Shown: in pieces, positions 1 to 64,000 of the stretch
Numbering within the stretch: the stretch's first letter is position 1
Layout of the letters: each line of letters opens with the position of its first letter
Source: Marinobacterium marinum
Lineage (GTDB): Bacteria; Pseudomonadota; Gammaproteobacteria; Pseudomonadales; Balneatricaceae
Assembly (NCBI RefSeq): GCF_013868415.1
Contig: NZ_JACEMT010000041.1
Location: forward strand, 186,001 to 250,000
DNA: 64,000 nt
Reading direction: 5' to 3'
Notes under the pieces: model-generated
What the model saw: the letters and a program-made list of their open reading frames with translations, nothing else
What the model was told of the DNA's origin: nothing
Database searches by the model: none
Made by a program: the position numbers and the translations under genes

Positions 1-445
1 CACCCGCCAGGAAAGCGCCTTTTGGATGGGTGCCAAGTCGCGCGTGGGCGCTCGCGGCCTGATGCAGCTGATGCCTGCCACAGCACGTGCCACGGCACGC
101 CGCAACGGCATCAGCCTGTCCACACTGGACGACTTGGGCAAACCCGATCTCAATATTCAGCTGGGCACTGCCTACCTGGGCGAAATGTTCCAGCAGTTCA
201 ACGGCAACCAGGCACATGCCACAGCAGCCTACAATGCAGGCCCGCACCGCGTCAGCCGCTGGCTGGATGCGCGCGGCGAACTTCCTTTGGACATATGGAT
301 CGAAACCATTCCCTTCGATGAAACCCGAAGCTATGTCCAGAACGTTCTGTCATTCAAGGTGATCTATGCGCGTATGGCCAACACCCCTGTCGCACTCTTC
401 AGTGACCGGGAATTCGCCACCCTGGCACTGAATCAGCAGAATTGA
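1..445 (+). CDS. slt: Soluble lytic murein transglycosylase, C-terminal part (5' end outside window)
   Basis: Partial gene, read in frame from base 2; about 147 C-terminal residues are present. The first residues TRQESAFW contain the catalytic glutamate of the SLT (goose-lysozyme-like) domain, followed by the GLMQLMPATA motif and the AYNAGPHRVSRW motif, the usual order for Slt70-type enzymes. The family cleaves the MurNAc-GlcNAc bond of peptidoglycan to give 1,6-anhydro products in the periplasm. The short tail after the catalytic domain suits the Slt70 type rather than MltD or MltC. The alpha-helical N-terminal doughnut and signal peptide would lie upstream of the window. It converges on the glutaredoxin-like gene, with its stop 1 bp from that gene's stop. 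Confidence 0.9.
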   Translation, partial: TRQESAFWMGAKSRVGARGLMQLMPATARATARRNGISLSTLDDLGKPDLNIQLGTAYLGEMFQQFNGNQAHATAAYNAGPHRVSRWLDARGELPLDIWIETIPFDETRSYVQNVLSFKVIYARMANTPVALFSDREFATLALNQQN

Positions 446-446
446 C

Positions 447-701
447 CTAAGGGCGCTGCGGCAGACTCTGGAGAAACTGCCGCAGCTGCTCCGCATCAAA
501 CGGCCACCCCAGCTCACGTTCGCCCCCTCGCTCAACCAATACGGGAATACGCACGGCGTACTCTTCCATCAGCTTGGGGTCATATACAATATCAACCAGG
601 TCCACTTCGGCCTGTCCCGGTAATAACACCTGCTGCAACACCACGATAGCGTCTTCACACAGATGACAGCCTTCCGTTGTCATTAAATCCAGGTACAGCA
701 C
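447..701 (-). CDS. Glutaredoxin-like (DUF836 family) protein
   Basis: Small 84-residue protein with a thioredoxin-fold start (LYLDLMTTEGCHLC). The CHLC pair at about residues 12-15 is the redox motif, and IPVLV at about 53-57 carries the cis-proline typical of glutaredoxin-like folds. The length matches the DUF836 family of stand-alone glutaredoxin-like proteins, whose physiological partner is not settled. There is no signal peptide, so it is probably cytoplasmic. It is convergent with the transglycosylase gene. The start at 701 is the first ATG of the frame and gives the expected N-terminus. Confidence 0.8.
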   Translation of the reverse strand: MLYLDLMTTEGCHLCEDAIVVLQQVLLPGQAEVDLVDIVYDPKLMEEYAVRIPVLVERGGERELGWPFDAEQLRQFLQSLPQRP

Positions 702-968
702 ATCACACCCTCTTCTGCAGTATCATTCGATGCTTGAATCGCCACTCGACTCACGGCACTAACGCTAAATACCTCACACCATACAAAAAGTGCAACATAC
801 GATAGTTAGGGTTGCCTATTCGAGACTCTTGAGTATTGTAATAGATGAAAGGACTTGCCACTCATACTGGTTGCACGTCTTTTCAGGTGGCTATCCCGCT
901 ACAAGCCCAACAGGTAGTGACGGGCCATCAGCCCGTAGCGACCGGCAGCCGTGTATTGGCCGGTACTG

Positions 969-2747
969 ATGTCCCAAACAGCAGATTGGAAGCAGGCATT
1001 TATGACGGATAAAAACGGCAACTTCACCACAGACCCCCAGGAATTCATCGACTACGTCAACCGCGAGACCAGCAAAGTGCTGGAAATGTTCTCCGCCACC
1101 GGGGGCGACGACATCCTGCGCCAGTTCACGCAATCATGGACCGAGTTGGCCACGCGCTCTCTGGAAGATCCAACGGTATGGGTTCGTGCCATTGCAGACT
1201 ATCAACAGGCCCAGTTCAACCTGTGGCGTAACCTGCTCAGCGGCAACACCAGTGACAACCCGATTGCCGAACCCACACCGGGCGATCGCCGCTTCAAAGC
1301 CGAGGAGTGGTCCAAAAACCCGGTCTTCGACTATATCAAGCAGTCCTACCTGCTGACATCCCACATGCTGATGGACATGGCCCAACACGCCAACTTGTCC
1401 ACTCAGGAGCAGCAAAAACTGGAGTTCTACACGCAACAGTATGTCGACGCCCTGTCACCGTCCAACTTTGCCCTGACTAACCCCGAAGTACTGCAGCAGG
1501 CTCTGGAGACCAAAGGTGCCAGCCTGGTCGACGGTCTCAAGAACCTGCTGAGCGATATCGATAAGGGCCGCATCTCCATGACCGACGAAGATGCGTTCGA
1601 GCTGGGCACAAACCTGGCGACAACCGAAGGTGCCGTTGTTTTCCAGAACGACATTTTTCAACTGATTCACTATAAGCCGCTGACCGAACAGGTCCATGAA
1701 CGCCCGACACTGATTGTGCCGCCCAGTATCAACAAGTACTACATTCTGGACCTGCAGCCCGACAATTCCTTCGTCCGCTATTGCCTGGAACAGGGACAGG
1801 ATGTCTATCTGGTGTCCTGGATCAATCCATCACCGGAGCAGCGCAGCCTCAGCTGGGACGATTACGTGGGCGACGGCGTTCTGAAAGCCATCGATGTCAC
1901 CAAGGCCATCAGCAAACAGAGCAAGCTGAATCTGGTTTCCTGGTGTGTGGGGGGCACTCTGACCGCATCCGCACTGGCCGTGCTGGCCAACCGCAAGGAC
2001 ACTTCGATTGGCAGCTGCACCTTCCTGACCACTCTGATCGATTTCAGTGATCCCGGCGATCTCAGCGTTTATATCGACCAGTACCAGGTCAAGCATCTGG
2101 AAAGCAAGGTAAACAATGAAGGTATTCTGCATGGCCGTGAGCTGGCCACCTCTTTCAACATGCTGCGTTCCAATGACCTGATCTGGTCCTATGTGGTCAA
2201 CAACTATCTCAAGGGCCAAACACCTCCCCCATTCGATATTCTGTACTGGAACAGCGACCCGACCAACCTCCCGGCCGATATGTATACCTATTACATCAAC
2301 CGCATGTACCTGGAAAACAAGCTGGTAGAGCCGGATGCCCTGACCATCTGCGGCGAGACCATCGACCTGCGGCGCGTAAAAACACCCTGCTACTTCCTGT
2401 CGACTATGGAAGACCATATCGCTCCCTGGAAAGGCACCTTCAGGGCGCTCGACCTGTTCAGCGGTACGGTGGAGTTTGTCCTCGGCGCCAGCGGACATGT
2501 AGCGGGCGTCATCAATCCCGCCAAGAAGAATCGTCGCAACTACTGGATCAAGGGCGAATTGGGCAAAGGACCCGAAGCCTGGCTGGAATCGGCCGAACGT
2601 CAGGAAGGCTCCTGGTGGAACCACTGGAGCGAATGGCTGCGCCGCCGCGCCGGCAAGAAGGTGACAGCACCGACCGAATATGGCACTGCGGATTATCCCG
2701 TTATCGAAGCGGCCCCCGGCAGCTACGTACGCAACCGACTGGATTGA
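969..2747 (+). CDS. phaC: Class I poly(3-hydroxyalkanoate) synthase
   Basis: Polymerises (R)-3-hydroxyacyl-CoA into PHA storage granules. Counting from the ATG at 969 (592 residues), the lipase-box-like SWCVGGT places the nucleophile at Cys326. Asp482 (in EDHIAPW) and His510 (in GASGHVAG) complete the triad, close to the spacing of the Ralstonia enzyme (319/480/508). The N-terminal half matches the PhaC N domain (SKNPVFDYIKQSYLL). Length fits class I, which needs no PhaE partner. The start is uncertain: an in-frame GTG at 951 and ATG at 1002 are alternatives and none has a strong ribosome binding site. No phaA, phaB or phasin gene is adjacent. A terminator follows, and gabD is convergent downstream. 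Confidence 0.93.
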   Translation: MSQTADWKQAFMTDKNGNFTTDPQEFIDYVNRETSKVLEMFSATGGDDILRQFTQSWTELATRSLEDPTVWVRAIADYQQAQFNLWRNLLSGNTSDNPIAEPTPGDRRFKAEEWSKNPVFDYIKQSYLLTSHMLMDMAQHANLSTQEQQKLEFYTQQYVDALSPSNFALTNPEVLQQALETKGASLVDGLKNLLSDIDKGRISMTDEDAFELGTNLATTEGAVVFQNDIFQLIHYKPLTEQVHERPTLIVPPSINKYYILDLQPDNSFVRYCLEQGQDVYLVSWINPSPEQRSLSWDDYVGDGVLKAIDVTKAISKQSKLNLVSWCVGGTLTASALAVLANRKDTSIGSCTFLTTLIDFSDPGDLSVYIDQYQVKHLESKVNNEGILHGRELATSFNMLRSNDLIWSYVVNNYLKGQTPPPFDILYWNSDPTNLPADMYTYYINRMYLENKLVEPDALTICGETIDLRRVKTPCYFLSTMEDHIAPWKGTFRALDLFSGTVEFVLGASGHVAGVINPAKKNRRNYWIKGELGKGPEAWLESAERQEGSWWNHWSEWLRRRAGKKVTAPTEYGTADYPVIEAAPGSYVRNRLD

Positions 2748-2768
2748 CCCGGCACCGACCCGCTACAC

Positions 2769-2792
2769 AAACGGGGCTTTACGCCCCGTTTT
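2769..2792 (+). terminator. Intrinsic terminator between phaC and gabD, probably bidirectional
   Basis: An 8-bp perfect stem (AACGGGGC / GCCCCGTT) with a 5-base loop is followed by TTC on the plus strand and preceded by an A-rich stretch. It lies between the convergent phaC and gabD, so it could end both transcripts. Confidence 0.8.
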
Positions 2793-2822
2793 CAGTATTG
2801 TTTGTGTCAAAGCAGTAGCACG

Positions 2823-4274
2823 TCAAAGACCGCCCATCAACATGTACTTGCACTCAAGATATTCATCCAGTCCCTGACGCGCCCCTTCGCGCCCAAGACC
2901 CGAGGCCTTCACACCGCCAAAGGGTGCCAATTCTGTCGAAATCACCCCTTCATTAATGCCGACCATGCCATATTCCAGCCCCTCGGCAACACGCCAGCAC
3001 CGGGCCAGATCACGGCTGTAGAAGTAGGCTGCCAACCCGTATTCAGTCGCGTTTGCCATGGCAATTGCCTCGGCTTCATCCTTGAACCTGAACACCGGTG
3101 CCAAGGGGCCAAAGGTTTCTTCACGTGCTACACACATCTGTGTCGTCACGTTTTTCAATACCGTCGGCTCAAACCAGGTACGCCCACGATCATGAGGCTT
3201 GCCGCCACACACCACTTCAGCCCCCAAGGCAACAGCATCATCAATATGCGCCTGAATCTTGTCGACCGCAGCCTGATTGATCAATGGACCCTGCTGCACA
3301 TCCGCCTCGATACCGGCCCCCACCTTCAGCCGGGATGTCCGTTCCGCAAGACCTGCCACAAAACGATCATAGATGCCGTCCTGGACCAGAAAACGGTTGG
3401 TGCAAACACAGGTCTGGCCTGTATTACGGTACTTGGAGGCCATGGCGCCATCAAGTGCTCGCTCCAGGTCCGCATCATCAAACACGATAAAGGGCGCATT
3501 CCCGCCCAGCTCGAGCGAAACCCGCTTAACCGTCTCGGCACATTGCGCCATCAGCAACTTACCCACTCCGGTAGACCCGGTAAAAGACAGCTTTCGCACC
3601 TTGTCACTGCCCGTCAGGACTGCGCCCAGCGCCTGAGGGTTGCCGGTAATGATATTGAATACTCCGGCCGGAACGCCGGCACGCTCGGCCAGTTCCGCCA
3701 GCGCCAAGGCCGAAAGAGGTGTATCCTCTGCCGGCTTGCAAACAAACACACACCCTGCCGCCAGTGCCGGGGCCGCCTTGCGCGTAATCATGGCGGCCGG
3801 AAAGTTCCAGGGCGTAATAGCGGCTACCACGCCGACCGGCTCACGGCTGACCAGAATACGGGCATCAGTTTTATGACTGGGGATCAAATCACCGTAGGCT
3901 CGCTTTCCTTCTTCCGCAAACCATTCGACAAAACTGGCAGCATACAAGACTTCGCCCCTGGCTTCCGCCAGCGGCTTGCCCTGCTCCAGCGTCATCAGCA
4001 GGGCCAGATCGTCCGCATGCTCAAGCATCAGCTCATACCAGCGCCTCAGAATGGCGGCCCGTTCCTTCGCAGTCGTTTTACGCCAGACCTGGAACGCATC
4101 TTCTGCCGCAGCAACCGAACGCTCCGCATCCGCCTCGTCCATCCAGGGCACGCGTGCAATTTCTTCCCCCGTCGCCGGGTTGTATACGGCAAAGGTTTCA
4201 CCGCTTCCGGCATCTATCCAACGGCCGTCCACATAGGCTTGCTGACGCAGCAGCCGGTTATCATTGAGCTTCAT
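2823..4274 (-). CDS. gabD: NAD(P)-dependent succinate-semialdehyde dehydrogenase
   Basis: Oxidises succinate semialdehyde to succinate at the end of 4-aminobutyrate and related catabolism. The 483 residues have the full aldehyde dehydrogenase layout: PWNFP (cofactor binding), the SFTGSTGVGK loop, the LELGGNAPF motif with the general-base glutamate, and the nucleophilic cysteine in NTGQTCVC, followed by the conserved EETFGP. Length and motifs match GabD closely. The closest alternatives are other ALDH family members such as glutarate-semialdehyde dehydrogenase. The ATG at 4274 has a clear GGAGG about 9 bases upstream. No gabT or GABA permease is adjacent, so it appears to be a single-gene unit. 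Confidence 0.88.
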   Translation of the reverse strand: MKLNDNRLLRQQAYVDGRWIDAGSGETFAVYNPATGEEIARVPWMDEADAERSVAAAEDAFQVWRKTTAKERAAILRRWYELMLEHADDLALLMTLEQGKPLAEARGEVLYAASFVEWFAEEGKRAYGDLIPSHKTDARILVSREPVGVVAAITPWNFPAAMITRKAAPALAAGCVFVCKPAEDTPLSALALAELAERAGVPAGVFNIITGNPQALGAVLTGSDKVRKLSFTGSTGVGKLLMAQCAETVKRVSLELGGNAPFIVFDDADLERALDGAMASKYRNTGQTCVCTNRFLVQDGIYDRFVAGLAERTSRLKVGAGIEADVQQGPLINQAAVDKIQAHIDDAVALGAEVVCGGKPHDRGRTWFEPTVLKNVTTQMCVAREETFGPLAPVFRFKDEAEAIAMANATEYGLAAYFYSRDLARCWRVAEGLEYGMVGINEGVISTELAPFGGVKASGLGREGARQGLDEYLECKYMLMGGL

Positions 4275-4452
4275 AACTGATTACCTCCGACAAAATCCAT
4301 AACACCTTAACCGTCTCGGGATTGCACTCCCTGCTGCTCGCGCTTATGCTTGGCGCGTTCAAGGAGCGAATGACCATCATAGCCGATACAGCCAACTGTA
4401 CAGAGCCACTTTCTCTCCATCCGTTTCACTTTGCAGAGTACAACATCTCACC

Positions 4453-5844
4453 GTGTTCAAGTTGAGTCAGAAACGCAACGCAGAAGTCCGTTACTTGTTA
4501 CGCCTGGGCTGGCCAATTATGGTCGCGCAACTGGCCCAGAACGCCATGGGCTTTGTCGATACCCTGATGGCGGCCCGTGCCGGCACCGAAGATCTGGCTG
4601 CGATTGCGCTGGGCAGCAGTCTCTGGTTACCGGTTTTCCTGGCCCTGGCCGGGATTCTTATGGCAACCACTCCACTGGTCGCCCACCTGGTGGGCGCTGG
4701 CCGGGATTCGGAAACCCGCCTGCCACTGCAGCAGGCGTTCTGGGTCGCGGCAGGTCTCGGGCTGCTCGGGGTGATTATCCTGCGCAATGCCAACCCGGTA
4801 CTGGACCTGCTACAGCTGGCGCCGGGACTGCAACACAAAACCCAGGACTATCTTGATGCGATCAGCTGGGGATTCCCCGCCTTTCTCTTCTATCAGGTCA
4901 TGCGCAGCTATTGCGAGGGCTTTGGCAAGACTCACCCTGTTATGCGCATCGCCGTACTGGGCGTCCTGTGCAACATCCCGCTCAATTACGTGCTGATTTT
5001 CGGCAAACTCGGTCTGCCCGAGCTGGGCGGAGTGGGCTGCGGCTATGCGACAGCCGTCGTCATGTGGATCATGCTGAGCACCGCCGTGTTCTATCTGCTC
5101 AAAAGCCAGCATTTCAAGCCCCTGCGTCTGTTTAATGACTGGCAACCACCCCGCCCCGAACAGCTGCTGCAGTTGCTCAAACTGGGTGTTCCAATCGGCT
5201 TTTCCCTGCTGATAGAGGCCAGTATGTTCTGTGTACTGGCCCTGATGCTGGCCCCCTATGGCGAAACCGTTATTGCAGCCAACCAGATTACAATCAGCTA
5301 CACCGGTATGATCTTCATGATACCCCTGAGTATCGCCATGGCCCTGACCATCCGCGTCGGCCAGTTGGTTGGCCGGGGGGAGCCTGTCGAGGCCCGCCAT
5401 GCAGCTCAGACCGGCATCTTGATCACCCTGTTCGTCGCACTGTTCAGCTGCAGCTTATCCCTGTTGTTGGCACGTCAGATTACCGGACTCTACACCTCGT
5501 CAGAAGAGATTCTGACCCTGGCCACAACCTTGATCAGTATTGCAGCCGTTTTCCAGTTTTCCGACGCCCTTCAAGTCAGTGCAGCCGGTGCTCTGCGTGG
5601 CTACAAGGACACCAGCATTCCGCTGGTAATGGTCTTCATCGCCTATTGGCTGGTAGGCCTGCCAGTCGGTTATATTCTGGGCTTTACCGACTGGCTGCGC
5701 CCGCCGCTAATCGCCGCCGGGCTCTGGTATGGCCTATTGATCGGTCTGAGTGTCGGGGCTGTCCTGCTCTCCAACCGCCTGGCCCGCATTTCACGCCAGG
5801 CGATCAACGCCACACCCATCGTTCGGCCCGCTCAATCACTGTAA
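4453..5844 (+). CDS. norM: MATE family efflux transporter (NorM/MdtK-like)
   Basis: Inner-membrane multidrug/toxin extrusion transporter, 463 residues with about 12 hydrophobic segments in two similar halves. The N-terminus (LLRLGWPIMVAQLAQNAMGFVDTLMA) and the internal repeat GVPIGFSLLIEASMF are typical of the NorM branch. These transporters export cationic drugs or dyes in exchange for Na+ or H+; substrate and coupling ion cannot be read from the sequence. The start is a GTG at 4453 with no strong ribosome binding site, chosen because it gives the usual short cytoplasmic N-terminus. It stands alone, with about 180 bp upstream to gabD, which is divergent. Confidence 0.9.
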   Translation: MFKLSQKRNAEVRYLLRLGWPIMVAQLAQNAMGFVDTLMAARAGTEDLAAIALGSSLWLPVFLALAGILMATTPLVAHLVGAGRDSETRLPLQQAFWVAAGLGLLGVIILRNANPVLDLLQLAPGLQHKTQDYLDAISWGFPAFLFYQVMRSYCEGFGKTHPVMRIAVLGVLCNIPLNYVLIFGKLGLPELGGVGCGYATAVVMWIMLSTAVFYLLKSQHFKPLRLFNDWQPPRPEQLLQLLKLGVPIGFSLLIEASMFCVLALMLAPYGETVIAANQITISYTGMIFMIPLSIAMALTIRVGQLVGRGEPVEARHAAQTGILITLFVALFSCSLSLLLARQITGLYTSSEEILTLATTLISIAAVFQFSDALQVSAAGALRGYKDTSIPLVMVFIAYWLVGLPVGYILGFTDWLRPPLIAAGLWYGLLIGLSVGAVLLSNRLARISRQAINATPIVRPAQSL

Positions 5845-5994
5845 CTCAACCGGCCTCCAGTCCGTCTATACTGTTAGCAACCATAATTGCTGACTTACAC
5901 CCCAGACGTTACTGCCAGGCCGGTAACACACCCGCCTGCCTTTCAATCCGAACATGAGGCTGCAGCCAGCCGCGCCATGTCGCAGGAGCGTGCC

Positions 5995-7932
5995 ATGTCA
6001 CTGTCACATCAGCTGGTCGCGGCCATGCTGGCCGTACTGCTGAGCTTTACCCTCGGAACAGTATCCATCCTGTCGTACAATTCCCGCGCTCTGCTGATAA
6101 CTCAGCTGGACGCTCAAGCGAAAAACAGCGCTGCCCACTTGGGACCTTACCTTGCTCCTCATATCCGGCAGCACGACCCGAGCGCAATTGCACAGGCCGT
6201 TGATACTCTTTTTGACAGCGGCCTTTATCAAAGCATCAGCGTATACGACCCACTGGGTCATGCGCTATACCGCACCAGCCGTCCGGCCGAGAGCGTCATT
6301 GATGCACCCGACTGGTTCATCCGCCTGCTGCCTCTCACCACCACCGAGCAATCACACCCACTGACCTATCAACAGCAGCCTGTCGGCAGCATTCGTATTC
6401 TGAGCAGTACCAACTATGCTTATGCGTCCATCTGGCAGACAATACGCCACACCTTGGTGCTGTTTGCCTGCTTGACCGGCCTAACGGCATTGGTCATATT
6501 CGGCCTTATACGACGCCTGCTCCACCCCTTGGCAACCATTGAACACCAGGCGACCGCCCTCGCCCGGCGCGAATACGTCGAACAGCAATCACTGCCTCGT
6601 ACCCCCGAACTGCGCCGAGTCGCTGCCGCCATGAACATGATGGTTCAACGTGTTCGAAAAATGTTCGATGAACAGAACCGCAATATGGAGTCCCTGCGCA
6701 GCACCGCTTATCAGGACAACCTCACCGGCCTGAACAACCGACGCGCCACCCTGATCCAACTGACGGAGCATCTGGAACATCATCAGGACTTCGGCCCCGC
6801 ATCCCTTCTTCTCATTCATCTGAACAACCTGCAACGATTGAATCAGCTGCTGGGCGAAGACGCCACCAACCACTTGATTCGACACTGTGCAACGGCTGTG
6901 AAGACCCTGGGCGAAAGCCTTGGGCCTCATATAGTCGGACGGACGGGAGGAGCGGATCTGATATTGCTGACACGCAAGCTTGCGCTGGAAGAGTGGCATA
7001 AACGACTGGATCCCATACTGCACGCCGTTCACAACCAGCTGCAGCAGTATTCACTGGAAGGCGGATCGGAACAGTGGCTCAGTATCGGCATTACATCCGC
7101 CGATGGCCCCGCCACATCAACTCAATTACTGACCGAGGCCCGCCTGGCACAGCAGGAAGCGGAACAACGCAGCGACTGCAACATTCTACTGTACCAGCCG
7201 CATCAGCAGGGTTGGCCGACCCAATGGCGGCAACACGTTGCCGATGCCGTTCAAAATGAGCAGATTTTCCTGCAACAGCAACCTGTGATCACGCCTGCCG
7301 GGGCCTGCGTTCATGCCGAAGTATTCGCACGCATTTTGGATCAGGACAACTCCGCCTGCCCGGCTTGCGATTTCCTGGGTGCAGCCTGCGACCTTGGTCT
7401 GCTGGCAGACATTGATCGTGCCATCATGCAGCATGCTCTGCAGCATCTGCACAACACACCGGACAGCTCGCCTCTTGCGCTAAACCTGTCCAACCAGACA
7501 CTGGCAGAACCGACAGCCATCAAAGAACTGCTGACAACGTTGAGCAGCAGCCCCGTCAGCAGCCGACTGCATATCGAAGTTAACGAAACAGCCATTCTGA
7601 TAAACCCGGACAACATGCAACAGTTACGACAGGCACTGGGAGACATGAGCATTCGTTTCGGAGTGGACCACTTCGGCACTCACCCCAACGGCTTTAGCTA
7701 TCTGTATGCCCTGCGTCCCGACTATATAAAAATTGACGGCTCTCTGGTACGCCACCTGGAGCAGAGCGAGGAGGATCAGTTTTTTGTCGGCAGCTTGATT
7801 AATGTCGCACACAGTCTAGGCATTCAAGCCTATGCGGAACAGGTGGAGCGTGAAAGCCAGCGTCAGGTGCTGCACCGGATGCAGATCGACGGCACCCAGG
7901 GCTACCTGCATGGATTGCCGTCGGCACTCTGA
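5995..7932 (+). CDS. lapD: LapD-like degenerate GGDEF/EAL c-di-GMP receptor
   Basis: A 645-residue inner-membrane protein. In order: a membrane segment (about 5-30), a periplasmic LapD/MoxY-type output domain with the FDSGLYQSI motif, a second membrane segment (about 155-178), a HAMP-like linker (HPLATIEHQATALARREY...LPRTPELRRV), a GGDEF domain and an EAL domain. The GGDEF active site reads TGGADL and the EAL motif reads EVF; the DDFG motif is changed to VDHFG. This argues for a receptor rather than an enzyme. In Pseudomonas, LapD bound to c-di-GMP sequesters the protease LapG and keeps a large adhesin on the cell surface; length and motifs agree. The ATG at 5995 was chosen over an upstream TTG at 5887 because AGGAG lies 6 bases before it. 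No lapG or adhesin gene is in the window. Confidence 0.85.
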   Translation: MSLSHQLVAAMLAVLLSFTLGTVSILSYNSRALLITQLDAQAKNSAAHLGPYLAPHIRQHDPSAIAQAVDTLFDSGLYQSISVYDPLGHALYRTSRPAESVIDAPDWFIRLLPLTTTEQSHPLTYQQQPVGSIRILSSTNYAYASIWQTIRHTLVLFACLTGLTALVIFGLIRRLLHPLATIEHQATALARREYVEQQSLPRTPELRRVAAAMNMMVQRVRKMFDEQNRNMESLRSTAYQDNLTGLNNRRATLIQLTEHLEHHQDFGPASLLLIHLNNLQRLNQLLGEDATNHLIRHCATAVKTLGESLGPHIVGRTGGADLILLTRKLALEEWHKRLDPILHAVHNQLQQYSLEGGSEQWLSIGITSADGPATSTQLLTEARLAQQEAEQRSDCNILLYQPHQQGWPTQWRQHVADAVQNEQIFLQQQPVITPAGACVHAEVFARILDQDNSACPACDFLGAACDLGLLADIDRAIMQHALQHLHNTPDSSPLALNLSNQTLAEPTAIKELLTTLSSSPVSSRLHIEVNETAILINPDNMQQLRQALGDMSIRFGVDHFGTHPNGFSYLYALRPDYIKIDGSLVRHLEQSEEDQFFVGSLINVAHSLGIQAYAEQVERESQRQVLHRMQIDGTQGYLHGLPSAL

Positions 7933-7945
7933 TCCCGGTTTGATC

Positions 7946-8380
7946 TCACAAGTGAGGGCGGACCCAACGCTGCAGACTGCCCAGATCCATCGCGCCGGCC
8001 TGACGGGCGATTTCCACCCCTCCGTGCAGTAGAAGCAGGGTTGGAATACTGCGAATCTGGTAACGCGCCGCGATTGACTGAGCCTGCTCGGTATTCACCT
8101 TAAGCAAGCGGCAATCAGGCTCCAAAGCGGCAGCCGCTTGCGCGAAAACAGGCCCCATCATTTTACACGGCCCGCACCATTCGGCCCAGAAATCGACCAG
8201 CACCGGAATATCGGTATTTGCCAGAATGCGATCGAAGCTGCTCGAATCCGCGTCTACAGGGCGGGCATCGAACAACAGAGCCTGGCAACGCCCGCACTGA
8301 GGTGCGTGCTGCAGTCGCTGTGAAGAAACACGGTTGGTTGCCAGACAACTCGGACAGGAAATATGCAGGGAATCGTTCAT
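7946..8380 (-). CDS. trxC: Thioredoxin 2 with N-terminal zinc ribbon
   Basis: A 144-residue cytoplasmic disulfide reductase. The N-terminus carries two CxxC pairs (CPSC at 9-12, CGRC at about 29-32) that form the zinc-binding module distinguishing TrxC from TrxA. The thioredoxin domain follows with WCGPC and the IPTLLL cis-proline motif. In E. coli TrxC is OxyR-controlled and helps under oxidative stress; that regulation is not evident here. It is the last gene of tusA-proQ-trxC. Its ribosome binding site (GGAGG) and start codon lie inside a 14-bp perfect inverted repeat, described separately. Confidence 0.93.
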   Translation of the reverse strand: MNDSLHISCPSCLATNRVSSQRLQHAPQCGRCQALLFDARPVDADSSSFDRILANTDIPVLVDFWAEWCGPCKMMGPVFAQAAAALEPDCRLLKVNTEQAQSIAARYQIRSIPTLLLLHGGVEIARQAGAMDLGSLQRWVRPHL

Positions 8381-8429
8381 CGGTAGCCTCCAAAAATCAC
8401 TCTAGCCAGTATAGATGGAGGCTACCGAT
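8379..8429 (-). promoter_or_regulatory. Inverted repeat that would mask the trxC ribosome binding site
   Basis: Positions 8379-8392 and 8416-8429 are perfect 14-base inverted repeats separated by 23 bases. In an mRNA coming from proQ, the downstream arm holds the GGAGG Shine-Dalgarno and the first two bases of the trxC AUG, so both would be base-paired. The loop region contains TATACT on the minus strand. If that is a -10 element, a transcript starting there would lack the upstream arm and leave trxC open. The structure is seen directly; the regulatory role is inferred. Confidence 0.6.
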
Positions 8430-8444
8430 CGGCTTTTCAATGGA

Positions 8445-9011
8445 TCAACGCCCCTTGACGTTGACCAGCGCCTCCAGCTTGCGAGAAAAACGCTCTTCCT
8501 TTTCACGCTTGCGCTGCTGCTGTTCCTGCTCACGCTGCTCCTTCTGGCGTTCACGGCGCTGCGCTTGAATTTCCTTGATCCGCCCCTGAGCGTGCTCGGC
8601 CTCACCGGCACTAACCACGCCAGCCACTTCGCCCTTCAGGTCAATACGCTCGGCACCTTCCTGCACGCTGCGCAAATACGCCAGGGAACGCACATAAGTT
8701 GCCAGTGCCCGTTTGATACGGTTACGTGCCAACTTCTCGTCAGCGATCAGATCTTCCTGAATGCCGACCTTGAGCGGACGCACATTTTCACGACTGAACG
8801 TCTGCGGATAGGCTTCGATCAGTTGCTCCAGCGCGGCCTGGTTTGCGGCGCGGTTCTTGGAGCGGGTCTTGCTATTGGCTGTTTGATTCACGATTTGACT
8901 CTCTGTTGTACCTGTTGCTGCCCGCTGGTGTTGCTCCACTGCCGACAACCTTTGTTCACACTCTTGCAGCAGAGATTCGACCTCATGCTGCAAATTGATC
9001 AGATCTGACAC
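8445..9011 (-). CDS. proQ: ProQ/FinO family RNA-binding protein
   Basis: A 188-residue RNA chaperone candidate. The central part has the ProQ/FinO core (AALEQLIEAYPQTFS, RPLKVGI, then a basic helix with RNRIKRALATYVRSLAYL). The C-terminal quarter is a highly charged Gln/Arg/Glu-rich helix ending in a short conserved tail (EALVNVKGR). The family binds the 3' terminator hairpins of mRNAs and small RNAs and affects their stability and pairing. The start is a GTG placed directly after the tusA stop (TGA-GTG), which indicates translational coupling. The ~60-residue N-terminal extension before the domain is low-complexity and probably disordered. The family call is firm; orthology to E. coli ProQ is less certain. 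Confidence 0.85.
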   Translation of the reverse strand: MSDLINLQHEVESLLQECEQRLSAVEQHQRAATGTTESQIVNQTANSKTRSKNRAANQAALEQLIEAYPQTFSRENVRPLKVGIQEDLIADEKLARNRIKRALATYVRSLAYLRSVQEGAERIDLKGEVAGVVSAGEAEHAQGRIKEIQAQRRERQKEQREQEQQQRKREKEERFSRKLEALVNVKGR

Positions 9012-9257
9012 TCAGCCAGCCCCTTTACGAATAAGATACTCATAGATTTCATCTTCCAGCACCACTTGATGCATCAACTCATGGCCCAGAAAAGTACAGA
9101 ACTTGGGAATGTCACGCTGTGTAGACGGGTCTGTCGCAATCACCAGCAACACCTCGCCTGCCGACATTTCACGCACCTTGTTATGCAACAGCATGACCGG
9201 TTCGGGGCAAAGCAGCCCGCTCGCGTCAAGCCTGTAATCTGCATTGGATGTCTTCAT
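9012..9257 (-). CDS. tusA: TusA family sulfur carrier protein
   Basis: An 81-residue protein with the family signature [12 protein letters not shown], in which the single cysteine carries persulfide sulfur. In E. coli TusA takes sulfur from IscS and passes it to the TusBCD relay for 2-thiouridine formation in tRNA wobble bases, and also influences molybdenum cofactor synthesis. The C-terminal half ([19 protein letters not shown]) fits the two-layer alpha/beta fold. I chose the ATG at 9257 over the longer frame because it gives the standard length and N-terminus. It is the first gene of an apparent tusA-proQ-trxC unit. Confidence 0.9.
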
Positions 9258-9348
9258 GCGGGTCAAATACTCCCCCGACGCACAATGAATGTTAAATATT
9301 TTGCATCCTGCCACTGATACAGGCTTGCGACCTTCCAAGAAGCGATTA

Positions 9349-9362
9349 TCCTGATATCAGGA
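9349..9362. promoter_or_regulatory. Perfect 14-bp palindrome upstream of the monooxygenase-like gene
   Basis: TCCTGATATCAGGA is a perfect palindrome, 22 bp before the ATG at 9385 and just before its AAGGAG. It lies in the divergent region between tusA and the small gene. It resembles a dimeric repressor operator, but the protein is unknown. Confidence 0.35.
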
Positions 9363-9384
9363 CCATCTCTCAAGGAGTTAGCTG

Positions 9385-9666
9385 ATGATTCGTGTACTGA
9401 TTGAACGCCATATCGCCGATGAACTGAGCGAGCACTATGAACGCGCCTCTCGCGAAACGCTGCAAAAAGCGATGCATTCTCCCGGCTTCATCTCCGGCGA
9501 AGCGCTGCACAACACCAGCGATCCCTGTCACCGCCTTATTCTGGCGACTTATCGATCTGAACATGATTGGCAACTCTGGTACGCCTCGACGGAACGACGC
9601 AGCATGATGGACACCATCACTCCCATGCTGACAACCGAAGAGAAAATAACCGTTTTCGAGCACTGA
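9385..9666 (+). CDS. Putative antibiotic-biosynthesis-monooxygenase-fold (ABM) protein
   Basis: A 93-residue protein that starts MIRVLIERHI and contains the region GFISGEALHNTSDPCHRLILATYRSEHDWQLWYAS. This pattern, with strands at both ends and a W-x-x-W helix, is typical of small dimeric ferredoxin-like-fold ABM proteins. Members include quinol monooxygenases and haem-degrading enzymes, but many have no known substrate, and I cannot assign one here. The ATG is preceded by AAGGAG at a good distance. The gene is divergent from tusA and converges on rlmM. A 14-bp palindrome upstream suggests its own regulation. Confidence 0.65.
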   Translation: MIRVLIERHIADELSEHYERASRETLQKAMHSPGFISGEALHNTSDPCHRLILATYRSEHDWQLWYASTERRSMMDTITPMLTTEEKITVFEH

Positions 9667-9667
9667 T

Positions 9668-10747
9668 TCAGTGCTCCGGTGTCAGTGACAGCCAACAGGT
9701 AATCTCTTCTCGGTCATGATAAAGATGGCGCGCCTGCAAACGGTACTTGATACCCGCCTCGGCCAGCGCCTCGCGCAAACGTTCCAGGCAGCGCTCAACC
9801 TCGTCGAAACGCTGCTTCATGGGCAGCTTGAGATTGAACATGGCGTTTCGGCACCAGCCATTGAGCGCCCACTGCAGCATTAATTCCGTCACCCGCGCCG
9901 GCTTATCCACCACGTCACATACCATCCAGTCGACAGGCTTGGAAGGCACGAAGGTAAAGGCATCCTCACGGCGATGCTCCACCTGCCCACTATCCATCAG
10001 TGCTTCGTTCATCGGGCCGTTGTCCACCGCCGTCACGAACATGTGCCGATTAACCAGCTGCCACGTCCAGCCCCCCGGCGCTGCGCCCAGGTCCACTGCT
10101 GTCATGCTGCCACGCAGTAATTCTTCTTTGCGCCGCGCCGGGATGAAATAGTGCCAAGCCTCTTCCAGCTTGAGTGTCGACCGACTGGGCGCATGTTTGG
10201 GGAACTTGAGTCTCAACACTCCCATCGGCCAGGGCGAACTGTTGCCAACTGGCGCAACACCTACCCACAAGGTACGCCCTGTCAAGACAAACACATGCAA
10301 CCGCCACTCGGCTCTTTGCTTGCGTGGCAACATCAGGCCATCACGGCGCAGTCCCTGCGCAAGTGCCGAACCGAATTTACGTGCGAAACCCTGCAACTCA
10401 CGCCCATCAGTCGTATCGGCAACTTCGACCACCAGCTCACCGGTTTCCGGCAGCTCGGCCACCAACTCCCGAATCGGCCCGATTCGATCCGATGCGGACA
10501 AATCATCCAGGCGCGGCATGCACGCTACCCACTGCCGAGCGAAAACCAGGGCGCGAAAGCTCAGCTTGCGCATCGCCGACAGGGCCCCACCGGGCTCATG
10601 GCAATGATAGAGAACATATCCCTGGGCTGATTCAAACTGCGGATAGCCATATATTCCCACCTCGGCACAGCGAGTTGTTATTTCAGCGGCACATTCCTTT
10701 TCAAAACCGGAACGGCAGTACAGCAACAGTGTGTTTACGTCAGTCAT
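9668..10747 (-). CDS. rlmM: 23S rRNA 2'-O-ribose methyltransferase RlmM
   Basis: Methylates the ribose of C2498 in 23S rRNA using S-adenosylmethionine. The 359 residues have an N-terminal THUMP-like RNA-binding part and a C-terminal Rossmann methyltransferase domain with motif I VDLGAAPGGW, the WMVCDVVDKP acidic motif and the lysine motif FNLKLPMKQ of the K-D-K-E tetrad. Length and the substrate-binding motif APVGNSSPWPMGVLRLK match the family well. The ATG at 10747 has GGGGAG just upstream. It is a single gene, divergent from the cbb3 oxidase operon. Confidence 0.95.
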   Translation of the reverse strand: MTDVNTLLLYCRSGFEKECAAEITTRCAEVGIYGYPQFESAQGYVLYHCHEPGGALSAMRKLSFRALVFARQWVACMPRLDDLSASDRIGPIRELVAELPETGELVVEVADTTDGRELQGFARKFGSALAQGLRRDGLMLPRKQRAEWRLHVFVLTGRTLWVGVAPVGNSSPWPMGVLRLKFPKHAPSRSTLKLEEAWHYFIPARRKEELLRGSMTAVDLGAAPGGWTWQLVNRHMFVTAVDNGPMNEALMDSGQVEHRREDAFTFVPSKPVDWMVCDVVDKPARVTELMLQWALNGWCRNAMFNLKLPMKQRFDEVERCLERLREALAEAGIKYRLQARHLYHDREEITCWLSLTPEH

Positions 10748-10845
10748 GAATTCTCCCCAAATGCCCGCGCACTATAGTAATCCATTGGTCTAATAACAAC
10801 TGCACTTAAGCGTTATGCCACCCTCAAAAACCTCCGATAACAGCC

Positions 10846-10859
10846 TTGATCCATATCAA
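10846..10859. promoter_or_regulatory. Perfect Anr/Fnr-type box upstream of ccoN
   Basis: TTGATCCATATCAA matches the TTGAT-N4-ATCAA consensus at all ten fixed positions. cbb3 operons are classic Fnr/Anr targets and an anr gene lies about 10 kb downstream. The box is about 285 bp from the ccoN start, and I see no good -10 at the class II distance, so the exact start of transcription is unclear. Confidence 0.7.
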
Positions 10860-11064
10860 TCAAAACCTTGTATCAAACAAAAAACACCCTGAAAACGCGC
10901 TGCCAAAAGCCTCTGGCATGGAGAAAAACGCTTCTTCTCACCCCACGAGATAACCCTACCTGATTGAATCCGTTGAAATATCCATATAAATGCCAAATGA
11001 CCGCAAAATTACAAAATCAAAAACTGTCCTGCGACAATAAACCACAGTTAAAGGTTCCATCACA

Positions 11065-11093
11065 TTGAAATACCGTGGGTATTCCCAGATAAT
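11065..11093 (+). promoter_or_regulatory. Sigma70-like promoter of ccoN with a palindrome in the spacer
   Basis: TTGAAA (11065-11070) and GATAAT (11088-11093) are separated by exactly 17 bp. This would start transcription near 11100, about 44 bases before the ccoN ATG. The spacer contains AATACC-GTG-GGTATT (11069-11083), a 6-bp-arm inverted repeat that overlaps the last bases of the -35 element and could be a repressor operator. Confidence 0.5.
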
Positions 11094-11143
11094 TGCCGGT
11101 GGAACTCTTCTTACTACTATTAGCTTGTTGATGAGAGCCTGAC

Positions 11144-12574
11144 ATGAGCACTGCAACTGAACACCCGACTTACAACTACAAAGTCGTGCGCCAGTTCGCC
11201 ATCATGACGGTGGTCTGGGGCATCGTCGGTATGGGCGTTGGCGTCTTGATCGCCGCCCAGCTGGTGTGGCCTGCACTGAACTTTGATATTCCCTGGTTGA
11301 CCTACGGACGCATCCGTCCGTTACATACCAACGCGGTAATCTTCGCGTTTGGTGGCTGCGCACTGTTCGCGACCTCGTACTACGTGGTTCAGCGTACTTG
11401 CCAAACCCGACTGTTTTCCGACTCTCTGGCGTCGTTTACATTCTGGGGCTGGCAAGCCGTAATCCTGGCTGCGGCCATCACCCTGCCAATGGGTCTGACC
11501 AGCACCAAGGAATACGCAGAGCTGGAGTGGCCGATCGACATTCTGCTCGCCGTTGTCTGGGTCAGCTACGCCATTGTTTTCATGGGCACTGTCAAGAACC
11601 GCAAGACGTCTCACATCTACGTGGGCAACTGGTTCTACATGGCGTTCATCATCACCGTTGCGGTGCTGCATATCGTCAACAGCCTGGCTATCCCCGTCAC
11701 TCTGACCAAGTCCTATTCCGTTTATCCGGGCACCGTGGACGCCATGGTTCAGTGGTGGTACGGCCATAACGCGGTAGGCTTCTTCCTGACCGCCGGCTTC
11801 CTGGGCATGATGTACTACTTCGTACCCAAGCAGGCCGAACGTCCGATCTACTCGTACCGTCTGTCGATCGTACACTTCTGGGCTCTGATCGCGACCTACA
11901 TCTGGGCCGGTGGTCACCACCTGCACTACTCTGCTCTGCCTGACTGGACTCAGTCCGTAGGCATGGTAATGTCCCTGATCCTGTTGGCTCCCTCTTGGGG
12001 CGGCATGATCAACGGCATGATGACCCTGTCCGGCGCCTGGCACAAACTGCGCACCGACCCGATCCTGCGCTTCCTGGTGGTATCCCTGTCCTTCTACGGC
12101 ATGTCCACCTTCGAAGGCCCGATGATGTCCATCAAGACCGTTAACGCCCTGTCTCACAACACTGACTGGACCGTTGGCCACGTACACGCCGGCGCCCTGG
12201 GCTGGGTTGCGATGATCTCCATCGGTGCGGTGTACCACATGATCCCGAAACTGTTCGGCAAGGCTCAGATGTACTCTGTTGGCCTGATCAACACCCACTT
12301 CTGGCTGGCAACCATCGGTACCGTTCTGTACATCTGTTCCATGTGGGTCAACGGTATCCTGCAGGGTCTGATGTGGCGTGCGGTTAACGAAGACGGCACC
12401 CTGACTTACAGCTTCGTCGAAGCGTTGGAAGCCAGCCACCACGGCTACCTGGTGCGCTGGATCGGCGGCTGCTTCTTCCTGACCGGCATGCTGCTGATGG
12501 CCTTCAACGTTTGGCAGACCGTGCGCAGCGGCAGCTCCGTCAAGGCAGCTGAACCGTCTGCCCAGGCGGCCTGA
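11144..12574 (+). CDS. ccoN: cbb3-type cytochrome c oxidase subunit I
   Basis: Catalytic subunit of the high-affinity cbb3 terminal oxidase, which reduces O2 to water at low oxygen and pumps protons. The 476 residues form about 12 membrane segments. Visible ligand motifs include the haem/CuB histidines in [17 protein letters not shown] and [17 protein letters not shown], and the HVHAGALGW motif near the C-terminal third. Length and motifs match CcoN over the whole protein. It is first in ccoNOQP; ccoO follows after 22 bp. Upstream are an Anr-type box and a sigma70-like promoter. Confidence 0.97.
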
Positions 12575-12596
12575 TTGAGACGAGGAGCAGAAAGCA

Positions 12597-13217
12597 ATGA
12601 TCAAACACGAAACGATTGAAAAGAATATCGGCCTGATGATCCTGCTGATCATCATCGTGATCAGCGGTGGTGGTCTGGCCGAGATCGTACCGCTGTTCTT
12701 CCAGAGCTCTACGACCAAGCCGATTGAAGGCCTGCGTACTTACAACGCGCTGGAACTGGAAGGTCGTGACATCTACATCCGTGAAGGCTGTCATGTATGT
12801 CACACTCAGATGATCCGCCCGTTCCGTGCCGAAACGGAGCGCTATGGTCACTACTCCACTGCCAACGAGTTCGTTTGGGAACACCCCTTCCTGTGGGGCT
12901 CCAAGCGTACCGGTCCGGACCTGGCTCGCGTGGGCGGCCGCTACTCCGACGACTGGCAGAAGGCTCACCTGTACAACCCGCGTGACGTGGTACCCGAGTC
13001 CAAGATGCCGTCCTACCCTTGGCTGTTCGAGAACAAGCTGACCGGCAAGGACACCGCTGCCAAAATGACAGCGCTGCGCAAACTGGGCGTCCCGTACACC
13101 GATGAACAGATCAGTACTGCACGTGAAGACGTACAGGGTAAGACCGAGATCGACGCCCTGGTTTCTTACCTGCAGTCCTTGGGTAAAACCCATTCTGTTT
13201 ATACAAACCAACGGTAA
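12597..13217 (+). CDS. ccoO: cbb3-type cytochrome c oxidase subunit II (monohaem cytochrome c)
   Basis: A 206-residue membrane-anchored monohaem c-type cytochrome. A single N-terminal membrane helix (about 11-33) is followed by a periplasmic domain with the haem-binding CHVCH at residues 65-69 (C65, C68, H69). A methionine in SKMPSYPW is the likely axial ligand. It passes electrons from CcoP to the CcoN active site. The ribosome binding site GAGGAG lies about 9 bases upstream of the ATG. It sits between ccoN and ccoQ as expected. Confidence 0.96.
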
Positions 13218-13223
13218 TTTTCC

Positions 13224-13415
13224 GTGAGTTATGAGGTTTATGGTCCCTACCTGCCAGTTCTGATGCTGGTTACGTTTATCGGCCTTTTCGCCTGGGTGCT
13301 ACTGCCCGGCAACAAGAAAGGTTTCGATGAGGCATCTCAGCTTCCCTTCGCCGACGAAGAGAAGACTGATGAACCGGGTCAGGATGGGACCCATAACAGG
13401 AGAGACAACAAATGA
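13224..13415 (+). CDS. ccoQ: cbb3 oxidase subunit CcoQ
   Basis: A 63-residue protein with one membrane helix (about 9-28) followed by a short, acidic, hydrophilic tail, the usual CcoQ/FixQ layout. It is thought to stabilise the assembled oxidase, especially in the presence of oxygen. The start is a GTG at 13224, 6 bp after the ccoO stop. Its 3' end overlaps the ccoP start by four bases (ATGA), indicating translational coupling. Confidence 0.9.
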   Translation: MSYEVYGPYLPVLMLVTFIGLFAWVLLPGNKKGFDEASQLPFADEEKTDEPGQDGTHNRRDNK

Positions 13416-14308
13416 GTGCTTTCTGGAGCGCATGGGTAACCGTTATTACCCTGGCAGTTATTTTCGGCTGCGCCTGGCTACTCTTCGCGACGCGCAAGGG
13501 TGAAAAGTTCAAGGAAACGACCGACCAGACCGTTGGTCACGCATTCGATGGCATTGAAGAGTTTGATAACCCGCTGCCGCAGTGGTGGTTCTACCTGTTC
13601 GTAGCAACCGTCATCTTCGGCCTGGGCTACCTGATGCTCTACCCGGGCCTGGGTAACTTCAAGGGCCTGCTGGGCTGGACTTCCACCAACCAGTGGGAAG
13701 CCGAAATGCAGCACGCTGAAGAAGTGTACCGCCCGGTCTTTGCCAAGTATGCGGCCTTGTCTATCGAAGACCTGCAGAAGCCTGAACACGAAGCCGGTCT
13801 GAAAATGGGTCAGCGCATGTTCGCCAACAACTGCTCCGTATGTCACGGCTCGGCAGGTACTGGCGCCATCGGTTTCCCGAACCTGACCGACAGCGACTGG
13901 CTCTATGGCGGTAACCCGGCCACCATCAAGCAGACCATCACACACGGTCGTACCGGCGCAATGCCCCCCTGGGGCGAAGTGCTGGGCGAAGATGGTGTAC
14001 GTGACGTGGCCAGCTATGTCATGACCCTGAGCGGCCAGGACGCGGTTGCCGGTACCGATATCGGTAATGGTGAACGTCAGTTCCAGGCCCTGTGCACGGC
14101 CTGTCACGGTGCTGACGGTGAGGGCATGCATGCGCTGGGCGCACCCAACCTGACCGACGACGTATGGCTGTATGGCAGCGAGTTCAAAAACATCGCCCAT
14201 ACCATTCGTGCAGGTCGTGCGGGTGTCATGCCTGCACAGAAGGATCTTTTGTCTGAAGACAAGATCCACCTGATCGCCGCTTACGTGTACAGCTTGTCCA
14301 ACAAGTAA
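13412..14308 (+). CDS. ccoP: cbb3-type cytochrome c oxidase subunit III (dihaem cytochrome c)
   Basis: A 298-residue dihaem cytochrome c that accepts electrons from soluble or membrane cytochromes. Two N-terminal membrane helices (about 5-25 and 58-78) are followed by two cytochrome c domains with CSVCH at 141-145 and CTACH at 228-232. Each is followed by its methionine ligand region (GAMPPWG and GVMPAQK). The two-helix N-terminus is the form found in Pseudomonas-like bacteria. It ends the ccoNOQP operon and is followed by a strong terminator. Confidence 0.97.
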   Translation: MSAFWSAWVTVITLAVIFGCAWLLFATRKGEKFKETTDQTVGHAFDGIEEFDNPLPQWWFYLFVATVIFGLGYLMLYPGLGNFKGLLGWTSTNQWEAEMQHAEEVYRPVFAKYAALSIEDLQKPEHEAGLKMGQRMFANNCSVCHGSAGTGAIGFPNLTDSDWLYGGNPATIKQTITHGRTGAMPPWGEVLGEDGVRDVASYVMTLSGQDAVAGTDIGNGERQFQALCTACHGADGEGMHALGAPNLTDDVWLYGSEFKNIAHTIRAGRAGVMPAQKDLLSEDKIHLIAAYVYSLSNK

Positions 14309-14323
14309 ACCCGTTCGGCTGAC

Positions 14324-14361
14324 AAAAAGGCGGCATGACGCAGGTCATGTCGCCTTTTTTG
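14324..14361 (+). terminator. Intrinsic terminator after ccoNOQP
   Basis: A long stem (AAAAAGGCGgCATGAC / GTCATGtCGCCTTTTTT, one internal mismatch, loop GCAG) is followed by a run of T. It lies 16 bp after the ccoP stop and should end the structural operon, separating it from ccoGHIS. Confidence 0.88.
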
Positions 14362-14440
14362 TTACCGGACTAGTATAATATTCAGCATTCCTAATAAATT
14401 TGGAATAGACCTGTCGACGTAATCAGTAGTAGGTACTGGC

Positions 14441-15865
14441 ATGAATCAGATACCGGTAAAAGACGTAACCCCTCGCAAAGATGGCAAGGAGCAGGCTGAG
14501 TCCTACAACCTCTACGCCAAACGCGAGCACATTTACGTCAAATTTTACAAAGGCTTGTTCAAGAACCTCCGTGTGGCATCCGGCGTACTGATGCTGGCCA
14601 TGTTTTACGGGGTTTCCTGGATTCAGTATGACGGCCGCCAAGCCGTTCTGTTTGACCTCCCCAACCGTCAGTTTCATATTTTCGGCCTGACATTCTGGCC
14701 CCAGGATTTCGTACTGCTGTCCTGGCTGCTGATCATTCTGGCCTTTACCCTGTTTTTCGTGACCGTATTTGCCGGCCGTCTCTGGTGTGGCTACTCCTGC
14801 CCACAGTTTGTCTGGACCTGGCTGTTCATGTGGGTAGAACGCATCACCGAAGGCGACCGCAACAAGCGCATGCGTCTCGACAAGCAACCGATGAGCGGCG
14901 AAAAATTTGCACGCAAAACGGCCAAGCACTTGCTGTGGGTAGTGATCGCCATCGCCTCGGCCATTGCCTTTGTCGGTTATTTCTCACCTATCCGTGAATT
15001 GATCCCCAACATCATGGTCTGGGACCTGGGTCCCTGGGAAACCTGGTGGCTGGCCTTTTTCGTAGTTGCAACCTACGGCAACGCCGGCTGGTTGCGCGAA
15101 CAGGTCTGCATCTACATGTGTCCCTACGCCCGCTTCCAGAGCGTCATGTTCGACCAGGATACGCTGATCATTTCCTATGACGAAGCCCGCGGCGAACCGC
15201 GTGGCAGCCGCAAGAAGAACACCGATAAGGAAGCCGCCGGCCTCGGCGACTGCATTGACTGCCTGGCCTGTGTTCATGTTTGCCCCGTCGGAATCGACAT
15301 CCGTGATGGCCTGCAGTACGAATGCGTCGCCTGCGGCGCCTGCGTAGACGCCTGCGACGATATGATGGACCGGATGGGGTACGCACGTGGACTGGTGCGC
15401 TACACAACCGAGCACGCCCTCAGCGGCAACAAGACCAAACTGCTGCGTCCACGCCTGATTGGCTACTTCGCTGCCCTGCTGATCATGTCCGGCGCCTTCG
15501 CCTGGGCCATTGCCGACCGCGTCCCGCTGGAAGTCGATGTCATTCGCGACCGAGGCCAGTTGTACAACAACACGCCGTCCGGTCTGATCGAAAACATCTA
15601 TACACTGAAGATCGCCAACAAGGAGCAGGTCGATCATCGCTATACCATTTCGGTATCAGGTCTGGAGGGCATCAAGATCGCCACCGACCCCGAAATTGCG
15701 ATCGCAGCTGGCGAACTGCTGACCTACCCGGTACGTCTGCAGATCAGCCCCGATAACCTGCCATCGAACAACTCGACCATTCGCTTCAAGGTTGAGGCCA
15801 TCAGCGATTCAGGTATCAGCATTGAAACTGAAAACCGTTTCCTGGGTCCCATACCACAACGGTAG
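14441..15865 (+). CDS. ccoG: Cytochrome c oxidase accessory protein CcoG (RdxA/FixG family)
   Basis: A 474-residue polytopic membrane ferredoxin-like protein that acts in cbb3 maturation; the family has been shown to reduce Cu(II) to Cu(I) for the oxidase. N-terminal membrane helices carry the CGYSCPQFVW motif. A cytoplasmic domain has two ferredoxin-like clusters (C271, C274, C277, C281 and C295, C298, C301, C305). The C-terminal immunoglobulin-like periplasmic domain follows another helix at about 345-365. It is the first gene of ccoGHIS, about 130 bp after ccoP and beyond a terminator, so it probably has its own promoter. Confidence 0.95.
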   Translation: MNQIPVKDVTPRKDGKEQAESYNLYAKREHIYVKFYKGLFKNLRVASGVLMLAMFYGVSWIQYDGRQAVLFDLPNRQFHIFGLTFWPQDFVLLSWLLIILAFTLFFVTVFAGRLWCGYSCPQFVWTWLFMWVERITEGDRNKRMRLDKQPMSGEKFARKTAKHLLWVVIAIASAIAFVGYFSPIRELIPNIMVWDLGPWETWWLAFFVVATYGNAGWLREQVCIYMCPYARFQSVMFDQDTLIISYDEARGEPRGSRKKNTDKEAAGLGDCIDCLACVHVCPVGIDIRDGLQYECVACGACVDACDDMMDRMGYARGLVRYTTEHALSGNKTKLLRPRLIGYFAALLIMSGAFAWAIADRVPLEVDVIRDRGQLYNNTPSGLIENIYTLKIANKEQVDHRYTISVSGLEGIKIATDPEIAIAAGELLTYPVRLQISPDNLPSNNSTIRFKVEAISDSGISIETENRFLGPIPQR

Positions 15866-15889
15866 TCCCTGAAAACTTTAATTTAGGTT

Positions 15890-15924
15890 AGAATAACGGC
15901 CGGCTCATCCCCGGCCGTTATTCT
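15890..15924 (+). repeat. Perfect 14-bp inverted repeat between ccoG and ccoH
   Basis: AGAATAACGGCCGG (15890-15903) and its exact complement (15911-15924) enclose a 7-base loop. No T run follows, so it is not a normal intrinsic terminator. The ccoH ribosome binding site AAGGAG lies just outside the stem, so it is not masked. Possible roles are an mRNA processing or stability element, or a transcription pause site; none is proven. Confidence 0.6.
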
Positions 15925-15938
15925 ATGCAAGGAGTGTC

Positions 15939-16454
15939 ATGAACACGCACGTCAACCCCCCTGCTCCCTGGTTCAAGCAACCCTGGCTCTGGTTTATCCT
16001 GGCCCCGCTGATCGCGGTCTTCATTTACTCAAGCTTTTTCATCTACTACGCCATCACCACCAGCGATGGCGTAGTCAAGGAAGACTATTACAAAGTCGCA
16101 CGCGGCATGAACATCGATACATCCAAGATCGATTACGCACGCACGCTGGGCCTGGATGCCGATCTGCGCATGGATACGCTGACCGGTGATATCAACCTGC
16201 GCCTGTCCGGAGCACTGGAGGCCTACCCCCAGATCTTGCACCTGAACATCATCCATCCAACGCATCAGAAATATGACCAGATCCTGGTATTGCGCAGCGT
16301 GGATGGCAAGGGACTTTACACCGGCAGTCTGGAAGGCCACATCAGCGGCAAACGTTACCTGTCACTGGTACCGGATGACGGCGACTGGCAATTACGTCAG
16401 GAAATCCTTCCACCTTTCACTGAGCAGCTTCGCTACTCTCTGACCCCGCAGTGA
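15939..16454 (+). CDS. ccoH: cbb3 oxidase assembly protein CcoH (FixH family)
   Basis: A 171-residue protein with one N-terminal membrane helix (about 17-40) and a periplasmic beta-rich domain. The segment YYAITTSDGVVKEDYYKVARGMN is the recognisable FixH motif, with the helix end followed by the conserved Asp-Tyr-Tyr. It is needed for stable assembly of cbb3 oxidase and interacts with CcoN and CcoP. AAGGAGTGTC precedes the ATG. Its stop overlaps the GTG start of ccoI (GTGA), so the two are translationally coupled. Confidence 0.9.
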   Translation: MNTHVNPPAPWFKQPWLWFILAPLIAVFIYSSFFIYYAITTSDGVVKEDYYKVARGMNIDTSKIDYARTLGLDADLRMDTLTGDINLRLSGALEAYPQILHLNIIHPTHQKYDQILVLRSVDGKGLYTGSLEGHISGKRYLSLVPDDGDWQLRQEILPPFTEQLRYSLTPQ

Positions 16455-18916
16455 GTATAGACATGACCGTCCAGCGGACACAGGCACCGGCATCCTGCTT
16501 TCATTGCGGACTGCCGGTACCTTCCGGCACCGATTACACCACCCTGATCAATGGCAAGGCACAGCCCATGTGCTGCCCAGGTTGCCAGGCGGTGGCAAAA
16601 ACCATCGTTGACGGCGGTCTCGATGGTTTCTACCGTCACCGCGAGGCGTCTGGCGCGATCAACGACGGGCGCCTGGCCGCCGAGTCTCATCTGGCCGACG
16701 AACTGGCGCTGTATGACTCGAAAGCCATACAGGCCGAGTTTGTGCGCCACATCAGCTCTGAACAGGCTGAAGCCACACTGGTGATTGAAGGCATCACTTG
16801 CGCCGCTTGCGTCTGGCTGCTGGAGCACCATTTGGGCCAACAGCCCGGCGTGACTCAATTCAGTGTAAACATGACCAACCACCGCGCACGCCTGGTCTGG
16901 AACCCCGAGCAAACCCGTCTCAGCACACTATTTGCCGAAGTTCTGCGTATCGGCTACAAGGCACACCCCTACCACCCCAACCGTGAAGAGCAGTTGCTTG
17001 AGCAGGAAAACAAGCGCGCCATTCGACGCCTGGGTGTAGCCGGTGTCGGCATGATGCAGGTCATGATGATGGCCATCGCCCTCTATGCCGGTGCTCTGCA
17101 GGACATGGAAGCCCGCTTCGTCGAATTCATCCGCTGGAGCAGCCTGGTATTGGCGACGCCGGTGGTACTCTATTCCGCCCGCCCATTTTTCATTACGGCC
17201 TGGCGCGACCTCCGCACCCGCAACCTGAGCATGGACGTGCCGGTTTCCATTGCCATCGGTGGCGCCTATCTGGCCAGCGTCTGGGCAACTGTTATGAACA
17301 CGGGTGAAGTCTATTTCGACTCCGTCACCATGTTCACATTCTTCCTGTTGATCGGTCGTTATATCGAGATGCAGGCACGACACCGTACCGGCAAAGCCGG
17401 CAATGCCCTGATGGACCTGCTGCCGGCCAGCGCAACCCTGCTGCAGGAAGGCCATGAGAAAATGGTCCCGGTTTCCGAGCTTAAGCCCGACGATCTGGTA
17501 CTGGTCCGCCCCGGACACACCCTGCCTGCCGATGGCATCATTACGGACGGTGAAAGCGCGATCGACGAATCGGCCCTGACCGGAGAATACCTGCCCATCA
17601 GCAAAGCCGTGAATGATCCCGTTGTGGGCGGCACCATCAACGTCGAACATCCCATCAAAGTCCGCATTACCGATGTGGGTGCCAATACTCGCCTGTCCGC
17701 CATTGTCGGCCTTCTGGACCGCGCCCATGCCGACAAGCCCATGACGGCACGAGTCGCCGACAAGGTCGCCCGCTACTTCGTTCTGGCGGTACTCATCACG
17801 TCAGCCACTGTAGCCACAGCCTGGTCATTTATCGCGCCTGAAGACGCTTTTTGGATCACCCTGTCCGTACTGGTTGTTACCTGCCCCTGCGCACTCGGAC
17901 TGGCCACTCCTACCGCTCTGACGGCGGCAACGGGAACACTGCGCCAACAGGGCTTCCTGATCACGCGGGGCCATGTGCTGGAAGGGCTTGCCAGCGCCAC
18001 TCACGTCATTTTTGACAAGACCGGTACCCTGACCGAAGGCAATCTCAGCATCCAGCAAATGCAGCCAGCCCGCGAGTTGGGCAGTCACAACCCCTACGCG
18101 ATCGCAGCCGCACTTGAGCAGGTATCCGAGCACCCCATTGCTCGCGCGTTCCGACCCTATTTCCAGATTGAGGCCTGTAACACTCGCATCACCGTCAACG
18201 CCGGTGTTGAAGGCGAAGTGGCCGGAACATCCTATCGTATCGGCAAACCTTCATATGCTGCCGAGCTGTATCAAGGCCCACTGCCCGAACAACCGGACAG
18301 AGAGCGCCAGTGGCTGCTGCTGGCCGATCGACAGGGACCGCTTGCCTGGTTCGCTCTCGACGACCAGATCCGCAAGGACGCCGCCTTCACCCTGTCCGCA
18401 CTCAAGCGACTTGGCATGCAGATCGGCATGCTCACCGGCGACGATTCTTCCGCCGCCGCTCGTGTGGCACAGGAACTTGGAATTGATACGGTCAAGCAGG
18501 GTGTTTCGCCCGACCAGAAACTCGAGTACATCAACGAGCTGCAGGCATCCGGGGCCAGTGTGGTCATGGTCGGCGACGGTATCAATGATATTCCCGTTCT
18601 GGCGGGCGCACGCACCTCCATCGCCATGGGCTCTGCGACCGACCTGGCCAAAACCAGCGCTGATGCCGTACTGATTTCCAGCGAACTGGAACGCCTTGCA
18701 CTCGCTCTTCTGGTTGCACGCAAGACGCGCATGATCATTCGTGAAAACCTGACCTGGGCGCTCATGTATAACCTGGTCGCTCTGCCGCTGGCCGCCATGG
18801 GCTTTATTGCCCCCTACATGGCCGCCGTCGGCATGTCCGCCAGCTCACTGATCGTGGTAGGCAATGCCATGCGACTGTCACGCCGACCACGCCTTCGTCG
18901 CAAGCATCGGGAGTAA
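16451..18916 (+). CDS. ccoI: Copper-translocating P-type ATPase for cbb3 oxidase assembly
   Basis: An 821-residue CopA2/FixI-type P1B ATPase. It moves Cu(I) outward slowly and supplies the metal for cbb3 assembly rather than resistance. The N-terminus has a cysteine cluster (C16, C19; CCPGC at 41-45) and an HMA domain with the CAAC pair at 117-120. The ion-path motif CPC is at 478-480, the phosphorylated aspartate is D522 in DKTGT, and GDGIND lies near the C-terminal end. The start may be the GTG at 16451, overlapping the ccoH stop, or the ATG at 16463. Confidence 0.95.
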   Translation: MSIDMTVQRTQAPASCFHCGLPVPSGTDYTTLINGKAQPMCCPGCQAVAKTIVDGGLDGFYRHREASGAINDGRLAAESHLADELALYDSKAIQAEFVRHISSEQAEATLVIEGITCAACVWLLEHHLGQQPGVTQFSVNMTNHRARLVWNPEQTRLSTLFAEVLRIGYKAHPYHPNREEQLLEQENKRAIRRLGVAGVGMMQVMMMAIALYAGALQDMEARFVEFIRWSSLVLATPVVLYSARPFFITAWRDLRTRNLSMDVPVSIAIGGAYLASVWATVMNTGEVYFDSVTMFTFFLLIGRYIEMQARHRTGKAGNALMDLLPASATLLQEGHEKMVPVSELKPDDLVLVRPGHTLPADGIITDGESAIDESALTGEYLPISKAVNDPVVGGTINVEHPIKVRITDVGANTRLSAIVGLLDRAHADKPMTARVADKVARYFVLAVLITSATVATAWSFIAPEDAFWITLSVLVVTCPCALGLATPTALTAATGTLRQQGFLITRGHVLEGLASATHVIFDKTGTLTEGNLSIQQMQPARELGSHNPYAIAAALEQVSEHPIARAFRPYFQIEACNTRITVNAGVEGEVAGTSYRIGKPSYAAELYQGPLPEQPDRERQWLLLADRQGPLAWFALDDQIRKDAAFTLSALKRLGMQIGMLTGDDSSAAARVAQELGIDTVKQGVSPDQKLEYINELQASGASVVMVGDGINDIPVLAGARTSIAMGSATDLAKTSADAVLISSELERLALALLVARKTRMIIRENLTWALMYNLVALPLAAMGFIAPYMAAVGMSASSLIVVGNAMRLSRRPRLRRKHRE

Positions 18917-18919
18917 CTT

Positions 18920-19120
18920 ATGGAAATCATCTACCTGCTGATTCCAATCGCGATCATCTTGGTCAGCGTCGGTATCTGGGCGTTTTTCTGGAGCGTCAAG
19001 CAAGGTCAGTTTGATGACCTTGAGTCACCGGCTCATCGCATTCTGTTCGAGGATGATGGAGACATGATCCCCGACGATGCCCGCCCTGATCATTCCGACA
19101 AAACGGACAATACTCCCTGA
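18920..19120 (+). CDS. ccoS: cbb3-type oxidase assembly protein CcoS
   Basis: A 66-residue protein: one membrane helix (about 3-24) followed by FFWSVKQGQFDDLESPAHRIL, the diagnostic CcoS motif, and an acidic tail. CcoS is required for cofactor insertion into the catalytic subunit of cbb3 oxidase. It follows ccoI by 3 bp and its last base is the first base of the next ATG (TGATGG), so it is tightly coupled to the genes on both sides. Confidence 0.95.
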   Translation: MEIIYLLIPIAIILVSVGIWAFFWSVKQGQFDDLESPAHRILFEDDGDMIPDDARPDHSDKTDNTP

Positions 19121-19794
19121 TGGAACCCAGCTTGATGCTGTCCGCTCTGGTCTTCGGTCTGGCGGGCAGCACCCATTGCGTCGGTATGTGCGGCGGCATC
19201 GCCGGCAGCATTTCCATGAGCCGGACTCCTGCCCAAAGCAGCGGCCTGTCATTGCTGCTGGCCTTTAACCTGGGCCGCATTCTGAGCTACGCCATCGCCG
19301 GCCTGCTGGTCGGAGCTTTGGGACACTCCCTGGCCAATAGCCCGGAAGCTACCCGCTGGCTGCGTACACTGGCCGCACTGATCATGATAGTCAGCGGACT
19401 CTATATTGCCGGCTGGTGGCAGGGTGCCGCCTACCTTGAGCGACTGGGCGGCGTCCTCTGGCGACGTATCCAGCCGCTTAGCCGTACGCTCTTGCCGGCC
19501 ACCACACTACCCAAGGCTCTGGCTCTGGGCGGACTTTGGGGCTGGCTGCCCTGCGGCCTGGTCTACACAACTCTGATCTGGACCGGGAGCGTCAGCAGTG
19601 AGCCCGCCAACAGCGCCCTGCTGATGCTGTTGTTCGGACTGGGAACTCTGCCGGCTATGATGACAACCGCCTTGCTGGCCGGGCAGCTGCGCCAGCTGAT
19701 GCAACAGCAGGGCGTACGTACCGGCGCTGGCCTGCTGGTTATCGTCTTCGGCCTTGCTACCGTGCCCTGGGGACTGTGGCTGCCTCACGCTTGA
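19120..19794 (+). CDS. TauE/SafE-like (UreH-domain) membrane protein linked to cbb3 assembly
   Basis: A 224-residue membrane protein with about six hydrophobic segments. It begins with LVFGLAGSTHCVGMCGGIAGS and has the matching half-motif GLWGWLPCGLVYTTL in the second half, the repeat pattern of the sulfite exporter TauE/SafE and UreH_2 families. Members beside ccoS occur in many gammaproteobacteria. The conserved HC...MCGG and PCG motifs suggest a metal or thiol role, but the function is not established and true sulfite export seems unlikely here. It overlaps the ccoS stop by one base. The hemN Anr box overlaps its stop codon. Confidence 0.8.
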   Translation: MEPSLMLSALVFGLAGSTHCVGMCGGIAGSISMSRTPAQSSGLSLLLAFNLGRILSYAIAGLLVGALGHSLANSPEATRWLRTLAALIMIVSGLYIAGWWQGAAYLERLGGVLWRRIQPLSRTLLPATTLPKALALGGLWGWLPCGLVYTTLIWTGSVSSEPANSALLMLLFGLGTLPAMMTTALLAGQLRQLMQQQGVRTGAGLLVIVFGLATVPWGLWLPHA

Positions 19795-19832
19795 TACTTA
19801 TCAAGCCGTCTGGTCGACACAACGCCTATAAT
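19791..19832 (+). promoter_or_regulatory. Anr/Fnr class II promoter of hemN
   Basis: A perfect box TTGATACTTATCAA (19791-19804) is centred 32 bp from the centre of TATAAT (19827-19832). This puts the box at about -41.5 relative to a start near 19839, the textbook geometry for Fnr-type class II activation. The hemN start codon is about 26 bp further on. Confidence 0.85.
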
Positions 19833-19864
19833 GCCTTTTTGATTGTTATCCAAGAGGTGTAGTC

Positions 19865-21256
19865 GTGACTCAACAGAGCAATGTCAGCTGGGATCTGGAT
19901 CTTATTCGCCGTTACGATCTTGCCGGGCCCCGCTATACCTCCTACCCGACCGCTATCCAGTTTGATTCCGGCCTGGCAGCCGATCAGCTGATTGCCGCAG
20001 GACAAGACAGCGCCGACCTGAACGCCCCCCTGTCACTGTATGTGCACATTCCCTTCTGTGCCCATGTCTGCTATTACTGCGCCTGCAATAAGGTGATCAC
20101 GCGCAACCGCAAGAAGGCCCAACCTTACCTGGATACGCTGTACCAGGAAATGGAACAGCTGTCCCGTTGGTATCGTGGCGATCGTATCGTCAACCAGCTG
20201 CACTGGGGAGGCGGCACTCCCACGTTCATCAGCGATCAACAGATGCGTGACCTGATGCAGGCGCTGAGGCACAATTTCAATCTGCGCGACGATGATCAGG
20301 GCGATTATTCCATTGAAATAGACCCCCGTGAGGCAGGCACGGACACTTTAGGCGTACTGCGTGATATCGGCTTCAACCGCATCAGTCTGGGCGTACAGGA
20401 TGTGAACCCTCAAGTCCAGGAAGCGGTCAATCGCGTCCAGCCCACCGAACAGGTCAACGCCGTACTGGAACGCTCTCGCGAGCTGGGCTTCAAGTCCATC
20501 AACATGGACCTGATTTACGGCCTGCCGCACCAGAGCGAACAAAGTTTTGCCGACACGCTGGAAACCGTCCTCGACATGAGTCCCGACCGCCTGTCCGTAT
20601 TCAACTATGCCCACTTGCCGGACCGCTTCCGCTCACAAAAACACATTCGTGCCGACGACCTGCCCTCAGCCGAGACGAAACTCGCCATTCTGCAAAACAG
20701 TATCAACCGCCTGCTTGAGGCCGGTTATGTCTATATTGGCATGGACCATTTCGCCAAGCCTGACGACGAACTGGCCCAGGCACAGGCCCAAGGCAAGCTG
20801 CACCGCAACTTTCAGGGCTACACCACCCATGCGGACTGCGACCTGGTCGCCATGGGCGTTTCCGCCATCAGCCAGGTTGGCAACGTCTATTATCAGAACG
20901 AGCACGACATGACGGCGTATAGCCAGGCCGTAGCGCAGCAGCAACACGCCGTCAAACGTGGCGTACAACTGGGTCGGGACGACCACATCCGCCGCGCCGT
21001 CATCACCAGCCTGATCTGCCAATTCGAACTGGACACGCGCAGTATCGAGCAGCGTTTTGCCATCAGCTTCAACCAGTATTTTGCCGACGAACAGGCAGAA
21101 CTGCGCCAATTTGATGCCGACGGCCTGATTCGCCTGCAGCCGAACTCCATTTCCGTCACCCCTGCTGGCCGACTGCTGATCCGCCGTATCTGCATGGCCT
21201 TCGATGCTTACATCCCCAAACAGCACCCGACACGAAATTTTTCCCGTATCATCTAA
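19865..21256 (+). CDS. hemN: Oxygen-independent coproporphyrinogen III oxidase
   Basis: A 463-residue radical SAM enzyme that converts coproporphyrinogen III to protoporphyrinogen IX without O2, allowing haem synthesis at low oxygen. The [4Fe-4S]-binding CxxxCxxC is C65, C69, C72, and the extra C74 typical of HemN follows. The motifs GGGTPTF (SAM binding) and EIDPRE are present. A GTG at 19864 is out of frame; the GTG at 19865 starts the protein [10 protein letters not shown], with GAGGTGTA before it. The full length and the HemN C-terminal domain argue for HemN rather than HemW. Its promoter has a perfect Anr box. Confidence 0.96.
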
Positions 21257-21261
21257 AGTTC

Positions 21262-21280
21262 AGGCCCGGTTCACGGGCCT
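21262..21280 (+). terminator. GC-rich hairpin after hemN
   Basis: A 7-bp perfect stem (AGGCCCG / CGGGCCT) with loop GTTCA lies 5 bp after the hemN stop. It lacks a T run, so termination would be weak or factor-dependent. Confidence 0.4.
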
Positions 21281-21357
21281 TGCGCTTCACCCTTGAGGGT
21301 AAATGTTACATAATGCGCCCAAAGCCATCATGTGACTACAGACCAAAGGATGCCCTC

Positions 21358-22143
21358 ATGGCCGACTGCAAAAATCAAGGAAAGCTTCATAGTCTATCCC
21401 AGGTGCATTGCAAGACCTGCAGCCTGAGCACTCTTTGTTTACCCGTGTCCCTGGAAATGACGGATATCGACCGTCTGGACGATATCATCGAAAAGAGCCG
21501 CCCCCTCAAAAAGGGCGAGCACCTGTTTCATCAGGGCGAACCTTTCAGCTCGGTCTACGCCATCCGCGCCGGCACGATCAAAAGTTACACGCTGACCAAT
21601 GAAGGCGAAGAGCAGATCACCGGATTTTATTTCCCCGGCGAACTGGTGGGCCTGAGCGGTTTTGATGCCGAAAACTACCCGATGTCGGCCAAGGTTCTGG
21701 AAACAACCACGGTCTGTGAAATCCCCTTTGAACGCCTGGATGACCTGTCAGGCCAGCTGCCCGAGTTGCGTCGACAGATGCTGCGCAGCATGAGCAAGGA
21801 ACTGCGTGACGACCAGCAGATGATGCTGCTGCTGTCCAAGAAAAATGCGGAGCAGCGCGTTGCCACCTTCCTGCTCAAATTGTCCCAGCGCTTCAAAACC
21901 CGTGGCTACTCGGCTTCGAACTTCCGTCTGTCCATGTCACGTAATGAGATCGGTAACTATCTGGGTTTGGCCGTGGAAACAGTGAGCCGGATTTTTACCC
22001 GCTTCCAGAAAATGGAACTGATGAGGGTTGATGGCAAGGAAGTGGAACTGATCAATCTTGAAGAAATGTATCGCCTGTCGGGCGAGTCACGTGATAACAG
22101 TCAATGCTCAACGGCAGCTCAGCGAGAACACAAAAGCTCCTGA
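21358..22143 (+). CDS. anr: Anr/Fnr-type oxygen-sensing transcriptional regulator
   Basis: A 261-residue CRP/FNR-family activator with an oxygen-labile [4Fe-4S] cluster. Likely cluster ligands are C18, C21 and C27 in the N-terminal [11 protein letters not shown] segment and C120 in TTVCEIPF; C4 is an additional cysteine. A cyclic-nucleotide-like domain is followed by a dimer helix and a helix-turn-helix with [12 protein letters not shown], where E, S and R match the Fnr recognition residues for TTGAT half-sites. The ATG at 21358, with AAAGGA 7 bases upstream, was chosen over the in-frame upstream codon at 21280. It sits directly after its likely target hemN. Confidence 0.95.
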
Positions 22144-22179
22144 CGCCAACCAGCCTACCCTGGTTACACATGGCTCGAT

Positions 22180-22213
22180 AAAAAAAGGACGTAGCTCCAC
22201 TGAAGCTACGTCC
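22180..22213 (-). terminator. Strong intrinsic terminator for minus-strand transcription
   Basis: A perfect 10-bp stem (22187-22196 with 22204-22213, 7-base loop) is followed on the minus strand by seven T (A80-A86 of the plus strand). There is no T run on the plus-strand side. No minus-strand protein gene lies upstream, so it marks the end of some other minus-strand transcript. Confidence 0.8.
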
Positions 22214-22255
22214 CAAGTTGCACAATGAAGTAGCCATCTCAATGTGTAACCCAAC
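22180..22255 (-). ncRNA. Candidate Anr-controlled small RNA between anr and apt
   Basis: Predicted RNA of about 75 nt. An Anr-like box (22290-22303) is followed on the minus strand by TGTAAT (22267-22262) at 32 bp centre-to-centre, the same spacing as in the hemN promoter. Transcription would start near 22255 and end at the U7 terminator. The 5' part can fold into a hairpin (CACATTGA...TCATTGTG, one mismatch). No reading frame is apparent. This is inferred from layout only; I do not recognise the family. Confidence 0.4.
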
Positions 22256-22289
22256 ACCTGCATTACACCTGTATTCCGTTACTGCGGCA

Positions 22290-22303
22290 TTGAGTTATAT
22301 CAA
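22290..22303. promoter_or_regulatory. Anr/Fnr-type box (one mismatch) between anr and apt
   Basis: TTGAGTTATATCAA matches the consensus at nine of ten fixed positions. It is centred 32 bp before the apt start codon, which is unsuitable for activating apt. It is correctly placed for class II activation of a minus-strand transcript. Repression of apt is the alternative. Confidence 0.5.
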
Positions 22304-22328
22304 TTGAGTGCCACCTGGGAGTTATCGC

Positions 22329-22871
22329 ATGTCCTACGATGAATTTTATGTCAAATCCGTCATCCGCTCGCTGCAGGACTGGCCTGATCCCGGCGTCATT
22401 TTTCGAGACGTGACACCGATTTTCAAGGACCCCAAAGCCATGCGCATGGTGTCTGATGCATTCATCCAGCGCTATATCGACAGCGACATTACCCACATTG
22501 CCTGCATTGATGCACGCGGCTTCCTGGTCGGTGCCATCATTGCGCACCAGCTCAACTTGCCCCTGGTTCTAGTGCGTAAAAAAGGCAAACTTCCCGGTGA
22601 AACCATTCATCAGGAATATACGCTGGAATACGGGACTGCTGCGGTCGAAATGCAGATCGACGCCGTTAGCGAAGGTGATCGCGTCCTGCTGTTCGATGAC
22701 CTGATCGCAACCGGCGGAACCCTTCTGGCCGCCTGCACGCTGATCAAGAAACTCGGGGCCGAAGTCATCGAAGCAGCTGCACTGATTGACCTGCCCGATC
22801 TGCAGGGCTCGACTCGCATTCAGGAACTGGGTATTCCCGTGTACGCTCTACTGGCTTATGAAGGCAGCTGA
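22329..22871 (+). CDS. apt: Adenine phosphoribosyltransferase
   Basis: Purine salvage: adenine plus PRPP gives AMP and pyrophosphate. The 180 residues carry the PRPP-binding motif VLLFDDLIATGGTL and the Apt motifs PDPGVIFRDVTPI, ACIDARGFLVGA and VLVRKKGKLPGETI. Length is standard. The ATG at 22329 was chosen over an earlier ATG at 22308 because the shorter form starts MSYDEFYVKSVIRSLQDWP like known Apt proteins and has GGGAG upstream. It is followed 42 bp later by a small exported thioredoxin-like gene. Confidence 0.95.
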   Translation: MSYDEFYVKSVIRSLQDWPDPGVIFRDVTPIFKDPKAMRMVSDAFIQRYIDSDITHIACIDARGFLVGAIIAHQLNLPLVLVRKKGKLPGETIHQEYTLEYGTAAVEMQIDAVSEGDRVLLFDDLIATGGTLLAACTLIKKLGAEVIEAAALIDLPDLQGSTRIQELGIPVYALLAYEGS

Positions 22872-22913
22872 GTCGACGTCACACGCGCCACTCATCGCCC
22901 GGAAGCAACAATC

Positions 22914-23366
22914 ATGAAACTTTTTTTTGCCTTGCTGCTTATCCTGCCTGCCCTGCCGGCAAAAGCAGCCGAAACCTTGCCCTATTTCACCGGCTTTGAG
23001 CCCCTGCGGGCTCAAACACCGGCACCACAGATACTGGTGCTGCTGTTTTCACAGCCCGAATGCGTCTACTGCGACCTGGTACGCGGGGATTTTCTGCTTC
23101 CCATTCACCGGAAACAACAATCAGAACTGATCGTGCGCGAACTGAAAGTCCCCGGGGCCGGCATGATCAAGACCGGCGACCACCAGCCTGAAACACCTTC
23201 AACCTTTGCTCAACGTTACGGGATCAAGTTCTTCCCCAGTGTGCTGATGCTGGGCCTGGATGGCATGGCACTGGGTGAACCTTTGGTCGGTATCAGCTCC
23301 AGGGACTTCTACGGCTACTACCTTGACCAGGCGATTGAACAGGCTCTGATGCACACTCAGCCGTGA
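22914..23366 (+). CDS. Exported thioredoxin-like protein
   Basis: A 150-residue protein with a clear signal peptide (KLFFALLLILPALPAKAAE; cleavage likely after AKA). The mature part has a thioredoxin-like fold: LVLLFSQPECVYCDLV with a CVYC redox pair, and IKFFPSVLMLG with the cis-proline. It is probably a periplasmic thiol-disulfide protein of the thioredoxin_2/SoxW-like type. The partner is unknown. The neighbours apt and rdgC give no clue to function. Confidence 0.75.
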   Translation: MKLFFALLLILPALPAKAAETLPYFTGFEPLRAQTPAPQILVLLFSQPECVYCDLVRGDFLLPIHRKQQSELIVRELKVPGAGMIKTGDHQPETPSTFAQRYGIKFFPSVLMLGLDGMALGEPLVGISSRDFYGYYLDQAIEQALMHTQP

Positions 23367-23432
23367 ATCAAACCGTCCGGCGCGTTAGAATTCTTCCATA
23401 CCCCGCTTAAACCACTCTTACCGGGAGATCCC

Positions 23433-24344
23433 ATGCTCTGGTTTCGCAACCTTATCTTCTATCGTTTTGAGCCCCCTGCCGGCCTGACGCAGGAACATCT
23501 GCAACAGGCCCTTGCCGAACACCCCTTCACTCCCTGCGGCAGCCAGGAAATGAACCGCAGCGGCTGGAGCCAGCCGGTCAAGGAAGCCGAAGAGATGCTG
23601 GTCTTCAGCAGCAACGGTTTCTTACTGATCAATTTGCTGCAGGAAGAACGCATTCTCCCCGCCAGCGTCGTCCGCGAGCAACTGGATGAGAAGGTCGCCC
23701 TGATCGAAACAGAGCAGGCCCGCAAGGTGTATCGCAAGGAGAAGCTGCAGCTCAAGGATGACGTCATCATGGACCTGCTGCCTCGCAGCTTCACGCGCCG
23801 CCGCCGTATTGAAGCCATTCTGATGCCACAACAAGGCTGGATTCTGATCAATACATCCAGTCACAAGCAGGCCGAAGAATTGCTGAACCAGTTGCGTCAA
23901 GTACTGGGGTCCCTGACCGTCAAGCTGCCTCAGACCCAGCTATCGGCCGATAAGGTTATGACCGCCTGGCTGCAGGGAGAAGGCATGCCCCAGGGGTGGG
24001 CACTGGAGGACGAATGCGAGTTGCGCGATCCGATGAATGAGGGCAGCAAGATCAGCGTCAAGGGACAGGACCTGCTGTGTGATGAAATCAGCGCACACCT
24101 GGAAGCCGGCATGCAGGTCAAGCGACTGGCGCTGGAATGGCAGCAACAGGTGCGCTTTGTGCTGCATGAAGACCTGAGCCTGCACCGCTTGCGTCTGAGC
24201 GATGAATATCGCGAGCAACTGGACGCTGAGATGCCCGAAGATATCCTCGCAGCCCGTGACACCGAACTGGCGCGCATGGGGCTCGAATTTGCCCGACTGC
24301 TGCCCGAGGTATTGCATGCATTCGGCGGCGAACCTCAGGCCTGA
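23433..24344 (+). CDS. rdgC: Recombination-associated protein RdgC
   Basis: A 303-residue nucleoid-associated protein that binds DNA as a ring-shaped dimer and limits RecA filament activity. The N-terminus MLWFRNLIFYRFEP and motifs CGSQEMNRSGWSQP and LPRSFTRRRRIEAI are characteristic of the family over its whole length. GGGAGATCCC precedes the ATG. It converges on the rhodanese gene, with only 28 bp between the stops. Confidence 0.95.
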   Translation: MLWFRNLIFYRFEPPAGLTQEHLQQALAEHPFTPCGSQEMNRSGWSQPVKEAEEMLVFSSNGFLLINLLQEERILPASVVREQLDEKVALIETEQARKVYRKEKLQLKDDVIMDLLPRSFTRRRRIEAILMPQQGWILINTSSHKQAEELLNQLRQVLGSLTVKLPQTQLSADKVMTAWLQGEGMPQGWALEDECELRDPMNEGSKISVKGQDLLCDEISAHLEAGMQVKRLALEWQQQVRFVLHEDLSLHRLRLSDEYREQLDAEMPEDILAARDTELARMGLEFARLLPEVLHAFGGEPQA

Positions 24345-24372
24345 CGAGGTCCGCCCGGGGGTGCCATGACGT

Positions 24373-25017
24373 TTACTCGGCACCCTCACCCACAACAGAG
24401 AAGCCCAGGCTGACCCAGGCCTGCATACCACCCCGGTAGTATTTCAACTTGCTGTCAGGATACCCCAGCGCCAGCAATTTGCGAATCATCGCTGGCGTCT
24501 GGGCACACCAGTAGCCGTTACAAAACATCGCCAGCGTTTTCGCTTGGCTGAAGTCATATTCTCCAGCGGCCGTTTTGGTCACGCCGAAATCATCCAGTGC
24601 CCAATCCCGGTCCCCAGCATCATCCATCATCGTATACGGATAGCTCTGCGCTCCCGGAATAGTCAGTCGTGCAAACCAGCCCACGGTGCGAGTATCCACG
24701 ATCATTACATTTGAATCCGTTTGCGCCTGCTGCATGTAGCGTATGAACTCCAGCTCACCCAGTGTTTCAACCTGATGCGGCTCAAATGGATGCATCGGCT
24801 GAGGCACGCCTCGACCCGTGGTGTCATACAGCGCATTAATACGATGCCCCGGGGTCTGGTTGCGCAGAATTTCGTATGCCTCACCCTCATGCGTAACGGT
24901 AAAGGAATACAAGTCAGGCGCAATCATCACACGATTGCCTGCCTCGTCCCCAGAAGCGACAGGTGCCACAGCCAACAAACTGCTGAATGCGGCAGCTGCA
25001 AACCAACGCATATCCAT
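24373..25017 (-). CDS. Exported rhodanese-domain protein with CNGYWC active site
   Basis: A 214-residue exported protein. The N-terminus (MDMRWFAAAAFSSLLAVAPVASG) is a signal peptide. The rhodanese domain has IVDTRT...IPGAQSYPY, the catalytic loop CNGYWC in place of the usual CxxGxR, and the YYRGGMQAWVSLG end motif. The double-cysteine loop resembles the CxxCW-type rhodanese-like proteins of periplasmic redox systems, so classical thiosulfate sulfurtransferase activity is uncertain. The ATG at 25017 gives the best spacing (8) to GGAGG; others at 25023 and 25032 are possible. A perfect Anr-type box lies upstream, between this gene and queE. Confidence 0.75.
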   Translation of the reverse strand: MDMRWFAAAAFSSLLAVAPVASGDEAGNRVMIAPDLYSFTVTHEGEAYEILRNQTPGHRINALYDTTGRGVPQPMHPFEPHQVETLGELEFIRYMQQAQTDSNVMIVDTRTVGWFARLTIPGAQSYPYTMMDDAGDRDWALDDFGVTKTAAGEYDFSQAKTLAMFCNGYWCAQTPAMIRKLLALGYPDSKLKYYRGGMQAWVSLGFSVVGEGAE

Positions 25018-25080
25018 TTTCATCTCCTCCATTTATGTGGCCTTGCAGTATAAAACACTTCGTGCACATCCCCGAGCATC

Positions 25081-25094
25081 TTGATCATTATCAA
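25081..25094. promoter_or_regulatory. Perfect Anr/Fnr-type box between the rhodanese gene and queE
   Basis: TTGATCATTATCAA matches the consensus fully. For the rhodanese gene (minus strand) a TATACT -10 lies 38 bp away centre-to-centre, slightly longer than ideal. For queE, TTGATC-N16-TACACT would make the box overlap the -35, which suggests repression. The target and sign are open. Confidence 0.6.
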
Positions 25095-25134
25095 ATTGCC
25101 GATACACTGACGCCTCAATTCAGCAGGAGCTTGC

Positions 25135-25767
25135 ATGTACAGCGTCAAAGAAATTTTTTACACCTTACAGGGCGAAGGTGCCCAGAGCGGTCGCGCCTCG
25201 GTTTTCTGCCGCTTCACCGGCTGCAACCTGTGGTCTGGCCGGGAACAAGACAGGGCCGGCGCTCTATGCGACTTCTGCGACACCGATTTCATTGGTACCG
25301 ATGGGCAAAATGGTGGCAAGTTTGCCGACGCCGACACCCTGGCCGCTCGTATCAACAGCTTCTGGCCGGATAAACAGACAGGCAAGCGCTATGTCGTGTG
25401 CACCGGCGGCGAGCCCGCACTCCAACTGGACACCGAGCTGATAGAAGCCCTGCACGCCTACGGCTTCGAAATTGCCATTGAAACCAATGGCACCAAGCCC
25501 CTTCCCCCCGGTATCGACTGGGTATGCGTCAGCCCCAAGGGGCGCAGCGAAGTCATCATTACCGAGGGTGACGAACTCAAGCTGGTCTACCCGCAGAGCG
25601 AAGCCCTGCCGGAGCGCTTTGCCCACTTGGCATTTGATCACTTTTATCTACAGCCACTGGATAGCCCGCTGCAAAACACACACACACGCCGTTGTATCGA
25701 CTACTGCATGGCCCACCCACAATGGCGACTGAGCCTGCAGACACACAAGATCATTGGTATCGACTGA
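25135..25767 (+). CDS. queE: 7-carboxy-7-deazaguanine synthase
   Basis: A 210-residue radical SAM enzyme in queuosine biosynthesis: converts 6-carboxy-tetrahydropterin to 7-carboxy-7-deazaguanine. The cluster motif has the extended spacing typical of many QueE proteins (CRFTGCNLWSGRE...ALCDFCDTDF). VCTGGEPALQLD is the SAM-binding motif, and the C-terminal CIDYCMAHPQWRLSLQTHKIIGI is diagnostic. CAGGAG lies 5 bases before the ATG. No queC or queD is adjacent. The stop is 3 bp from the stop of the convergent transporter gene. Confidence 0.95.
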   Translation: MYSVKEIFYTLQGEGAQSGRASVFCRFTGCNLWSGREQDRAGALCDFCDTDFIGTDGQNGGKFADADTLAARINSFWPDKQTGKRYVVCTGGEPALQLDTELIEALHAYGFEIAIETNGTKPLPPGIDWVCVSPKGRSEVIITEGDELKLVYPQSEALPERFAHLAFDHFYLQPLDSPLQNTHTRRCIDYCMAHPQWRLSLQTHKIIGID

Positions 25768-25770
25768 AAC

Positions 25771-26670
25771 TCAGTCCAACGGGGTGAATCCTGACGAAGT
25801 TGATGAAACAGGTATGAGATCACGGTTGCGCCAGCCGATCAGAACCAGTACCGGCAACTGCATCAGCACCCCGTAAATCAATACGCCCACTGACATTTCG
25901 GCGCTTTGCAGCAACCCTCCCGTCACCAGCAAGGCGGTGCCTGCATTCTGAATACCGACCTCAATGGCCAGTGTAACCTTCCCCGCCCCCGACACCCCTG
26001 CCCAGGCTGCGAGCAGATATCCCGTCAGCAAGGCGCAAACCGCCAGTAGCAAAGAAACCGGCCCCACGGCACCGATCAGCTCCGGCAATCGGGCCCAATT
26101 GGCCCACATGATCAAGGATACGGTCAGCACCATGAAGATCAACGAACATACCTTGATCGGCGGGATCAGGCGCGTGCATTGAGACGGCCTCACAGAGGCA
26201 ACCAGCATACCCAGCCCCACCGGCAACAAGGTTACCAGCACCATTTTCAAGAGGGTTACCAATACGGGAAAGGGCGGCATGACCTCACTCAGACCATACA
26301 CGTCCAGCACGACCAGTGTCAGTAATGGCAACGTAAAGGGTGTCACCAGACTGGTGATGGCTGTTAATGTGACCGAAAGTGCCGTATCGCCCCGGGCCAG
26401 CAGCGTCAGCATGTTGGAAGTGGCGCCACCCGGCGCCAATGTCAAGATCATCAAACCCGCGCCCAGCAGTGGAGGCACCTCTGTACACCACAGCACCATG
26501 GCCCCCAGCAGGGGCAAGAGAATCAACTGCGCCCCCAGCCCCAGCAACACGATTCCCGGTCTTTGCAACAGGCGCATAAAATCACTTCGGGACAGAGTCA
26601 GGCCCACACCAAACATGATGCTGAACAGCGCCAGAGGCAAAACAAGCTGGGTGAGATATGAGGTCTGCAT
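25771..26670 (-). CDS. Bile acid:sodium symporter (BASS) family transporter
   Basis: A 299-residue inner-membrane protein with about nine to ten hydrophobic segments. The family motifs LILTLAPGGATSNMLTLLARGDTALSV and VTLAIEVGIQNAGTALLV correspond to the two Na+-binding crossover regions of BASS proteins. The bacterial substrates are diverse organic acids; this one cannot be assigned. It converges on queE and is divergent from the CDF transporter. Confidence 0.85.
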   Translation of the reverse strand: MQTSYLTQLVLPLALFSIMFGVGLTLSRSDFMRLLQRPGIVLLGLGAQLILLPLLGAMVLWCTEVPPLLGAGLMILTLAPGGATSNMLTLLARGDTALSVTLTAITSLVTPFTLPLLTLVVLDVYGLSEVMPPFPVLVTLLKMVLVTLLPVGLGMLVASVRPSQCTRLIPPIKVCSLIFMVLTVSLIMWANWARLPELIGAVGPVSLLLAVCALLTGYLLAAWAGVSGAGKVTLAIEVGIQNAGTALLVTGGLLQSAEMSVGVLIYGVLMQLPVLVLIGWRNRDLIPVSSTSSGFTPLD

Positions 26671-27001
26671 CAGGCACCATCGACGCGAAACGAAGTCGCC
26701 ATGCTAAGCGATACGGCATGAAGGAACAATGGCATACTGACGCCCCGACCCTCTCCGTGACCGGCTTATGTCATCCTACCCACATCTGCTGTGGATAACA
26801 CTGTGAAGATTTCATTACCAAACGGCTTCAGCTCGCGTAATCACGTGCCCTCAAACAGATTGATCGTTTTTTGATCACCAGTTTTTAATTACTGAAATCA
26901 GCCACTTACTCGCTCAATAACCCTACCGTCAGGCGCACGTCTAGTGCCGACCGGGATATAACGGTATCATTACGCGCTGTTTTCAGCGGAGTGCACAACC
27001 G
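26671..27001. other. 331-bp divergent intergenic region
   Basis: Lies between the BASS transporter and the CDF gene, with no plausible coding frame. It contains two TTGATC-type words around 26860-26877 that form a short imperfect inverted repeat, but no full Anr box. GGAG at about 26990 can serve the CDF gene. I see no clear promoter, RNA gene or metal-operator motif. Confidence 0.5.
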
Positions 27002-28168
27002 ATGCAGGAACAACTCGACAAGCGCCGCAAGGCCGCCGAGCGCGTCACCATTATCGGCGCCATTCTGGATACCTTTCTCGGCATCCTGAAAATCCTGATT
27101 GGCGCTATTGCGAACTCGAGCGCTCTGATTGCGGACGGAATCCATTCCCTGTCCGACCTATTGACCGACTTTATGGTCGTCGCGGTACTGAGGCTCTCGC
27201 ACCGAGCACCCGACGACAACCACCCTTGGGGCCACGCACGCTTCGAAACGGTAGGCACCGTGGCGCTGGGTACCATTCTGATCGCTGTCGGCGGCGCCAT
27301 GGCCTACGACAGCATCAGCCTGCTGTTTGCCTCGACTGCGCCTGACCTGCCAACTTGGCCCGCACTGATTGCTGCGGCCATTTCCATTCTGGGAAAAGAG
27401 TGGATCTTTCGCTATACGCTGAAGATCGGTAAGCAGTTGCAGTCCGATCTGATCATCGCCAATGCCTGGCACAGCCGTACCGATGCCTTCTCTTCCATTG
27501 TCGTACTGCTGGCGGTTGCCGGTGCCATGGCCGGTATCTGGTGGCTCGACGCGCTGGCAGCCGTTTTGGTGGCCGTTCTGGTAGGCAAGATCGGCTGGGA
27601 CCTGGTTTCCAAAAGCGTGACTGAACTGGTGGATACCGCCTTGCCCGAGGAGCGCGTTGCGGAGCTACGTGAGCAGGTCTTGCGAGTAGAAGGCGTTATC
27701 AACGTCCACAGCTTCAAAAGCCGCCTGATGGGCAGCCAGAGCCTGCTGGAGATGCATCTTCAGGTTGCCCCCCACCTCAGTGCGGCCGAAGGGCACTACA
27801 TTGGTGACAATGTGGTGTGCCAGTTACAAAGCCGGTTTGATGACATCGGCCATGTCATTTTTCATATCGACACCTATGACGATGAAATCCATGGTGATGT
27901 CTTTTGCCCGATCATGCCGTCACGACGTGAAATCAGCCAACACCTGGACGCGGCGCTGAGTCGAATTCTTGGCGACAACCCGGATTACGAACTGATTCTG
28001 TACTACCATCCGGAATATATTGACCTGGATATCAAGGCATCGGGACAGATTCATCAGTTGCTGGTACAAACCGGACTCAGCGCCCGGGAACTGGAAGAAC
28101 AGCTGCGCGAACAGCTGTCGGCATTGAACTGGTTCAGGGAATTGAATCTATGGCTGCCGCCACACTAG
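27002..28168 (+). CDS. Cation diffusion facilitator (FieF-like) metal exporter
   Basis: A 388-residue inner-membrane metal/H+ antiporter of the CDF family. Six membrane helices contain the expected metal sites: HSLSDLLTDF in helix II and NAWHSRTDAFSS in helix V, with HPWGHARFETVG between helices II and III. The cytoplasmic C-terminal domain (LREQVLRVEGVINVHSFKSRLMG) follows. It is longer than E. coli FieF (about 300 residues), with an extra C-terminal part of about 80 residues of unknown role. Substrate is probably Fe2+, Mn2+ or Zn2+. Confidence 0.88.
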   Translation: MQEQLDKRRKAAERVTIIGAILDTFLGILKILIGAIANSSALIADGIHSLSDLLTDFMVVAVLRLSHRAPDDNHPWGHARFETVGTVALGTILIAVGGAMAYDSISLLFASTAPDLPTWPALIAAAISILGKEWIFRYTLKIGKQLQSDLIIANAWHSRTDAFSSIVVLLAVAGAMAGIWWLDALAAVLVAVLVGKIGWDLVSKSVTELVDTALPEERVAELREQVLRVEGVINVHSFKSRLMGSQSLLEMHLQVAPHLSAAEGHYIGDNVVCQLQSRFDDIGHVIFHIDTYDDEIHGDVFCPIMPSRREISQHLDAALSRILGDNPDYELILYYHPEYIDLDIKASGQIHQLLVQTGLSARELEEQLREQLSALNWFRELNLWLPPH

Positions 28169-28185
28169 CTCCCGGCCGACAATCC

Positions 28186-28215
28186 GGGGCTGGGTCCCGG
28201 CAAAGGACCCGCCCC
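28186..28215. repeat. GC-rich hairpin between the CDF gene and kdsB
   Basis: GGGGC-T-GGGTCC pairs with GGACCC-GCCCC around a 7-base loop, with one bulged T. It lies 17 bp after the CDF stop in a convergent gap. There is no T run, so any terminator function would be atypical. Confidence 0.4.
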
Positions 28216-28229
28216 ATCCAGAGACGGAC

Positions 28230-28994
28230 TCAGCCGTTGACCAGAAGCTCGGCGATACGCGCCAGGTCTTCCGGCGTATCCACTCCCGCGGGTGGCGCCA
28301 CATCCGCCGCTGCCACGTGTATCCCCACCCCGTGCCAGAGTGCGCGCAACTGCTCAAGGGACTCGGTCTGCTCCAGCGCAGCCGGTGGCCAGTTGACAAA
28401 ATCATTGAGCATTTTGACCCGGTAGGCATAGAGACCGATATGACGCTGCCAGGGGAAGCCTGCCGGCATTTGATCACGCTCACCCGACATGAAGTCGTCA
28501 CGCGGCCAGGGTACCGGTGCGCGACTGAAATACAGCGCCATCCCCTGATGATCGGTTATGACCTTGACCACATTGGGGTTCAGTAGCGCATCAATCGTTT
28601 CAATAGGCTCGGACAGCGTGGCAATACCCGCCGTTGGCACCGCCATCAGGTTGTGCGCCACCTGGTTGATAATGCGCGGCGGAATCAGCGGTTCGTCACC
28701 CTGAACATTGACCACGATATCATCCGCATAAAAGCCCAGCGTCTGGACCACTTCCTGCAAACGATCAGTACCCGACGGGTGATCAGATGATGTCATACAT
28801 ACTTCGGCCCCAAAACCGTCAGCGGTCTGTGCAATCCGGTCGTCATCCGTGGCGATAACCACCCGTACAGCCTCACTCTCGCAAGCACGCTCGTAGACAT
28901 GCTGCAGCATCGGTTTTCCGGCCAAATCCGCCAGCGGCTTGCCCGGAAAACGACTGGATGCATAACGAGCCGGTATAACAACTGAGAAACTCAT
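28230..28994 (-). CDS. kdsB: 3-deoxy-manno-octulosonate cytidylyltransferase
   Basis: Activates Kdo with CTP to CMP-Kdo for lipopolysaccharide inner-core synthesis. The 254 residues begin [25 protein letters not shown], the nucleotide-binding signature, and include SDHPSGTDR and the [10 protein letters not shown] motif that binds Mg2+. It is the last gene of the comEC-exbB-exbD-lpxK-ycaR-kdsB run, 3 bp after the Trm112-like gene. Confidence 0.96.
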
Positions 28995-28997
28995 GGA

Positions 28998-29189
28998 TCA
29001 CTGGCTCTCCTTCAACCGCTCTTCCGCACTCAGAGTACGGGCTTCCGACTCCAGCATCACCGGAATATCATCGCGAATCGGGTAGGCAAGGCCGCTGGCT
29101 CGACACACCAGCTCATTGGTCTCCCTGTTCCACTCCAAGGGAGCCTTGGAAACGGGGCACACCAGAATATCAAGCAGTTTGGGATCCAT
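28998..29189 (-). CDS. ycaR: Trm112-like (YcaR) small zinc-ribbon-fold protein
   Basis: A 63-residue protein: [21 protein letters not shown]...[25 protein letters not shown]. It matches the Trm112/YcaR family; Trm112 proteins activate methyltransferases in archaea and eukaryotes, but in this LPS-linked bacterial position the role is not settled. Only one cysteine of each usual zinc pair is present (CP and VCR). It overlaps the 3' end of lpxK by 20 bp. Confidence 0.88.
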
Positions 29190-30207
29190 TGTTTTGTCCT
29201 GTCTGTTGCGCTGACACCTGTGCCAGCCGCTGTAAAAATTGAGATTGGAACGATGCGCTCAAGCGGGCTTCGACCCTGAGCACCCAGGCTTCCTTCAGCG
29301 GAAAGGCCCGGCACTTCACGGCATCCTTTTCGGTCATGATAACAGGCAACGGCGGCAGAAAGTCGAATTGCTCGGGAGTCATCGCTGCATGATCTTCCAG
29401 CGGATGCTCAATGGGCTCAAAACCCAATGATCTGAGAGTATCAAAGAAACGGCCCGGATTGCCGATGCCGGCTACCGCATGAACCTGCCGCCCCTGCGTC
29501 CAACATTCGGGCCGAATGCTCGGACCACCCGACAGGGGTGTTAACCGGGAGGGAAACAGCTGCATACAGACCGGCGTCTGTTCCAGCGCCGGCAGCCCCG
29601 CGACCGTGGCAGCGCCATTGACCACAACCCAGTCCACCAGCGCCAGGCGCTCGGGCGGCTCCCGCAACGGCCCTTCAGGCAGACAATGCCCGTTACCCAG
29701 TCCCCGCCTGCCATCAACCACGGCGATCTCGATGTCCCGTGCCAATGCATAATGCTGCAGTCCGTCATCACTGATAATCACGTCACAGGGCGAGTGATCC
29801 AGCAGAGCATCAACCGCGCGCGGGCGATCCGGGTCTATCACCAGCGGCACATCGGTACGCTGCACGATCAAACAGGGTTCATCTCCGCCCGTTGCCGGCG
29901 GTGTTTCTGCAGTCACATGCCAGGGATAGGATGGAGGAGCAGCGCCATAGCCGCGACTGACCACCCCTGGCCGGTAACCTTCAGCACGGAGCAACTCAAT
30001 AAGCGCGATTGTCAGCGGCGTTTTCCCGGTGCCTCCGATACTGATGTTGCCGACAATGACAACCGGTACGGGAATGCCGGATTCGGCACTTCCCAGACGG
30101 CGCTGCCGCGCACAGCGGCGCTGCACCAGACACCGAAACAGAGCCGACAGGGGGCGCAGCATCCTGAGCCAACTCGCTCCCGAATACCACGCCCTTTCCA
30201 ATGACAT
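29170..30207 (-). CDS. lpxK: Tetraacyldisaccharide 4'-kinase
   Basis: Phosphorylates the 4' position of the lipid A disaccharide precursor at the inner membrane. The 345 residues have an N-terminal hydrophobic/amphipathic segment, the Walker A motif [12 protein letters not shown] and the DGLQHY motif after DVIISD, all diagnostic of LpxK. The end ([14 protein letters not shown]) is typical. Its start overlaps the exbD stop by one base, and its 3' end overlaps ycaR, indicating coupled expression. Confidence 0.95.
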
Positions 30208-30629
30208 CAGTCGCCGGCTTTTTGGGTCGCGATACTCAGCCGGGAGAATCCGAGCTGGCCGGCCACATCCATGACCGTTACAACCGACTGATGTTTGGCA
30301 TTGGCATCCGCCGTAATGACGAACGGCAAATCACGTTTTTCCCCGGCCAGCTTGATCACTGCTCGCCGCAGCGTCAGTGCATCACTCGTTACCAGCGGCA
30401 GTTCATTGACCGAATATTGTCCTTCGGCCCCGATGACCACATCAATGGCGTCAATTTCGCTTGCCGCATTAACGGCATTCGTTGCCGCTTCCGGCAAACT
30501 GATGCTCAAGTGGGACTCGCGGGTAAACGTGGTCGTGATCATGAAAAATATCAACAGCAAAAACACCACATCAATCAAGGGTGTCAGGTTGATATTGATC
30601 TCTTCACGTCGTTGACGTTGGAATTTCAC
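30207..30629 (-). CDS. exbD: ExbD/TolR family proton-channel subunit
   Basis: A 140-residue protein with one membrane helix (LTPLIDVVFLLLIFFMITTTF) carrying the conserved Asp that takes part in proton flow, then a periplasmic domain. It pairs with the ExbB-like gene 14 bp upstream. The copy beside lpxK in Pseudomonas-type genomes belongs to a second ExbBD system of uncertain cargo; no tonB or receptor gene is here. A role in envelope maintenance is inference from context. Confidence 0.9.
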   Translation of the reverse strand: MKFQRQRREEININLTPLIDVVFLLLIFFMITTTFTRESHLSISLPEAATNAVNAASEIDAIDVVIGAEGQYSVNELPLVTSDALTLRRAVIKLAGEKRDLPFVITADANAKHQSVVTVMDVAGQLGFSRLSIATQKAGD

Positions 30630-30643
30630 CGCTACCTCCCGGA

Positions 30644-31264
30644 TTATTGGGTATCGACTTCGCGATCACCATGAATCACTTCGACCAGCTTGATCGACTC
30701 CTGCTCCATGGTCAGAACAAGACTGTCGACACGGCGTTGGAAGTAGCGGTGCATAACCAAAGCGGGGATCGCCACCGACAGCCCAGCGGCCGTCGTGATC
30801 AGAGCTTCGGAAATCCCGCCCGCCAGAATGCTGGCATTGCCGGTTCCCTGCAGCATAATCTCCATGAATACCTTGATCATGCCGATCACGGTTCCCAGCA
30901 GTCCCAAGAGCGGCGTAATGGCTGCAATCGTTCCTAATGAGTTCAAAAAGCGTTCAAGCTCATGCACCACATGGGAAGCTTCTTCCTGAATGCTTTCTTT
31001 CATGATATCGCGGCCATAGCGCGCATTGTTCAGACCGGCAACAATGATACGCCCCAACGGGCTGCCGCCACGAACAGCGTCAAGACGCTCGGTGGTCAAT
31101 GCATTTTTCTGGGTTGCTTCCCACACATCCGCCAGCAGCCCTGCGGGAGTAACAAGCGCGGGGCGCAACACCAGCAAACGGTTCACGCAGATGGCAAGTG
31201 CAACAATAGAGCACGCTACGATTGGCAGCATCAACCAGCCGCCGGCAACTATAATCTCAAACAC
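30644..31264 (-). CDS. exbB: MotA/TolQ/ExbB family proton-channel protein
   Basis: A 206-residue inner-membrane protein with three hydrophobic segments (about 3-25, 115-140, 158-182). The stretch LNSLGTIAAITPLLGLLGTVIGMIKVF is the family motif, and GGISEALITTAAGLSVAIPALV follows. It forms the pentameric channel around ExbD. I chose the GTG at 31264, with a strong AGGAGG about 10 bases upstream, over the longer GTG-started frame at 31303, because it gives the usual N-terminus FEIIVAGGWLMLPI. Confidence 0.9.
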   Translation of the reverse strand: MFEIIVAGGWLMLPIVACSIVALAICVNRLLVLRPALVTPAGLLADVWEATQKNALTTERLDAVRGGSPLGRIIVAGLNNARYGRDIMKESIQEEASHVVHELERFLNSLGTIAAITPLLGLLGTVIGMIKVFMEIMLQGTGNASILAGGISEALITTAAGLSVAIPALVMHRYFQRRVDSLVLTMEQESIKLVEVIHGDREVDTQ

Positions 31265-31327
31265 CTTAGACACACCTCCTGTTAGTGGTGTCAACTTTAT
31301 CACAGCATCCTTACCGGGAGTAAGGCG

Positions 31328-33562
31328 TTAACTGGCTGTCCAATAACGCTTTTTCTGCTTTCTGTAACCTGCTGCCGAACAGTGTTCCGAATCGGCAACC
31401 AATTGTATGGCTCCTGCGTCAGCCGTCTGCAGCCAAGGGATTCCCCGTGCTTCCAAGCGCGCCACGACCTCGCCATGAGGATGACCAAACCGATTATACC
31501 GACCGGCACTGATCACGACCTGGTGCGGCTGTAACAGGTCGAGCAACGCAGCGGTGGTTGAGTCCCGACTGCCATGATGCCCGGCAACCAGCCAGGTGAC
31601 CGGCTGTCGGAAGCCTCTAGACAGCAACCGGTATTCGCCACTCGCATCCAGATCGCCCGTCAACAGCAGGCTGCAATGGCCGTTGTCGACATACAAGATA
31701 CAGGAGCGATTGTTACGGCTACGCGTTTCCGTATCGGCAAAGGCCCGGTAAAAGCCGAACTTCACACTCCCCGACCGCCACTGCTGCTCGGCACAACGTT
31801 CAGCGCCCGGCAGCGCATCCGGCTCACCGGCATAAAGCTGTCGCACACTCAGATGTTCGGCCAGAACATTCCAGCCCCCGGCATGATCGCTGTCGCCATG
31901 ACTGATTACCAGGGTTTCCAGCACCGATATACCACGCCGCTCAAGCCAGGGTAGAACCGCATACGGAAAGGCTGCACCGCCCCCGGGGTAACCCGGGCCC
32001 GTATCATACAACAGAGAACCGCCTGCCGTTTCGATCAACACGGCCTGTCCTTGCCCCACATCAAACACCCAGACGTTGAATTCACCCACTTCCGGCAATG
32101 TAATCCGCGGCGCCAGTATCGGGATCAGTACCGGCACCAGCAACACACGACACAACGCGGGCATCGGCAACAGCAGCAGGACAACCGCCAACCCCATCAA
32201 TACCAGCAAACTCCCCGAAAGCCCTGCCACATCGGTATGCAGACCCGGGACCGTCGCGCACCAAGTCAACAGCTGCCATAACCCTTCGACCCCCATATTG
32301 ATCAGCTGAACCACTTCAACACTGAAAGCAGCCAGCGACAACAGGGCCGGAAGCGACCAGATAAGCAGCCCTAAAATCGGTACGGCCACCAGGTTGACCG
32401 GCACGGAGAGCAGGCTCAGCTGATTGAACAGAGCCGCTAACAGGGGCAACATGCCAAGAAAAAGTACCCACTGCAGCTTGAGACCAACGCCCAGATGCCG
32501 CTGCCAGCCCTGCACTTCGGCGTTGCTCTGCCAGAGCCAGAGAATCAGCGCCACCGCCCCGAACGACAGCCATAATCCGGCTTCCAGAATGGCCAGCGGA
32601 TGCAGGGTCACAATGACGACCAGCGCCAGGCGCCAGCGCTGCCAGCCCGACAAGGGATACAGCCCTCCACTGCCCAGCATGAAAACCGCCAGCATCAACC
32701 AGGCCCGCTGCACGGGAATCCCCCATCCCGACAAACCGGCATAACACCCTGCCAATCCAACGGCCATCATCGGCGCCAGCCAGCGCCAACCTGAAGTGGA
32801 CCGAGACCATAGCAACAGCGGCAACTGCAGCAACCGCCCGATCCCCCAGCCCAAGGCCGCAAAAACGGCCACATGCAAACCGCTGACCACAAACAGATGC
32901 GCCGTCCCGGTGACCTGCAGCACCTGCCACTGCTCGGAGCTCAGGCGCGTACGATCTCCCAGTATCAACGCCCTGAGCGTGTTTGCTCCGAGCACCGAGA
33001 ACCTTTGGTCAAAATAATCGGCCAGGTATTGGCGCACATGTCGTATCGAGGGCTCAGCACTCCGATGCCCCTCAATCCGGCGGACATACCCCCTGGCATC
33101 GATGCCACGACTAAGGTAATCACGTTCACGATCAAACGCAGCCGGATTGCTTAACCCGACGGGGGGCTTGATTTTAACCACCAGCTCCAGGCAATCACCC
33201 TTTGCAAAACGATAATCGACCCCATAGTAGTTTGCCTCAACCAGCCTGAGCGCTGGCAGTTCAGAGGCTTGGGCAGACACCTGCACGGGCCTGAGCAGAA
33301 GGCGGTAATAACCGTTCTTATAGACCGGCAAAGCCGCAACTTCTGCCGTCATAACCAGGTCTTGGGGCGATTGTTCAAAACGATGTGCAAGCTGCCAATG
33401 GCCATAGACTGTAGCGACCAGCAGCCCCCCTGCGTATAACAGGGCCGATGCCCGTATCGGCTGCCAGAATGCAACCGCCAACGCCATCAGTATGCCCCAC
33501 CAGCCCCACGACAATTCGGGGACAAACACGAGACTGACAATTCCGGACAGATAAGCGATCAT
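31328..33562 (-). CDS. comEC: DNA internalisation competence protein ComEC/Rec2
   Basis: A 744-residue inner-membrane channel protein that imports single-stranded DNA during natural transformation. In order: an N-terminal soluble DUF4131 domain between hydrophobic segments (OB-like), the polytopic Competence domain (about 200-470, with VSGLHVAVFAALGWG), and a C-terminal metallo-beta-lactamase domain with VISHGDSDHAGG and VAGHHGSRDST. The metal-binding residues look intact, which favours an active nuclease-like domain. The presence of comEC alone does not prove competence. It is the first gene of the envelope run that continues with exbB. Confidence 0.95.
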   Translation of the reverse strand: MIAYLSGIVSLVFVPELSWGWWGILMALAVAFWQPIRASALLYAGGLLVATVYGHWQLAHRFEQSPQDLVMTAEVAALPVYKNGYYRLLLRPVQVSAQASELPALRLVEANYYGVDYRFAKGDCLELVVKIKPPVGLSNPAAFDRERDYLSRGIDARGYVRRIEGHRSAEPSIRHVRQYLADYFDQRFSVLGANTLRALILGDRTRLSSEQWQVLQVTGTAHLFVVSGLHVAVFAALGWGIGRLLQLPLLLWSRSTSGWRWLAPMMAVGLAGCYAGLSGWGIPVQRAWLMLAVFMLGSGGLYPLSGWQRWRLALVVIVTLHPLAILEAGLWLSFGAVALILWLWQSNAEVQGWQRHLGVGLKLQWVLFLGMLPLLAALFNQLSLLSVPVNLVAVPILGLLIWSLPALLSLAAFSVEVVQLINMGVEGLWQLLTWCATVPGLHTDVAGLSGSLLVLMGLAVVLLLLPMPALCRVLLVPVLIPILAPRITLPEVGEFNVWVFDVGQGQAVLIETAGGSLLYDTGPGYPGGGAAFPYAVLPWLERRGISVLETLVISHGDSDHAGGWNVLAEHLSVRQLYAGEPDALPGAERCAEQQWRSGSVKFGFYRAFADTETRSRNNRSCILYVDNGHCSLLLTGDLDASGEYRLLSRGFRQPVTWLVAGHHGSRDSTTAALLDLLQPHQVVISAGRYNRFGHPHGEVVARLEARGIPWLQTADAGAIQLVADSEHCSAAGYRKQKKRYWTAS

Positions 33563-33640
33563 CCTTGATCCTTATGGTTGGCTTAACGAAATTCTGGCGG
33601 CATAATGTAACCACTTGTCAGAAGTGGTGAACCCGTCTCG

Positions 33641-34177
33641 ATGCCTCGCAAGCTGATCAAAAAATACATGCCCAACGAGCAGACGTTGAAGTCACATCGT
33701 CATCTCAGCTGGCTAGGACGACACCTGCACGACCCCAATCTATGGCATCTGACCCGCAAATCCGTTGCACGCGCCTTTCTGGTCGGCATTCTCTGTGCTT
33801 TTATGCCGATTCCCGGCCAAATGGTTATCGCTGCCGTTCTGGCCATTCTGGTATCCAGTAACCTGCCCATCTCCGTAGGCCTGGTCTGGATCACCAACCC
33901 CCTGACTATGCCACCTATTTTTTACGCCTGCTACCGGGTCGGTCTGTGGATACTGGGTATGGAGTCCAGCCTGGGACATAACTGGTCGTGGGAGTTGCAA
34001 ACCATTCAGGCGGAGTTTGCCTCGATCTGGTGGCCCTTGTTACTGGGCAGCGTGGTATGCGGCCTGTTCTTCGGCCTGACCGGATATGCAGCCATCAGCC
34101 GTTTCTGGATCTGGCATGTCAATAGAAGCTGGCGCAAGCGCATACAGCTTCGCTGTAAGCGCAAGGACAGCAAATAA
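33641..34177 (+). CDS. DUF2062 family membrane protein
   Basis: A 178-residue membrane protein. The core HDPNLWHLTRKSVARAFLVGILCAFMPIPGQMVIAAVLAIL...NLPISVGLVWITNPLTMPPIFYACYRVG is the DUF2062 motif, with about three hydrophobic segments and a basic C-terminal tail. The family's function is unknown. It is divergent from comEC and convergent with lolD. A 7-bp-arm inverted repeat (ACCACTT-GTCAG-AAGTGGT, 33610-33628) lies just upstream of the start. Confidence 0.85.
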   Translation: MPRKLIKKYMPNEQTLKSHRHLSWLGRHLHDPNLWHLTRKSVARAFLVGILCAFMPIPGQMVIAAVLAILVSSNLPISVGLVWITNPLTMPPIFYACYRVGLWILGMESSLGHNWSWELQTIQAEFASIWWPLLLGSVVCGLFFGLTGYAAISRFWIWHVNRSWRKRIQLRCKRKDSK

Positions 34178-34181
34178 ATAA

Positions 34182-34868
34182 TCAGGCGACCGCTTCGTGC
34201 AGCACACCATCGACCAGTTCAAGCGCCCGCCCCATGCGAGCCGCCAACTGCATATCATGCGTCACGATCACAAAAGCCGTCGCCAAAGTTGCATTCAGCT
34301 CGTCCAGATAGTGCTGTACTTCTTCAGCCGTATGACGATCCAGGTTCCCTGTCGGCTCATCCATTAATACACAGGCAGGCTCATTAACCAGCGCACGTGC
34401 AATCGCCACTCGTTGACGCTCTCCGCCACTCAACTGAGCCGGTTTATGCCGGATACGATGCTTTAATCCCACTCGCTCCAGCAGTTGACCCGCGCGCTCG
34501 GCAGCGGTATGGCTGGACTCTCCGGCTATCAGAAGAGGCATGGCAACATTTTCCAGCGCAGTAAATTCGTGCAACAAGTGATGAAACTGATACACAAAAC
34601 CCAGCTTCCGGTTACGCAGACGAGAACGCTGACGCTCACTGACACCATAGAGTGACTGACCGACAACCTGAACTTCGCCGCCATCCGGGCGGTCCAGACC
34701 ACCCAGTATATTCAGCAGGGTACTCTTACCACTCCCCGAGCTGCCGACAATCGCCAGTCGCTCGCCCTTGGCAACGGTCAAATCGATGGATTTGAGAATA
34801 TGGATCGGCTGCCCAGCTTCCCGGTAGCATTTGTCGATGTGCCGACAGCTCAATACAGCTTCACTCAT
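34182..34868 (-). CDS. lolD: Lipoprotein-releasing ABC transporter ATP-binding protein
   Basis: ATPase of the LolCDE system that extracts outer-membrane lipoproteins from the inner membrane for LolA. The 228 residues have Walker A (GSSGSGKST), the Q-loop region [22 protein letters not shown], the signature [15 protein letters not shown] and Walker B ([12 protein letters not shown]). The QFHHLL sequence is characteristic of LolD. I chose the ATG at 34868, which overlaps the end of lolC by 8 bp, over an upstream codon at 34943. Confidence 0.95.
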
Positions 34869-36111
34869 AACGCAGGGCCTCCGCCGGTTGGGTACGTGAT
34901 GCGCGCCAGGCCGGGTACAGGGTCGCGACAAAGCTGATCGCAAAGGCTGCCGCCGTAATCATGCCGACATCGGACCACACCAGTTCCGACGGCAGATAAC
35001 TGATGAAATACACATCCGCTGACAGAAATTCGATTCCCAGCATACGCTCGATCCAGGCCACCAGATCCGTCACCGTCAGTGCCAACGTCACACCCAACAG
35101 CACACCCAGCGCCGTACCAATCAACCCGATCAGAATCCCCTGCACCATAAAAACGCGCAGAATCATGCTCGGGGTCGCCCCCATGGTACGCATAATGGCA
35201 ATATCCGACTGTTTATCCGTCACCACCATCACCAGCGTTGAAACAATATTGAAGGCCGCCACAAAGACGATCAGCAACAACAGCAGTGCGATCATCCGCT
35301 TTTCCATTTGAATGGCCTGAAACAGGTTGCCATGCGTACGTGTCCAGTCATTTACATACAGAGGACGTGGCTGCGCCTGCGCAATGGCCCGTGCTTGCTG
35401 TGGGGCGGTAAACAGATCATCAAACTTCAGGCGCAAGCCGTCTACCTGGCCGGTTGACATTCGCTTGATGCGCGCGGCATCCGCAATGTGCATATAGGCC
35501 AGGTTTGCATCCAGCTCGGCCCCGACCGAAAAAATACCAACCACATCAAAGCGTTTTAATCTGGGTACGATACCCGCCACACTGATCGAGGCTTCCGGTA
35601 ATACCAGCGTGACCTTGTCACCGACAGCGACACCCAGAAAACGTGCCAGCAGCTCGCCCAGCACTATGCCGTATTCCCCACCCTGCAACTCGGACAGAGT
35701 CCCATGCTGCATGTGCCGACCGATTATGGAGACCGATTCTTCCTGGCCAGGGTCTATGCCGTTGACCAGCACACCCTGAACGCGCCCGCGGCTGGTCAGC
35801 ATGCCTTGGGCCTGCACATAGGGCGCAGCACCCTCGACACCGGGCTGAAGCAGGACCTGATCACGCAGGGATTCCCAGTCCTCAAGTCCCTGATCACCAT
35901 AGCCGGCCAGAGTTGCATGAGGCACCATGCCCAGAATGCGTTGGCGCAACTCCCGGTCAAAGCCGTTCATCACTGACAAGACGACAATCAAGGCTGCCAC
36001 GCCCAGCATAAGGCCCAGCATGGACACCAGAGAAATAAACGAAATGAAATGATTGCCGCGCTTGGCTGCGGTATAACGCAGGCCGACAAATATCGATAAT
36101 GGTCTAAACAT
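34861..36111 (-). CDS. lolC: Lipoprotein-releasing ABC transporter permease (LolC/LolE)
   Basis: A 416-residue inner-membrane permease: one membrane helix near the N-terminus (about 21-50), a large periplasmic domain, and three C-terminal helices (about 270-405), the standard LolC/LolE layout. [30 protein letters not shown] and [22 protein letters not shown] are family motifs. Only one permease gene is present beside lolD, as in the Pseudomonas-like LolF arrangement if the partner is not elsewhere; which of LolC, LolE or LolF it equals cannot be decided here. Confidence 0.9.
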
Positions 36112-36264
36112 GGGGCGGAATTAAATCACAGTTGGTGAACAAGCTCTAATAGAATTGCAAAAATCGCTGCCTCTTGCATCGACAACGACCGGGACCTACA
36201 GCCAGCGGCGATGTTGCTGCTATGATTAGCCGGCCACTCAGCCTTCACGATACGGAAACTGCCG

Positions 36265-36567
36265 ATGAGCCAAAAACCCCTCGATACTCCCCGCCCACGC
36301 CTGTACCTGCTGGCCAGCGCTGCTGGTTTCGCCGGCCTGATTCTGTGGTTCTACGCCGGTCGCGAGCTTGGTATTCTGCAATGGATCGTGGATTTTTTCC
36401 CCGCTTCACATGCCGGCGCCGGTTTGATGATCGCCATCATGCTGATGATGACTCCCGGTTTCCTGATCTGGAAATTCTACAATCGCTGGGTCGAGCAGCG
36501 GCTTGAAGTCAAGGGGCGCCACCTTGAAGATGAGGTCTATCTGCCGCCCACAAAAAACCGGAGCTAG
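36265..36567 (+). CDS. Small conserved two-helix membrane protein
   Basis: A 100-residue protein with two hydrophobic segments (about 14-31 and 50-70) and a charged C-terminal tail. I do not recognise a named family. ATG at 36265 is preceded by weak ribosome-binding sequence (GGAAACTGCCG). Its stop codon lies in the loop of a bidirectional terminator shared with sthA. Position between lolC (divergent) and sthA (convergent) gives no functional clue. Confidence 0.65.
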   Translation: MSQKPLDTPRPRLYLLASAAGFAGLILWFYAGRELGILQWIVDFFPASHAGAGLMIAIMLMMTPGFLIWKFYNRWVEQRLEVKGRHLEDEVYLPPTKNRS

Positions 36568-36578
36568 GCTCCGGTTTT
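36552..36578. terminator. Bidirectional terminator between the small membrane protein gene and sthA
   Basis: An 11-bp perfect stem (AAAACCGGAGC / GCTCCGGTTTT) encloses TAG, which is the stop codon of the upstream gene. A runs and T runs flank the two sides, so it can end transcripts from both convergent genes. Confidence 0.85.
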
Positions 36579-36595
36579 CCAACAACGCCGCCCGG

Positions 36596-37996
36596 TTACA
36601 GATTGGCGATACGGTTCAGGCCCGAAATGGCCGCTACACGGTAGGCTTCCGCCATCGTTGGATAGTTGAAGGTGGTATTGATGAAATACTTCAACGTGTT
36701 GGCTTCGCCCTCCTGGCGCATCACTACCTGGCCGATATGGATAATCTCCGACGCTTGGTCACCGAAGCAGTGAATCCCCAGAATCTGCAGCGTTTCCCGA
36801 TGGAAGAGGATTTTCAGCATTCCGACCGGCTCACCTGAAATTTGCGCACGCGCCGTATCCTTGAAGAAGGCCTGCCCGACTTCATACGGAACACTTTCGG
36901 CCGTCAGCTCCTCTTCGGTTTTACCGATTGAACTGATCTCGGGAATCGTATAGATACCGGTAGGTACGTCGTTGATATAACGGAAATCGTCCGCCGACAG
37001 CATGTCTGCCGAGGCTGAGCGCCCCTGGTCCAGGGCAGCCGACGCCAGGCTCGGCCAGCCAATCACGTCACCTACCGCATACACGCCTTCCGCCGCGGTA
37101 CGGTAATGCTCATCCACCGCGACCTGGCCGCGACTGTTCGCTTCCAGACCAATGTTTTCCAATCCAAGACCCGCCGTATTACCGGTACGGCCATTACACC
37201 AGAGGAAGGCATCTGCCCGAATGCGCTTGCCCGATTTGAGAGAAATCGTCACCCCATGCGCATCGCCTGTAACCGATTCATAGTCTTCGTTATGGCGAAT
37301 TTTCACTGCATTGTTGCGCAGATGGTAGCTCAGCGCATCCGAAATCTCGTCATCCAGGAAGGACAACAGGCGGTCACGCATGTCGATCAGATCGACCTTC
37401 ACCCCCAAACCGCTGAATATCGATGCATACTCACACCCGATCACACCCGCTCCAAAAATAACCAGCGTACGTGGCGTATGGCTCAGCTTCAAAATGGTGT
37501 CCGAGCTGTAAATACGCGGGTGATCGAAATCGATGTCCGGCGGACACCAGGGACTGGAACCGGTTGCCAATACAAAATTCCTTGAGCGCAGGATTTCACG
37601 GCCGCTGCTGCGCCCTTCCACCTGAATTTCGCCCTGTTTCAAGAACTTGGCATGACCAAAGAAAACATCAATCCGGTTGCGTGCATAGAAGTTGGTACGC
37701 AGCATGACCTGGTTCGATATCACCTTTTCCGCCCGCGTCAGCACCTTGGGAAACGAGAACCAGCGCGGCTCGCCGATATCACGGAACATCGGGTTGGTAT
37801 TGAATTCAATGATCTGCTTGACGGAATGACGCAGCGCCTTGGACGGAATCGTTCCCTTGTGAGTGCAGTTGCCGCCAACGGTATCCTGCTCCTCGACAAT
37901 TGCTACTCGGCGTCCCTGTTTGGCCGCATTGATAGCAGCCCCTTCACCGGCAGGACCTGAACCGATCACTACGACATCATAGTCATATACAGCCAT
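36596..37996 (-). CDS. sthA: Soluble pyridine nucleotide transhydrogenase
   Basis: A 466-residue cytoplasmic flavoprotein that balances NADPH and NADH pools, usually oxidising excess NADPH. The N-terminal FAD motif is [21 protein letters not shown]. The region [17 protein letters not shown] has only one of the two redox cysteines of lipoamide-dehydrogenase relatives, the diagnostic SthA feature. A second Rossmann motif ([16 protein letters not shown]) binds the nicotinamide cofactor. The ATG at 37996 has AGGGGA upstream; a longer frame to 38041 is less likely. It follows the nqr cluster, suggesting a shared redox theme. Confidence 0.95.
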
Positions 37997-38086
37997 TAAG
38001 TTTCCCCTTATTGCTCCAATCTGATTGCTGACCCCAGACACCCACGGCTATCCGTCAGTTTAAAGGTCCGGCCATCAACAACCCCA

Positions 38087-38326
38087 TTAACCTTTAGACT
38101 TAACCTCATAGGCAAGATCCGCCGACGCGGTTGCCGTACTGCGTTCCTGCTCTTCATCACACTTGTTCGGATCACCACCGCAGATATCGCATACCGTGTC
38201 CATACCCAGTGCGCTCATGCCGCCACAGGAGCCTGCGATAGGCTTGCGCCCCAGCAGCACACCCACCGACATTGCTGTTATGATGAGCAACAGTGCCGCA
38301 AACGTAAAAATCATCGTATCCATCAC
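38087..38326 (-). CDS. nqrM: Na+-NQR maturation protein NqrM
   Basis: A 79-residue protein with one membrane helix (about 5-25) followed by GSCGGMSALGMDTVCDICGGDPNKC, a conserved set of four cysteines. NqrM is required to assemble Na+-NQR, probably by delivering iron to the cysteine-ligated centre between NqrD and NqrE. It overlaps the 3' end of apbE by 4 bp. A second ATG at 38323 could be the true start. Confidence 0.93.
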   Translation of the reverse strand: MMDTMIFTFAALLLIITAMSVGVLLGRKPIAGSCGGMSALGMDTVCDICGGDPNKCDEEQERSTATASADLAYEVKSKG

Positions 38327-39378
38327 AGTCCTCCTGTGGGTTCTTGCAGATAAGGCACAAAGCCGGGCGTGGCACGACTATCAAACCCGTCACCGGACTT
38401 ACTGGTGAACATGGCCTTTATCCCTTGTTCGAAAGCAAAATTGTAACCTTGTTCCTCGCCCATCACCATTAGGGCGGTTGCCCATGCGTCGGCATCCGCG
38501 CAATTATCGGCAATCACGGTAACAGACACCAATCGGTGGCGTATCGGTCGTGCAGTACGCGGGTCTATCGTATGTGAATAGCGCACCCCATCCTCTTCAA
38601 AGTAATTGCGATAATCACCCGAAGTAGCCACGGCTCCCTGTTGAAGACTGATAACTTGCTGCACCTCCCGTGTTCCGGCCCGAGGTGCCTCAATCGCCAG
38701 TCGCCAGGGCTCTCCTCCGGGCTTCACGCCCCTCATCCGCAACTCCCCCCCTATCTCTACCAGGTAGCGCCGAATGCCACGCGCCTCCAGCAGATCGGCC
38801 AGTTGATCAACACCATACCCCTTGGCAATGGCCGACAGGTCGATGTACTGATCATATTCCTTGAGCACTGTCGAAGCCGCAGGATCCAGATGCAGGAAGG
38901 TATAACCCACTTTCGACTTCAACTGCTCAATTTCAACAGTGTCCGGCTGGTGTGTAATCCGCCCCTCGGGGCCAAACCCCCACAAATTGACCAGTGGACC
39001 GACGGTAACATCAAAGGCGCCGCCGGAAACCTCGCTGATTTGCCGGGCGCGCTGCACCATGGCAAACAATTCCGGCCCCACCTTATGCGCCACGCCCGCT
39101 TCGGCACGATTCAGCACGGACAGTTCAGAGGTATCGATATAAGTCGACATTTGCTGATTGATCAGGGCCAGCAGCTCTCCTGCCTCCGCACGAATCGAGG
39201 GCACACGGCTTTCGTCCGCATCCACCCACTTCATGCTGAAGCTGGTCCCCATAGTCAGCCCCTGAACAGCGACCACTTTTTCCTGTGACGCCGAATTGCA
39301 CCCCAGAACTCCCAAAACAAAAACGGCCAGCAGCGAGGCTGCCAGCCATTTTGTCAGACGTATCCGATTAGCCATCAA
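38323..39378 (-). CDS. apbE: FAD:protein FMN transferase (ApbE)
   Basis: A 351-residue lipoprotein enzyme that attaches FMN covalently to threonine residues in NqrB and NqrC. The signal peptide ends in a lipobox-like VLGVLGC. The core includes GTSFSMKW, IDLSAIAKGYGVDQLA and the YSHTIDPRTARPIRH motif, all typical of ApbE. It sits 2 bp after nqrF, in the same order as in many Na+-NQR operons, so its substrates are almost certainly encoded just upstream. Confidence 0.95.
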   Translation of the reverse strand: MMANRIRLTKWLAASLLAVFVLGVLGCNSASQEKVVAVQGLTMGTSFSMKWVDADESRVPSIRAEAGELLALINQQMSTYIDTSELSVLNRAEAGVAHKVGPELFAMVQRARQISEVSGGAFDVTVGPLVNLWGFGPEGRITHQPDTVEIEQLKSKVGYTFLHLDPAASTVLKEYDQYIDLSAIAKGYGVDQLADLLEARGIRRYLVEIGGELRMRGVKPGGEPWRLAIEAPRAGTREVQQVISLQQGAVATSGDYRNYFEEDGVRYSHTIDPRTARPIRHRLVSVTVIADNCADADAWATALMVMGEEQGYNFAFEQGIKAMFTSKSGDGFDSRATPGFVPYLQEPTGGL

Positions 39379-39380
39379 GA

Positions 39381-40613
39381 TCAGCCACCGAAGTCATCCA
39401 GCAGGATGTTTTCAGGCTCAACACCCAAATCTTCCAGCATCTTGATAACAGACGCGTTCATCATAGGCGGACCACACATGTAGTATTCACAGTCTTCCGG
39501 CGCATCGTGATCACGCAGGTAGTGTTCGTACAGCACGTTATGGATAAAGCCTGTGTAGCCGGTCCAGTTATCTTCCGGCTGCGGATCAGACAAGGCCAGG
39601 TGCCAGGTGAAGTTCTCGTTCTCTTCCGCCAACTGGTCGAACTCTTCAACATAGAAGGCTTCACGCACGGAGCGAGCACCGTACCAGAAGGAGATCTTAC
39701 GCTTGGAGTTCAGACGCTTGAGCTGGTCAAAGATGTGTGAACGCATCGGCGCCATACCGGCACCACCACCAATGAAGACCATCTCATTATCGGTTTCCTT
39801 GGCGAAGAATTCACCGAAGGGTCCGTACACAGTGATCTTGTCACCCGGCTTGAGGCTGAACACGTAGGATGACATCTGGCCCGGCGGAATGCCCTGGCTG
39901 CCCGGAGGCGGCGAAGCAATACGGATGTTGAACTTAACAACACCGCGCTCTTCCGGGTAGTTGGCCATGGAGTAAGCACGGATAACCGTCTCATCAACCT
40001 TGGACACAAACTGCCACATGTCGAACTTGTCCCAGTCGCCACGGAACTCAGGCTGGATATCAAAATCCTTGTAGTTCACGACGTGAGGCGGCGCTTCCAG
40101 CTGTACGTAACCACCGGCACGGAAGTCCACGTTCTCGCCTTCCGGCAGACGCAGGGTCAGCTCCTTGATGAAGGTTGCCACGTTCGGGTTGGACTCGACG
40201 GTGCACTCCCACTTCTTCACACCGAAGACGTCGTCTTCAACGTGAACTTTCATGTCCTGCTTGACGGCAACCTGGCAGGACAAACGCCAGCCTTCCTTGC
40301 CTTCACGCAGGGTGAAGTGAGATTCCTCGGTCGGCAGCATGGAACCACCGCCCTCGGTTACCTGACATTTACACTGGGCACAGGTACCACCACCACCACA
40401 GGCAGACGCCAGGAAGATACCCTTGTCGGCCAGCGTCTGCAGCAGCTTGCCACCCGCCGGAACGGTGATCGATTTTTCCGGATCATCGTTGATCTCGATG
40501 GTCACATTGCCGGAGCTGACCATCTTGGCTCGGGCTGCGAGGATCACGGCAACCAGTGCAAGCACCACTGCCGTAAACATCACAACGCCGAGGATAATGA
40601 CTTCTGTATTCAT
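39381..40613 (-). CDS. nqrF: Na+-translocating NADH:quinone reductase subunit F
   Basis: The electron-input subunit, 410 residues. An N-terminal membrane helix (about 5-27) is followed by a 2Fe-2S ferredoxin domain ([14 protein letters not shown], then LSCQV), then a ferredoxin-reductase-like part with RAYSMANYP for FAD and [20 protein letters not shown] for NADH. It oxidises NADH and passes electrons into the complex. It ends the structural nqrA-F order and is followed directly by apbE. Confidence 0.97.
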
Positions 40614-40651
40614 CTGTTTATCCTATCCTTTAAGCCTTCCATGTCGATCGC

Positions 40652-41260
<609 letters not shown>

Positions 41261-41263
41261 GAT

Positions 41264-41923
41264 TTACGCAGCCTCCTTCTTGGTGTTCGGAGCCATTTCG
41301 AAATCAGGCTTTTCAACCTGCTCCGGCTTCCAGGTACGGATGATCCAGATGAACATGCCGATCAGGAAGAACGCGCTCGGCGGCAGCAGCATCAAGCCGT
41401 TGCCCTGGTACCAGCCACCGTTGTTGACCAGCGGCAGAATTTCGATACCGAACAAGGAGCCGGCACCGAACAGTTCGCGGAAGAAACCGACGAACAGCAG
41501 TACTGCGCCATAGCCCAAACCGTTACCGATACCGTCCAGGAAGCTCGGCATTGGCGGGTTTTTCATGGCGAAGGCTTCGGCACGACCCATTACGATACAG
41601 TTGGTGATGATCAGACCAACGAATACCGACAGCTGCTTGGAGATCTCGTAGGCAAAAGCCTTCAGGATCTGGTCCACCACGATTACCAGCGAGGCAATGA
41701 TCGTCATCTGTACGATGATTCGAATGTTGCCCGGAATGTGGTTACGGATCAGCGACACGAAGAAGTTGGAGAACGCTGTAACGGCAATTACTGCCAGCGT
41801 CATCACCATTGCGGTCGCCATGTTGGAGGTAACCGCCAGCGCAGAACATACACCCAGAATCTGCAGTGCAATCGGGTTGTTCTTGAAAATTGGCGTTACC
41901 AGAACGTCTTTAGTCTGAGACAT
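41264..41923 (-). CDS. nqrD: Na+-translocating NADH:quinone reductase subunit D
   Basis: A 219-residue polytopic subunit with six membrane helices. The motifs [13 protein letters not shown] and [22 protein letters not shown] carry the conserved cysteines that pair with those of NqrE around the iron centre. It lies 3 bp after nqrC and shows the standard length. Confidence 0.96.
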
Positions 41924-41926
41924 GGA

Positions 41927-42703
41927 TTAAGCCTCCCCTGCACGCAAGTTGTTCAGGAACGGCGCGTAGCCATTCTTGCCCATCCAGAACTGAACCAGGT
42001 TGGTAACACCATTGGCTGTCAGCGTAGCGCCAGACAGACCGTCAACCTTGTACTCTGCATTGGCAGTCGATGCATCGACACTGCCCTTGATCAGCTGGAT
42101 CTGAGGGTCAGTCTTGTCGTCAGCGTACACTTTCTTGCCAGGCCAGAGTGCTTTCCAGGCAGGGTTGTCTACCTCGCCACCCAGACCCGGGGTCTCGGCG
42201 TGAGAATAGAAGCCCAGACCCACAACGGTGTTCAGATCACCTTCCAGCGCCAGGAATCCGTACAGAGTCGACCAGAGCCCCTTGCCGTGTACCGGCAGAA
42301 CCACTTTGTTCACGGAGCCGTCAGCACCTTCAACAAGGTATACCGGCTGAACACGCGCGATCACCTTGATACCCGCCTTGTCATCCTGGCGATCCAGCGC
42401 GATGCTCTGCTGAGGATCCTTGGTCGCCTTGGACTCATCATAACCGGCCGGCACATCAACATACTGGCCTGTTTCCAGATCAACATATTTAGTCGTAATC
42501 TGACTAAACAGTTCATCTACGCTCTTGGACGGATCGGCAATACCGGCAGCCGCCAGGATATTGCTTTTACGGTCCAGTTCTTTGTTGGCAACCTGCTGCG
42601 GCTTGAGAATTACTGCCGCAGCGGACACCACTACCGAGCACACGACACACAACAGAATCGTGACCAGCAGGGTTTTGCCCATCGTATCGTTATTAGACGA
42701 CAT
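41927..42703 (-). CDS. nqrC: Na+-translocating NADH:quinone reductase subunit C
   Basis: A 258-residue subunit with one N-terminal membrane helix (about 8-31) and a periplasmic domain that carries covalent FMN. The attachment motif is DGLSGATLT (threonine of SGAT) near residue 225. [15 protein letters not shown] and ETPGLGGEV are typical of the family. It overlaps the nqrB 3' end by 11 bp. ApbE encoded downstream probably attaches the flavin. Confidence 0.96.
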
Positions 42704-43901
42704 TGCGCTTCATCCTCCGCTTGATATTCGCCTGGACAACAAAGTTGTCGATCAGCGGTGCAAACAGGTTGGCAAACAGAATCGCCAGCATCATACCTTC
42801 CGGGAATGCCGGGTTGGCAACACGGATCAGTATCACCATCACACCAATCAAAGCACCGAACACCCACTTGCCGGTATTGGTCATGGATGCCGACACCGGG
42901 TCGGTTGCCATAAAGATCATGCCGAAGGCAAAACCACCCAGCACCAGATGCCACCAGAACGGCATATTGAACATGGGGTTGGTGTCGGAACCGATCAGAT
43001 TGAACAGCGACGACATGGCGACCATGCCCAGGAAAACGCCGGCGACAATACGCCAAGCCGCAATGCGTGCAAACAGGATCACCGCGCCACCGATCAGGAT
43101 CGCCAGTGTCGAGGTTTCACCCACCGAACCCTGAATGGTACCGATGAAGGCATCGAACCAGGTGATGTTGGCATTCAGTACGGCTTCAACACCGCCCATG
43201 GCTGCCAAGCCCAGCGGAGTTGCACCGGAGAAACCATCGACTGCTGTCCAGATTGCGTCACCCGACATCTGTGCCGGATAGGCAAAAAACAGAAAGGCTC
43301 GACCGGTCAACGCCGGGTTGAGGAAGTTTTTACCGGTACCACCGAATACTTCCTTGCCAATAACCACACCGAAGCTGATACCCAAAGCCACCTGCCACAA
43401 CGGGATGGTCGGCGGCAGAATCAGGGAGAACAGCACCGAGGTCACGAAGAAGCCTTCGTTGACTTCATGGCCACGCTTCATTGCGAACAGCACTTCCCAG
43501 AAGCCACCCACAATAAAGGTCACGGCATAAATCGGCAGCCAGTAGGTCGCACCATGAAGGATGTTGTCCCAAATACTGTCGGGGTTGAAACCGGTCAGCG
43601 ATGCTGCCAGGGCGCCGCGCCAGCCGGTCGCTTCAGTCAGCCCAAGTTCGGCCATAGCTGTATTGGCCTGCAGACCAACGTTGTACATGCCGAAAAAGAT
43701 GGCCGGGAAGGTACACAGCCATACCAGGATCATGATGCGCTTCAGATCAACGCCGTCACGTACGTGCGCTGCACTCTTGGTCACATGACCCGGAGTATAG
43801 AAAATGGTATCGACTGCTTCATACAGCGCATACCAGTTTTCATATTTGCCGCCTTTATGGAAATGCGGCTCCATTTTGTCCAGAACGGTTCTCAAACTCA
43901 T
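42693..43901 (-). CDS. nqrB: Na+-translocating NADH:quinone reductase subunit B
   Basis: The largest membrane subunit, 402 residues with about ten helices. It carries covalent FMN on the threonine of [11 protein letters not shown], riboflavin, the quinone site and the Na+ path. The N-terminal cytoplasmic segment is about 55 residues long, as in Vibrio NqrB. It starts 12 bp after nqrA. Together with the six other members of this set the enzyme would be complete. Confidence 0.97.
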
Positions 43902-43913
43902 GACCAGCCTCTC

Positions 43914-45254
43914 TTACGCCTCTTTTTCGATGCGCGTCAGGTTGTCGCGAAGGATAGGACCGTACTCGTACTTGCCCGGGCACGCGAAGGTGCACAGCGC
44001 CAGGTCCTCTTCATCCAGCTCAAGACAGCCAAGCTGCATCGCGGTCACGATATCGCCGGTGACCAGTGCGCGCAGCAACTGAGTCGGCAGGATATCCAGC
44101 GGCATCAACGCTTCGAACTGACCAACAGGAATCATTGCCCGTTCGGAACCGTTCGTGGTTGTGGTGAAATCGAACTTCTTGCTCGGCGAGAATACGGAGG
44201 CAAACATGTTCAGTACCGAGAACTTGTTAGCGCCCGGTGTAATCCAGCCCATAAAGTCACGATTATCGCCTTCCAGAAGCACACTGACCTGGTTTGCATA
44301 ACGCCCCAGGAAGCCGGTCGGACCGATGGCCGAGCGGCCGTTCCAGACAGAGCCGTTAATAACACGATTCTTACCCGACTTGAGCTTACCAGCGCACAAC
44401 TCTTCGGTCGCAACACCGACACGGGTGCGTACCAGACTCGGGGCTTCGACTTGCGGACCGGCCAGCGCAACAACACGCTCGGTCGGCAGACGGCCGCTGA
44501 CAAACAATTTGCCGAACGCAATCACGTCCTGATAGCCAATGATCCAGGCGGTTTTTTCACGCGAGACGGGATCCAGGAAGTGAACATGGGTACTCGGGTT
44601 ACCTGCCGGGTGTTTACCGGCAAATTCTTCCACCTGCACGCCTTCGGCTGTGGGAACCTGCACTCCTGCGGCCTTACAGAGATACACCTGCCGGCTACCC
44701 ATACGGGCCAACAGCTTGAGGCCGTTCACGAAATCTTCAGCCTGCTCGTTGATAATCAGAGCAGGATCCGCCGCCAGGGGATTGGTATCGATGGCCGTCA
44801 CAAAAATGGAACTCGGAGTCGTGCCGACCTGAGGTACACGGCTGAACGGACGCGTACGGAAAGCGGCCCACAGACCGGAAGCCAGCAGATTTTCCTCGAT
44901 CTGCTCTCGAGACAGGGTGTCCAGTTTGGCAGCGGGGTAGCTGGCAAACTCGACAGCGTCTTCCTGATCATCCAGTTCAATGACCACGGATTGCAGGACA
45001 CGACGTTCGCCACGGTTAATGGCGCACACGGTGCCGGCACCGGGAGCCGTATACTGAACCCCTTCTGTTTTCTTATCGGTAAAGATCACCTGACCGAGCT
45101 TCACCCGGTCACCCACTTTGACCATCATCGTCGGCTTCATGCCGATGTAATCCTGGCCAAGCAGAGCCACAGTACGCACTTTGGGACCATCCTGGATGGT
45201 CTGTCCAGGCGCACCTGCAATCGGTAGATCCAGACCCTTATTGATCTTGATCAT
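43914..45254 (-). CDS. nqrA: Na+-translocating NADH:quinone reductase subunit A
   Basis: A 446-residue peripheral subunit without membrane segments; it starts MIKINKGLDLPIAGAPGQ, as in other NqrA proteins, so the ATG at 45254 is preferred over a longer in-frame start at 45419. It contacts NqrB and influences quinone binding. It is the first gene of nqrABCDEF-apbE-nqrM, all on the minus strand with short gaps, and the operon promoter should lie in 45255-45490. Confidence 0.96.
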   Translation of the reverse strand: MIKINKGLDLPIAGAPGQTIQDGPKVRTVALLGQDYIGMKPTMMVKVGDRVKLGQVIFTDKKTEGVQYTAPGAGTVCAINRGERRVLQSVVIELDDQEDAVEFASYPAAKLDTLSREQIEENLLASGLWAAFRTRPFSRVPQVGTTPSSIFVTAIDTNPLAADPALIINEQAEDFVNGLKLLARMGSRQVYLCKAAGVQVPTAEGVQVEEFAGKHPAGNPSTHVHFLDPVSREKTAWIIGYQDVIAFGKLFVSGRLPTERVVALAGPQVEAPSLVRTRVGVATEELCAGKLKSGKNRVINGSVWNGRSAIGPTGFLGRYANQVSVLLEGDNRDFMGWITPGANKFSVLNMFASVFSPSKKFDFTTTTNGSERAMIPVGQFEALMPLDILPTQLLRALVTGDIVTAMQLGCLELDEEDLALCTFACPGKYEYGPILRDNLTRIEKEA

Positions 45255-45441
45255 TCGTCTCACCCAACTTTCGGAAATATTCAGGAGGCTTTCCGCTGCT
45301 CGAGCGAAGCTGAGCAAGACATGAAACACGCCTCGCCACCTGCGGAGCAACCGAAAGATTTTCCACCAAAAAATCCCTGCAAGTATAACCGAGTCGGCCA
45401 AGCTTTTGCTACAAGGCACTGTTTTACTTAGGCGAATGGCG

Positions 45442-45486
45442 AATAATTTATACCATCACTATAGATTTAATTGGTATAAAATTATT
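45442..45486 (-). promoter_or_regulatory. Long AT-rich inverted repeat over the probable nqr promoter
   Basis: TTTATACCA (45447-45455) and TGGTATAAA (45472-45480) are perfect 9-bp arms, and the repeat extends imperfectly to AATAA/TTATT on both sides. On the minus strand, TGGTATAAA has the form of an extended -10 element. The two arms are 25 bp apart centre to centre. It may be an operator, but the regulator is unknown. Confidence 0.4.
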
Positions 45487-45514
45487 CTTTTTTGGAATCA
45501 AAAAGGACAGGCAT

Positions 45515-45542
45515 AAAAAAGGCCGCATATAGCGGCCTTTTC
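45515..45542 (-). terminator. Intrinsic terminator after the GapB-type gene
   Basis: A stem of GGCCGC / GCGGCC extended by AAAA/TTTT pairs, with loop ATATA, is followed on the minus strand by a T-rich run. It lies 16 bp beyond the stop of the dehydrogenase gene and separates it from nqrA. Confidence 0.85.
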
Positions 45543-45557
45543 TTGACACCAAAGGAA

Positions 45558-47000
45558 TCAGTGCTTTCCTTTCGGGAAAGCATCCAGCGTGCACTTGGCC
45601 AAGTGCTGAGCCATGCGCACAACCTGGCAGCTGTAACCGAATTCATTATCGTACCAGACATACAGCACGCAACGATTGCCATCAACGATAGTGGCCAGCG
45701 CATCCACCACACCAGCAGCGCGAGACCCCACAAAGTCGGAAGATACGGCTTCAGGTGAGTTGCTGTAATCAATCTGCTTCTGCAGTTCGGAATGTACGGC
45801 TGCATCACGCAGATAGTTGTTCAGCTCGTCCTTAGAAGTATCCTTGTCCAGATTCAGGTTCAGGATTGCCATGGACACATTCGGTGTCGGAACGCGAATC
45901 GCGTTACCGGTCAGCTTGCCTTCCAACTCCGGCAACGCCTTGGCAACCGCCTTGGCTGCACCGGTCTCGGTCAATACCATGTTCAGTGCCGCTGCACGAC
46001 CACGACGATCACCTTTGTGGTAGTTATCGATCAGGTTCTGGTCATTTGTGTACGAGTGAACGGTCTCAACATGGCCATTCACCACACCAAACTGATCATT
46101 GACGGCTTTCAATACCGGCACGATAGCGTTAGTGGTGCAGGAAGCGGCGGACAGCACGCGATCATCATCAGAGATATCGCCATGGTTCACACCCATCACA
46201 ACGTTCTTCACGCCTTTGCCCGGCGCCGTCAGCAACGCACGTGCCACACCCTTGGATTTCAAGTGCAGGGACAGGCCTGCCTCATCACGCCAAATACCGG
46301 TATTGTCGATTACCAGGGCATTTTTGATGCCGTACTGAGTGTAATCAACCTGATCCGGGCCATCGGCGAAGATGATCTGGATGTAATTACCATTGGCGAT
46401 GAGTGCGTTATTCTCTTCATCTACCTGGATAGTGCCTTTGAAAGAACCATGCACGGAATCGCGGCGCAGCAGGCTCGCGCGCTTCTCGAGGTCATTGTCG
46501 GCCTTACCCTTGCGCACAACGATGGCACGCAGACGCAGAGAGTGGCCACCACCGGCACGATCCAGCATCAGGCGCGCCAACAGGCGACCGATACGGCCGA
46601 AACCGTACAGCACCACATCAGTGCTCTCATGGGCTTCTGCAGGCTCGGTAGACGCATCTGCCAGCTCTTCCTGCAGGAATGCCTGCAACGTGCGACCGTT
46701 GCTTTCGTCGCGGAATTTTACCGCCAGCTTGCCAATATCGATGTGCGCATTGGTTACATCCATTTCAGCAACAGCTTCCAGGACCGGGAAGGTATCGACA
46801 ACCGAAATCTCTTCACCTTCTACCTGGCGCACAAAACGGTGTGCTTTCAGGATATCGATCACAGACCGTTTAACGATCAGACGACCGTACACAGAAATTT
46901 CAATGTTACGGTCACGGTACAGACGGCCAACCAGGGGCACCATTGCTTCAGCAATTGCTTCGCGGGCTTTCCAGTCTGCAAAAATCATTTCTTGGCTCAC
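45558..47000 (-). CDS. gapB: GapB-type glyceraldehyde-3-phosphate dehydrogenase with long N-terminal extension
   Basis: A 480-residue protein. The C-terminal 350 residues are a GAPDH: VVLYGFGRIGRLLARL (NAD binding), the catalytic cysteine in SAASCTTNAIVPVLKA, HSYTNDQNLIDN, and VWYDNEFGYSCQVVRM. The first ~125 residues are an extra domain absent from normal 330-residue GAPDH. A long form like this is found beside mfd in Pseudomonas. A gluconeogenic or alternative role is likely but not shown by the sequence. It is divergent from mfd. Confidence 0.88.
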   Translation of the reverse strand: MSQEMIFADWKAREAIAEAMVPLVGRLYRDRNIEISVYGRLIVKRSVIDILKAHRFVRQVEGEEISVVDTFPVLEAVAEMDVTNAHIDIGKLAVKFRDESNGRTLQAFLQEELADASTEPAEAHESTDVVLYGFGRIGRLLARLMLDRAGGGHSLRLRAIVVRKGKADNDLEKRASLLRRDSVHGSFKGTIQVDEENNALIANGNYIQIIFADGPDQVDYTQYGIKNALVIDNTGIWRDEAGLSLHLKSKGVARALLTAPGKGVKNVVMGVNHGDISDDDRVLSAASCTTNAIVPVLKAVNDQFGVVNGHVETVHSYTNDQNLIDNYHKGDRRGRAAALNMVLTETGAAKAVAKALPELEGKLTGNAIRVPTPNVSMAILNLNLDKDTSKDELNNYLRDAAVHSELQKQIDYSNSPEAVSSDFVGSRAAGVVDALATIVDGNRCVLYVWYDNEFGYSCQVVRMAQHLAKCTLDAFPKGKH

Positions 47001-47171
47001 GGGGTAACTCCGAAATTGTCATCGCTCAATTTGGGTGCGCGCATTATCCTCTTTTCGGCTATCCGGGGCAAACCCGAGAGCGTAGACTTTGGTCCCGATC
47101 TGCATCCAAGGCTGCACCCGATGGCCTCAACAGGTAGAATTCACTTTTTCAGCAGGATCAAGGAGCCCGGT

Positions 47172-50100
47172 TTGTCAGCGCTATTCAGCATCCCTACCCC
47201 CAAAGGCCCAGGCGATCACAAGCGGCTCGGACACGTCATCGGCAGCGCAACCGGCCTGCTTATTCAGCAGCTCAGCCAGAAAACACGCGGCATGATCATG
47301 CTGATCAGTCAGGATATGGAAAGTGCGGAACGCCTGCTGCAGGAAATTCGTTTCTACTGCGACGACAGCCTGCCTGCGGCACTCCTGCCCGACTGGGAAA
47401 CCCTGCCATACGACAGCTTTTCACCACATCAGGACATCACATCCAGCCGTATCCAAACGCTGCACCAACTGCCGGAGCAACAACATGGCGTACTGGTGAT
47501 CCCGGCCTCGACGCTTCTTCACCGCCTGCCGCCGGTCAGTTTTGTGACGGCCAATGCGCTGTTTCTTGAAACCGGCCAGCACCTGGACAGCATTGTCCTG
47601 CGCCAGCGATTTACCGATGCTGGCTACCATGCCGTGGATACCGTTTACGAGCACGGTGAATTCGCCATTCGCGGCGCCATTATCGACCTGTTCCCGATGG
47701 GCGCCGACGCACCGCTGCGCATCGACCTGTTCGATGACGAAATCGACAGCATTCGGACTTTTGATCCCGAAACCCAGCGTTCCATCGACAAGGTCGATCG
47801 CGTACGCCTGCTGCCCGCGAAGGAATTCCCCTTTGACCAGACTGCCATCACCCGCTTCAAGCAGCACTGGCGCGAGCGCTTTGACGTCGACCATACACGC
47901 TGTCCGATCTACCAGGATATTTCCAGCGGTCTGACACCGCCCGGTATCGAATACTACACCCCCCTGTTCTTTGAACAGACTGCAACGCTATTTGATTACC
48001 TGCCCGACAATACACTGATTCTGCACGACAAGGACCTTAAAACTGCAGCTGACCAGTTTTCCGCAGACACTCTTTCCCGTCATGCCGAGCGCTCCGGCGA
48101 CCTGCAGCGTCCGATACTGGATCCGGATGCACTCTTCCTGTCGACCAGCGAACTGTTTGCCCGTCTGCATGACTACCCGCTCATGCGGCTGAATGCCGGG
48201 CCAGAAGAGGTACGCCCCGGGCGTGACAACCTGCCATGCCTGACGCCGCCAGAGCTGGGCGGCAAGGACAGCCAGCATCCCCTTGCACCACTCCAGGACT
48301 ACTGCAGCATACACACGCTGCCAACGCTGATCTGCGCAGAATCGGCCGGCCGCCGGGAAGCCTTGCTGGAGCATGCTCGCAAGGCAGGGCTCAACCTTGT
48401 CGAATGCGACAACTGGCAGGACTTCCTGACTCGGCAACCGGCTCTTGGCATTACGACCTATCCACTGGAACAAGGCCTGCTGCTTGATGACCGACTGCAA
48501 CTGGTCACGGAAAGCCAGCTGTTCGGCCGACAGGTTTTTCAGCGCCGTCGCCGCGAAAAGGAACAGATCGATGCGGATCAGGCCGTCCGTCACTTGTCGG
48601 AACTGGACATCGGTGCACCGGTCGTGCATATCGATCATGGTGTCGGACGCTATCAGGGTCTGCAAACCATCGACATTGACAACCAGGCCGCCGAGTTTCT
48701 GGTCTTGGAGTATGCCAACCAGGCCAAGCTGTATGTACCGGTTTCATCACTACACCTTATCGGTCGCTATTCCGGTGCCAGCGATGAATCAGCGCCACTG
48801 CACAAGCTTGGCACCGAACAATGGAACAAGGCCCGACGCAAGGCCGCCGAGAAGGTGCGCGACTCGGCAGCCGAGCTGCTTGACATCTACGCCCGTCGCG
48901 CCGCTCGCAAAGGCTTCAGCTTCGACTGCAGCGATACGGAATATCTCCAGTTTGCCGACAGTTTCCCGTTTGAAGAGACGCCCGACCAGGCCAATGCCAT
49001 CAGCGCTGTCGTTCAAGATATGCGAGCCGCAACACCGATGGACCGACTGGTATGTGGCGATGTAGGTTTCGGCAAAACCGAAGTCGCCATGCGCGCAGCC
49101 TTCATCGCCGTACAAAGCGGCAAGCAGGTTGCCGTATTGGTACCCACCACGCTCCTGGCACAACAGCATTTTGAAAACTTCCGCGACCGCTTTGCCGAGT
49201 GGCCGGTCGAAGTCGAGCTGATTTCACGCTTCAAAAGCACCAAGGAGCAACAGGCCACCATCGACGCACTGAGCGAAGGCAAAGTCGACATTCTGATCGG
49301 CACCCACAAACTGCTGCAGGGCGGCATCCGCTTCAGCGACCTGGGCTTGCTGATCATTGACGAAGAGCACCGCTTCGGTGTGCAGCAGAAGGAACGCCTG
49401 AAGTCGTTACGATCAGAGGTCGACATCCTCACACTGACCGCGACCCCCATCCCACGTACGCTCAACATGGCCATGTCCGGCATTCGCGACCTCTCGATCA
49501 TCGCCACGCCACCGGCCCGCCGCCTGTCGATCAAGACTTTTGTGCGCCAGCACGAAAAACCCATGATTAAGGAAGCGATCCTGCGAGAGCTCTTGCGTGG
49601 CGGTCAGGTGTACTACCTGCATAACGAGGTCAAATCGATCGAGAAGGTCGCGACCGATATCAACGAACTGGTACCCGAAGCTCGCGTTGCCATTGGTCAT
49701 GGCCAGATGCGCGAACGCGAACTTGAACAGGTCATGAGTGACTTTTACCACAAGCGTTTCAATGTACTGGTATGTACCACCATTATCGAAACCGGTATCG
49801 ATGTCCCCAGCGCCAACACGATCATCATCGATCGAGCCGACAAGTTCGGCCTGGCTCAGCTCCACCAGTTGCGCGGACGCGTGGGCCGATCACACCATCA
49901 GGCCTATGCTTATCTGCTGACCCCACCCCCAAAACTGATGACACAGGACGCCACCAAGCGCCTGGACGCCATCAGCCAGTCGAGCACTCTGGGCGCCGGT
50001 TTCACCCTGGCTACTCACGACCTTGAAATCAGAGGTGCAGGAGAGCTGCTCGGCGAAGAGCAGAGCGGCCAGATGCAGAGCGTCGGCTTCGGTCTGTACA

Positions 50101-50621
50101 TGGAGATGCTAGACCAGGCGATCAAGTCGATTCAGGAAGGAAAAACGCCGGATCTGGACAAGCCACTGCATCATGGCAGCGAAATCAACCTTCACCTGCC
50201 AGCCTTGATCCCCGAGGACTACATCCCTGATGTGCACAACAGGTTAATGCTGTACAAGCGTATCGCCAACGCCGACAGCGGCCCCGCGCTGGATGAACTG
50301 CAAGTGGAAATGATTGACCGTTTCGGCCTGCTGCCGGAGCCGACACGCAACCTGATACGCCTGACTCGCATCAAGCTGAGTGCGGAAGCACTGGGCATCA
50401 CCAAACTGGATGCCGGTGAAAAATCGGGACGCATCGAATTTGAAGCCGAGCCCAATGTCGACCCAATGACCCTGATCGCTCTAATTCAACGCCAGCCAGA
50501 CCGTTTCCGTCTCGACGGCGCCAACCTGTTGCGTTTTACCCAGCCGATGGAAAAAGCCTCTTCACGCTTTGAAGCCGTCGAGCGCCTGCTGACACAACTG
50601 TCACCGAAGGAGAGTACCTGA
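47172..50621 (+). CDS. mfd: Transcription-repair coupling factor
   Basis: A 1149-residue ATP-dependent translocase that removes RNA polymerase stalled at DNA lesions and recruits UvrA. The N-terminus has UvrB-like modules (LPDWETLPYDSFSPHQD). An RNA-polymerase-interacting domain (HIDHGVGRYQGL) is followed by helicase motifs GDVGFGKTEVAMRAAF and DEEHRFGV, and by the TRG motif and C-terminal UvrA-masking domain. The frame is open far upstream, antisense to gapB. I chose the TTG at 47172: AAGGAG is 6 bases before it and the start then aligns with E. coli Mfd. The ATG at 47121 is an alternative. Confidence 0.95.
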   Translation: MSALFSIPTPKGPGDHKRLGHVIGSATGLLIQQLSQKTRGMIMLISQDMESAERLLQEIRFYCDDSLPAALLPDWETLPYDSFSPHQDITSSRIQTLHQLPEQQHGVLVIPASTLLHRLPPVSFVTANALFLETGQHLDSIVLRQRFTDAGYHAVDTVYEHGEFAIRGAIIDLFPMGADAPLRIDLFDDEIDSIRTFDPETQRSIDKVDRVRLLPAKEFPFDQTAITRFKQHWRERFDVDHTRCPIYQDISSGLTPPGIEYYTPLFFEQTATLFDYLPDNTLILHDKDLKTAADQFSADTLSRHAERSGDLQRPILDPDALFLSTSELFARLHDYPLMRLNAGPEEVRPGRDNLPCLTPPELGGKDSQHPLAPLQDYCSIHTLPTLICAESAGRREALLEHARKAGLNLVECDNWQDFLTRQPALGITTYPLEQGLLLDDRLQLVTESQLFGRQVFQRRRREKEQIDADQAVRHLSELDIGAPVVHIDHGVGRYQGLQTIDIDNQAAEFLVLEYANQAKLYVPVSSLHLIGRYSGASDESAPLHKLGTEQWNKARRKAAEKVRDSAAELLDIYARRAARKGFSFDCSDTEYLQFADSFPFEETPDQANAISAVVQDMRAATPMDRLVCGDVGFGKTEVAMRAAFIAVQSGKQVAVLVPTTLLAQQHFENFRDRFAEWPVEVELISRFKSTKEQQATIDALSEGKVDILIGTHKLLQGGIRFSDLGLLIIDEEHRFGVQQKERLKSLRSEVDILTLTATPIPRTLNMAMSGIRDLSIIATPPARRLSIKTFVRQHEKPMIKEAILRELLRGGQVYYLHNEVKSIEKVATDINELVPEARVAIGHGQMRERELEQVMSDFYHKRFNVLVCTTIIETGIDVPSANTIIIDRADKFGLAQLHQLRGRVGRSHHQAYAYLLTPPPKLMTQDATKRLDAISQSSTLGAGFTLATHDLEIRGAGELLGEEQSGQMQSVGFGLYMEMLDQAIKSIQEGKTPDLDKPLHHGSEINLHLPALIPEDYIPDVHNRLMLYKRIANADSGPALDELQVEMIDRFGLLPEPTRNLIRLTRIKLSAEALGITKLDAGEKSGRIEFEAEPNVDPMTLIALIQRQPDRFRLDGANLLRFTQPMEKASSRFEAVERLLTQLSPKEST

Positions 50622-50678
50622 CCCTAGGCTTCTGTGCGGTACCGCTCACTGGTAATAGCAGCACCGAGCAAGACGCCC

Positions 50679-52406
50679 CTACAGTGCACGCAGCTGATTG
50701 AAACGGCTATCGGCGCGTGCCATCAACTCAGCAGGGCGACCCTGCTCGATCACGGCCCCACTGTCCAGTATCACGACCCGATCAAAAGACTCCGCCATCT
50801 GCAAATGGTGGCTGATCATCAGCAGGGTACGCGTGCGACAACTCGCCAGCATCGACTTAACGACCGCCGCTTCGGTCACGGCATCCAGACCTTCCGTCGG
50901 CTCATCCAGCACCAGTGTCGGCGCCGGTTTCAACAAAGCCCGCGCCAGTCCAAGACGCTTGCGCTGTCCGCCGGACAGTCGCCCGCCTGATTCACCGACC
51001 CGGTACGCCAAGGGATCATCCCCCAACGCCTCCAGCAACAACACCTGCCCAAGCACCGCCAGCAACTGTTCATCAGTTGCCAGAGGGTCGGCCAAACGCA
51101 GGTTATCGGCAACACTGCCGGAGAACAGCTGAACCGGCTGCGACAGGACACTGATCTGCGCCCGCAGTGTCGGCTCATCATAAGCGCCGACCGGTCGCCC
51201 CGAGAGGCTGACAGCCCCCGCATCAGGATCATGGAAACGCGCCAACAGATTGATCAAACTGCTCTTGCCGCTACCGGTATGCCCCAGGATCAAGACATGC
51301 TCACCTGGCGATACCTGCATCGAAAAGCTCTCCAGCGCCCAGGGAGCATCCTGCACATAGCGAAAGCAGACATCGTCGAAGGCCAACTGCCCTGGCACTG
51401 CAGGCAACTCGCCCACAGCCGGAAAGCCGGTTACAGGCTGCTGCTCGACAACATCCATCAATCGACCGGCCGCTGCTGCCGTTTTGCTCCAATACTGAAA
51501 AGCCAGTGGCAACGGGGCCACAGCTTCGAACACGGCCAGCACACAGAACACCAACATGGCCAACTGGGGCGGCGCTATCACTTCCTCATGTACCAGACCA
51601 ATACCCAGCACCAGAGCCGCTATACCCGCCATGCCGCCAATCAACGTCATCATGGCACTGGTGAGCCCGCTTATCAGCGCCATCCGCAGCTGTGTTCTAT
51701 ACAGCTCCGCCTCCGCCTTTTGCGCCTGCTCAACAGCCTGCCCTACACCGCCATAGATTTGCAGATCTGCCTGCCCCTGTACCAGAGCCAACAACTGCAC
51801 ACGCAATCGACTGATCCGTACAACCTGCGACCGCCCGGTCGAGCGCCCGGCCAGCTGAGCCCCCCAAGGCAGAAAAACGCCGGCCAGCAGTAGCGCAAGC
51901 GCAGTCATAATCGCAATCTCGGCGCTGTAAAAAGACAAAAACAGCACGACCAGACCACCGACCACCAACGCCCCAAGCGTCGGGACCAGTACACGCAAAT
52001 ACAGATTATCCAGGGCATCGATATCGGCCACCAAGCGATTCAACAGGTCGGCAGAACGGTACCCCTGCAAGCGCGCCGGCCCTAATGCCTCCACATGCCG
52101 GTAAAACCAGGCACGCAACCGAGCCAGAATTCGAAAGGTCGCCTCATGCGTCGTCACCCGCTCGAAATAGCGTCCGACCGTGCGGAATATGGCAAAGCCC
52201 CGCACTCCAGCTCCCGGCGTAAAGTAGTTGAACTGTTTGATACCCAGCGCCGTCAGACCCGCCAGCGCCGAGGCCGAAATAAACCAGCCCGACAATGTCA
52301 GCAGACCGATTGCCGACAACAGGGTCACCAGACTGAGCAGGACCCCCAGCGCCACCCAGCCGCGATGCATATTCAACATGCGAATAAATGGCCACAGCGC
52401 CTTCAT
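50679..52406 (-). CDS. cydC: Heterodimeric ABC exporter subunit CydC
   Basis: A 575-residue half-transporter: six membrane helices in the first ~310 residues and an ATPase domain with Walker A GHTGSGKSS and the signature LSGGQRKRLGLARALL. The N-terminus (LNMHRGWVALGVLLSLVTLLSAIGLLTLSGWFISASALAGL) is diagnostic of CydC. CydDC exports cysteine/glutathione-type thiols and is needed for assembly of cytochrome bd and periplasmic c-type cytochromes. It overlaps the end of cydD by 4 bp. No cydAB is in the window. Confidence 0.94.
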   Translation of the reverse strand: MKALWPFIRMLNMHRGWVALGVLLSLVTLLSAIGLLTLSGWFISASALAGLTALGIKQFNYFTPGAGVRGFAIFRTVGRYFERVTTHEATFRILARLRAWFYRHVEALGPARLQGYRSADLLNRLVADIDALDNLYLRVLVPTLGALVVGGLVVLFLSFYSAEIAIMTALALLLAGVFLPWGAQLAGRSTGRSQVVRISRLRVQLLALVQGQADLQIYGGVGQAVEQAQKAEAELYRTQLRMALISGLTSAMMTLIGGMAGIAALVLGIGLVHEEVIAPPQLAMLVFCVLAVFEAVAPLPLAFQYWSKTAAAAGRLMDVVEQQPVTGFPAVGELPAVPGQLAFDDVCFRYVQDAPWALESFSMQVSPGEHVLILGHTGSGKSSLINLLARFHDPDAGAVSLSGRPVGAYDEPTLRAQISVLSQPVQLFSGSVADNLRLADPLATDEQLLAVLGQVLLLEALGDDPLAYRVGESGGRLSGGQRKRLGLARALLKPAPTLVLDEPTEGLDAVTEAAVVKSMLASCRTRTLLMISHHLQMAESFDRVVILDSGAVIEQGRPAELMARADSRFNQLRAL

Positions 52407-54115
52407 GACGTTACCTCTTCAATACGTTGCAACTGCCCCTGTGCCAACTGCCAGATCTCATCCGCCTCCAGCATGGAGCTTTTGCGATGTGTCAGCATCA
52501 ACACCAGGCGACCGGAACAGAGGGTCCGCAGCGATGCCAACACCTGACGCTCGCTCTCCCTGTCCAGAGACGCGGTCGGCTCATCCAACAACAGCACCGG
52601 CGCATCCTTGAGGAAGGCTCGCGCCAGCGCCAGCCTCTGAATCTGGCCGCCAGAAAGGCCAACACCCTGCTCACCCACTCGAGAATCCAGCCCGTCCGGC
52701 AAACGCTGAACAAACTCCAGCGCATTGGCCTGCTCCAGCGCTCTGTACAAACGGTGCTCATCTGCATCCGGATTCGCCAACAGCAGGTTGTCACGCAGTG
52801 TCCCGGGAAACATGGAAGTATGCTGACTGACCCAGGCTACCTGTTGCAACCAGGCGTCCGAGCCCAGTGTTTCCAGCGGAGTATCATTGATCAATATCTG
52901 TCCCGCATCCAGCCGACGGAACCCCAGCAGAGCCTGCAACAGACTGGATTTTCCGGCACCACTGGGGCCGATCAACGCCAGAATACGCCCCGGCTTTAAA
53001 TGCAGATTGACATGTGTGAACACCGGTTCAGGCTGCCCCGGGTATTGCATCTGCGCATCCTGAATCACCACATCCCGCACGCGCCCAATAGTCTCACTGC
53101 CTGCCGGTTCAACCGCGCCCGAAGGCTGATCCAACAGCGCCTGCAAACGCTCAGCGGCGGCAACAGCCTCCTGCTTGGCGTGGTAATGCGTACCCAATTC
53201 ACGCAACGGGAGATAAAATTCGGGGGCCAGCAGCAGGATAAACAACCCCTGATATAAATTGACCGGTGCATCCCAGTAACCGAAATTCAGATGCCCGAGA
53301 AAGCTGAAACCCAGATAAACGGCAACCACGGCGATCGAAATGGACGCAAAGAACTCCAGTACCGCCGAAGACAGAAAAGCGAGCCGCAAGACCTGCATCG
53401 TGCGCAGGCGAAACTCCTCGGCCCCCTGCTCGATCAGCTCACCCTGCGCCCGGCTGCGATCAAACAGCTTCAAGGTTACGATCCCCTGCACCACATCCAG
53501 AAAATGCGCACTCAGCCCTGACAGAGCTGCAAAGTTGCGACGATTCGCTTCCGCCGCACGTGTCCCCACCAGCGCCATGAACAGCGGCACCAATGGCGCC
53601 GTCAGCAGAAAGATCAAACCCGCAGCCCAGTTTACCGGGAAGACAAAAGCCAAGATAACCAAAGGCAGGATCGCGGCCAGCGCCATCTGCGGCAGGTAAC
53701 GCGCAAAGAAACCGTCCAGCGCTTCGACTTGCTCCAGCAACTCACTGCCCAGCTCACCGCTGCGCTGCTCTCCGGCATAGGCAGGCCCCAGTCGCGTCAG
53801 GTGCTGAAGCAGCAAAGTGCGCAGGCGCCGACGCACACGCACGGAGCTCTGCTGCCCGGCCCACTCCCGAAGAACTCCCAACAGGGCCCTGATCAATAAC
53901 GCAGCCAACAGACCGCCCAACAGGGGCCAGGCGATATCCGTACGCGTCGCGTCAAACAGCGTTCCGTGTATCAGTGTAGCCAACAAGTGCGCCTGCACAA
54001 TCAGCATTAATCCGATACCGACACCGGCCAGCACACTGACCCAGGTCCAGACTTTTTCCGAACGCGCCAACTGCTTGAGCCAGCGCGTTTGCGCACTAGT
54101 TGTTTCGGATGACAT
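52403..54115 (-). CDS. cydD: Heterodimeric ABC exporter subunit CydD
   Basis: A 570-residue half-transporter with six membrane helices followed by an ATPase domain: Walker A GPSGAGKSSLLQ, Q-loop VAWVSQHTSMFPG, signature LSGGQIQRLALARAFL and Walker B VLLLDEPTASLD. It precedes cydC as usual and overlaps the mechanosensitive channel gene upstream by 20 bp. Its role is shared with CydC; the nearby cbb3 genes elsewhere in the window are another possible client system, but this is inference. Confidence 0.93.
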   Translation of the reverse strand: MSSETTSAQTRWLKQLARSEKVWTWVSVLAGVGIGLMLIVQAHLLATLIHGTLFDATRTDIAWPLLGGLLAALLIRALLGVLREWAGQQSSVRVRRRLRTLLLQHLTRLGPAYAGEQRSGELGSELLEQVEALDGFFARYLPQMALAAILPLVILAFVFPVNWAAGLIFLLTAPLVPLFMALVGTRAAEANRRNFAALSGLSAHFLDVVQGIVTLKLFDRSRAQGELIEQGAEEFRLRTMQVLRLAFLSSAVLEFFASISIAVVAVYLGFSFLGHLNFGYWDAPVNLYQGLFILLLAPEFYLPLRELGTHYHAKQEAVAAAERLQALLDQPSGAVEPAGSETIGRVRDVVIQDAQMQYPGQPEPVFTHVNLHLKPGRILALIGPSGAGKSSLLQALLGFRRLDAGQILINDTPLETLGSDAWLQQVAWVSQHTSMFPGTLRDNLLLANPDADEHRLYRALEQANALEFVQRLPDGLDSRVGEQGVGLSGGQIQRLALARAFLKDAPVLLLDEPTASLDRESERQVLASLRTLCSGRLVLMLTHRKSSMLEADEIWQLAQGQLQRIEEVTS

Positions 54116-55256
54116 CTATCGCCTCTTGCGGCTCAAACGCCACCTCCGGCTCTGGAGCCTCTCCTCCGCCAAAGCGCAGCGTTTGGGTTGGAAGGGCAAA
54201 CTCCGCGCCATGCCGGAAGATGATCGCGGCAATTTTCAGCATCACGTCTTCCTTGATCGCGTGGTACTTCACCCACTGTGTTGTTTTGGTAAAGGTGTAC
54301 ACCATGAAGTCGAGGGACGAGGGCCCAAAACGGTTCAGATGTACAATGAGCGTTTGTCGGGTATCAATATCGGCGTGCGCCTGCAGCATCGCCCTCACAT
54401 CGTCGATAATACCCTTGACCTTGGCCGCATCATCGTAACGCACTCCGATGTGCTCATATATGCGGCGATTGCGCATGCGCGAAGGGTTTTCCACCGCCAC
54501 GTTTGCAAAGGTCGCGTTAGGCACATACAGAGGACGCTGATCAAAGGTTCGAATACGGGTGAGTCGCCAGCCAATCGCCTCCACCGTGCCTTCGATGGAT
54601 TTGTCCGGTACGCGAATCCACTCTCCGACGCTGAAAGGTCGGTCCATGTAGACCATCAAGCCGCCAAAAAAATTGGCCAACAGGTCCTTGGCCGCAAAAC
54701 CAACGGCAATACCGCCGATCCCGCCAAACGCCAGAATACCGGAAATGCTGACACCCGCAGACTGCAACAGGGTCAAGCCGGCCACGACAACCACCACCAG
54801 ACGGGTCAGCTTGGCCAGGACATCCACCGTCGTTCTATCGACGCGTTTGCGCCCCTTGGCCTGGGTCGTGAAATACTGCTCTCCCATGCCGATAAAGCGC
54901 AGCAGTCCCCAGGCTACAATCAAAATCGCGCCAAAGCGCCGCACATCGGATCCCAACCGGGTACTGATCGACAGACCGTTACGGCTGAAGATATCCAACA
55001 ACAGCGACAGACCAACCACCCAGATCAGCAGACGCAGCGGTGGACGGATCGCTCTCAGGAACATTTCGTCCCACACCGGCCCCCGCTGGCTCATGTGAGT
55101 AATCATGCGCTCGGTCAGCCAGTTGAAGCCGACTGTCAATAACCAGGCCATAATCAGGATCACCCCGGCCGCAATCTGCCAGACGTAATCACTCAGCTCA
55201 GGCCAGCGCCCTGCAACAGACGCCAACACGGGGTCGAGCAACTGCTCCACCATCAA
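54096..55256 (-). CDS. Mechanosensitive ion channel, MscS family
   Basis: A 386-residue inner-membrane channel: four to five hydrophobic segments, of which the pore helix is GISGILAFGGIGGIAVGFAAKDLLANFFGGLMVYMDRPFSVGEWI, followed by the cytoplasmic beta and cage domains (YVPNATFANVAVENPSR). The extra N-terminal helices make it more like YnaI/MscM than E. coli MscS. It opens under membrane tension to protect against hypoosmotic shock. It overlaps nagZ by 4 bp and cydD by 20 bp within a tight minus-strand run. Confidence 0.9.
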   Translation of the reverse strand: MMVEQLLDPVLASVAGRWPELSDYVWQIAAGVILIMAWLLTVGFNWLTERMITHMSQRGPVWDEMFLRAIRPPLRLLIWVVGLSLLLDIFSRNGLSISTRLGSDVRRFGAILIVAWGLLRFIGMGEQYFTTQAKGRKRVDRTTVDVLAKLTRLVVVVVAGLTLLQSAGVSISGILAFGGIGGIAVGFAAKDLLANFFGGLMVYMDRPFSVGEWIRVPDKSIEGTVEAIGWRLTRIRTFDQRPLYVPNATFANVAVENPSRMRNRRIYEHIGVRYDDAAKVKGIIDDVRAMLQAHADIDTRQTLIVHLNRFGPSSLDFMVYTFTKTTQWVKYHAIKEDVMLKIAAIIFRHGAEFALPTQTLRFGGGEAPEPEVAFEPQEAIDVIRNN

Positions 55257-56263
55257 GCCTCCTTAATCAGCTCCGCCGCCAGGGCACGACTCTGCTGCAG
55301 TCGCTCGGCATCCGGCTCCCGTGCCGGGCGCGCCCGCATCCTTGCCACGCGATGAGAAGCCGGCACCGCCTTAGCCTGTAAATGCTGCAGCACCTCTTCA
55401 GCACCTTCCCGGTGGTTACATACCAGTACCATGTCGCAACCGGCCTCCAGAGCGCGATCACAGCGCTCGGCATAACCGCCGGCAAAGCGGGCACCTTCCA
55501 TGCTCAAGTCATCGCTGAAAATGACACCATCGAAACGCAACCGCTGGCGCAATATCTGTTGCAGCCAGAAGCTTGAAAAACCGGCCGGTGCCGAGCAGAC
55601 CTTCCGATACACGACATGCGCTGGCATCAGACCATCCAGACCACGGCGAATCAATGTGTCAAATGGTCGCAGGTCCTGCTCCTCAATGGCATCAAAGTCT
55701 CGCTCGTCAACCGGCAGTTCCAGGTGTGAATCCGCTTCGACCCAGCCATGCCCCGGGAAATGCTTGCCCGTTGCAGCCATGCCGGCTTCGTGCATCCCGG
55801 CCATAAGACCTCCGGCCAACTCGATCACCCCTTCCGGGCTCTGGCCAAAGGCACGGTCGCCAATAACACTGCTGCGACCCCAGTCCAAATCCAGCACCGG
55901 GGCGAAGCTGATATCGATATCATAGGCCCGCAGCTCGGTTGCCAGCAGCCAACCGATTTCATGCGCCTCTGCAATGGCACGGGACGGATTATCCTGCCAA
56001 CGCCGCCCCAGCACCGACATCGGCGGCAGACGCGTAAAACCTTCTCTGAATCGCTGCACCCGACCACCTTCCTGGTCAACTGCAACCAACAGATCCGGCC
56101 GCTGATGGCGGATAGATGCCATCAATTCATGCAGCTGTTCCGGGCTTTCATAGTTGCGACTGAACAAGATCAGCCCCCCTATCTCCGGAGACTGCAGAAG
56201 GACCGCTTCTTCAGGAGTGAGCGCCAGCCCCTCCACGTCCAGCATCAATACACCTGTGGTCAT
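55253..56263 (-). CDS. nagZ: Beta-N-acetylhexosaminidase (peptidoglycan recycling)
   Basis: A 336-residue cytoplasmic glycoside hydrolase family 3 enzyme that removes GlcNAc from anhydro-muropeptides taken up from cell-wall turnover. Motifs include LVAVDQEGGRVQRFREGF, the catalytic-loop KHFPGHGWVEADSH and the nucleophile aspartate in FSDDLSMEGA. The products of lytic transglycosylases such as Slt and MltD at the two ends of this window feed this pathway. The L,D-transpeptidase gene is 6 bp upstream. Confidence 0.95.
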   Translation of the reverse strand: MTTGVLMLDVEGLALTPEEAVLLQSPEIGGLILFSRNYESPEQLHELMASIRHQRPDLLVAVDQEGGRVQRFREGFTRLPPMSVLGRRWQDNPSRAIAEAHEIGWLLATELRAYDIDISFAPVLDLDWGRSSVIGDRAFGQSPEGVIELAGGLMAGMHEAGMAATGKHFPGHGWVEADSHLELPVDERDFDAIEEQDLRPFDTLIRRGLDGLMPAHVVYRKVCSAPAGFSSFWLQQILRQRLRFDGVIFSDDLSMEGARFAGGYAERCDRALEAGCDMVLVCNHREGAEEVLQHLQAKAVPASHRVARMRARPAREPDAERLQQSRALAAELIKEA

Positions 56264-56269
56264 ATGACA

Positions 56270-56755
56270 TCACTCTTCAATCAGAACGGACATTCCCGGC
56301 TGCACCCGCTCAAAAAGTTCGACAAGATCCGCATTGCGCATCCGGACACAGCCATGGGAACGAGGAACCCCCATCGGCTCGCTGTCAGGGGTTCCATGAA
56401 TATAGATATAGCGGCGCTGCGTATCGACATCGCCACCGCGGTTGAAGCCTTTTTCACGACCACACAGCCAGAGAATCCGGCTCAGAATCCAGTCACGCTC
56501 AGGGTACCGCGCAGCCAATTCGGGACTGTAGACCTCTCCCGTCCAGCGACGCGCAATAAAAACGGCACCCTCAGGCCGATTGCCACCAATACAGGCACGG
56601 ATATAATGCTGCCCGCGCGGCGTACAGCCCGACCCATTGGCCTCCCCGGCCCCCGCCAGCGCAGTAGAAACCGTATAACAAGCTGTGACAGCATCGCCAT
56701 CCATCAGTTTCAACGCCTGTTGCGACAACGAGACTCTGAGCTGACACTCCGACAT
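56270..56755 (-). CDS. L,D-transpeptidase (YkuD domain)
   Basis: A 161-residue protein consisting of a YkuD domain with the catalytic motif SHGCVRMRNADLVELF and an upstream YIHGTPDSEPMGVPRS. These enzymes cross-link peptidoglycan or attach proteins to it. There is no recognisable signal peptide in this reading, so either the start is different or the protein has an unusual location; the position between psrA and nagZ is conserved in Pseudomonas-type genomes. It overlaps psrA by one base. Confidence 0.85.
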   Translation of the reverse strand: MSECQLRVSLSQQALKLMDGDAVTACYTVSTALAGAGEANGSGCTPRGQHYIRACIGGNRPEGAVFIARRWTGEVYSPELAARYPERDWILSRILWLCGREKGFNRGGDVDTQRRYIYIHGTPDSEPMGVPRSHGCVRMRNADLVELFERVQPGMSVLIEE

Positions 56756-57414
56756 CAGTGCTCATGCCCCTTGGCCTGTATCCCGGCACAAATGACCGGC
56801 AGCATACGCGCCAGAATCACTTCGACTTCGACATCCTTCTGGTCGGTGGACTGGTCAAGTTCAACCAGCGCATGCATATTGGACAGGGTAAAAATGACCG
56901 ACCCAATCAGGAAGTGCAGCCGCCAGAAAAATTCGCTTTCGCTCAGGCCCGTCGTATTCTCGCGCAGGTAATGCAGGAATACGGCTATTCGCTTGCCATA
57001 CTGGTCGCGCAAGAACTGTTGCAGATCCTGTTGCGAAGGACGGTAGGCATGATCCAGCAGACGCATCAGCACAGCCAGTGCGTAATCATTACGATGATGG
57101 ACACGCACCAGCGCCACCGCCAGCACCTTCATCAACTCCATCAGTTCGGGGCCGGAACCGTCTTCCTGTCGACCCAGACCCTCCTCTATGGCTTCACACA
57201 GGGGGGTCAGAGACTGTTCGGCAACCGAGTGGATAAGGCCCTTCTTCGAACCGAAATGATAGTTGACTGCCGCCAGGTTCACGTCCGCCAGAGTGGTGAT
57301 CTGACGCATCGTGGTTTCCTTGAAACCCTGCTCCGCAAACAGCTTCTCAGCCGCCTGAATGATGCGACTTGAGGTGTCGGTTCCCGGACACATAGATGTG
57401 TTATCCACGGACAT
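56755..57414 (-). CDS. psrA: TetR-family regulator, PsrA-like
   Basis: A 219-residue regulator. The N-terminal helix-turn-helix is SSRIIQAAEKLFAEQGFKETTMRQITTLADVNLAAVNYHFGSKKGLIHSVAEQ; the C-terminal ligand domain matches PsrA-like proteins. In Pseudomonas PsrA represses fatty-acid beta-oxidation genes and itself, is relieved by long-chain acyl ligands, and activates rpoS. Its place before nagZ supports PsrA. I chose the ATG at 57414 (GAGAGG upstream) over the GTG-started longer frame at 57462. I did not find its palindromic operator with certainty. Confidence 0.75.
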   Translation of the reverse strand: MSVDNTSMCPGTDTSSRIIQAAEKLFAEQGFKETTMRQITTLADVNLAAVNYHFGSKKGLIHSVAEQSLTPLCEAIEEGLGRQEDGSGPELMELMKVLAVALVRVHHRNDYALAVLMRLLDHAYRPSQQDLQQFLRDQYGKRIAVFLHYLRENTTGLSESEFFWRLHFLIGSVIFTLSNMHALVELDQSTDQKDVEVEVILARMLPVICAGIQAKGHEH

Positions 57415-57472
57415 ATTGCTGACCTCTCCCCACTTAGGCCTGGATGTTCCAACCATACTCACCCCCTGCGGA

Positions 57473-58537
57473 CTAACGCGACAACATGCGACTGTTCATG
57501 ACCCGTTGCCACCAGCGCAACAACAGATTATCGGACGTATTCACCGCCAGCTGCCCCAACCGCTCCTGCAGGCCGACCTTGACTTCATAGTGCAGTTCAA
57601 ACACATCATGTTCACTACACAGCTCAAAAAGATAATCATCGCTGGTCGAAATGGCATCGATCAACTGCTCATCCAACGCTCGACGTCCAAACCAGACCTC
57701 ACCGGTCGCAACCTTCTCCACGTTCAGCCGGGGACGGTATTCGGCCACAAAGGTCTTGAACAGGTCGTGAGTATCTTCCAGTTCCTCAATGAATTTCTCG
57801 CGTCCCTTATCGGTATTTTCACCGAAAACGGTCAGCGTACGCTTGTACTCACCTGCCGTCAGCACTTCATAATCCACGTCATGCTTCTGCAGCAGGCGGT
57901 GAAAATTGGGTAACTGCGCCACCACCCCGATCGAACCCACCAGCGCAAAAGGTGCCGCCACCAAATGGTCCGCGATGCAGGCCATCATGTAGCCACCACT
58001 GGCCGCGACCCGATCCACACAGATGGTCAGACGTATCCCCTTATTCTTGATGCGTTCAAGCTGGGAGCTGGCCAGACCATAGGCATGCACCAAACCGCCC
58101 GGACTCTCCAAGCGCACCACCACCTCATCATCCTTGTCGGCAATGGTCAGGACTGCGGTAACCTCTTCACGCAGCGCTTCCACGCCGGACGCATGAATAT
58201 CACCATCAAAGTTGAGTACGAATACGCGCTTGCGCGGCTTTTCAGGCTCTTTACCCTGCTTAAGCGTTTTTTTCAGCGCCTTGGCATCCGCCTTTTCCTG
58301 CTTGCGACGCGATTTTTCGTGCTGTTTTGCCAACACTTCATCAACAACGGCGGCCTCAATATCAGTTTTCATATCCTCGAGGTGATCATTCAGGCTTTTT
58401 ACCTCAATATGTCCCTCGCGATGTTCTCGGCGGCGTTCCAATAAGGCGCCTATTCCTCCAACCAACAACAGGATACCGGCAATCAGGGTAATCACTTTGG
58501 CCAGAAAAAGGCCATATTCCGCAACAAAAGCTGTCAC
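57473..58537 (-). CDS. sohB: SohB-type membrane-anchored serine protease
   Basis: A 354-residue inner-membrane peptidase of the S49 family. One N-terminal helix (about 8-33, EYGLFLAKVITLIAGILLLVGG) is followed by a charged linker and the ClpP-like fold with DRVAASGGYMMA (catalytic Ser) and GEYKRTLTVFG (catalytic Lys). The linker of about 60 residues, rich in Lys/Glu, is typical of SohB. The GTG at 58537 with GGAGAG 5 bases upstream is preferred over the GTG at 58558. It is 58 bp upstream of psrA. Confidence 0.92.
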   Translation of the reverse strand: MTAFVAEYGLFLAKVITLIAGILLLVGGIGALLERRREHREGHIEVKSLNDHLEDMKTDIEAAVVDEVLAKQHEKSRRKQEKADAKALKKTLKQGKEPEKPRKRVFVLNFDGDIHASGVEALREEVTAVLTIADKDDEVVVRLESPGGLVHAYGLASSQLERIKNKGIRLTICVDRVAASGGYMMACIADHLVAAPFALVGSIGVVAQLPNFHRLLQKHDVDYEVLTAGEYKRTLTVFGENTDKGREKFIEELEDTHDLFKTFVAEYRPRLNVEKVATGEVWFGRRALDEQLIDAISTSDDYLFELCSEHDVFELHYEVKVGLQERLGQLAVNTSDNLLLRWWQRVMNSRMLSR

Positions 58538-58642
58538 TCTATCTCTCCGCTCAGGCACTGGATATTCGCTTCAGAGTCTGGGCTACTGTACCATAAACCT
58601 GATACAGATCATGCCCATATGCACTTCAGGACAACAGCCGTT

Positions 58643-58966
58643 ATGACTTCACCCCTGACCCTCGAACGCATCGTCACCAAATTGCCGGAAAAATTTAATC
58701 CCGACCAGGCCAAAGAGCTGAACGCCACCTTCCAGTTTCAGCTGTCGGATGCCGACCCATTCTTCATCAGCATCCACGAAAACTGCTGCCAGAGCCAGTT
58801 CGGACAACACGAAGACCCCGACCTGGTATTGCGCCTGGATGAGGCAACCCTGATCAGAATCATCATGGGGGAGCAGGATGGAATGAGCGCTTATCTGAAA
58901 GGTCAGTTGCGCGCCGAAGGCAATGTCATGCTGGCAACGCGCCTGGGCAAGCTATTCAGCCGCTGA
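58643..58966 (+). CDS. SCP2 sterol-binding-domain protein
   Basis: A 107-residue protein: TLERIVTKLPEKFNPDQAKELNATFQFQLSDADPFFISI...PDLVLRLDEATLIRIIMGEQDGMSAYLKGQLRAEGNVMLATRLGKLF is a complete SCP2 fold, a hydrophobic lipid-binding pocket. Small bacterial SCP2 proteins are probably lipid carriers or regulators; the ligand is unknown. The ATG at 58643 was preferred over one at 58619, with AGGACA upstream. It overlaps the 3' end of nudC by 11 bp in convergent orientation. Confidence 0.88.
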   Translation: MTSPLTLERIVTKLPEKFNPDQAKELNATFQFQLSDADPFFISIHENCCQSQFGQHEDPDLVLRLDEATLIRIIMGEQDGMSAYLKGQLRAEGNVMLATRLGKLFSR

Positions 58967-59732
58967 CGCCCGCCCGAGTCGCAAAAAAACGGTCTATCAA
59001 CTGGCGCGAAATACTGAACGGAGGCGGCAGGTCCGGCAGGTTATCCTGATCAAACCAGCCAGCTTCCTGTATTTCATACCCATCCGGAATCAAATCTCCG
59101 CCGGCATAATCAGCAAAGAAGCCCAGCATCAGCTGATGCGGAAATGGCCAGGACTGACTGGCGAAAAACTCCAGGTTTTTGACCTCGATTCCCACTTCTT
59201 CGCGAATTTCCCGCCTGACAGCCGCCTCGGCCCGCTCTCCCGCTTCGATAAAACCGGCCAGCGTACTGAAACGTCCTGGCGGAAAACGTCCTGACCGAGC
59301 CAGCAGGCACTGATTGCCGCGTCGTACCAACACAATGATACACGGAGACACACGGGGGTATTGCACCAGTTCGCACGCAGAACAAACCCGTGCCAGATCC
59401 TGCTTGTGCGCTTCCAGAGTCGCGCCACAGCGACCGCAAAAGCGATGCTGATCGAACCAGGTCGCCAATTGGGCCGCCCGTGCCAGGCGGGCATATTCAT
59501 TTTCGTCGGCCGCCTGCGCCAAGGCACGGCGCAGACTGACATCAGCACTCATGCCCTCCGGACATCGGCGCAGCACATGTAAACCGTAGCCGTCATCCAC
59601 CTTCAGACTGCATTCGATTGCGGCCATCGGCACCGTGATTTCGGAGCGTGCGAATTCAAGTTGCTCCCCCTGCCACAGCAACTGTCCGCCATGACAGAAG
59701 TAAAAACGTCCTGCATGCACAGGCTGCTCCAT
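58956..59732 (-). CDS. nudC: NAD+ diphosphatase (RNA decapping) NudC
   Basis: A 258-residue Nudix hydrolase that cleaves NAD(H) and NAD caps on RNA. A zinc ribbon (FCGRCGATL, then VCSACELVQYPR) precedes the Nudix box GFIEAGERAEAAVRREIREEVGI. SQSWPFPHQLMLGF is the NudC-specific SQPWPFPxS motif region with a small change. The ATG at 59732 overlaps the dnaQ stop (ATGA) and has AAGGAG 8 bases upstream; a longer frame from 59759 is possible. Confidence 0.94.
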   Translation of the reverse strand: MEQPVHAGRFYFCHGGQLLWQGEQLEFARSEITVPMAAIECSLKVDDGYGLHVLRRCPEGMSADVSLRRALAQAADENEYARLARAAQLATWFDQHRFCGRCGATLEAHKQDLARVCSACELVQYPRVSPCIIVLVRRGNQCLLARSGRFPPGRFSTLAGFIEAGERAEAAVRREIREEVGIEVKNLEFFASQSWPFPHQLMLGFFADYAGGDLIPDGYEIQEAGWFDQDNLPDLPPPFSISRQLIDRFFATRAGVSG

Positions 59733-60451
59733 CACATCGGCTCCTTCAGTTGACGCCAAACGGCTCCATCACTTTTTTTGTCCAGAAGATCAAGAAACGC
59801 ATCATGCTGAGCCAATTCATCGGCCGACGCACGCTGCACCCGCAACCCCATCCCTGCCGTATCAACACGACGCACGGGCTCATCTCCCCCGTCACCATCC
59901 TGGCCCGACTGTCCCAATTGCAGCGCTGTCTGTCCACCGGTCAGTGCCAGGTAAACATCTGCCAGAATTTCGGAGTCCAGCAAGGCGCCGTGCAACTCTC
60001 GGTGCGAGTTATCGATTCCGTAACGACGACACAAAGCATCCAGACTGTTGCGCTGTCCCGGATACTTTTTGCGTGCCAGCGCCAGAGTATCGGTGACGGT
60101 ACAAATCTGCGCCATCCGTTCACTGAAACCGTTGCGTGCCAGCTCCGTATCCAGAAAGCCGATATCGAATGCAGCGTTATGGATAATCAGCTCGGCGCCC
60201 CGCACAAAGTCAATGAACTCACGCCCCAACTCCACGAAGCGCGGCTTGTCGAGCAGAAACTCATTGGTAATCCCGTGTACTTCGATCGCTTCGGCCTCGA
60301 CCTCACGATCCGGTTTGAGATACTGGTGCCAAGTGTTGCCGGTCAGCTTCCGGCGCACCATTTCAACGCAGCCGATCTCGATAATATTGTGCCCGGCTTC
60401 CGGGTCGATGCCGGTGGTTTCCGTATCAAGAATAATCTGGCGCGCGCTCAT
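59732..60451 (-). CDS. dnaQ: DNA polymerase III epsilon subunit (3'-5' proofreading exonuclease)
   Basis: A 239-residue DEDDh exonuclease: [21 protein letters not shown] (Exo I), [16 protein letters not shown] (Exo II) and [20 protein letters not shown] (Exo III, with the conserved His in HRELHG). The C-terminal tail that binds the alpha subunit is present. It overlaps rnhA by 4 bp, as in most gammaproteobacteria. Confidence 0.96.
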
Positions 60452-60888
60452 GACTTACCGTACTCCTCTACGCCCCGGTTGGCTAACTGGTCAGCCCGCT
60501 CGTTCTCCGGATGACCGCTGTGTCCCTTGACCCAGCGCCAGTCGATATCATGACGTGCAACCTGCACATCCAGTGCTTGCCACAAGTCCTGGTTTTTCAC
60601 AGGCTGTTTGGCCGCCGTTTTCCAGCCGTTCCGCTTCCAGCCCGCCATCCAGCTCATGATGCCCTGACGCAAGTACTGAGAGTCGGTCGTCAGGATCACC
60701 CTGCAGGAACGCTTCAAACTGGCCAGCGCGGAAATCGCCGCTTGCAGCTCCATGCGATTATTGGTTGTTTCCGGCTCGCCGCCGTACAATTCTTTCTCCT
60801 GCTCGCCATAACGCAGCAGCGCTCCCCAGCCACCGGGTCCCGGATTCCCCTTGCAGGCACCATCGGTAAATATTTCTACTGCTTTCAA
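60448..60888 (-). CDS. rnhA: Ribonuclease HI
   Basis: A 146-residue enzyme that removes the RNA strand of RNA-DNA hybrids. The catalytic residues are visible: Asp in [16 protein letters not shown], Glu in [10 protein letters not shown], Asp in LTTDSQYL, and Asp in [12 protein letters not shown]. Length and motif order match E. coli RNase HI. It overlaps dnaQ and the methyltransferase gene by 4 bp each, in a coupled run. Confidence 0.96.
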
Positions 60889-61652
60889 ATCGTTTTTCCC
60901 CTGGCGCTGGGCTTCGGTTCAGCAACCGGAATGCCCATTAAACGTTGCTGTTTTTTCTCAGGCCGCAAAAGCGTCATGCCAGCGACATCCTTGCGCGCCA
61001 ACACCATCAACACTGCACCGCTGTTAAGCGGCAGACGCCGACTGCAAGCCTCAAACGGACGCAGGCGCCGCCGCCAGCGTTCACTGACAATCGGCAGATG
61101 ATAGCAGGCACTGCGTGTTTCCAACTCGGTCATTTCCAACAATCCAAGCCAGTCATGCAAGCGCCCCTGACTGATGAAATGCCCGCCCTGCACCGGTGGC
61201 ACACGCCGCCCGAACAGTCGCCACAATCCCCAATAGCTGGATGGGTTGAAGCTGAAGCTCAGCAAGTGCCCTCCGGGCCGCAACACCCGTGCAGCCTCGC
61301 GTAATACCTGATGAGGATTATCCGCATAATCCAGTATGTGGTGCAGAATCACCACATCCATTTCGTTGGTGACAACCGGCAGTTCGGATGGCCGAGCAAT
61401 CAGGGTACGCGTATCCACGCCCAGCTCCATCTGCGGAATCAGCATGTATTTTCGCGAAACCGGACTGGCCGAGAAAAGCGGCTGACGGTGATCCCATCCG
61501 GCCTGCAGCAGATGATAGCCAAACAAGCGCGGCAGCACTTCTTCGGCAAACGCCTGTTCCTGTTGCAGCAACTCCTGGCCCAACGGGCTGTCGAACCAGT
61601 GGTGAAGCAAAGGCACCAGCCGGGAATATGGCAGTTGCTCCGTAAATTTCAT
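60885..61652 (-). CDS. SAM-dependent methyltransferase-like protein (substrate unknown)
   Basis: A 255-residue protein. The middle holds [40 protein letters not shown], the post-motif segment of class I methyltransferases. The expected glycine-rich SAM motif I is missing or highly altered; [11 protein letters not shown] stands near its position. It occurs in the same place, upstream of rnhA and divergent from gloB, in many gammaproteobacteria. It may be a real enzyme with an unusual cofactor site or a degenerate one. Confidence 0.75.
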
Positions 61653-61763
61653 GCAAAGCCACCATGCGGTCCTGAGTGTAAATTCACTTCAGTATACAGT
61701 ACCCTCAACAGGCCCTGAATCAAGAATTGTCCTGCTCATTGCAGCCCTTTACAGGAAAACGCC

Positions 61764-62540
61764 ATGTTTACCGTCACCCCCATTCCTGCTTTTAACGATA
61801 ACTATATCTGGGCTCTGACCTCCTCTGCCGAACCGGATGCCGCCGTCGTCGTAGACCCAGGTGATGCAGCACCGGTTCTGCAATGGCTGGCACAGGAGCA
61901 AAAAACGCTGACAGCGATCCTGATCACCCATCATCACCATGATCACACCGGCGGCGTTGCGGCCTTGCGGGAACAACAAGAGCTTAAGGTGTACGGCCCG
62001 GCCAATTCGCCTTTTGACGGCATCACTCATCCCTTGCAAAACGGTGACACCCTCGAACTGCTGGGCGAAACCCTGCTGATACATGAAGTGCCCGCCCACA
62101 CACGGGATCACATCAGCTATCTGCAGCCTGGAGCAACGCCCCAGCTGTTCTGCGGCGACACTCTGTTCCTGGCCGGTTGCGGCCGCCTGTTCGAAGGTAC
62201 CGCCCGGCAGATGCTGGATGCCATGACCTACTTTGCATCGCTCGACGATAAGACCGAAGTGTTCTGTACCCACGAATACTCGCTTGCCAACCTGATCTTT
62301 GCCGCGCAGGTTGAGCCCGCAAACACTGCCATCCGACAGGTCGAGCAACACTGTCAGGCATTGCGACAGGCACACCGGCCTACCTTGCCATCAACCATCG
62401 GACAAGAAAAAAATATCAACCCGTTCATGCGTACAGGCAACGCCGATGTGATTCTGGCCGCCGAACAATTCTGCGGTAATCCATTGCCTTCAGAGGTCGA
62501 AGTTCTGGCTGCGTTGCGCGAGTGGAAAAACCGGTTCTGA
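61764..62540 (+). CDS. gloB: Hydroxyacylglutathione hydrolase (glyoxalase II)
   Basis: Hydrolyses S-lactoylglutathione to D-lactate and glutathione in methylglyoxal detoxification. The 258 residues contain the metal-binding THHHHDHTGG, the later His of VPAHTRDHISY, the Asp in FCGDTLFLAGCGRLFEGTARQM and the FCTHEYSLANL motif; the C-terminal domain (HRPTLPSTIGQEKNINPFMR) binds glutathione. It is divergent from the methyltransferase gene and upstream of mltD. Confidence 0.95.
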   Translation: MFTVTPIPAFNDNYIWALTSSAEPDAAVVVDPGDAAPVLQWLAQEQKTLTAILITHHHHDHTGGVAALREQQELKVYGPANSPFDGITHPLQNGDTLELLGETLLIHEVPAHTRDHISYLQPGATPQLFCGDTLFLAGCGRLFEGTARQMLDAMTYFASLDDKTEVFCTHEYSLANLIFAAQVEPANTAIRQVEQHCQALRQAHRPTLPSTIGQEKNINPFMRTGNADVILAAEQFCGNPLPSEVEVLAALREWKNRF

Positions 62541-62569
62541 TTGACCCTCCCGCTCGGGGTCCATAGAAT
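62541..62569 (+). promoter_or_regulatory. Sigma70-like promoter of mltD
   Basis: TTGACC (62541-62546) and TAGAAT (62564-62569) are separated by exactly 17 bp, starting directly after the gloB stop. Predicted transcription start is near 62576, about 30 bases before the mltD ATG. Confidence 0.65.
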
Positions 62570-62604
62570 CACGTTCTTTAAGGTTATTTCAGGACTGAAA
62601 TTCA

Positions 62605-64000
62605 ATGCGACTTGTGCCCGCCGCAGTGATGGCTGTGACATTGGGAATGTTACTGGCCGGCTGTCAAACCCGTTCCGTCAAACCAGAATCTGCCGCGCCC
62701 GCCAAGCCTCTGCCTCAGACCGAAAGCATCACTCGGGCCGACAGCGAAAAGCCCGCAACCGATGCTGACCTCTGGACCCTGACCCGCCAGCACATGCAAC
62801 TGCCCCTGGACCTTGAGCACCCTCGCATCCAGACACAAATAAACTGGTACCACCGTCACCCTTCCTCCTTGCAGCGGGTAACCGAGCGTGCCCAGCCCTA
62901 TTATCACTACATTCTCAATGAAGTGCTGAAACGGGACATGCCGGCCGAAATCGCATTATTGCCAGTCGTCGAAAGCTCCTACGACCCCTTCGCCTATTCA
63001 CATGGCCGCGCCGCCGGCCCCTGGCAGTTTATCCCAGGCACCGCTCGCCATTTTGGACTCAAATCCAGCTGGTGGTATGACGGGCGACGCGACATTCTGG
63101 CATCAACCGAGGCCGCGCTGACATATTTGCAGCAGCTGAACAAGCGCTTCGACGGCGACTGGCTATTGGCGCTGGCAGCCTATAATTCCGGCGGCGGCAC
63201 TGTCAGCCGCGCCATGCGCCGCAACCGCGAAAAGGGCGAGCCTACCGATTACTGGTCCCTCGACCTGCCCCGCGAGACTCAGGCCTATGTGCCCAAATTG
63301 CTGGCAGTCGCCAAGCTGGTCCGTGATGCCGACACCCTCGGCATGACCCTCACCCCCATCGACAATACGCCACATTTCGAGGTTGTAGAAACCGGCGGTC
63401 AGATCGATCTGGCACAGGTTGCCAGCATGGCCGAGATGGAGCTCAAGGCCCTGTATCAGCTCAACCCTGGCTTCAACCGCTGGGCAACCGACCCGGAAGG
63501 GCCGCACCAACTGCTGATCCCCGTCGGAAAGGCCGAGCAACTGCGTAACCAGCTGGCTCAACTACCGCCGCAGCAACGCGTCAGCTGGCACCAGTATCAG
63601 GTCCAGTCCGGTGATACACTGAGCACTATTGCCCAACGCTTCAATAGCTCCGTTGCCGTTCTTCGTCAGGGCAACAACCTGAAAGGCAACCGGATTCGTG
63701 CCGGTCAAAACCTGGTCGTCCCGAAACCGGCTCTGGATGCAACCGACTACGCACTCAGCAAAACCCAGCGCAAACATGCCCGCATGCAGCACCTCGAACA
63801 AAGCAATAGCCGCAAGCAGTATCATCAGGTCAACCCGGGCGACAGCTTCTGGGGCATCGCGCGCCACTACGGTATTGGCGTACGCGAATTGGCCCGCTGG
63901 AACCAAATGGCTCCCGGCGACACTTTGAAGCCCGGTCAGCGCCTGCTGGTGCTGAACGCCAGCAACAACCAAGCAACCCCCACCCTGCCGGTCATGCCAA
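62605..64000 (+). CDS. mltD: Membrane-bound lytic murein transglycosylase D (3' end outside window)
   Basis: Partial gene; 465 codons are visible and no stop is reached. The signal peptide ends in a lipobox (LLAGC), so this is a lipoprotein. The SLT domain begins with EIALLPVVESSYDPFAYSHGRAAGPWQFIPGTA, containing the catalytic Glu of VESS, and has the AAYNSGGG motif. Two LysM repeats follow (YQVQSGDTLSTIAQRFN... and YHQVNPGDSFWGIARHYG...). This MltD-type enzyme binds and cleaves peptidoglycan at the outer membrane. The start at 62605 has AGGACT upstream and gives a normal signal peptide. Confidence 0.94.
   Translation, partial: MRLVPAAVMAVTLGMLLAGCQTRSVKPESAAPAKPLPQTESITRADSEKPATDADLWTLTRQHMQLPLDLEHPRIQTQINWYHRHPSSLQRVTERAQPYYHYILNEVLKRDMPAEIALLPVVESSYDPFAYSHGRAAGPWQFIPGTARHFGLKSSWWYDGRRDILASTEAALTYLQQLNKRFDGDWLLALAAYNSGGGTVSRAMRRNREKGEPTDYWSLDLPRETQAYVPKLLAVAKLVRDADTLGMTLTPIDNTPHFEVVETGGQIDLAQVASMAEMELKALYQLNPGFNRWATDPEGPHQLLIPVGKAEQLRNQLAQLPPQQRVSWHQYQVQSGDTLSTIAQRFNSSVAVLRQGNNLKGNRIRAGQNLVVPKPALDATDYALSKTQRKHARMQHLEQSNSRKQYHQVNPGDSFWGIARHYGIGVRELARWNQMAPGDTLKPGQRLLVLNASNNQATPTLPVMP

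Follow-up and report, generated by a model that had tools for sequence, protein, structure and literature searches.

Anr/FNR regulators set the aerobic–anaerobic switch in many bacteria. FnrS, which is among the Rfam families, is an FNR-activated small RNA of enterobacteria, and we know of no action of FnrS on fnr mRNA. PhrS is an Anr-controlled Pseudomonas RNA that is longer than the RNA described here and has another target. OmrA and OmrB exemplify small RNA feedback on a regulator, in their case ompR. SicX (P. aeruginosa PA1414) is reported as a small RNA that depends on Anr, acts at low oxygen and has an Anr motif upstream; it comes from a 234-bp gene, was found only in P. aeruginosa and acts on ubiUVT (PMC10247376). 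ErsA, also a low-oxygen small RNA, is reported to activate anr, with predicted pairing at coding positions +28 to +49 (PMC8575079). Other reported cases of feedback are InvR, which feeds back on hilA, its own activator (PMC11925239), and autoregulatory RNAs derived from 3′UTRs (PMC7398697). Among the literature matches listed, we found no small RNA feedback on an FNR-family regulator.

We examined a predicted 76-nt small RNA gene in a 64-kb stretch of Marinobacterium marinum DNA (hereafter the window). The gene lies in the gap between anr and apt, on the strand opposite to both (Table 1). An initial annotation had called attention to three signs on the minus strand: an Anr-like box with nine of ten fixed bases matching, a TGTAAT hexamer 32 bp from it centre to centre, and a terminator with a perfect 10-bp stem and seven U. 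All three are present as described, including the 32-bp spacing when measured and the seven T of the tract, and the terminator stem has an alternative fold with 13 pairs, G-U included, and a shorter loop. The annotation's further statements that no minus-strand protein gene uses this terminator and that the neighbors are hemN, anr and apt also stand: the open reading frame list holds no gene-like minus-strand frame of that kind, and the NCBIfam-type scores of all three neighbors exceed their cut-offs (605.9 bits for hemN, cut-off 324.95; see Table 1 for the others). The window contains eight Anr-type boxes with at most one mismatch, where shuffled sequence yields 1.64 on average (sd 1.39), so a single such box could be a coincidence. 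The decisive evidence for the predicted gene is its conservation in relatives, not the three signs alone.

Table 1. Coordinates (window numbering) of the predicted small RNA gene, its proposed target and neighboring features.
Feature	Positions	Strand	Remarks
Predicted anr promoter	21286..21314	plus	TTCACC-17-CATAAT; 9/12 consensus
Predicted anr mRNA leader, proposed target	21321..21357	plus	SD-like AAGGA 21346-21350; ATG at 21358
anr, FNR-family regulator	21358..22143	plus	NCBIfam Fnr subfamily 329.9 bits (cut-off 228); cNMP_binding and Crp HTH domains
Predicted small RNA, 76 nt	22180..22255	minus	5′ end 22255; 3′ end in T tract
Small RNA intrinsic terminator hairpin	22186..22214	minus	T tract 22180-22186
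Small RNA hairpin 1	22217..22250	minus	Loop nt 19-26 = 22237-22230, AUGGCUAC, second candidate pairing segment
Small RNA 5′ segment	22246..22255	minus	GUUGGGUUAC, first candidate pairing segment; retained in diverged copies L123 and L124
Small RNA -10 element	22262..22267	minus	TGTAAT
Anr/FNR-type box	22290..22303	minus	TTGATATAACTCAA (minus) = TTGAGTTATATCAA (plus); centre -41.5, class II position
apt, other-side neighbor of small RNA gene	22329..22871	plus	NCBIfam adenine phosphoribosyltransferase 259.1 bits (cut-off 170)

Our comparison comprised 81 anr loci – the best 80 of 569 candidates from an Anr protein search, plus the window – of which the closest relatives (L002-L006, 91-95% identity) are Marinobacterium species. 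Box, RNA and terminator recur in the same place and order in 32 of the 81, with carriers in Marinobacterium, Pontibacterium, Neptuniibacter, Neptunomonas and one Nitrincola (Nitrincola alkalilacustris). Box, hexamer and terminator are thus conserved together across several genera, the pattern on which the initial annotation had staked its proposal. The element downstream of anr was not found in the other 49 loci, which include Amphritea, five other Nitrincola, Motiliproteus, Balneatrix, Pokkaliibacter and Pseudomonas loci, as well as Marinobacterium xm-d-530 and its kin. On a tree of 65 Anr proteins this distribution needs 7 changes, versus 21.9 in shuffles, which argues that presence of the small RNA is clustered, with several losses or gains.

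A covariance search of relatives, which the initial annotation had suggested, recovered the RNA with its hairpin and terminator in the same family, and found one copy in the window's own genome. Among 293 genomes of the order, 15 had matches at E <= 0.01: seven were strong (at least 74.8 bits), all from the same family, and the other eight genomes held nine matches of 25.5-30.1 bits. In the 80 nt upstream of these nine weaker matches (27 nt for L090, all the upstream sequence that exists there) we found no box with fewer than two mismatches, and the sole two-mismatch box lay too far upstream. Among 99 genomes of the family, 51 had a match at E <= 0.1, of which 41 were strong (at least 62 bits; a set overlapping the species from which the model was built) and 10 had weak matches only. 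We read seven of these 10, all except G074, G327 and G334. The matches in G304 and G360 are genuine, with a mismatch-free box centred at -41.5; in this further genus a diverged copy occupies the same place, keeping the box, the -10 element and GUUGGGUUAC, with the remaining hairpin replaced. The small RNA was not found in five other genomes of that genus that we examined. On reading, the weak matches in G293, G315, G344, G349 and G366 proved to be chance terminators, and extra weak places in G258 and G373 were chance matches.

As a separate observation, GTAACCCAAC occurs in 104 copies in G304 (loci L145, L153, L161 and L169), often about 110 bp apart, and in 6-11 copies in each of seven other genomes. 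Similar repeats are present in L286 of G360, and the G304 repeat family has 10 bases in common with the start of the small RNA.

Aligning the 32 carrier loci on the predicted +1 shows no variation at columns +1 to +5 and +7 to +13, a single base within nt 1-13 differing in one locus. At columns -1 to -6, by comparison, the share of the most frequent base is only 31-69%. Conservation in the alignment starts exactly at the predicted transcription start. An Anr-type box lies upstream in 32/32 loci, centred at -41.5 in 24 and at -42.5 in eight, and TAAT is found at -10 in 31/32 – a box near -41.5 combined with a -10 element, as in Anr/FNR class II promoters. This promoter predicts Anr-dependent transcription of the small RNA at low oxygen. 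The joint conservation of promoter elements and terminator supports the Anr-activated small RNA that had been proposed for this site, with activation itself a prediction.

The promoter-proximal half-site has one peculiarity: C replaces A as its first base in all 32 loci (CTCAA; CGCAA in L039), and C was present at that position in none of 22 hemN-side Anr boxes (from 21 of the 32 loci). This standing C may tune sensitivity, possibly marking a tuned-down site. Elsewhere in the window, perfect boxes of the form TTGATN4ATCAA are found at 10846-10859, at 19791-19804, upstream of hemN, and at 25081-25094, in the gap separating a minus-strand rhodanese-domain ORF from queE on the plus strand. A second, imperfect box (19839-19852) lies 48 bp past the perfect hemN box, immediately before the hemN start codon; among the 32 carrier loci, only the window has a second hemN box at one mismatch.

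The 76-nt RNA is predicted to fold into a 5′ hairpin and a terminator hairpin. Across loci, 96.8% of cells are paired under this structure, versus 80.2% in shuffles, and covariation is 0.503, versus 0.176 in shuffles (0/500 as good) and at most 0.124 when the structure is slid. All 11 pairs of the terminator helix show changes on both sides across loci, its sequence being free and its pairing retained. Hairpin 1 has both-side changes at one of 11 pairs (in three Neptunomonas sequences), and six of its pairs never vary. Conservation from +1 and compensating changes in the terminator together argue that a transcript is under selection. We also considered a small ORF inside the RNA (ATGGCTACT...). 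It is broken in 7/32 loci, by loss of the ATG in L028, L030, L036 and L037 and by a TAA at codon 4 in L032, L033 and L041, so coding is very unlikely. By these comparisons the element appears to be a conserved non-coding unit with its own promoter and intrinsic terminator, as expected of a trans-encoded small RNA. We are highly confident that this small RNA gene is genuine and conserved and has an Anr-type promoter, its transcript being predicted.

Going beyond the initial annotation, we found that in most loci the conserved part of the predicted RNA is complementary to the anr leader. Leader pieces such as GUAGCC, CUC, AAUGUGUAA and AACCCAAC are antisense to RNA nt 1-28, in a fixed order and in a selection that varies by locus. 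We compared 34 carrier loci (the 32 plus the diverged copies L123 and L124) with 23 leaders of relatives lacking the RNA, drawn from L002-L056 (L051 cut short). For one carrier, L037, the start codon used is probably an in-frame ATG further into the gene. Against dinucleotide shuffles of the leader, 22 of the 34 carriers had at most 5/200 shuffles as good (median z -2.8), whereas none of the 23 non-carriers did (median z -0.16) – a contrast of unlike pairings, carriers being matched with their own RNA and non-carriers with the window's. These counts come from related loci, carry no kinship correction and are not independent, yet the contrast is sharp despite that relatedness. With the window's RNA, the 34 carrier leaders gave a median z of -3.45 (mononucleotide shuffles). 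Antisense alignment of leader and RNA had a median score of 27.0 in the 34 carriers and 17.1 in the 23 non-carriers, and alignment to the sense strand scored 16.1 in the same carriers.

The complementarity expected between a trans-acting small RNA and its target is found over the loci, not in the window's pair alone. The window's own pairing, in which AGCCAUC (21323-21329) faces GAUGGCU and AUGUG (21330-21334) faces CACAU, is weak (z -0.9; 37/200 shuffles as good). Altogether 12 of the 34 loci miss the 5/200 mark, among them L020, L123, L023 and L124 with 139, 77, 59 and 36 of 200. Swapping RNAs among leaders gave mixed results. The Nitrincola alkalilacustris leader (L037) has the altered RNA of its own locus as best partner (-25.2 versus -19.1 for the next; rank 1/34); loop and leader both differ there. 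The L124 leader is matched best by the two RNAs of its genus (-29.6 versus -23.4 for the next), and for the leaders of L123, L031 and L040 the own RNA comes 18th, 23rd and 24th of 34. Of eight RNAs swap-tested, none has its own leader in first place (ranks 6 to 29 of 34).

Complementarity of this kind could also reflect the DNA itself, with leader and RNA gene forming a common protein-binding site or a duplicated stretch that flanks anr, and pairing being incidental. The leader and the antisense of the RNA do run in the same plus-strand orientation, resembling diverged direct repeats, and the distinct changes examined for G-U-compatible drift split into 12 compatible and nine incompatible. A DNA-level repeat is, however, hard to square with conservation that begins at the predicted +1 and with a terminator kept by compensating changes, and we rate it highly unlikely. 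Pairing of the small RNA with the anr leader is likely.

The position of the gene raises the question of whether it acts in cis, as an antisense RNA directed at transcripts reading through from anr into apt or at the leader of apt, without pairing in trans. In the window the gene is antisense between anr and apt, and the apt ATG lies 25 bp beyond its Anr box; an apt-like start follows anr in 32/32 loci by motif, and tblastn finds apt in five loci (L123, L124 and three others). The apt start region is nonetheless barely complementary beyond shuffles (3/32 loci with at most 2/100 as good; median z -0.64). Moreover, a cis-antisense RNA is complementary whatever its sequence, so cis action leaves the near identity of nt 1-39 over several genera unexplained. 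We consider it very unlikely.

Two sites at 9/12 promoter consensus are present in the region where 1.9 are expected, so the predicted anr promoter is weak evidence by itself; an ATAAT motif is found ahead of anr in most of the relatives compared. The predicted leader has a median length of only 38 nt, with the ribosome-binding site at its end. In 31/32 loci the 200 bp upstream of anr contain no Anr box at a tolerance of one mismatch, for which a post-transcriptional brake is the simplest reading. The local regulatory loop suggested by the initial annotation takes a concrete form in the complementarity of the RNA to the anr mRNA leader.

We propose that at low oxygen Anr, bound at the class II box, would activate transcription of the small RNA, whose 5′ end (GUUGGGUUAC) and loop (GAUGGCUAC) would then pair with the anr leader, perhaps helped by Hfq, which the genome encodes (102.2 bits, cut-off 27). 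The duplex would sit at or beside the ribosome-binding site, and the outcome would be lower anr translation and perhaps lower mRNA stability. RNA feedback would in this way stand in for direct autoregulation at an anr promoter devoid of an Anr box. A trans-acting, Anr-activated small RNA that lowers anr translation in a negative feedback is the reading we find reasonably probable, with repression, the sign we infer, as the best guess for the outcome of pairing.

The opposite sign, in which the small RNA activates anr translation or stabilizes anr mRNA in a positive loop, appears improbable. The predicted duplex ends between -25 and -11 in 21 of 27 usable rows and closer to the AUG in the other six. 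Its end, about 25 nt from the AUG or nearer, would lie inside a ribosome footprint, which argues against activation. Averaged over 31 leader folds, of which four (L024, L028, L030 and L032) are unreliable because they were placed by a motif too far downstream and so have leaders of 10-13 nt, the SD region of the free leader is mostly open (0.60 unpaired), weakly against activation by unmasking, whereas the AUG goes from 0.47 unpaired in the leader alone to 0.61 with the paired stretch taken, as a positive loop would have it. ErsA offers a precedent in P. aeruginosa, an RNA reported to raise Anr by pairing with anr mRNA, though that pairing lies in the coding region (+28 to +49) and not in the leader (PMC8575079).

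The RNA could instead be an Anr-activated trans-acting regulator mainly of other mRNAs, in the manner of FnrS or SicX, with anr pairing secondary. We think this unlikely on balance. Near invariance of the RNA alongside a drifting anr leader is what an RNA with many targets would show; far more conserved than the leader, the RNA may have further, possibly more important targets. Five start codons in the window's genome (of cobalamin-independent methionine synthase-like, nitroreductase, dioxygenase-like, TENA/THI-4 and TbpB_B_D-domain genes) are preceded, at a distance of 20 to 35 nt, by an exact TAACCCAA site, and the loop complement GTAGCCATC occurs 32 times, versus 14 for a reversed control. 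These sites did not hold up among relatives where they were compared. In the two of the five TAACCCAA candidates covered by an orthologue check, the site was present at -70 to +30 in 0/9 methionine synthase-like and 0/28 nitroreductase orthologues. GTAACCCAAC was located in eight genomes, and 40 of its places were compared in five (own RNA genes, G317, G358 and most G304 places being outside this reading); only six pairs were common, all between G238 and G341, one of them covering codons 2-4 of an ORF that, judged by eye, is dehydrogenase-like. Of the 32 loop-complement places, the 30 that we read gave no convincing start-region target. Within this scope – the five genomes' GTAACCCAAC places and, in the window's own genome, 38/38 TAACCCAA and 30/32 GTAGCCATC places – a conserved start-region target other than anr was not found.

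Returning to anr as target, a fuller version of the negative feedback, on which we are evenly divided, is that the RNA represents a new family of marine Oceanospirillaceae in which Anr turns on the RNA and is in turn silenced at the mRNA level by pairing along almost the entire anr leader. The RNA gene may in this version have arisen from a duplicate of the anr leader that came to lie behind anr and is read from the opposite strand. A conserved RNA relaying Anr activity back to anr mRNA would account for how Anr is restrained where the anr promoter lacks an Anr box. If true, one gene, one box and one leader would make a compact, testable feedback circuit in cultured marine bacteria.

The small RNA is apparently not described before, and it adds an RNA family without an Rfam match. 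Rfam gave no match in the window; the best for the small RNA was ncr1241, at 18 bits versus the 60 needed. Plasmid and phage collections held no match to it, and no report of it stood among the matches listed from the open-licence literature on Anr, related small RNAs and the host genera. The initial annotation had recognized neither FnrS nor PhrS in this sequence, in agreement with the absence of any Rfam family at gathering score. The predicted RNA resembles FnrS in its FNR-family activator, its short length with an intrinsic terminator and its low-oxygen logic, and differs from it in matching no Rfam family at gathering score. With PhrS it shares Anr control (here predicted), but it is shorter and again without an Rfam match. 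InvR, OmrA/B and the 3′UTR-derived RNAs are alike in using small RNA feedback but involve other regulators and RNAs. ErsA shares with the present RNA a direction toward anr and a low-oxygen setting, whereas the predicted site of the present RNA is the leader and its probable effect repression. The closest Anr-dependent RNA is SicX, which likewise has an Anr motif upstream and a low-oxygen small RNA logic; the present RNA is set apart by its predicted 76-nt length, its place in the anr-apt gap, its occurrence in another group of bacteria and its complementarity to anr.
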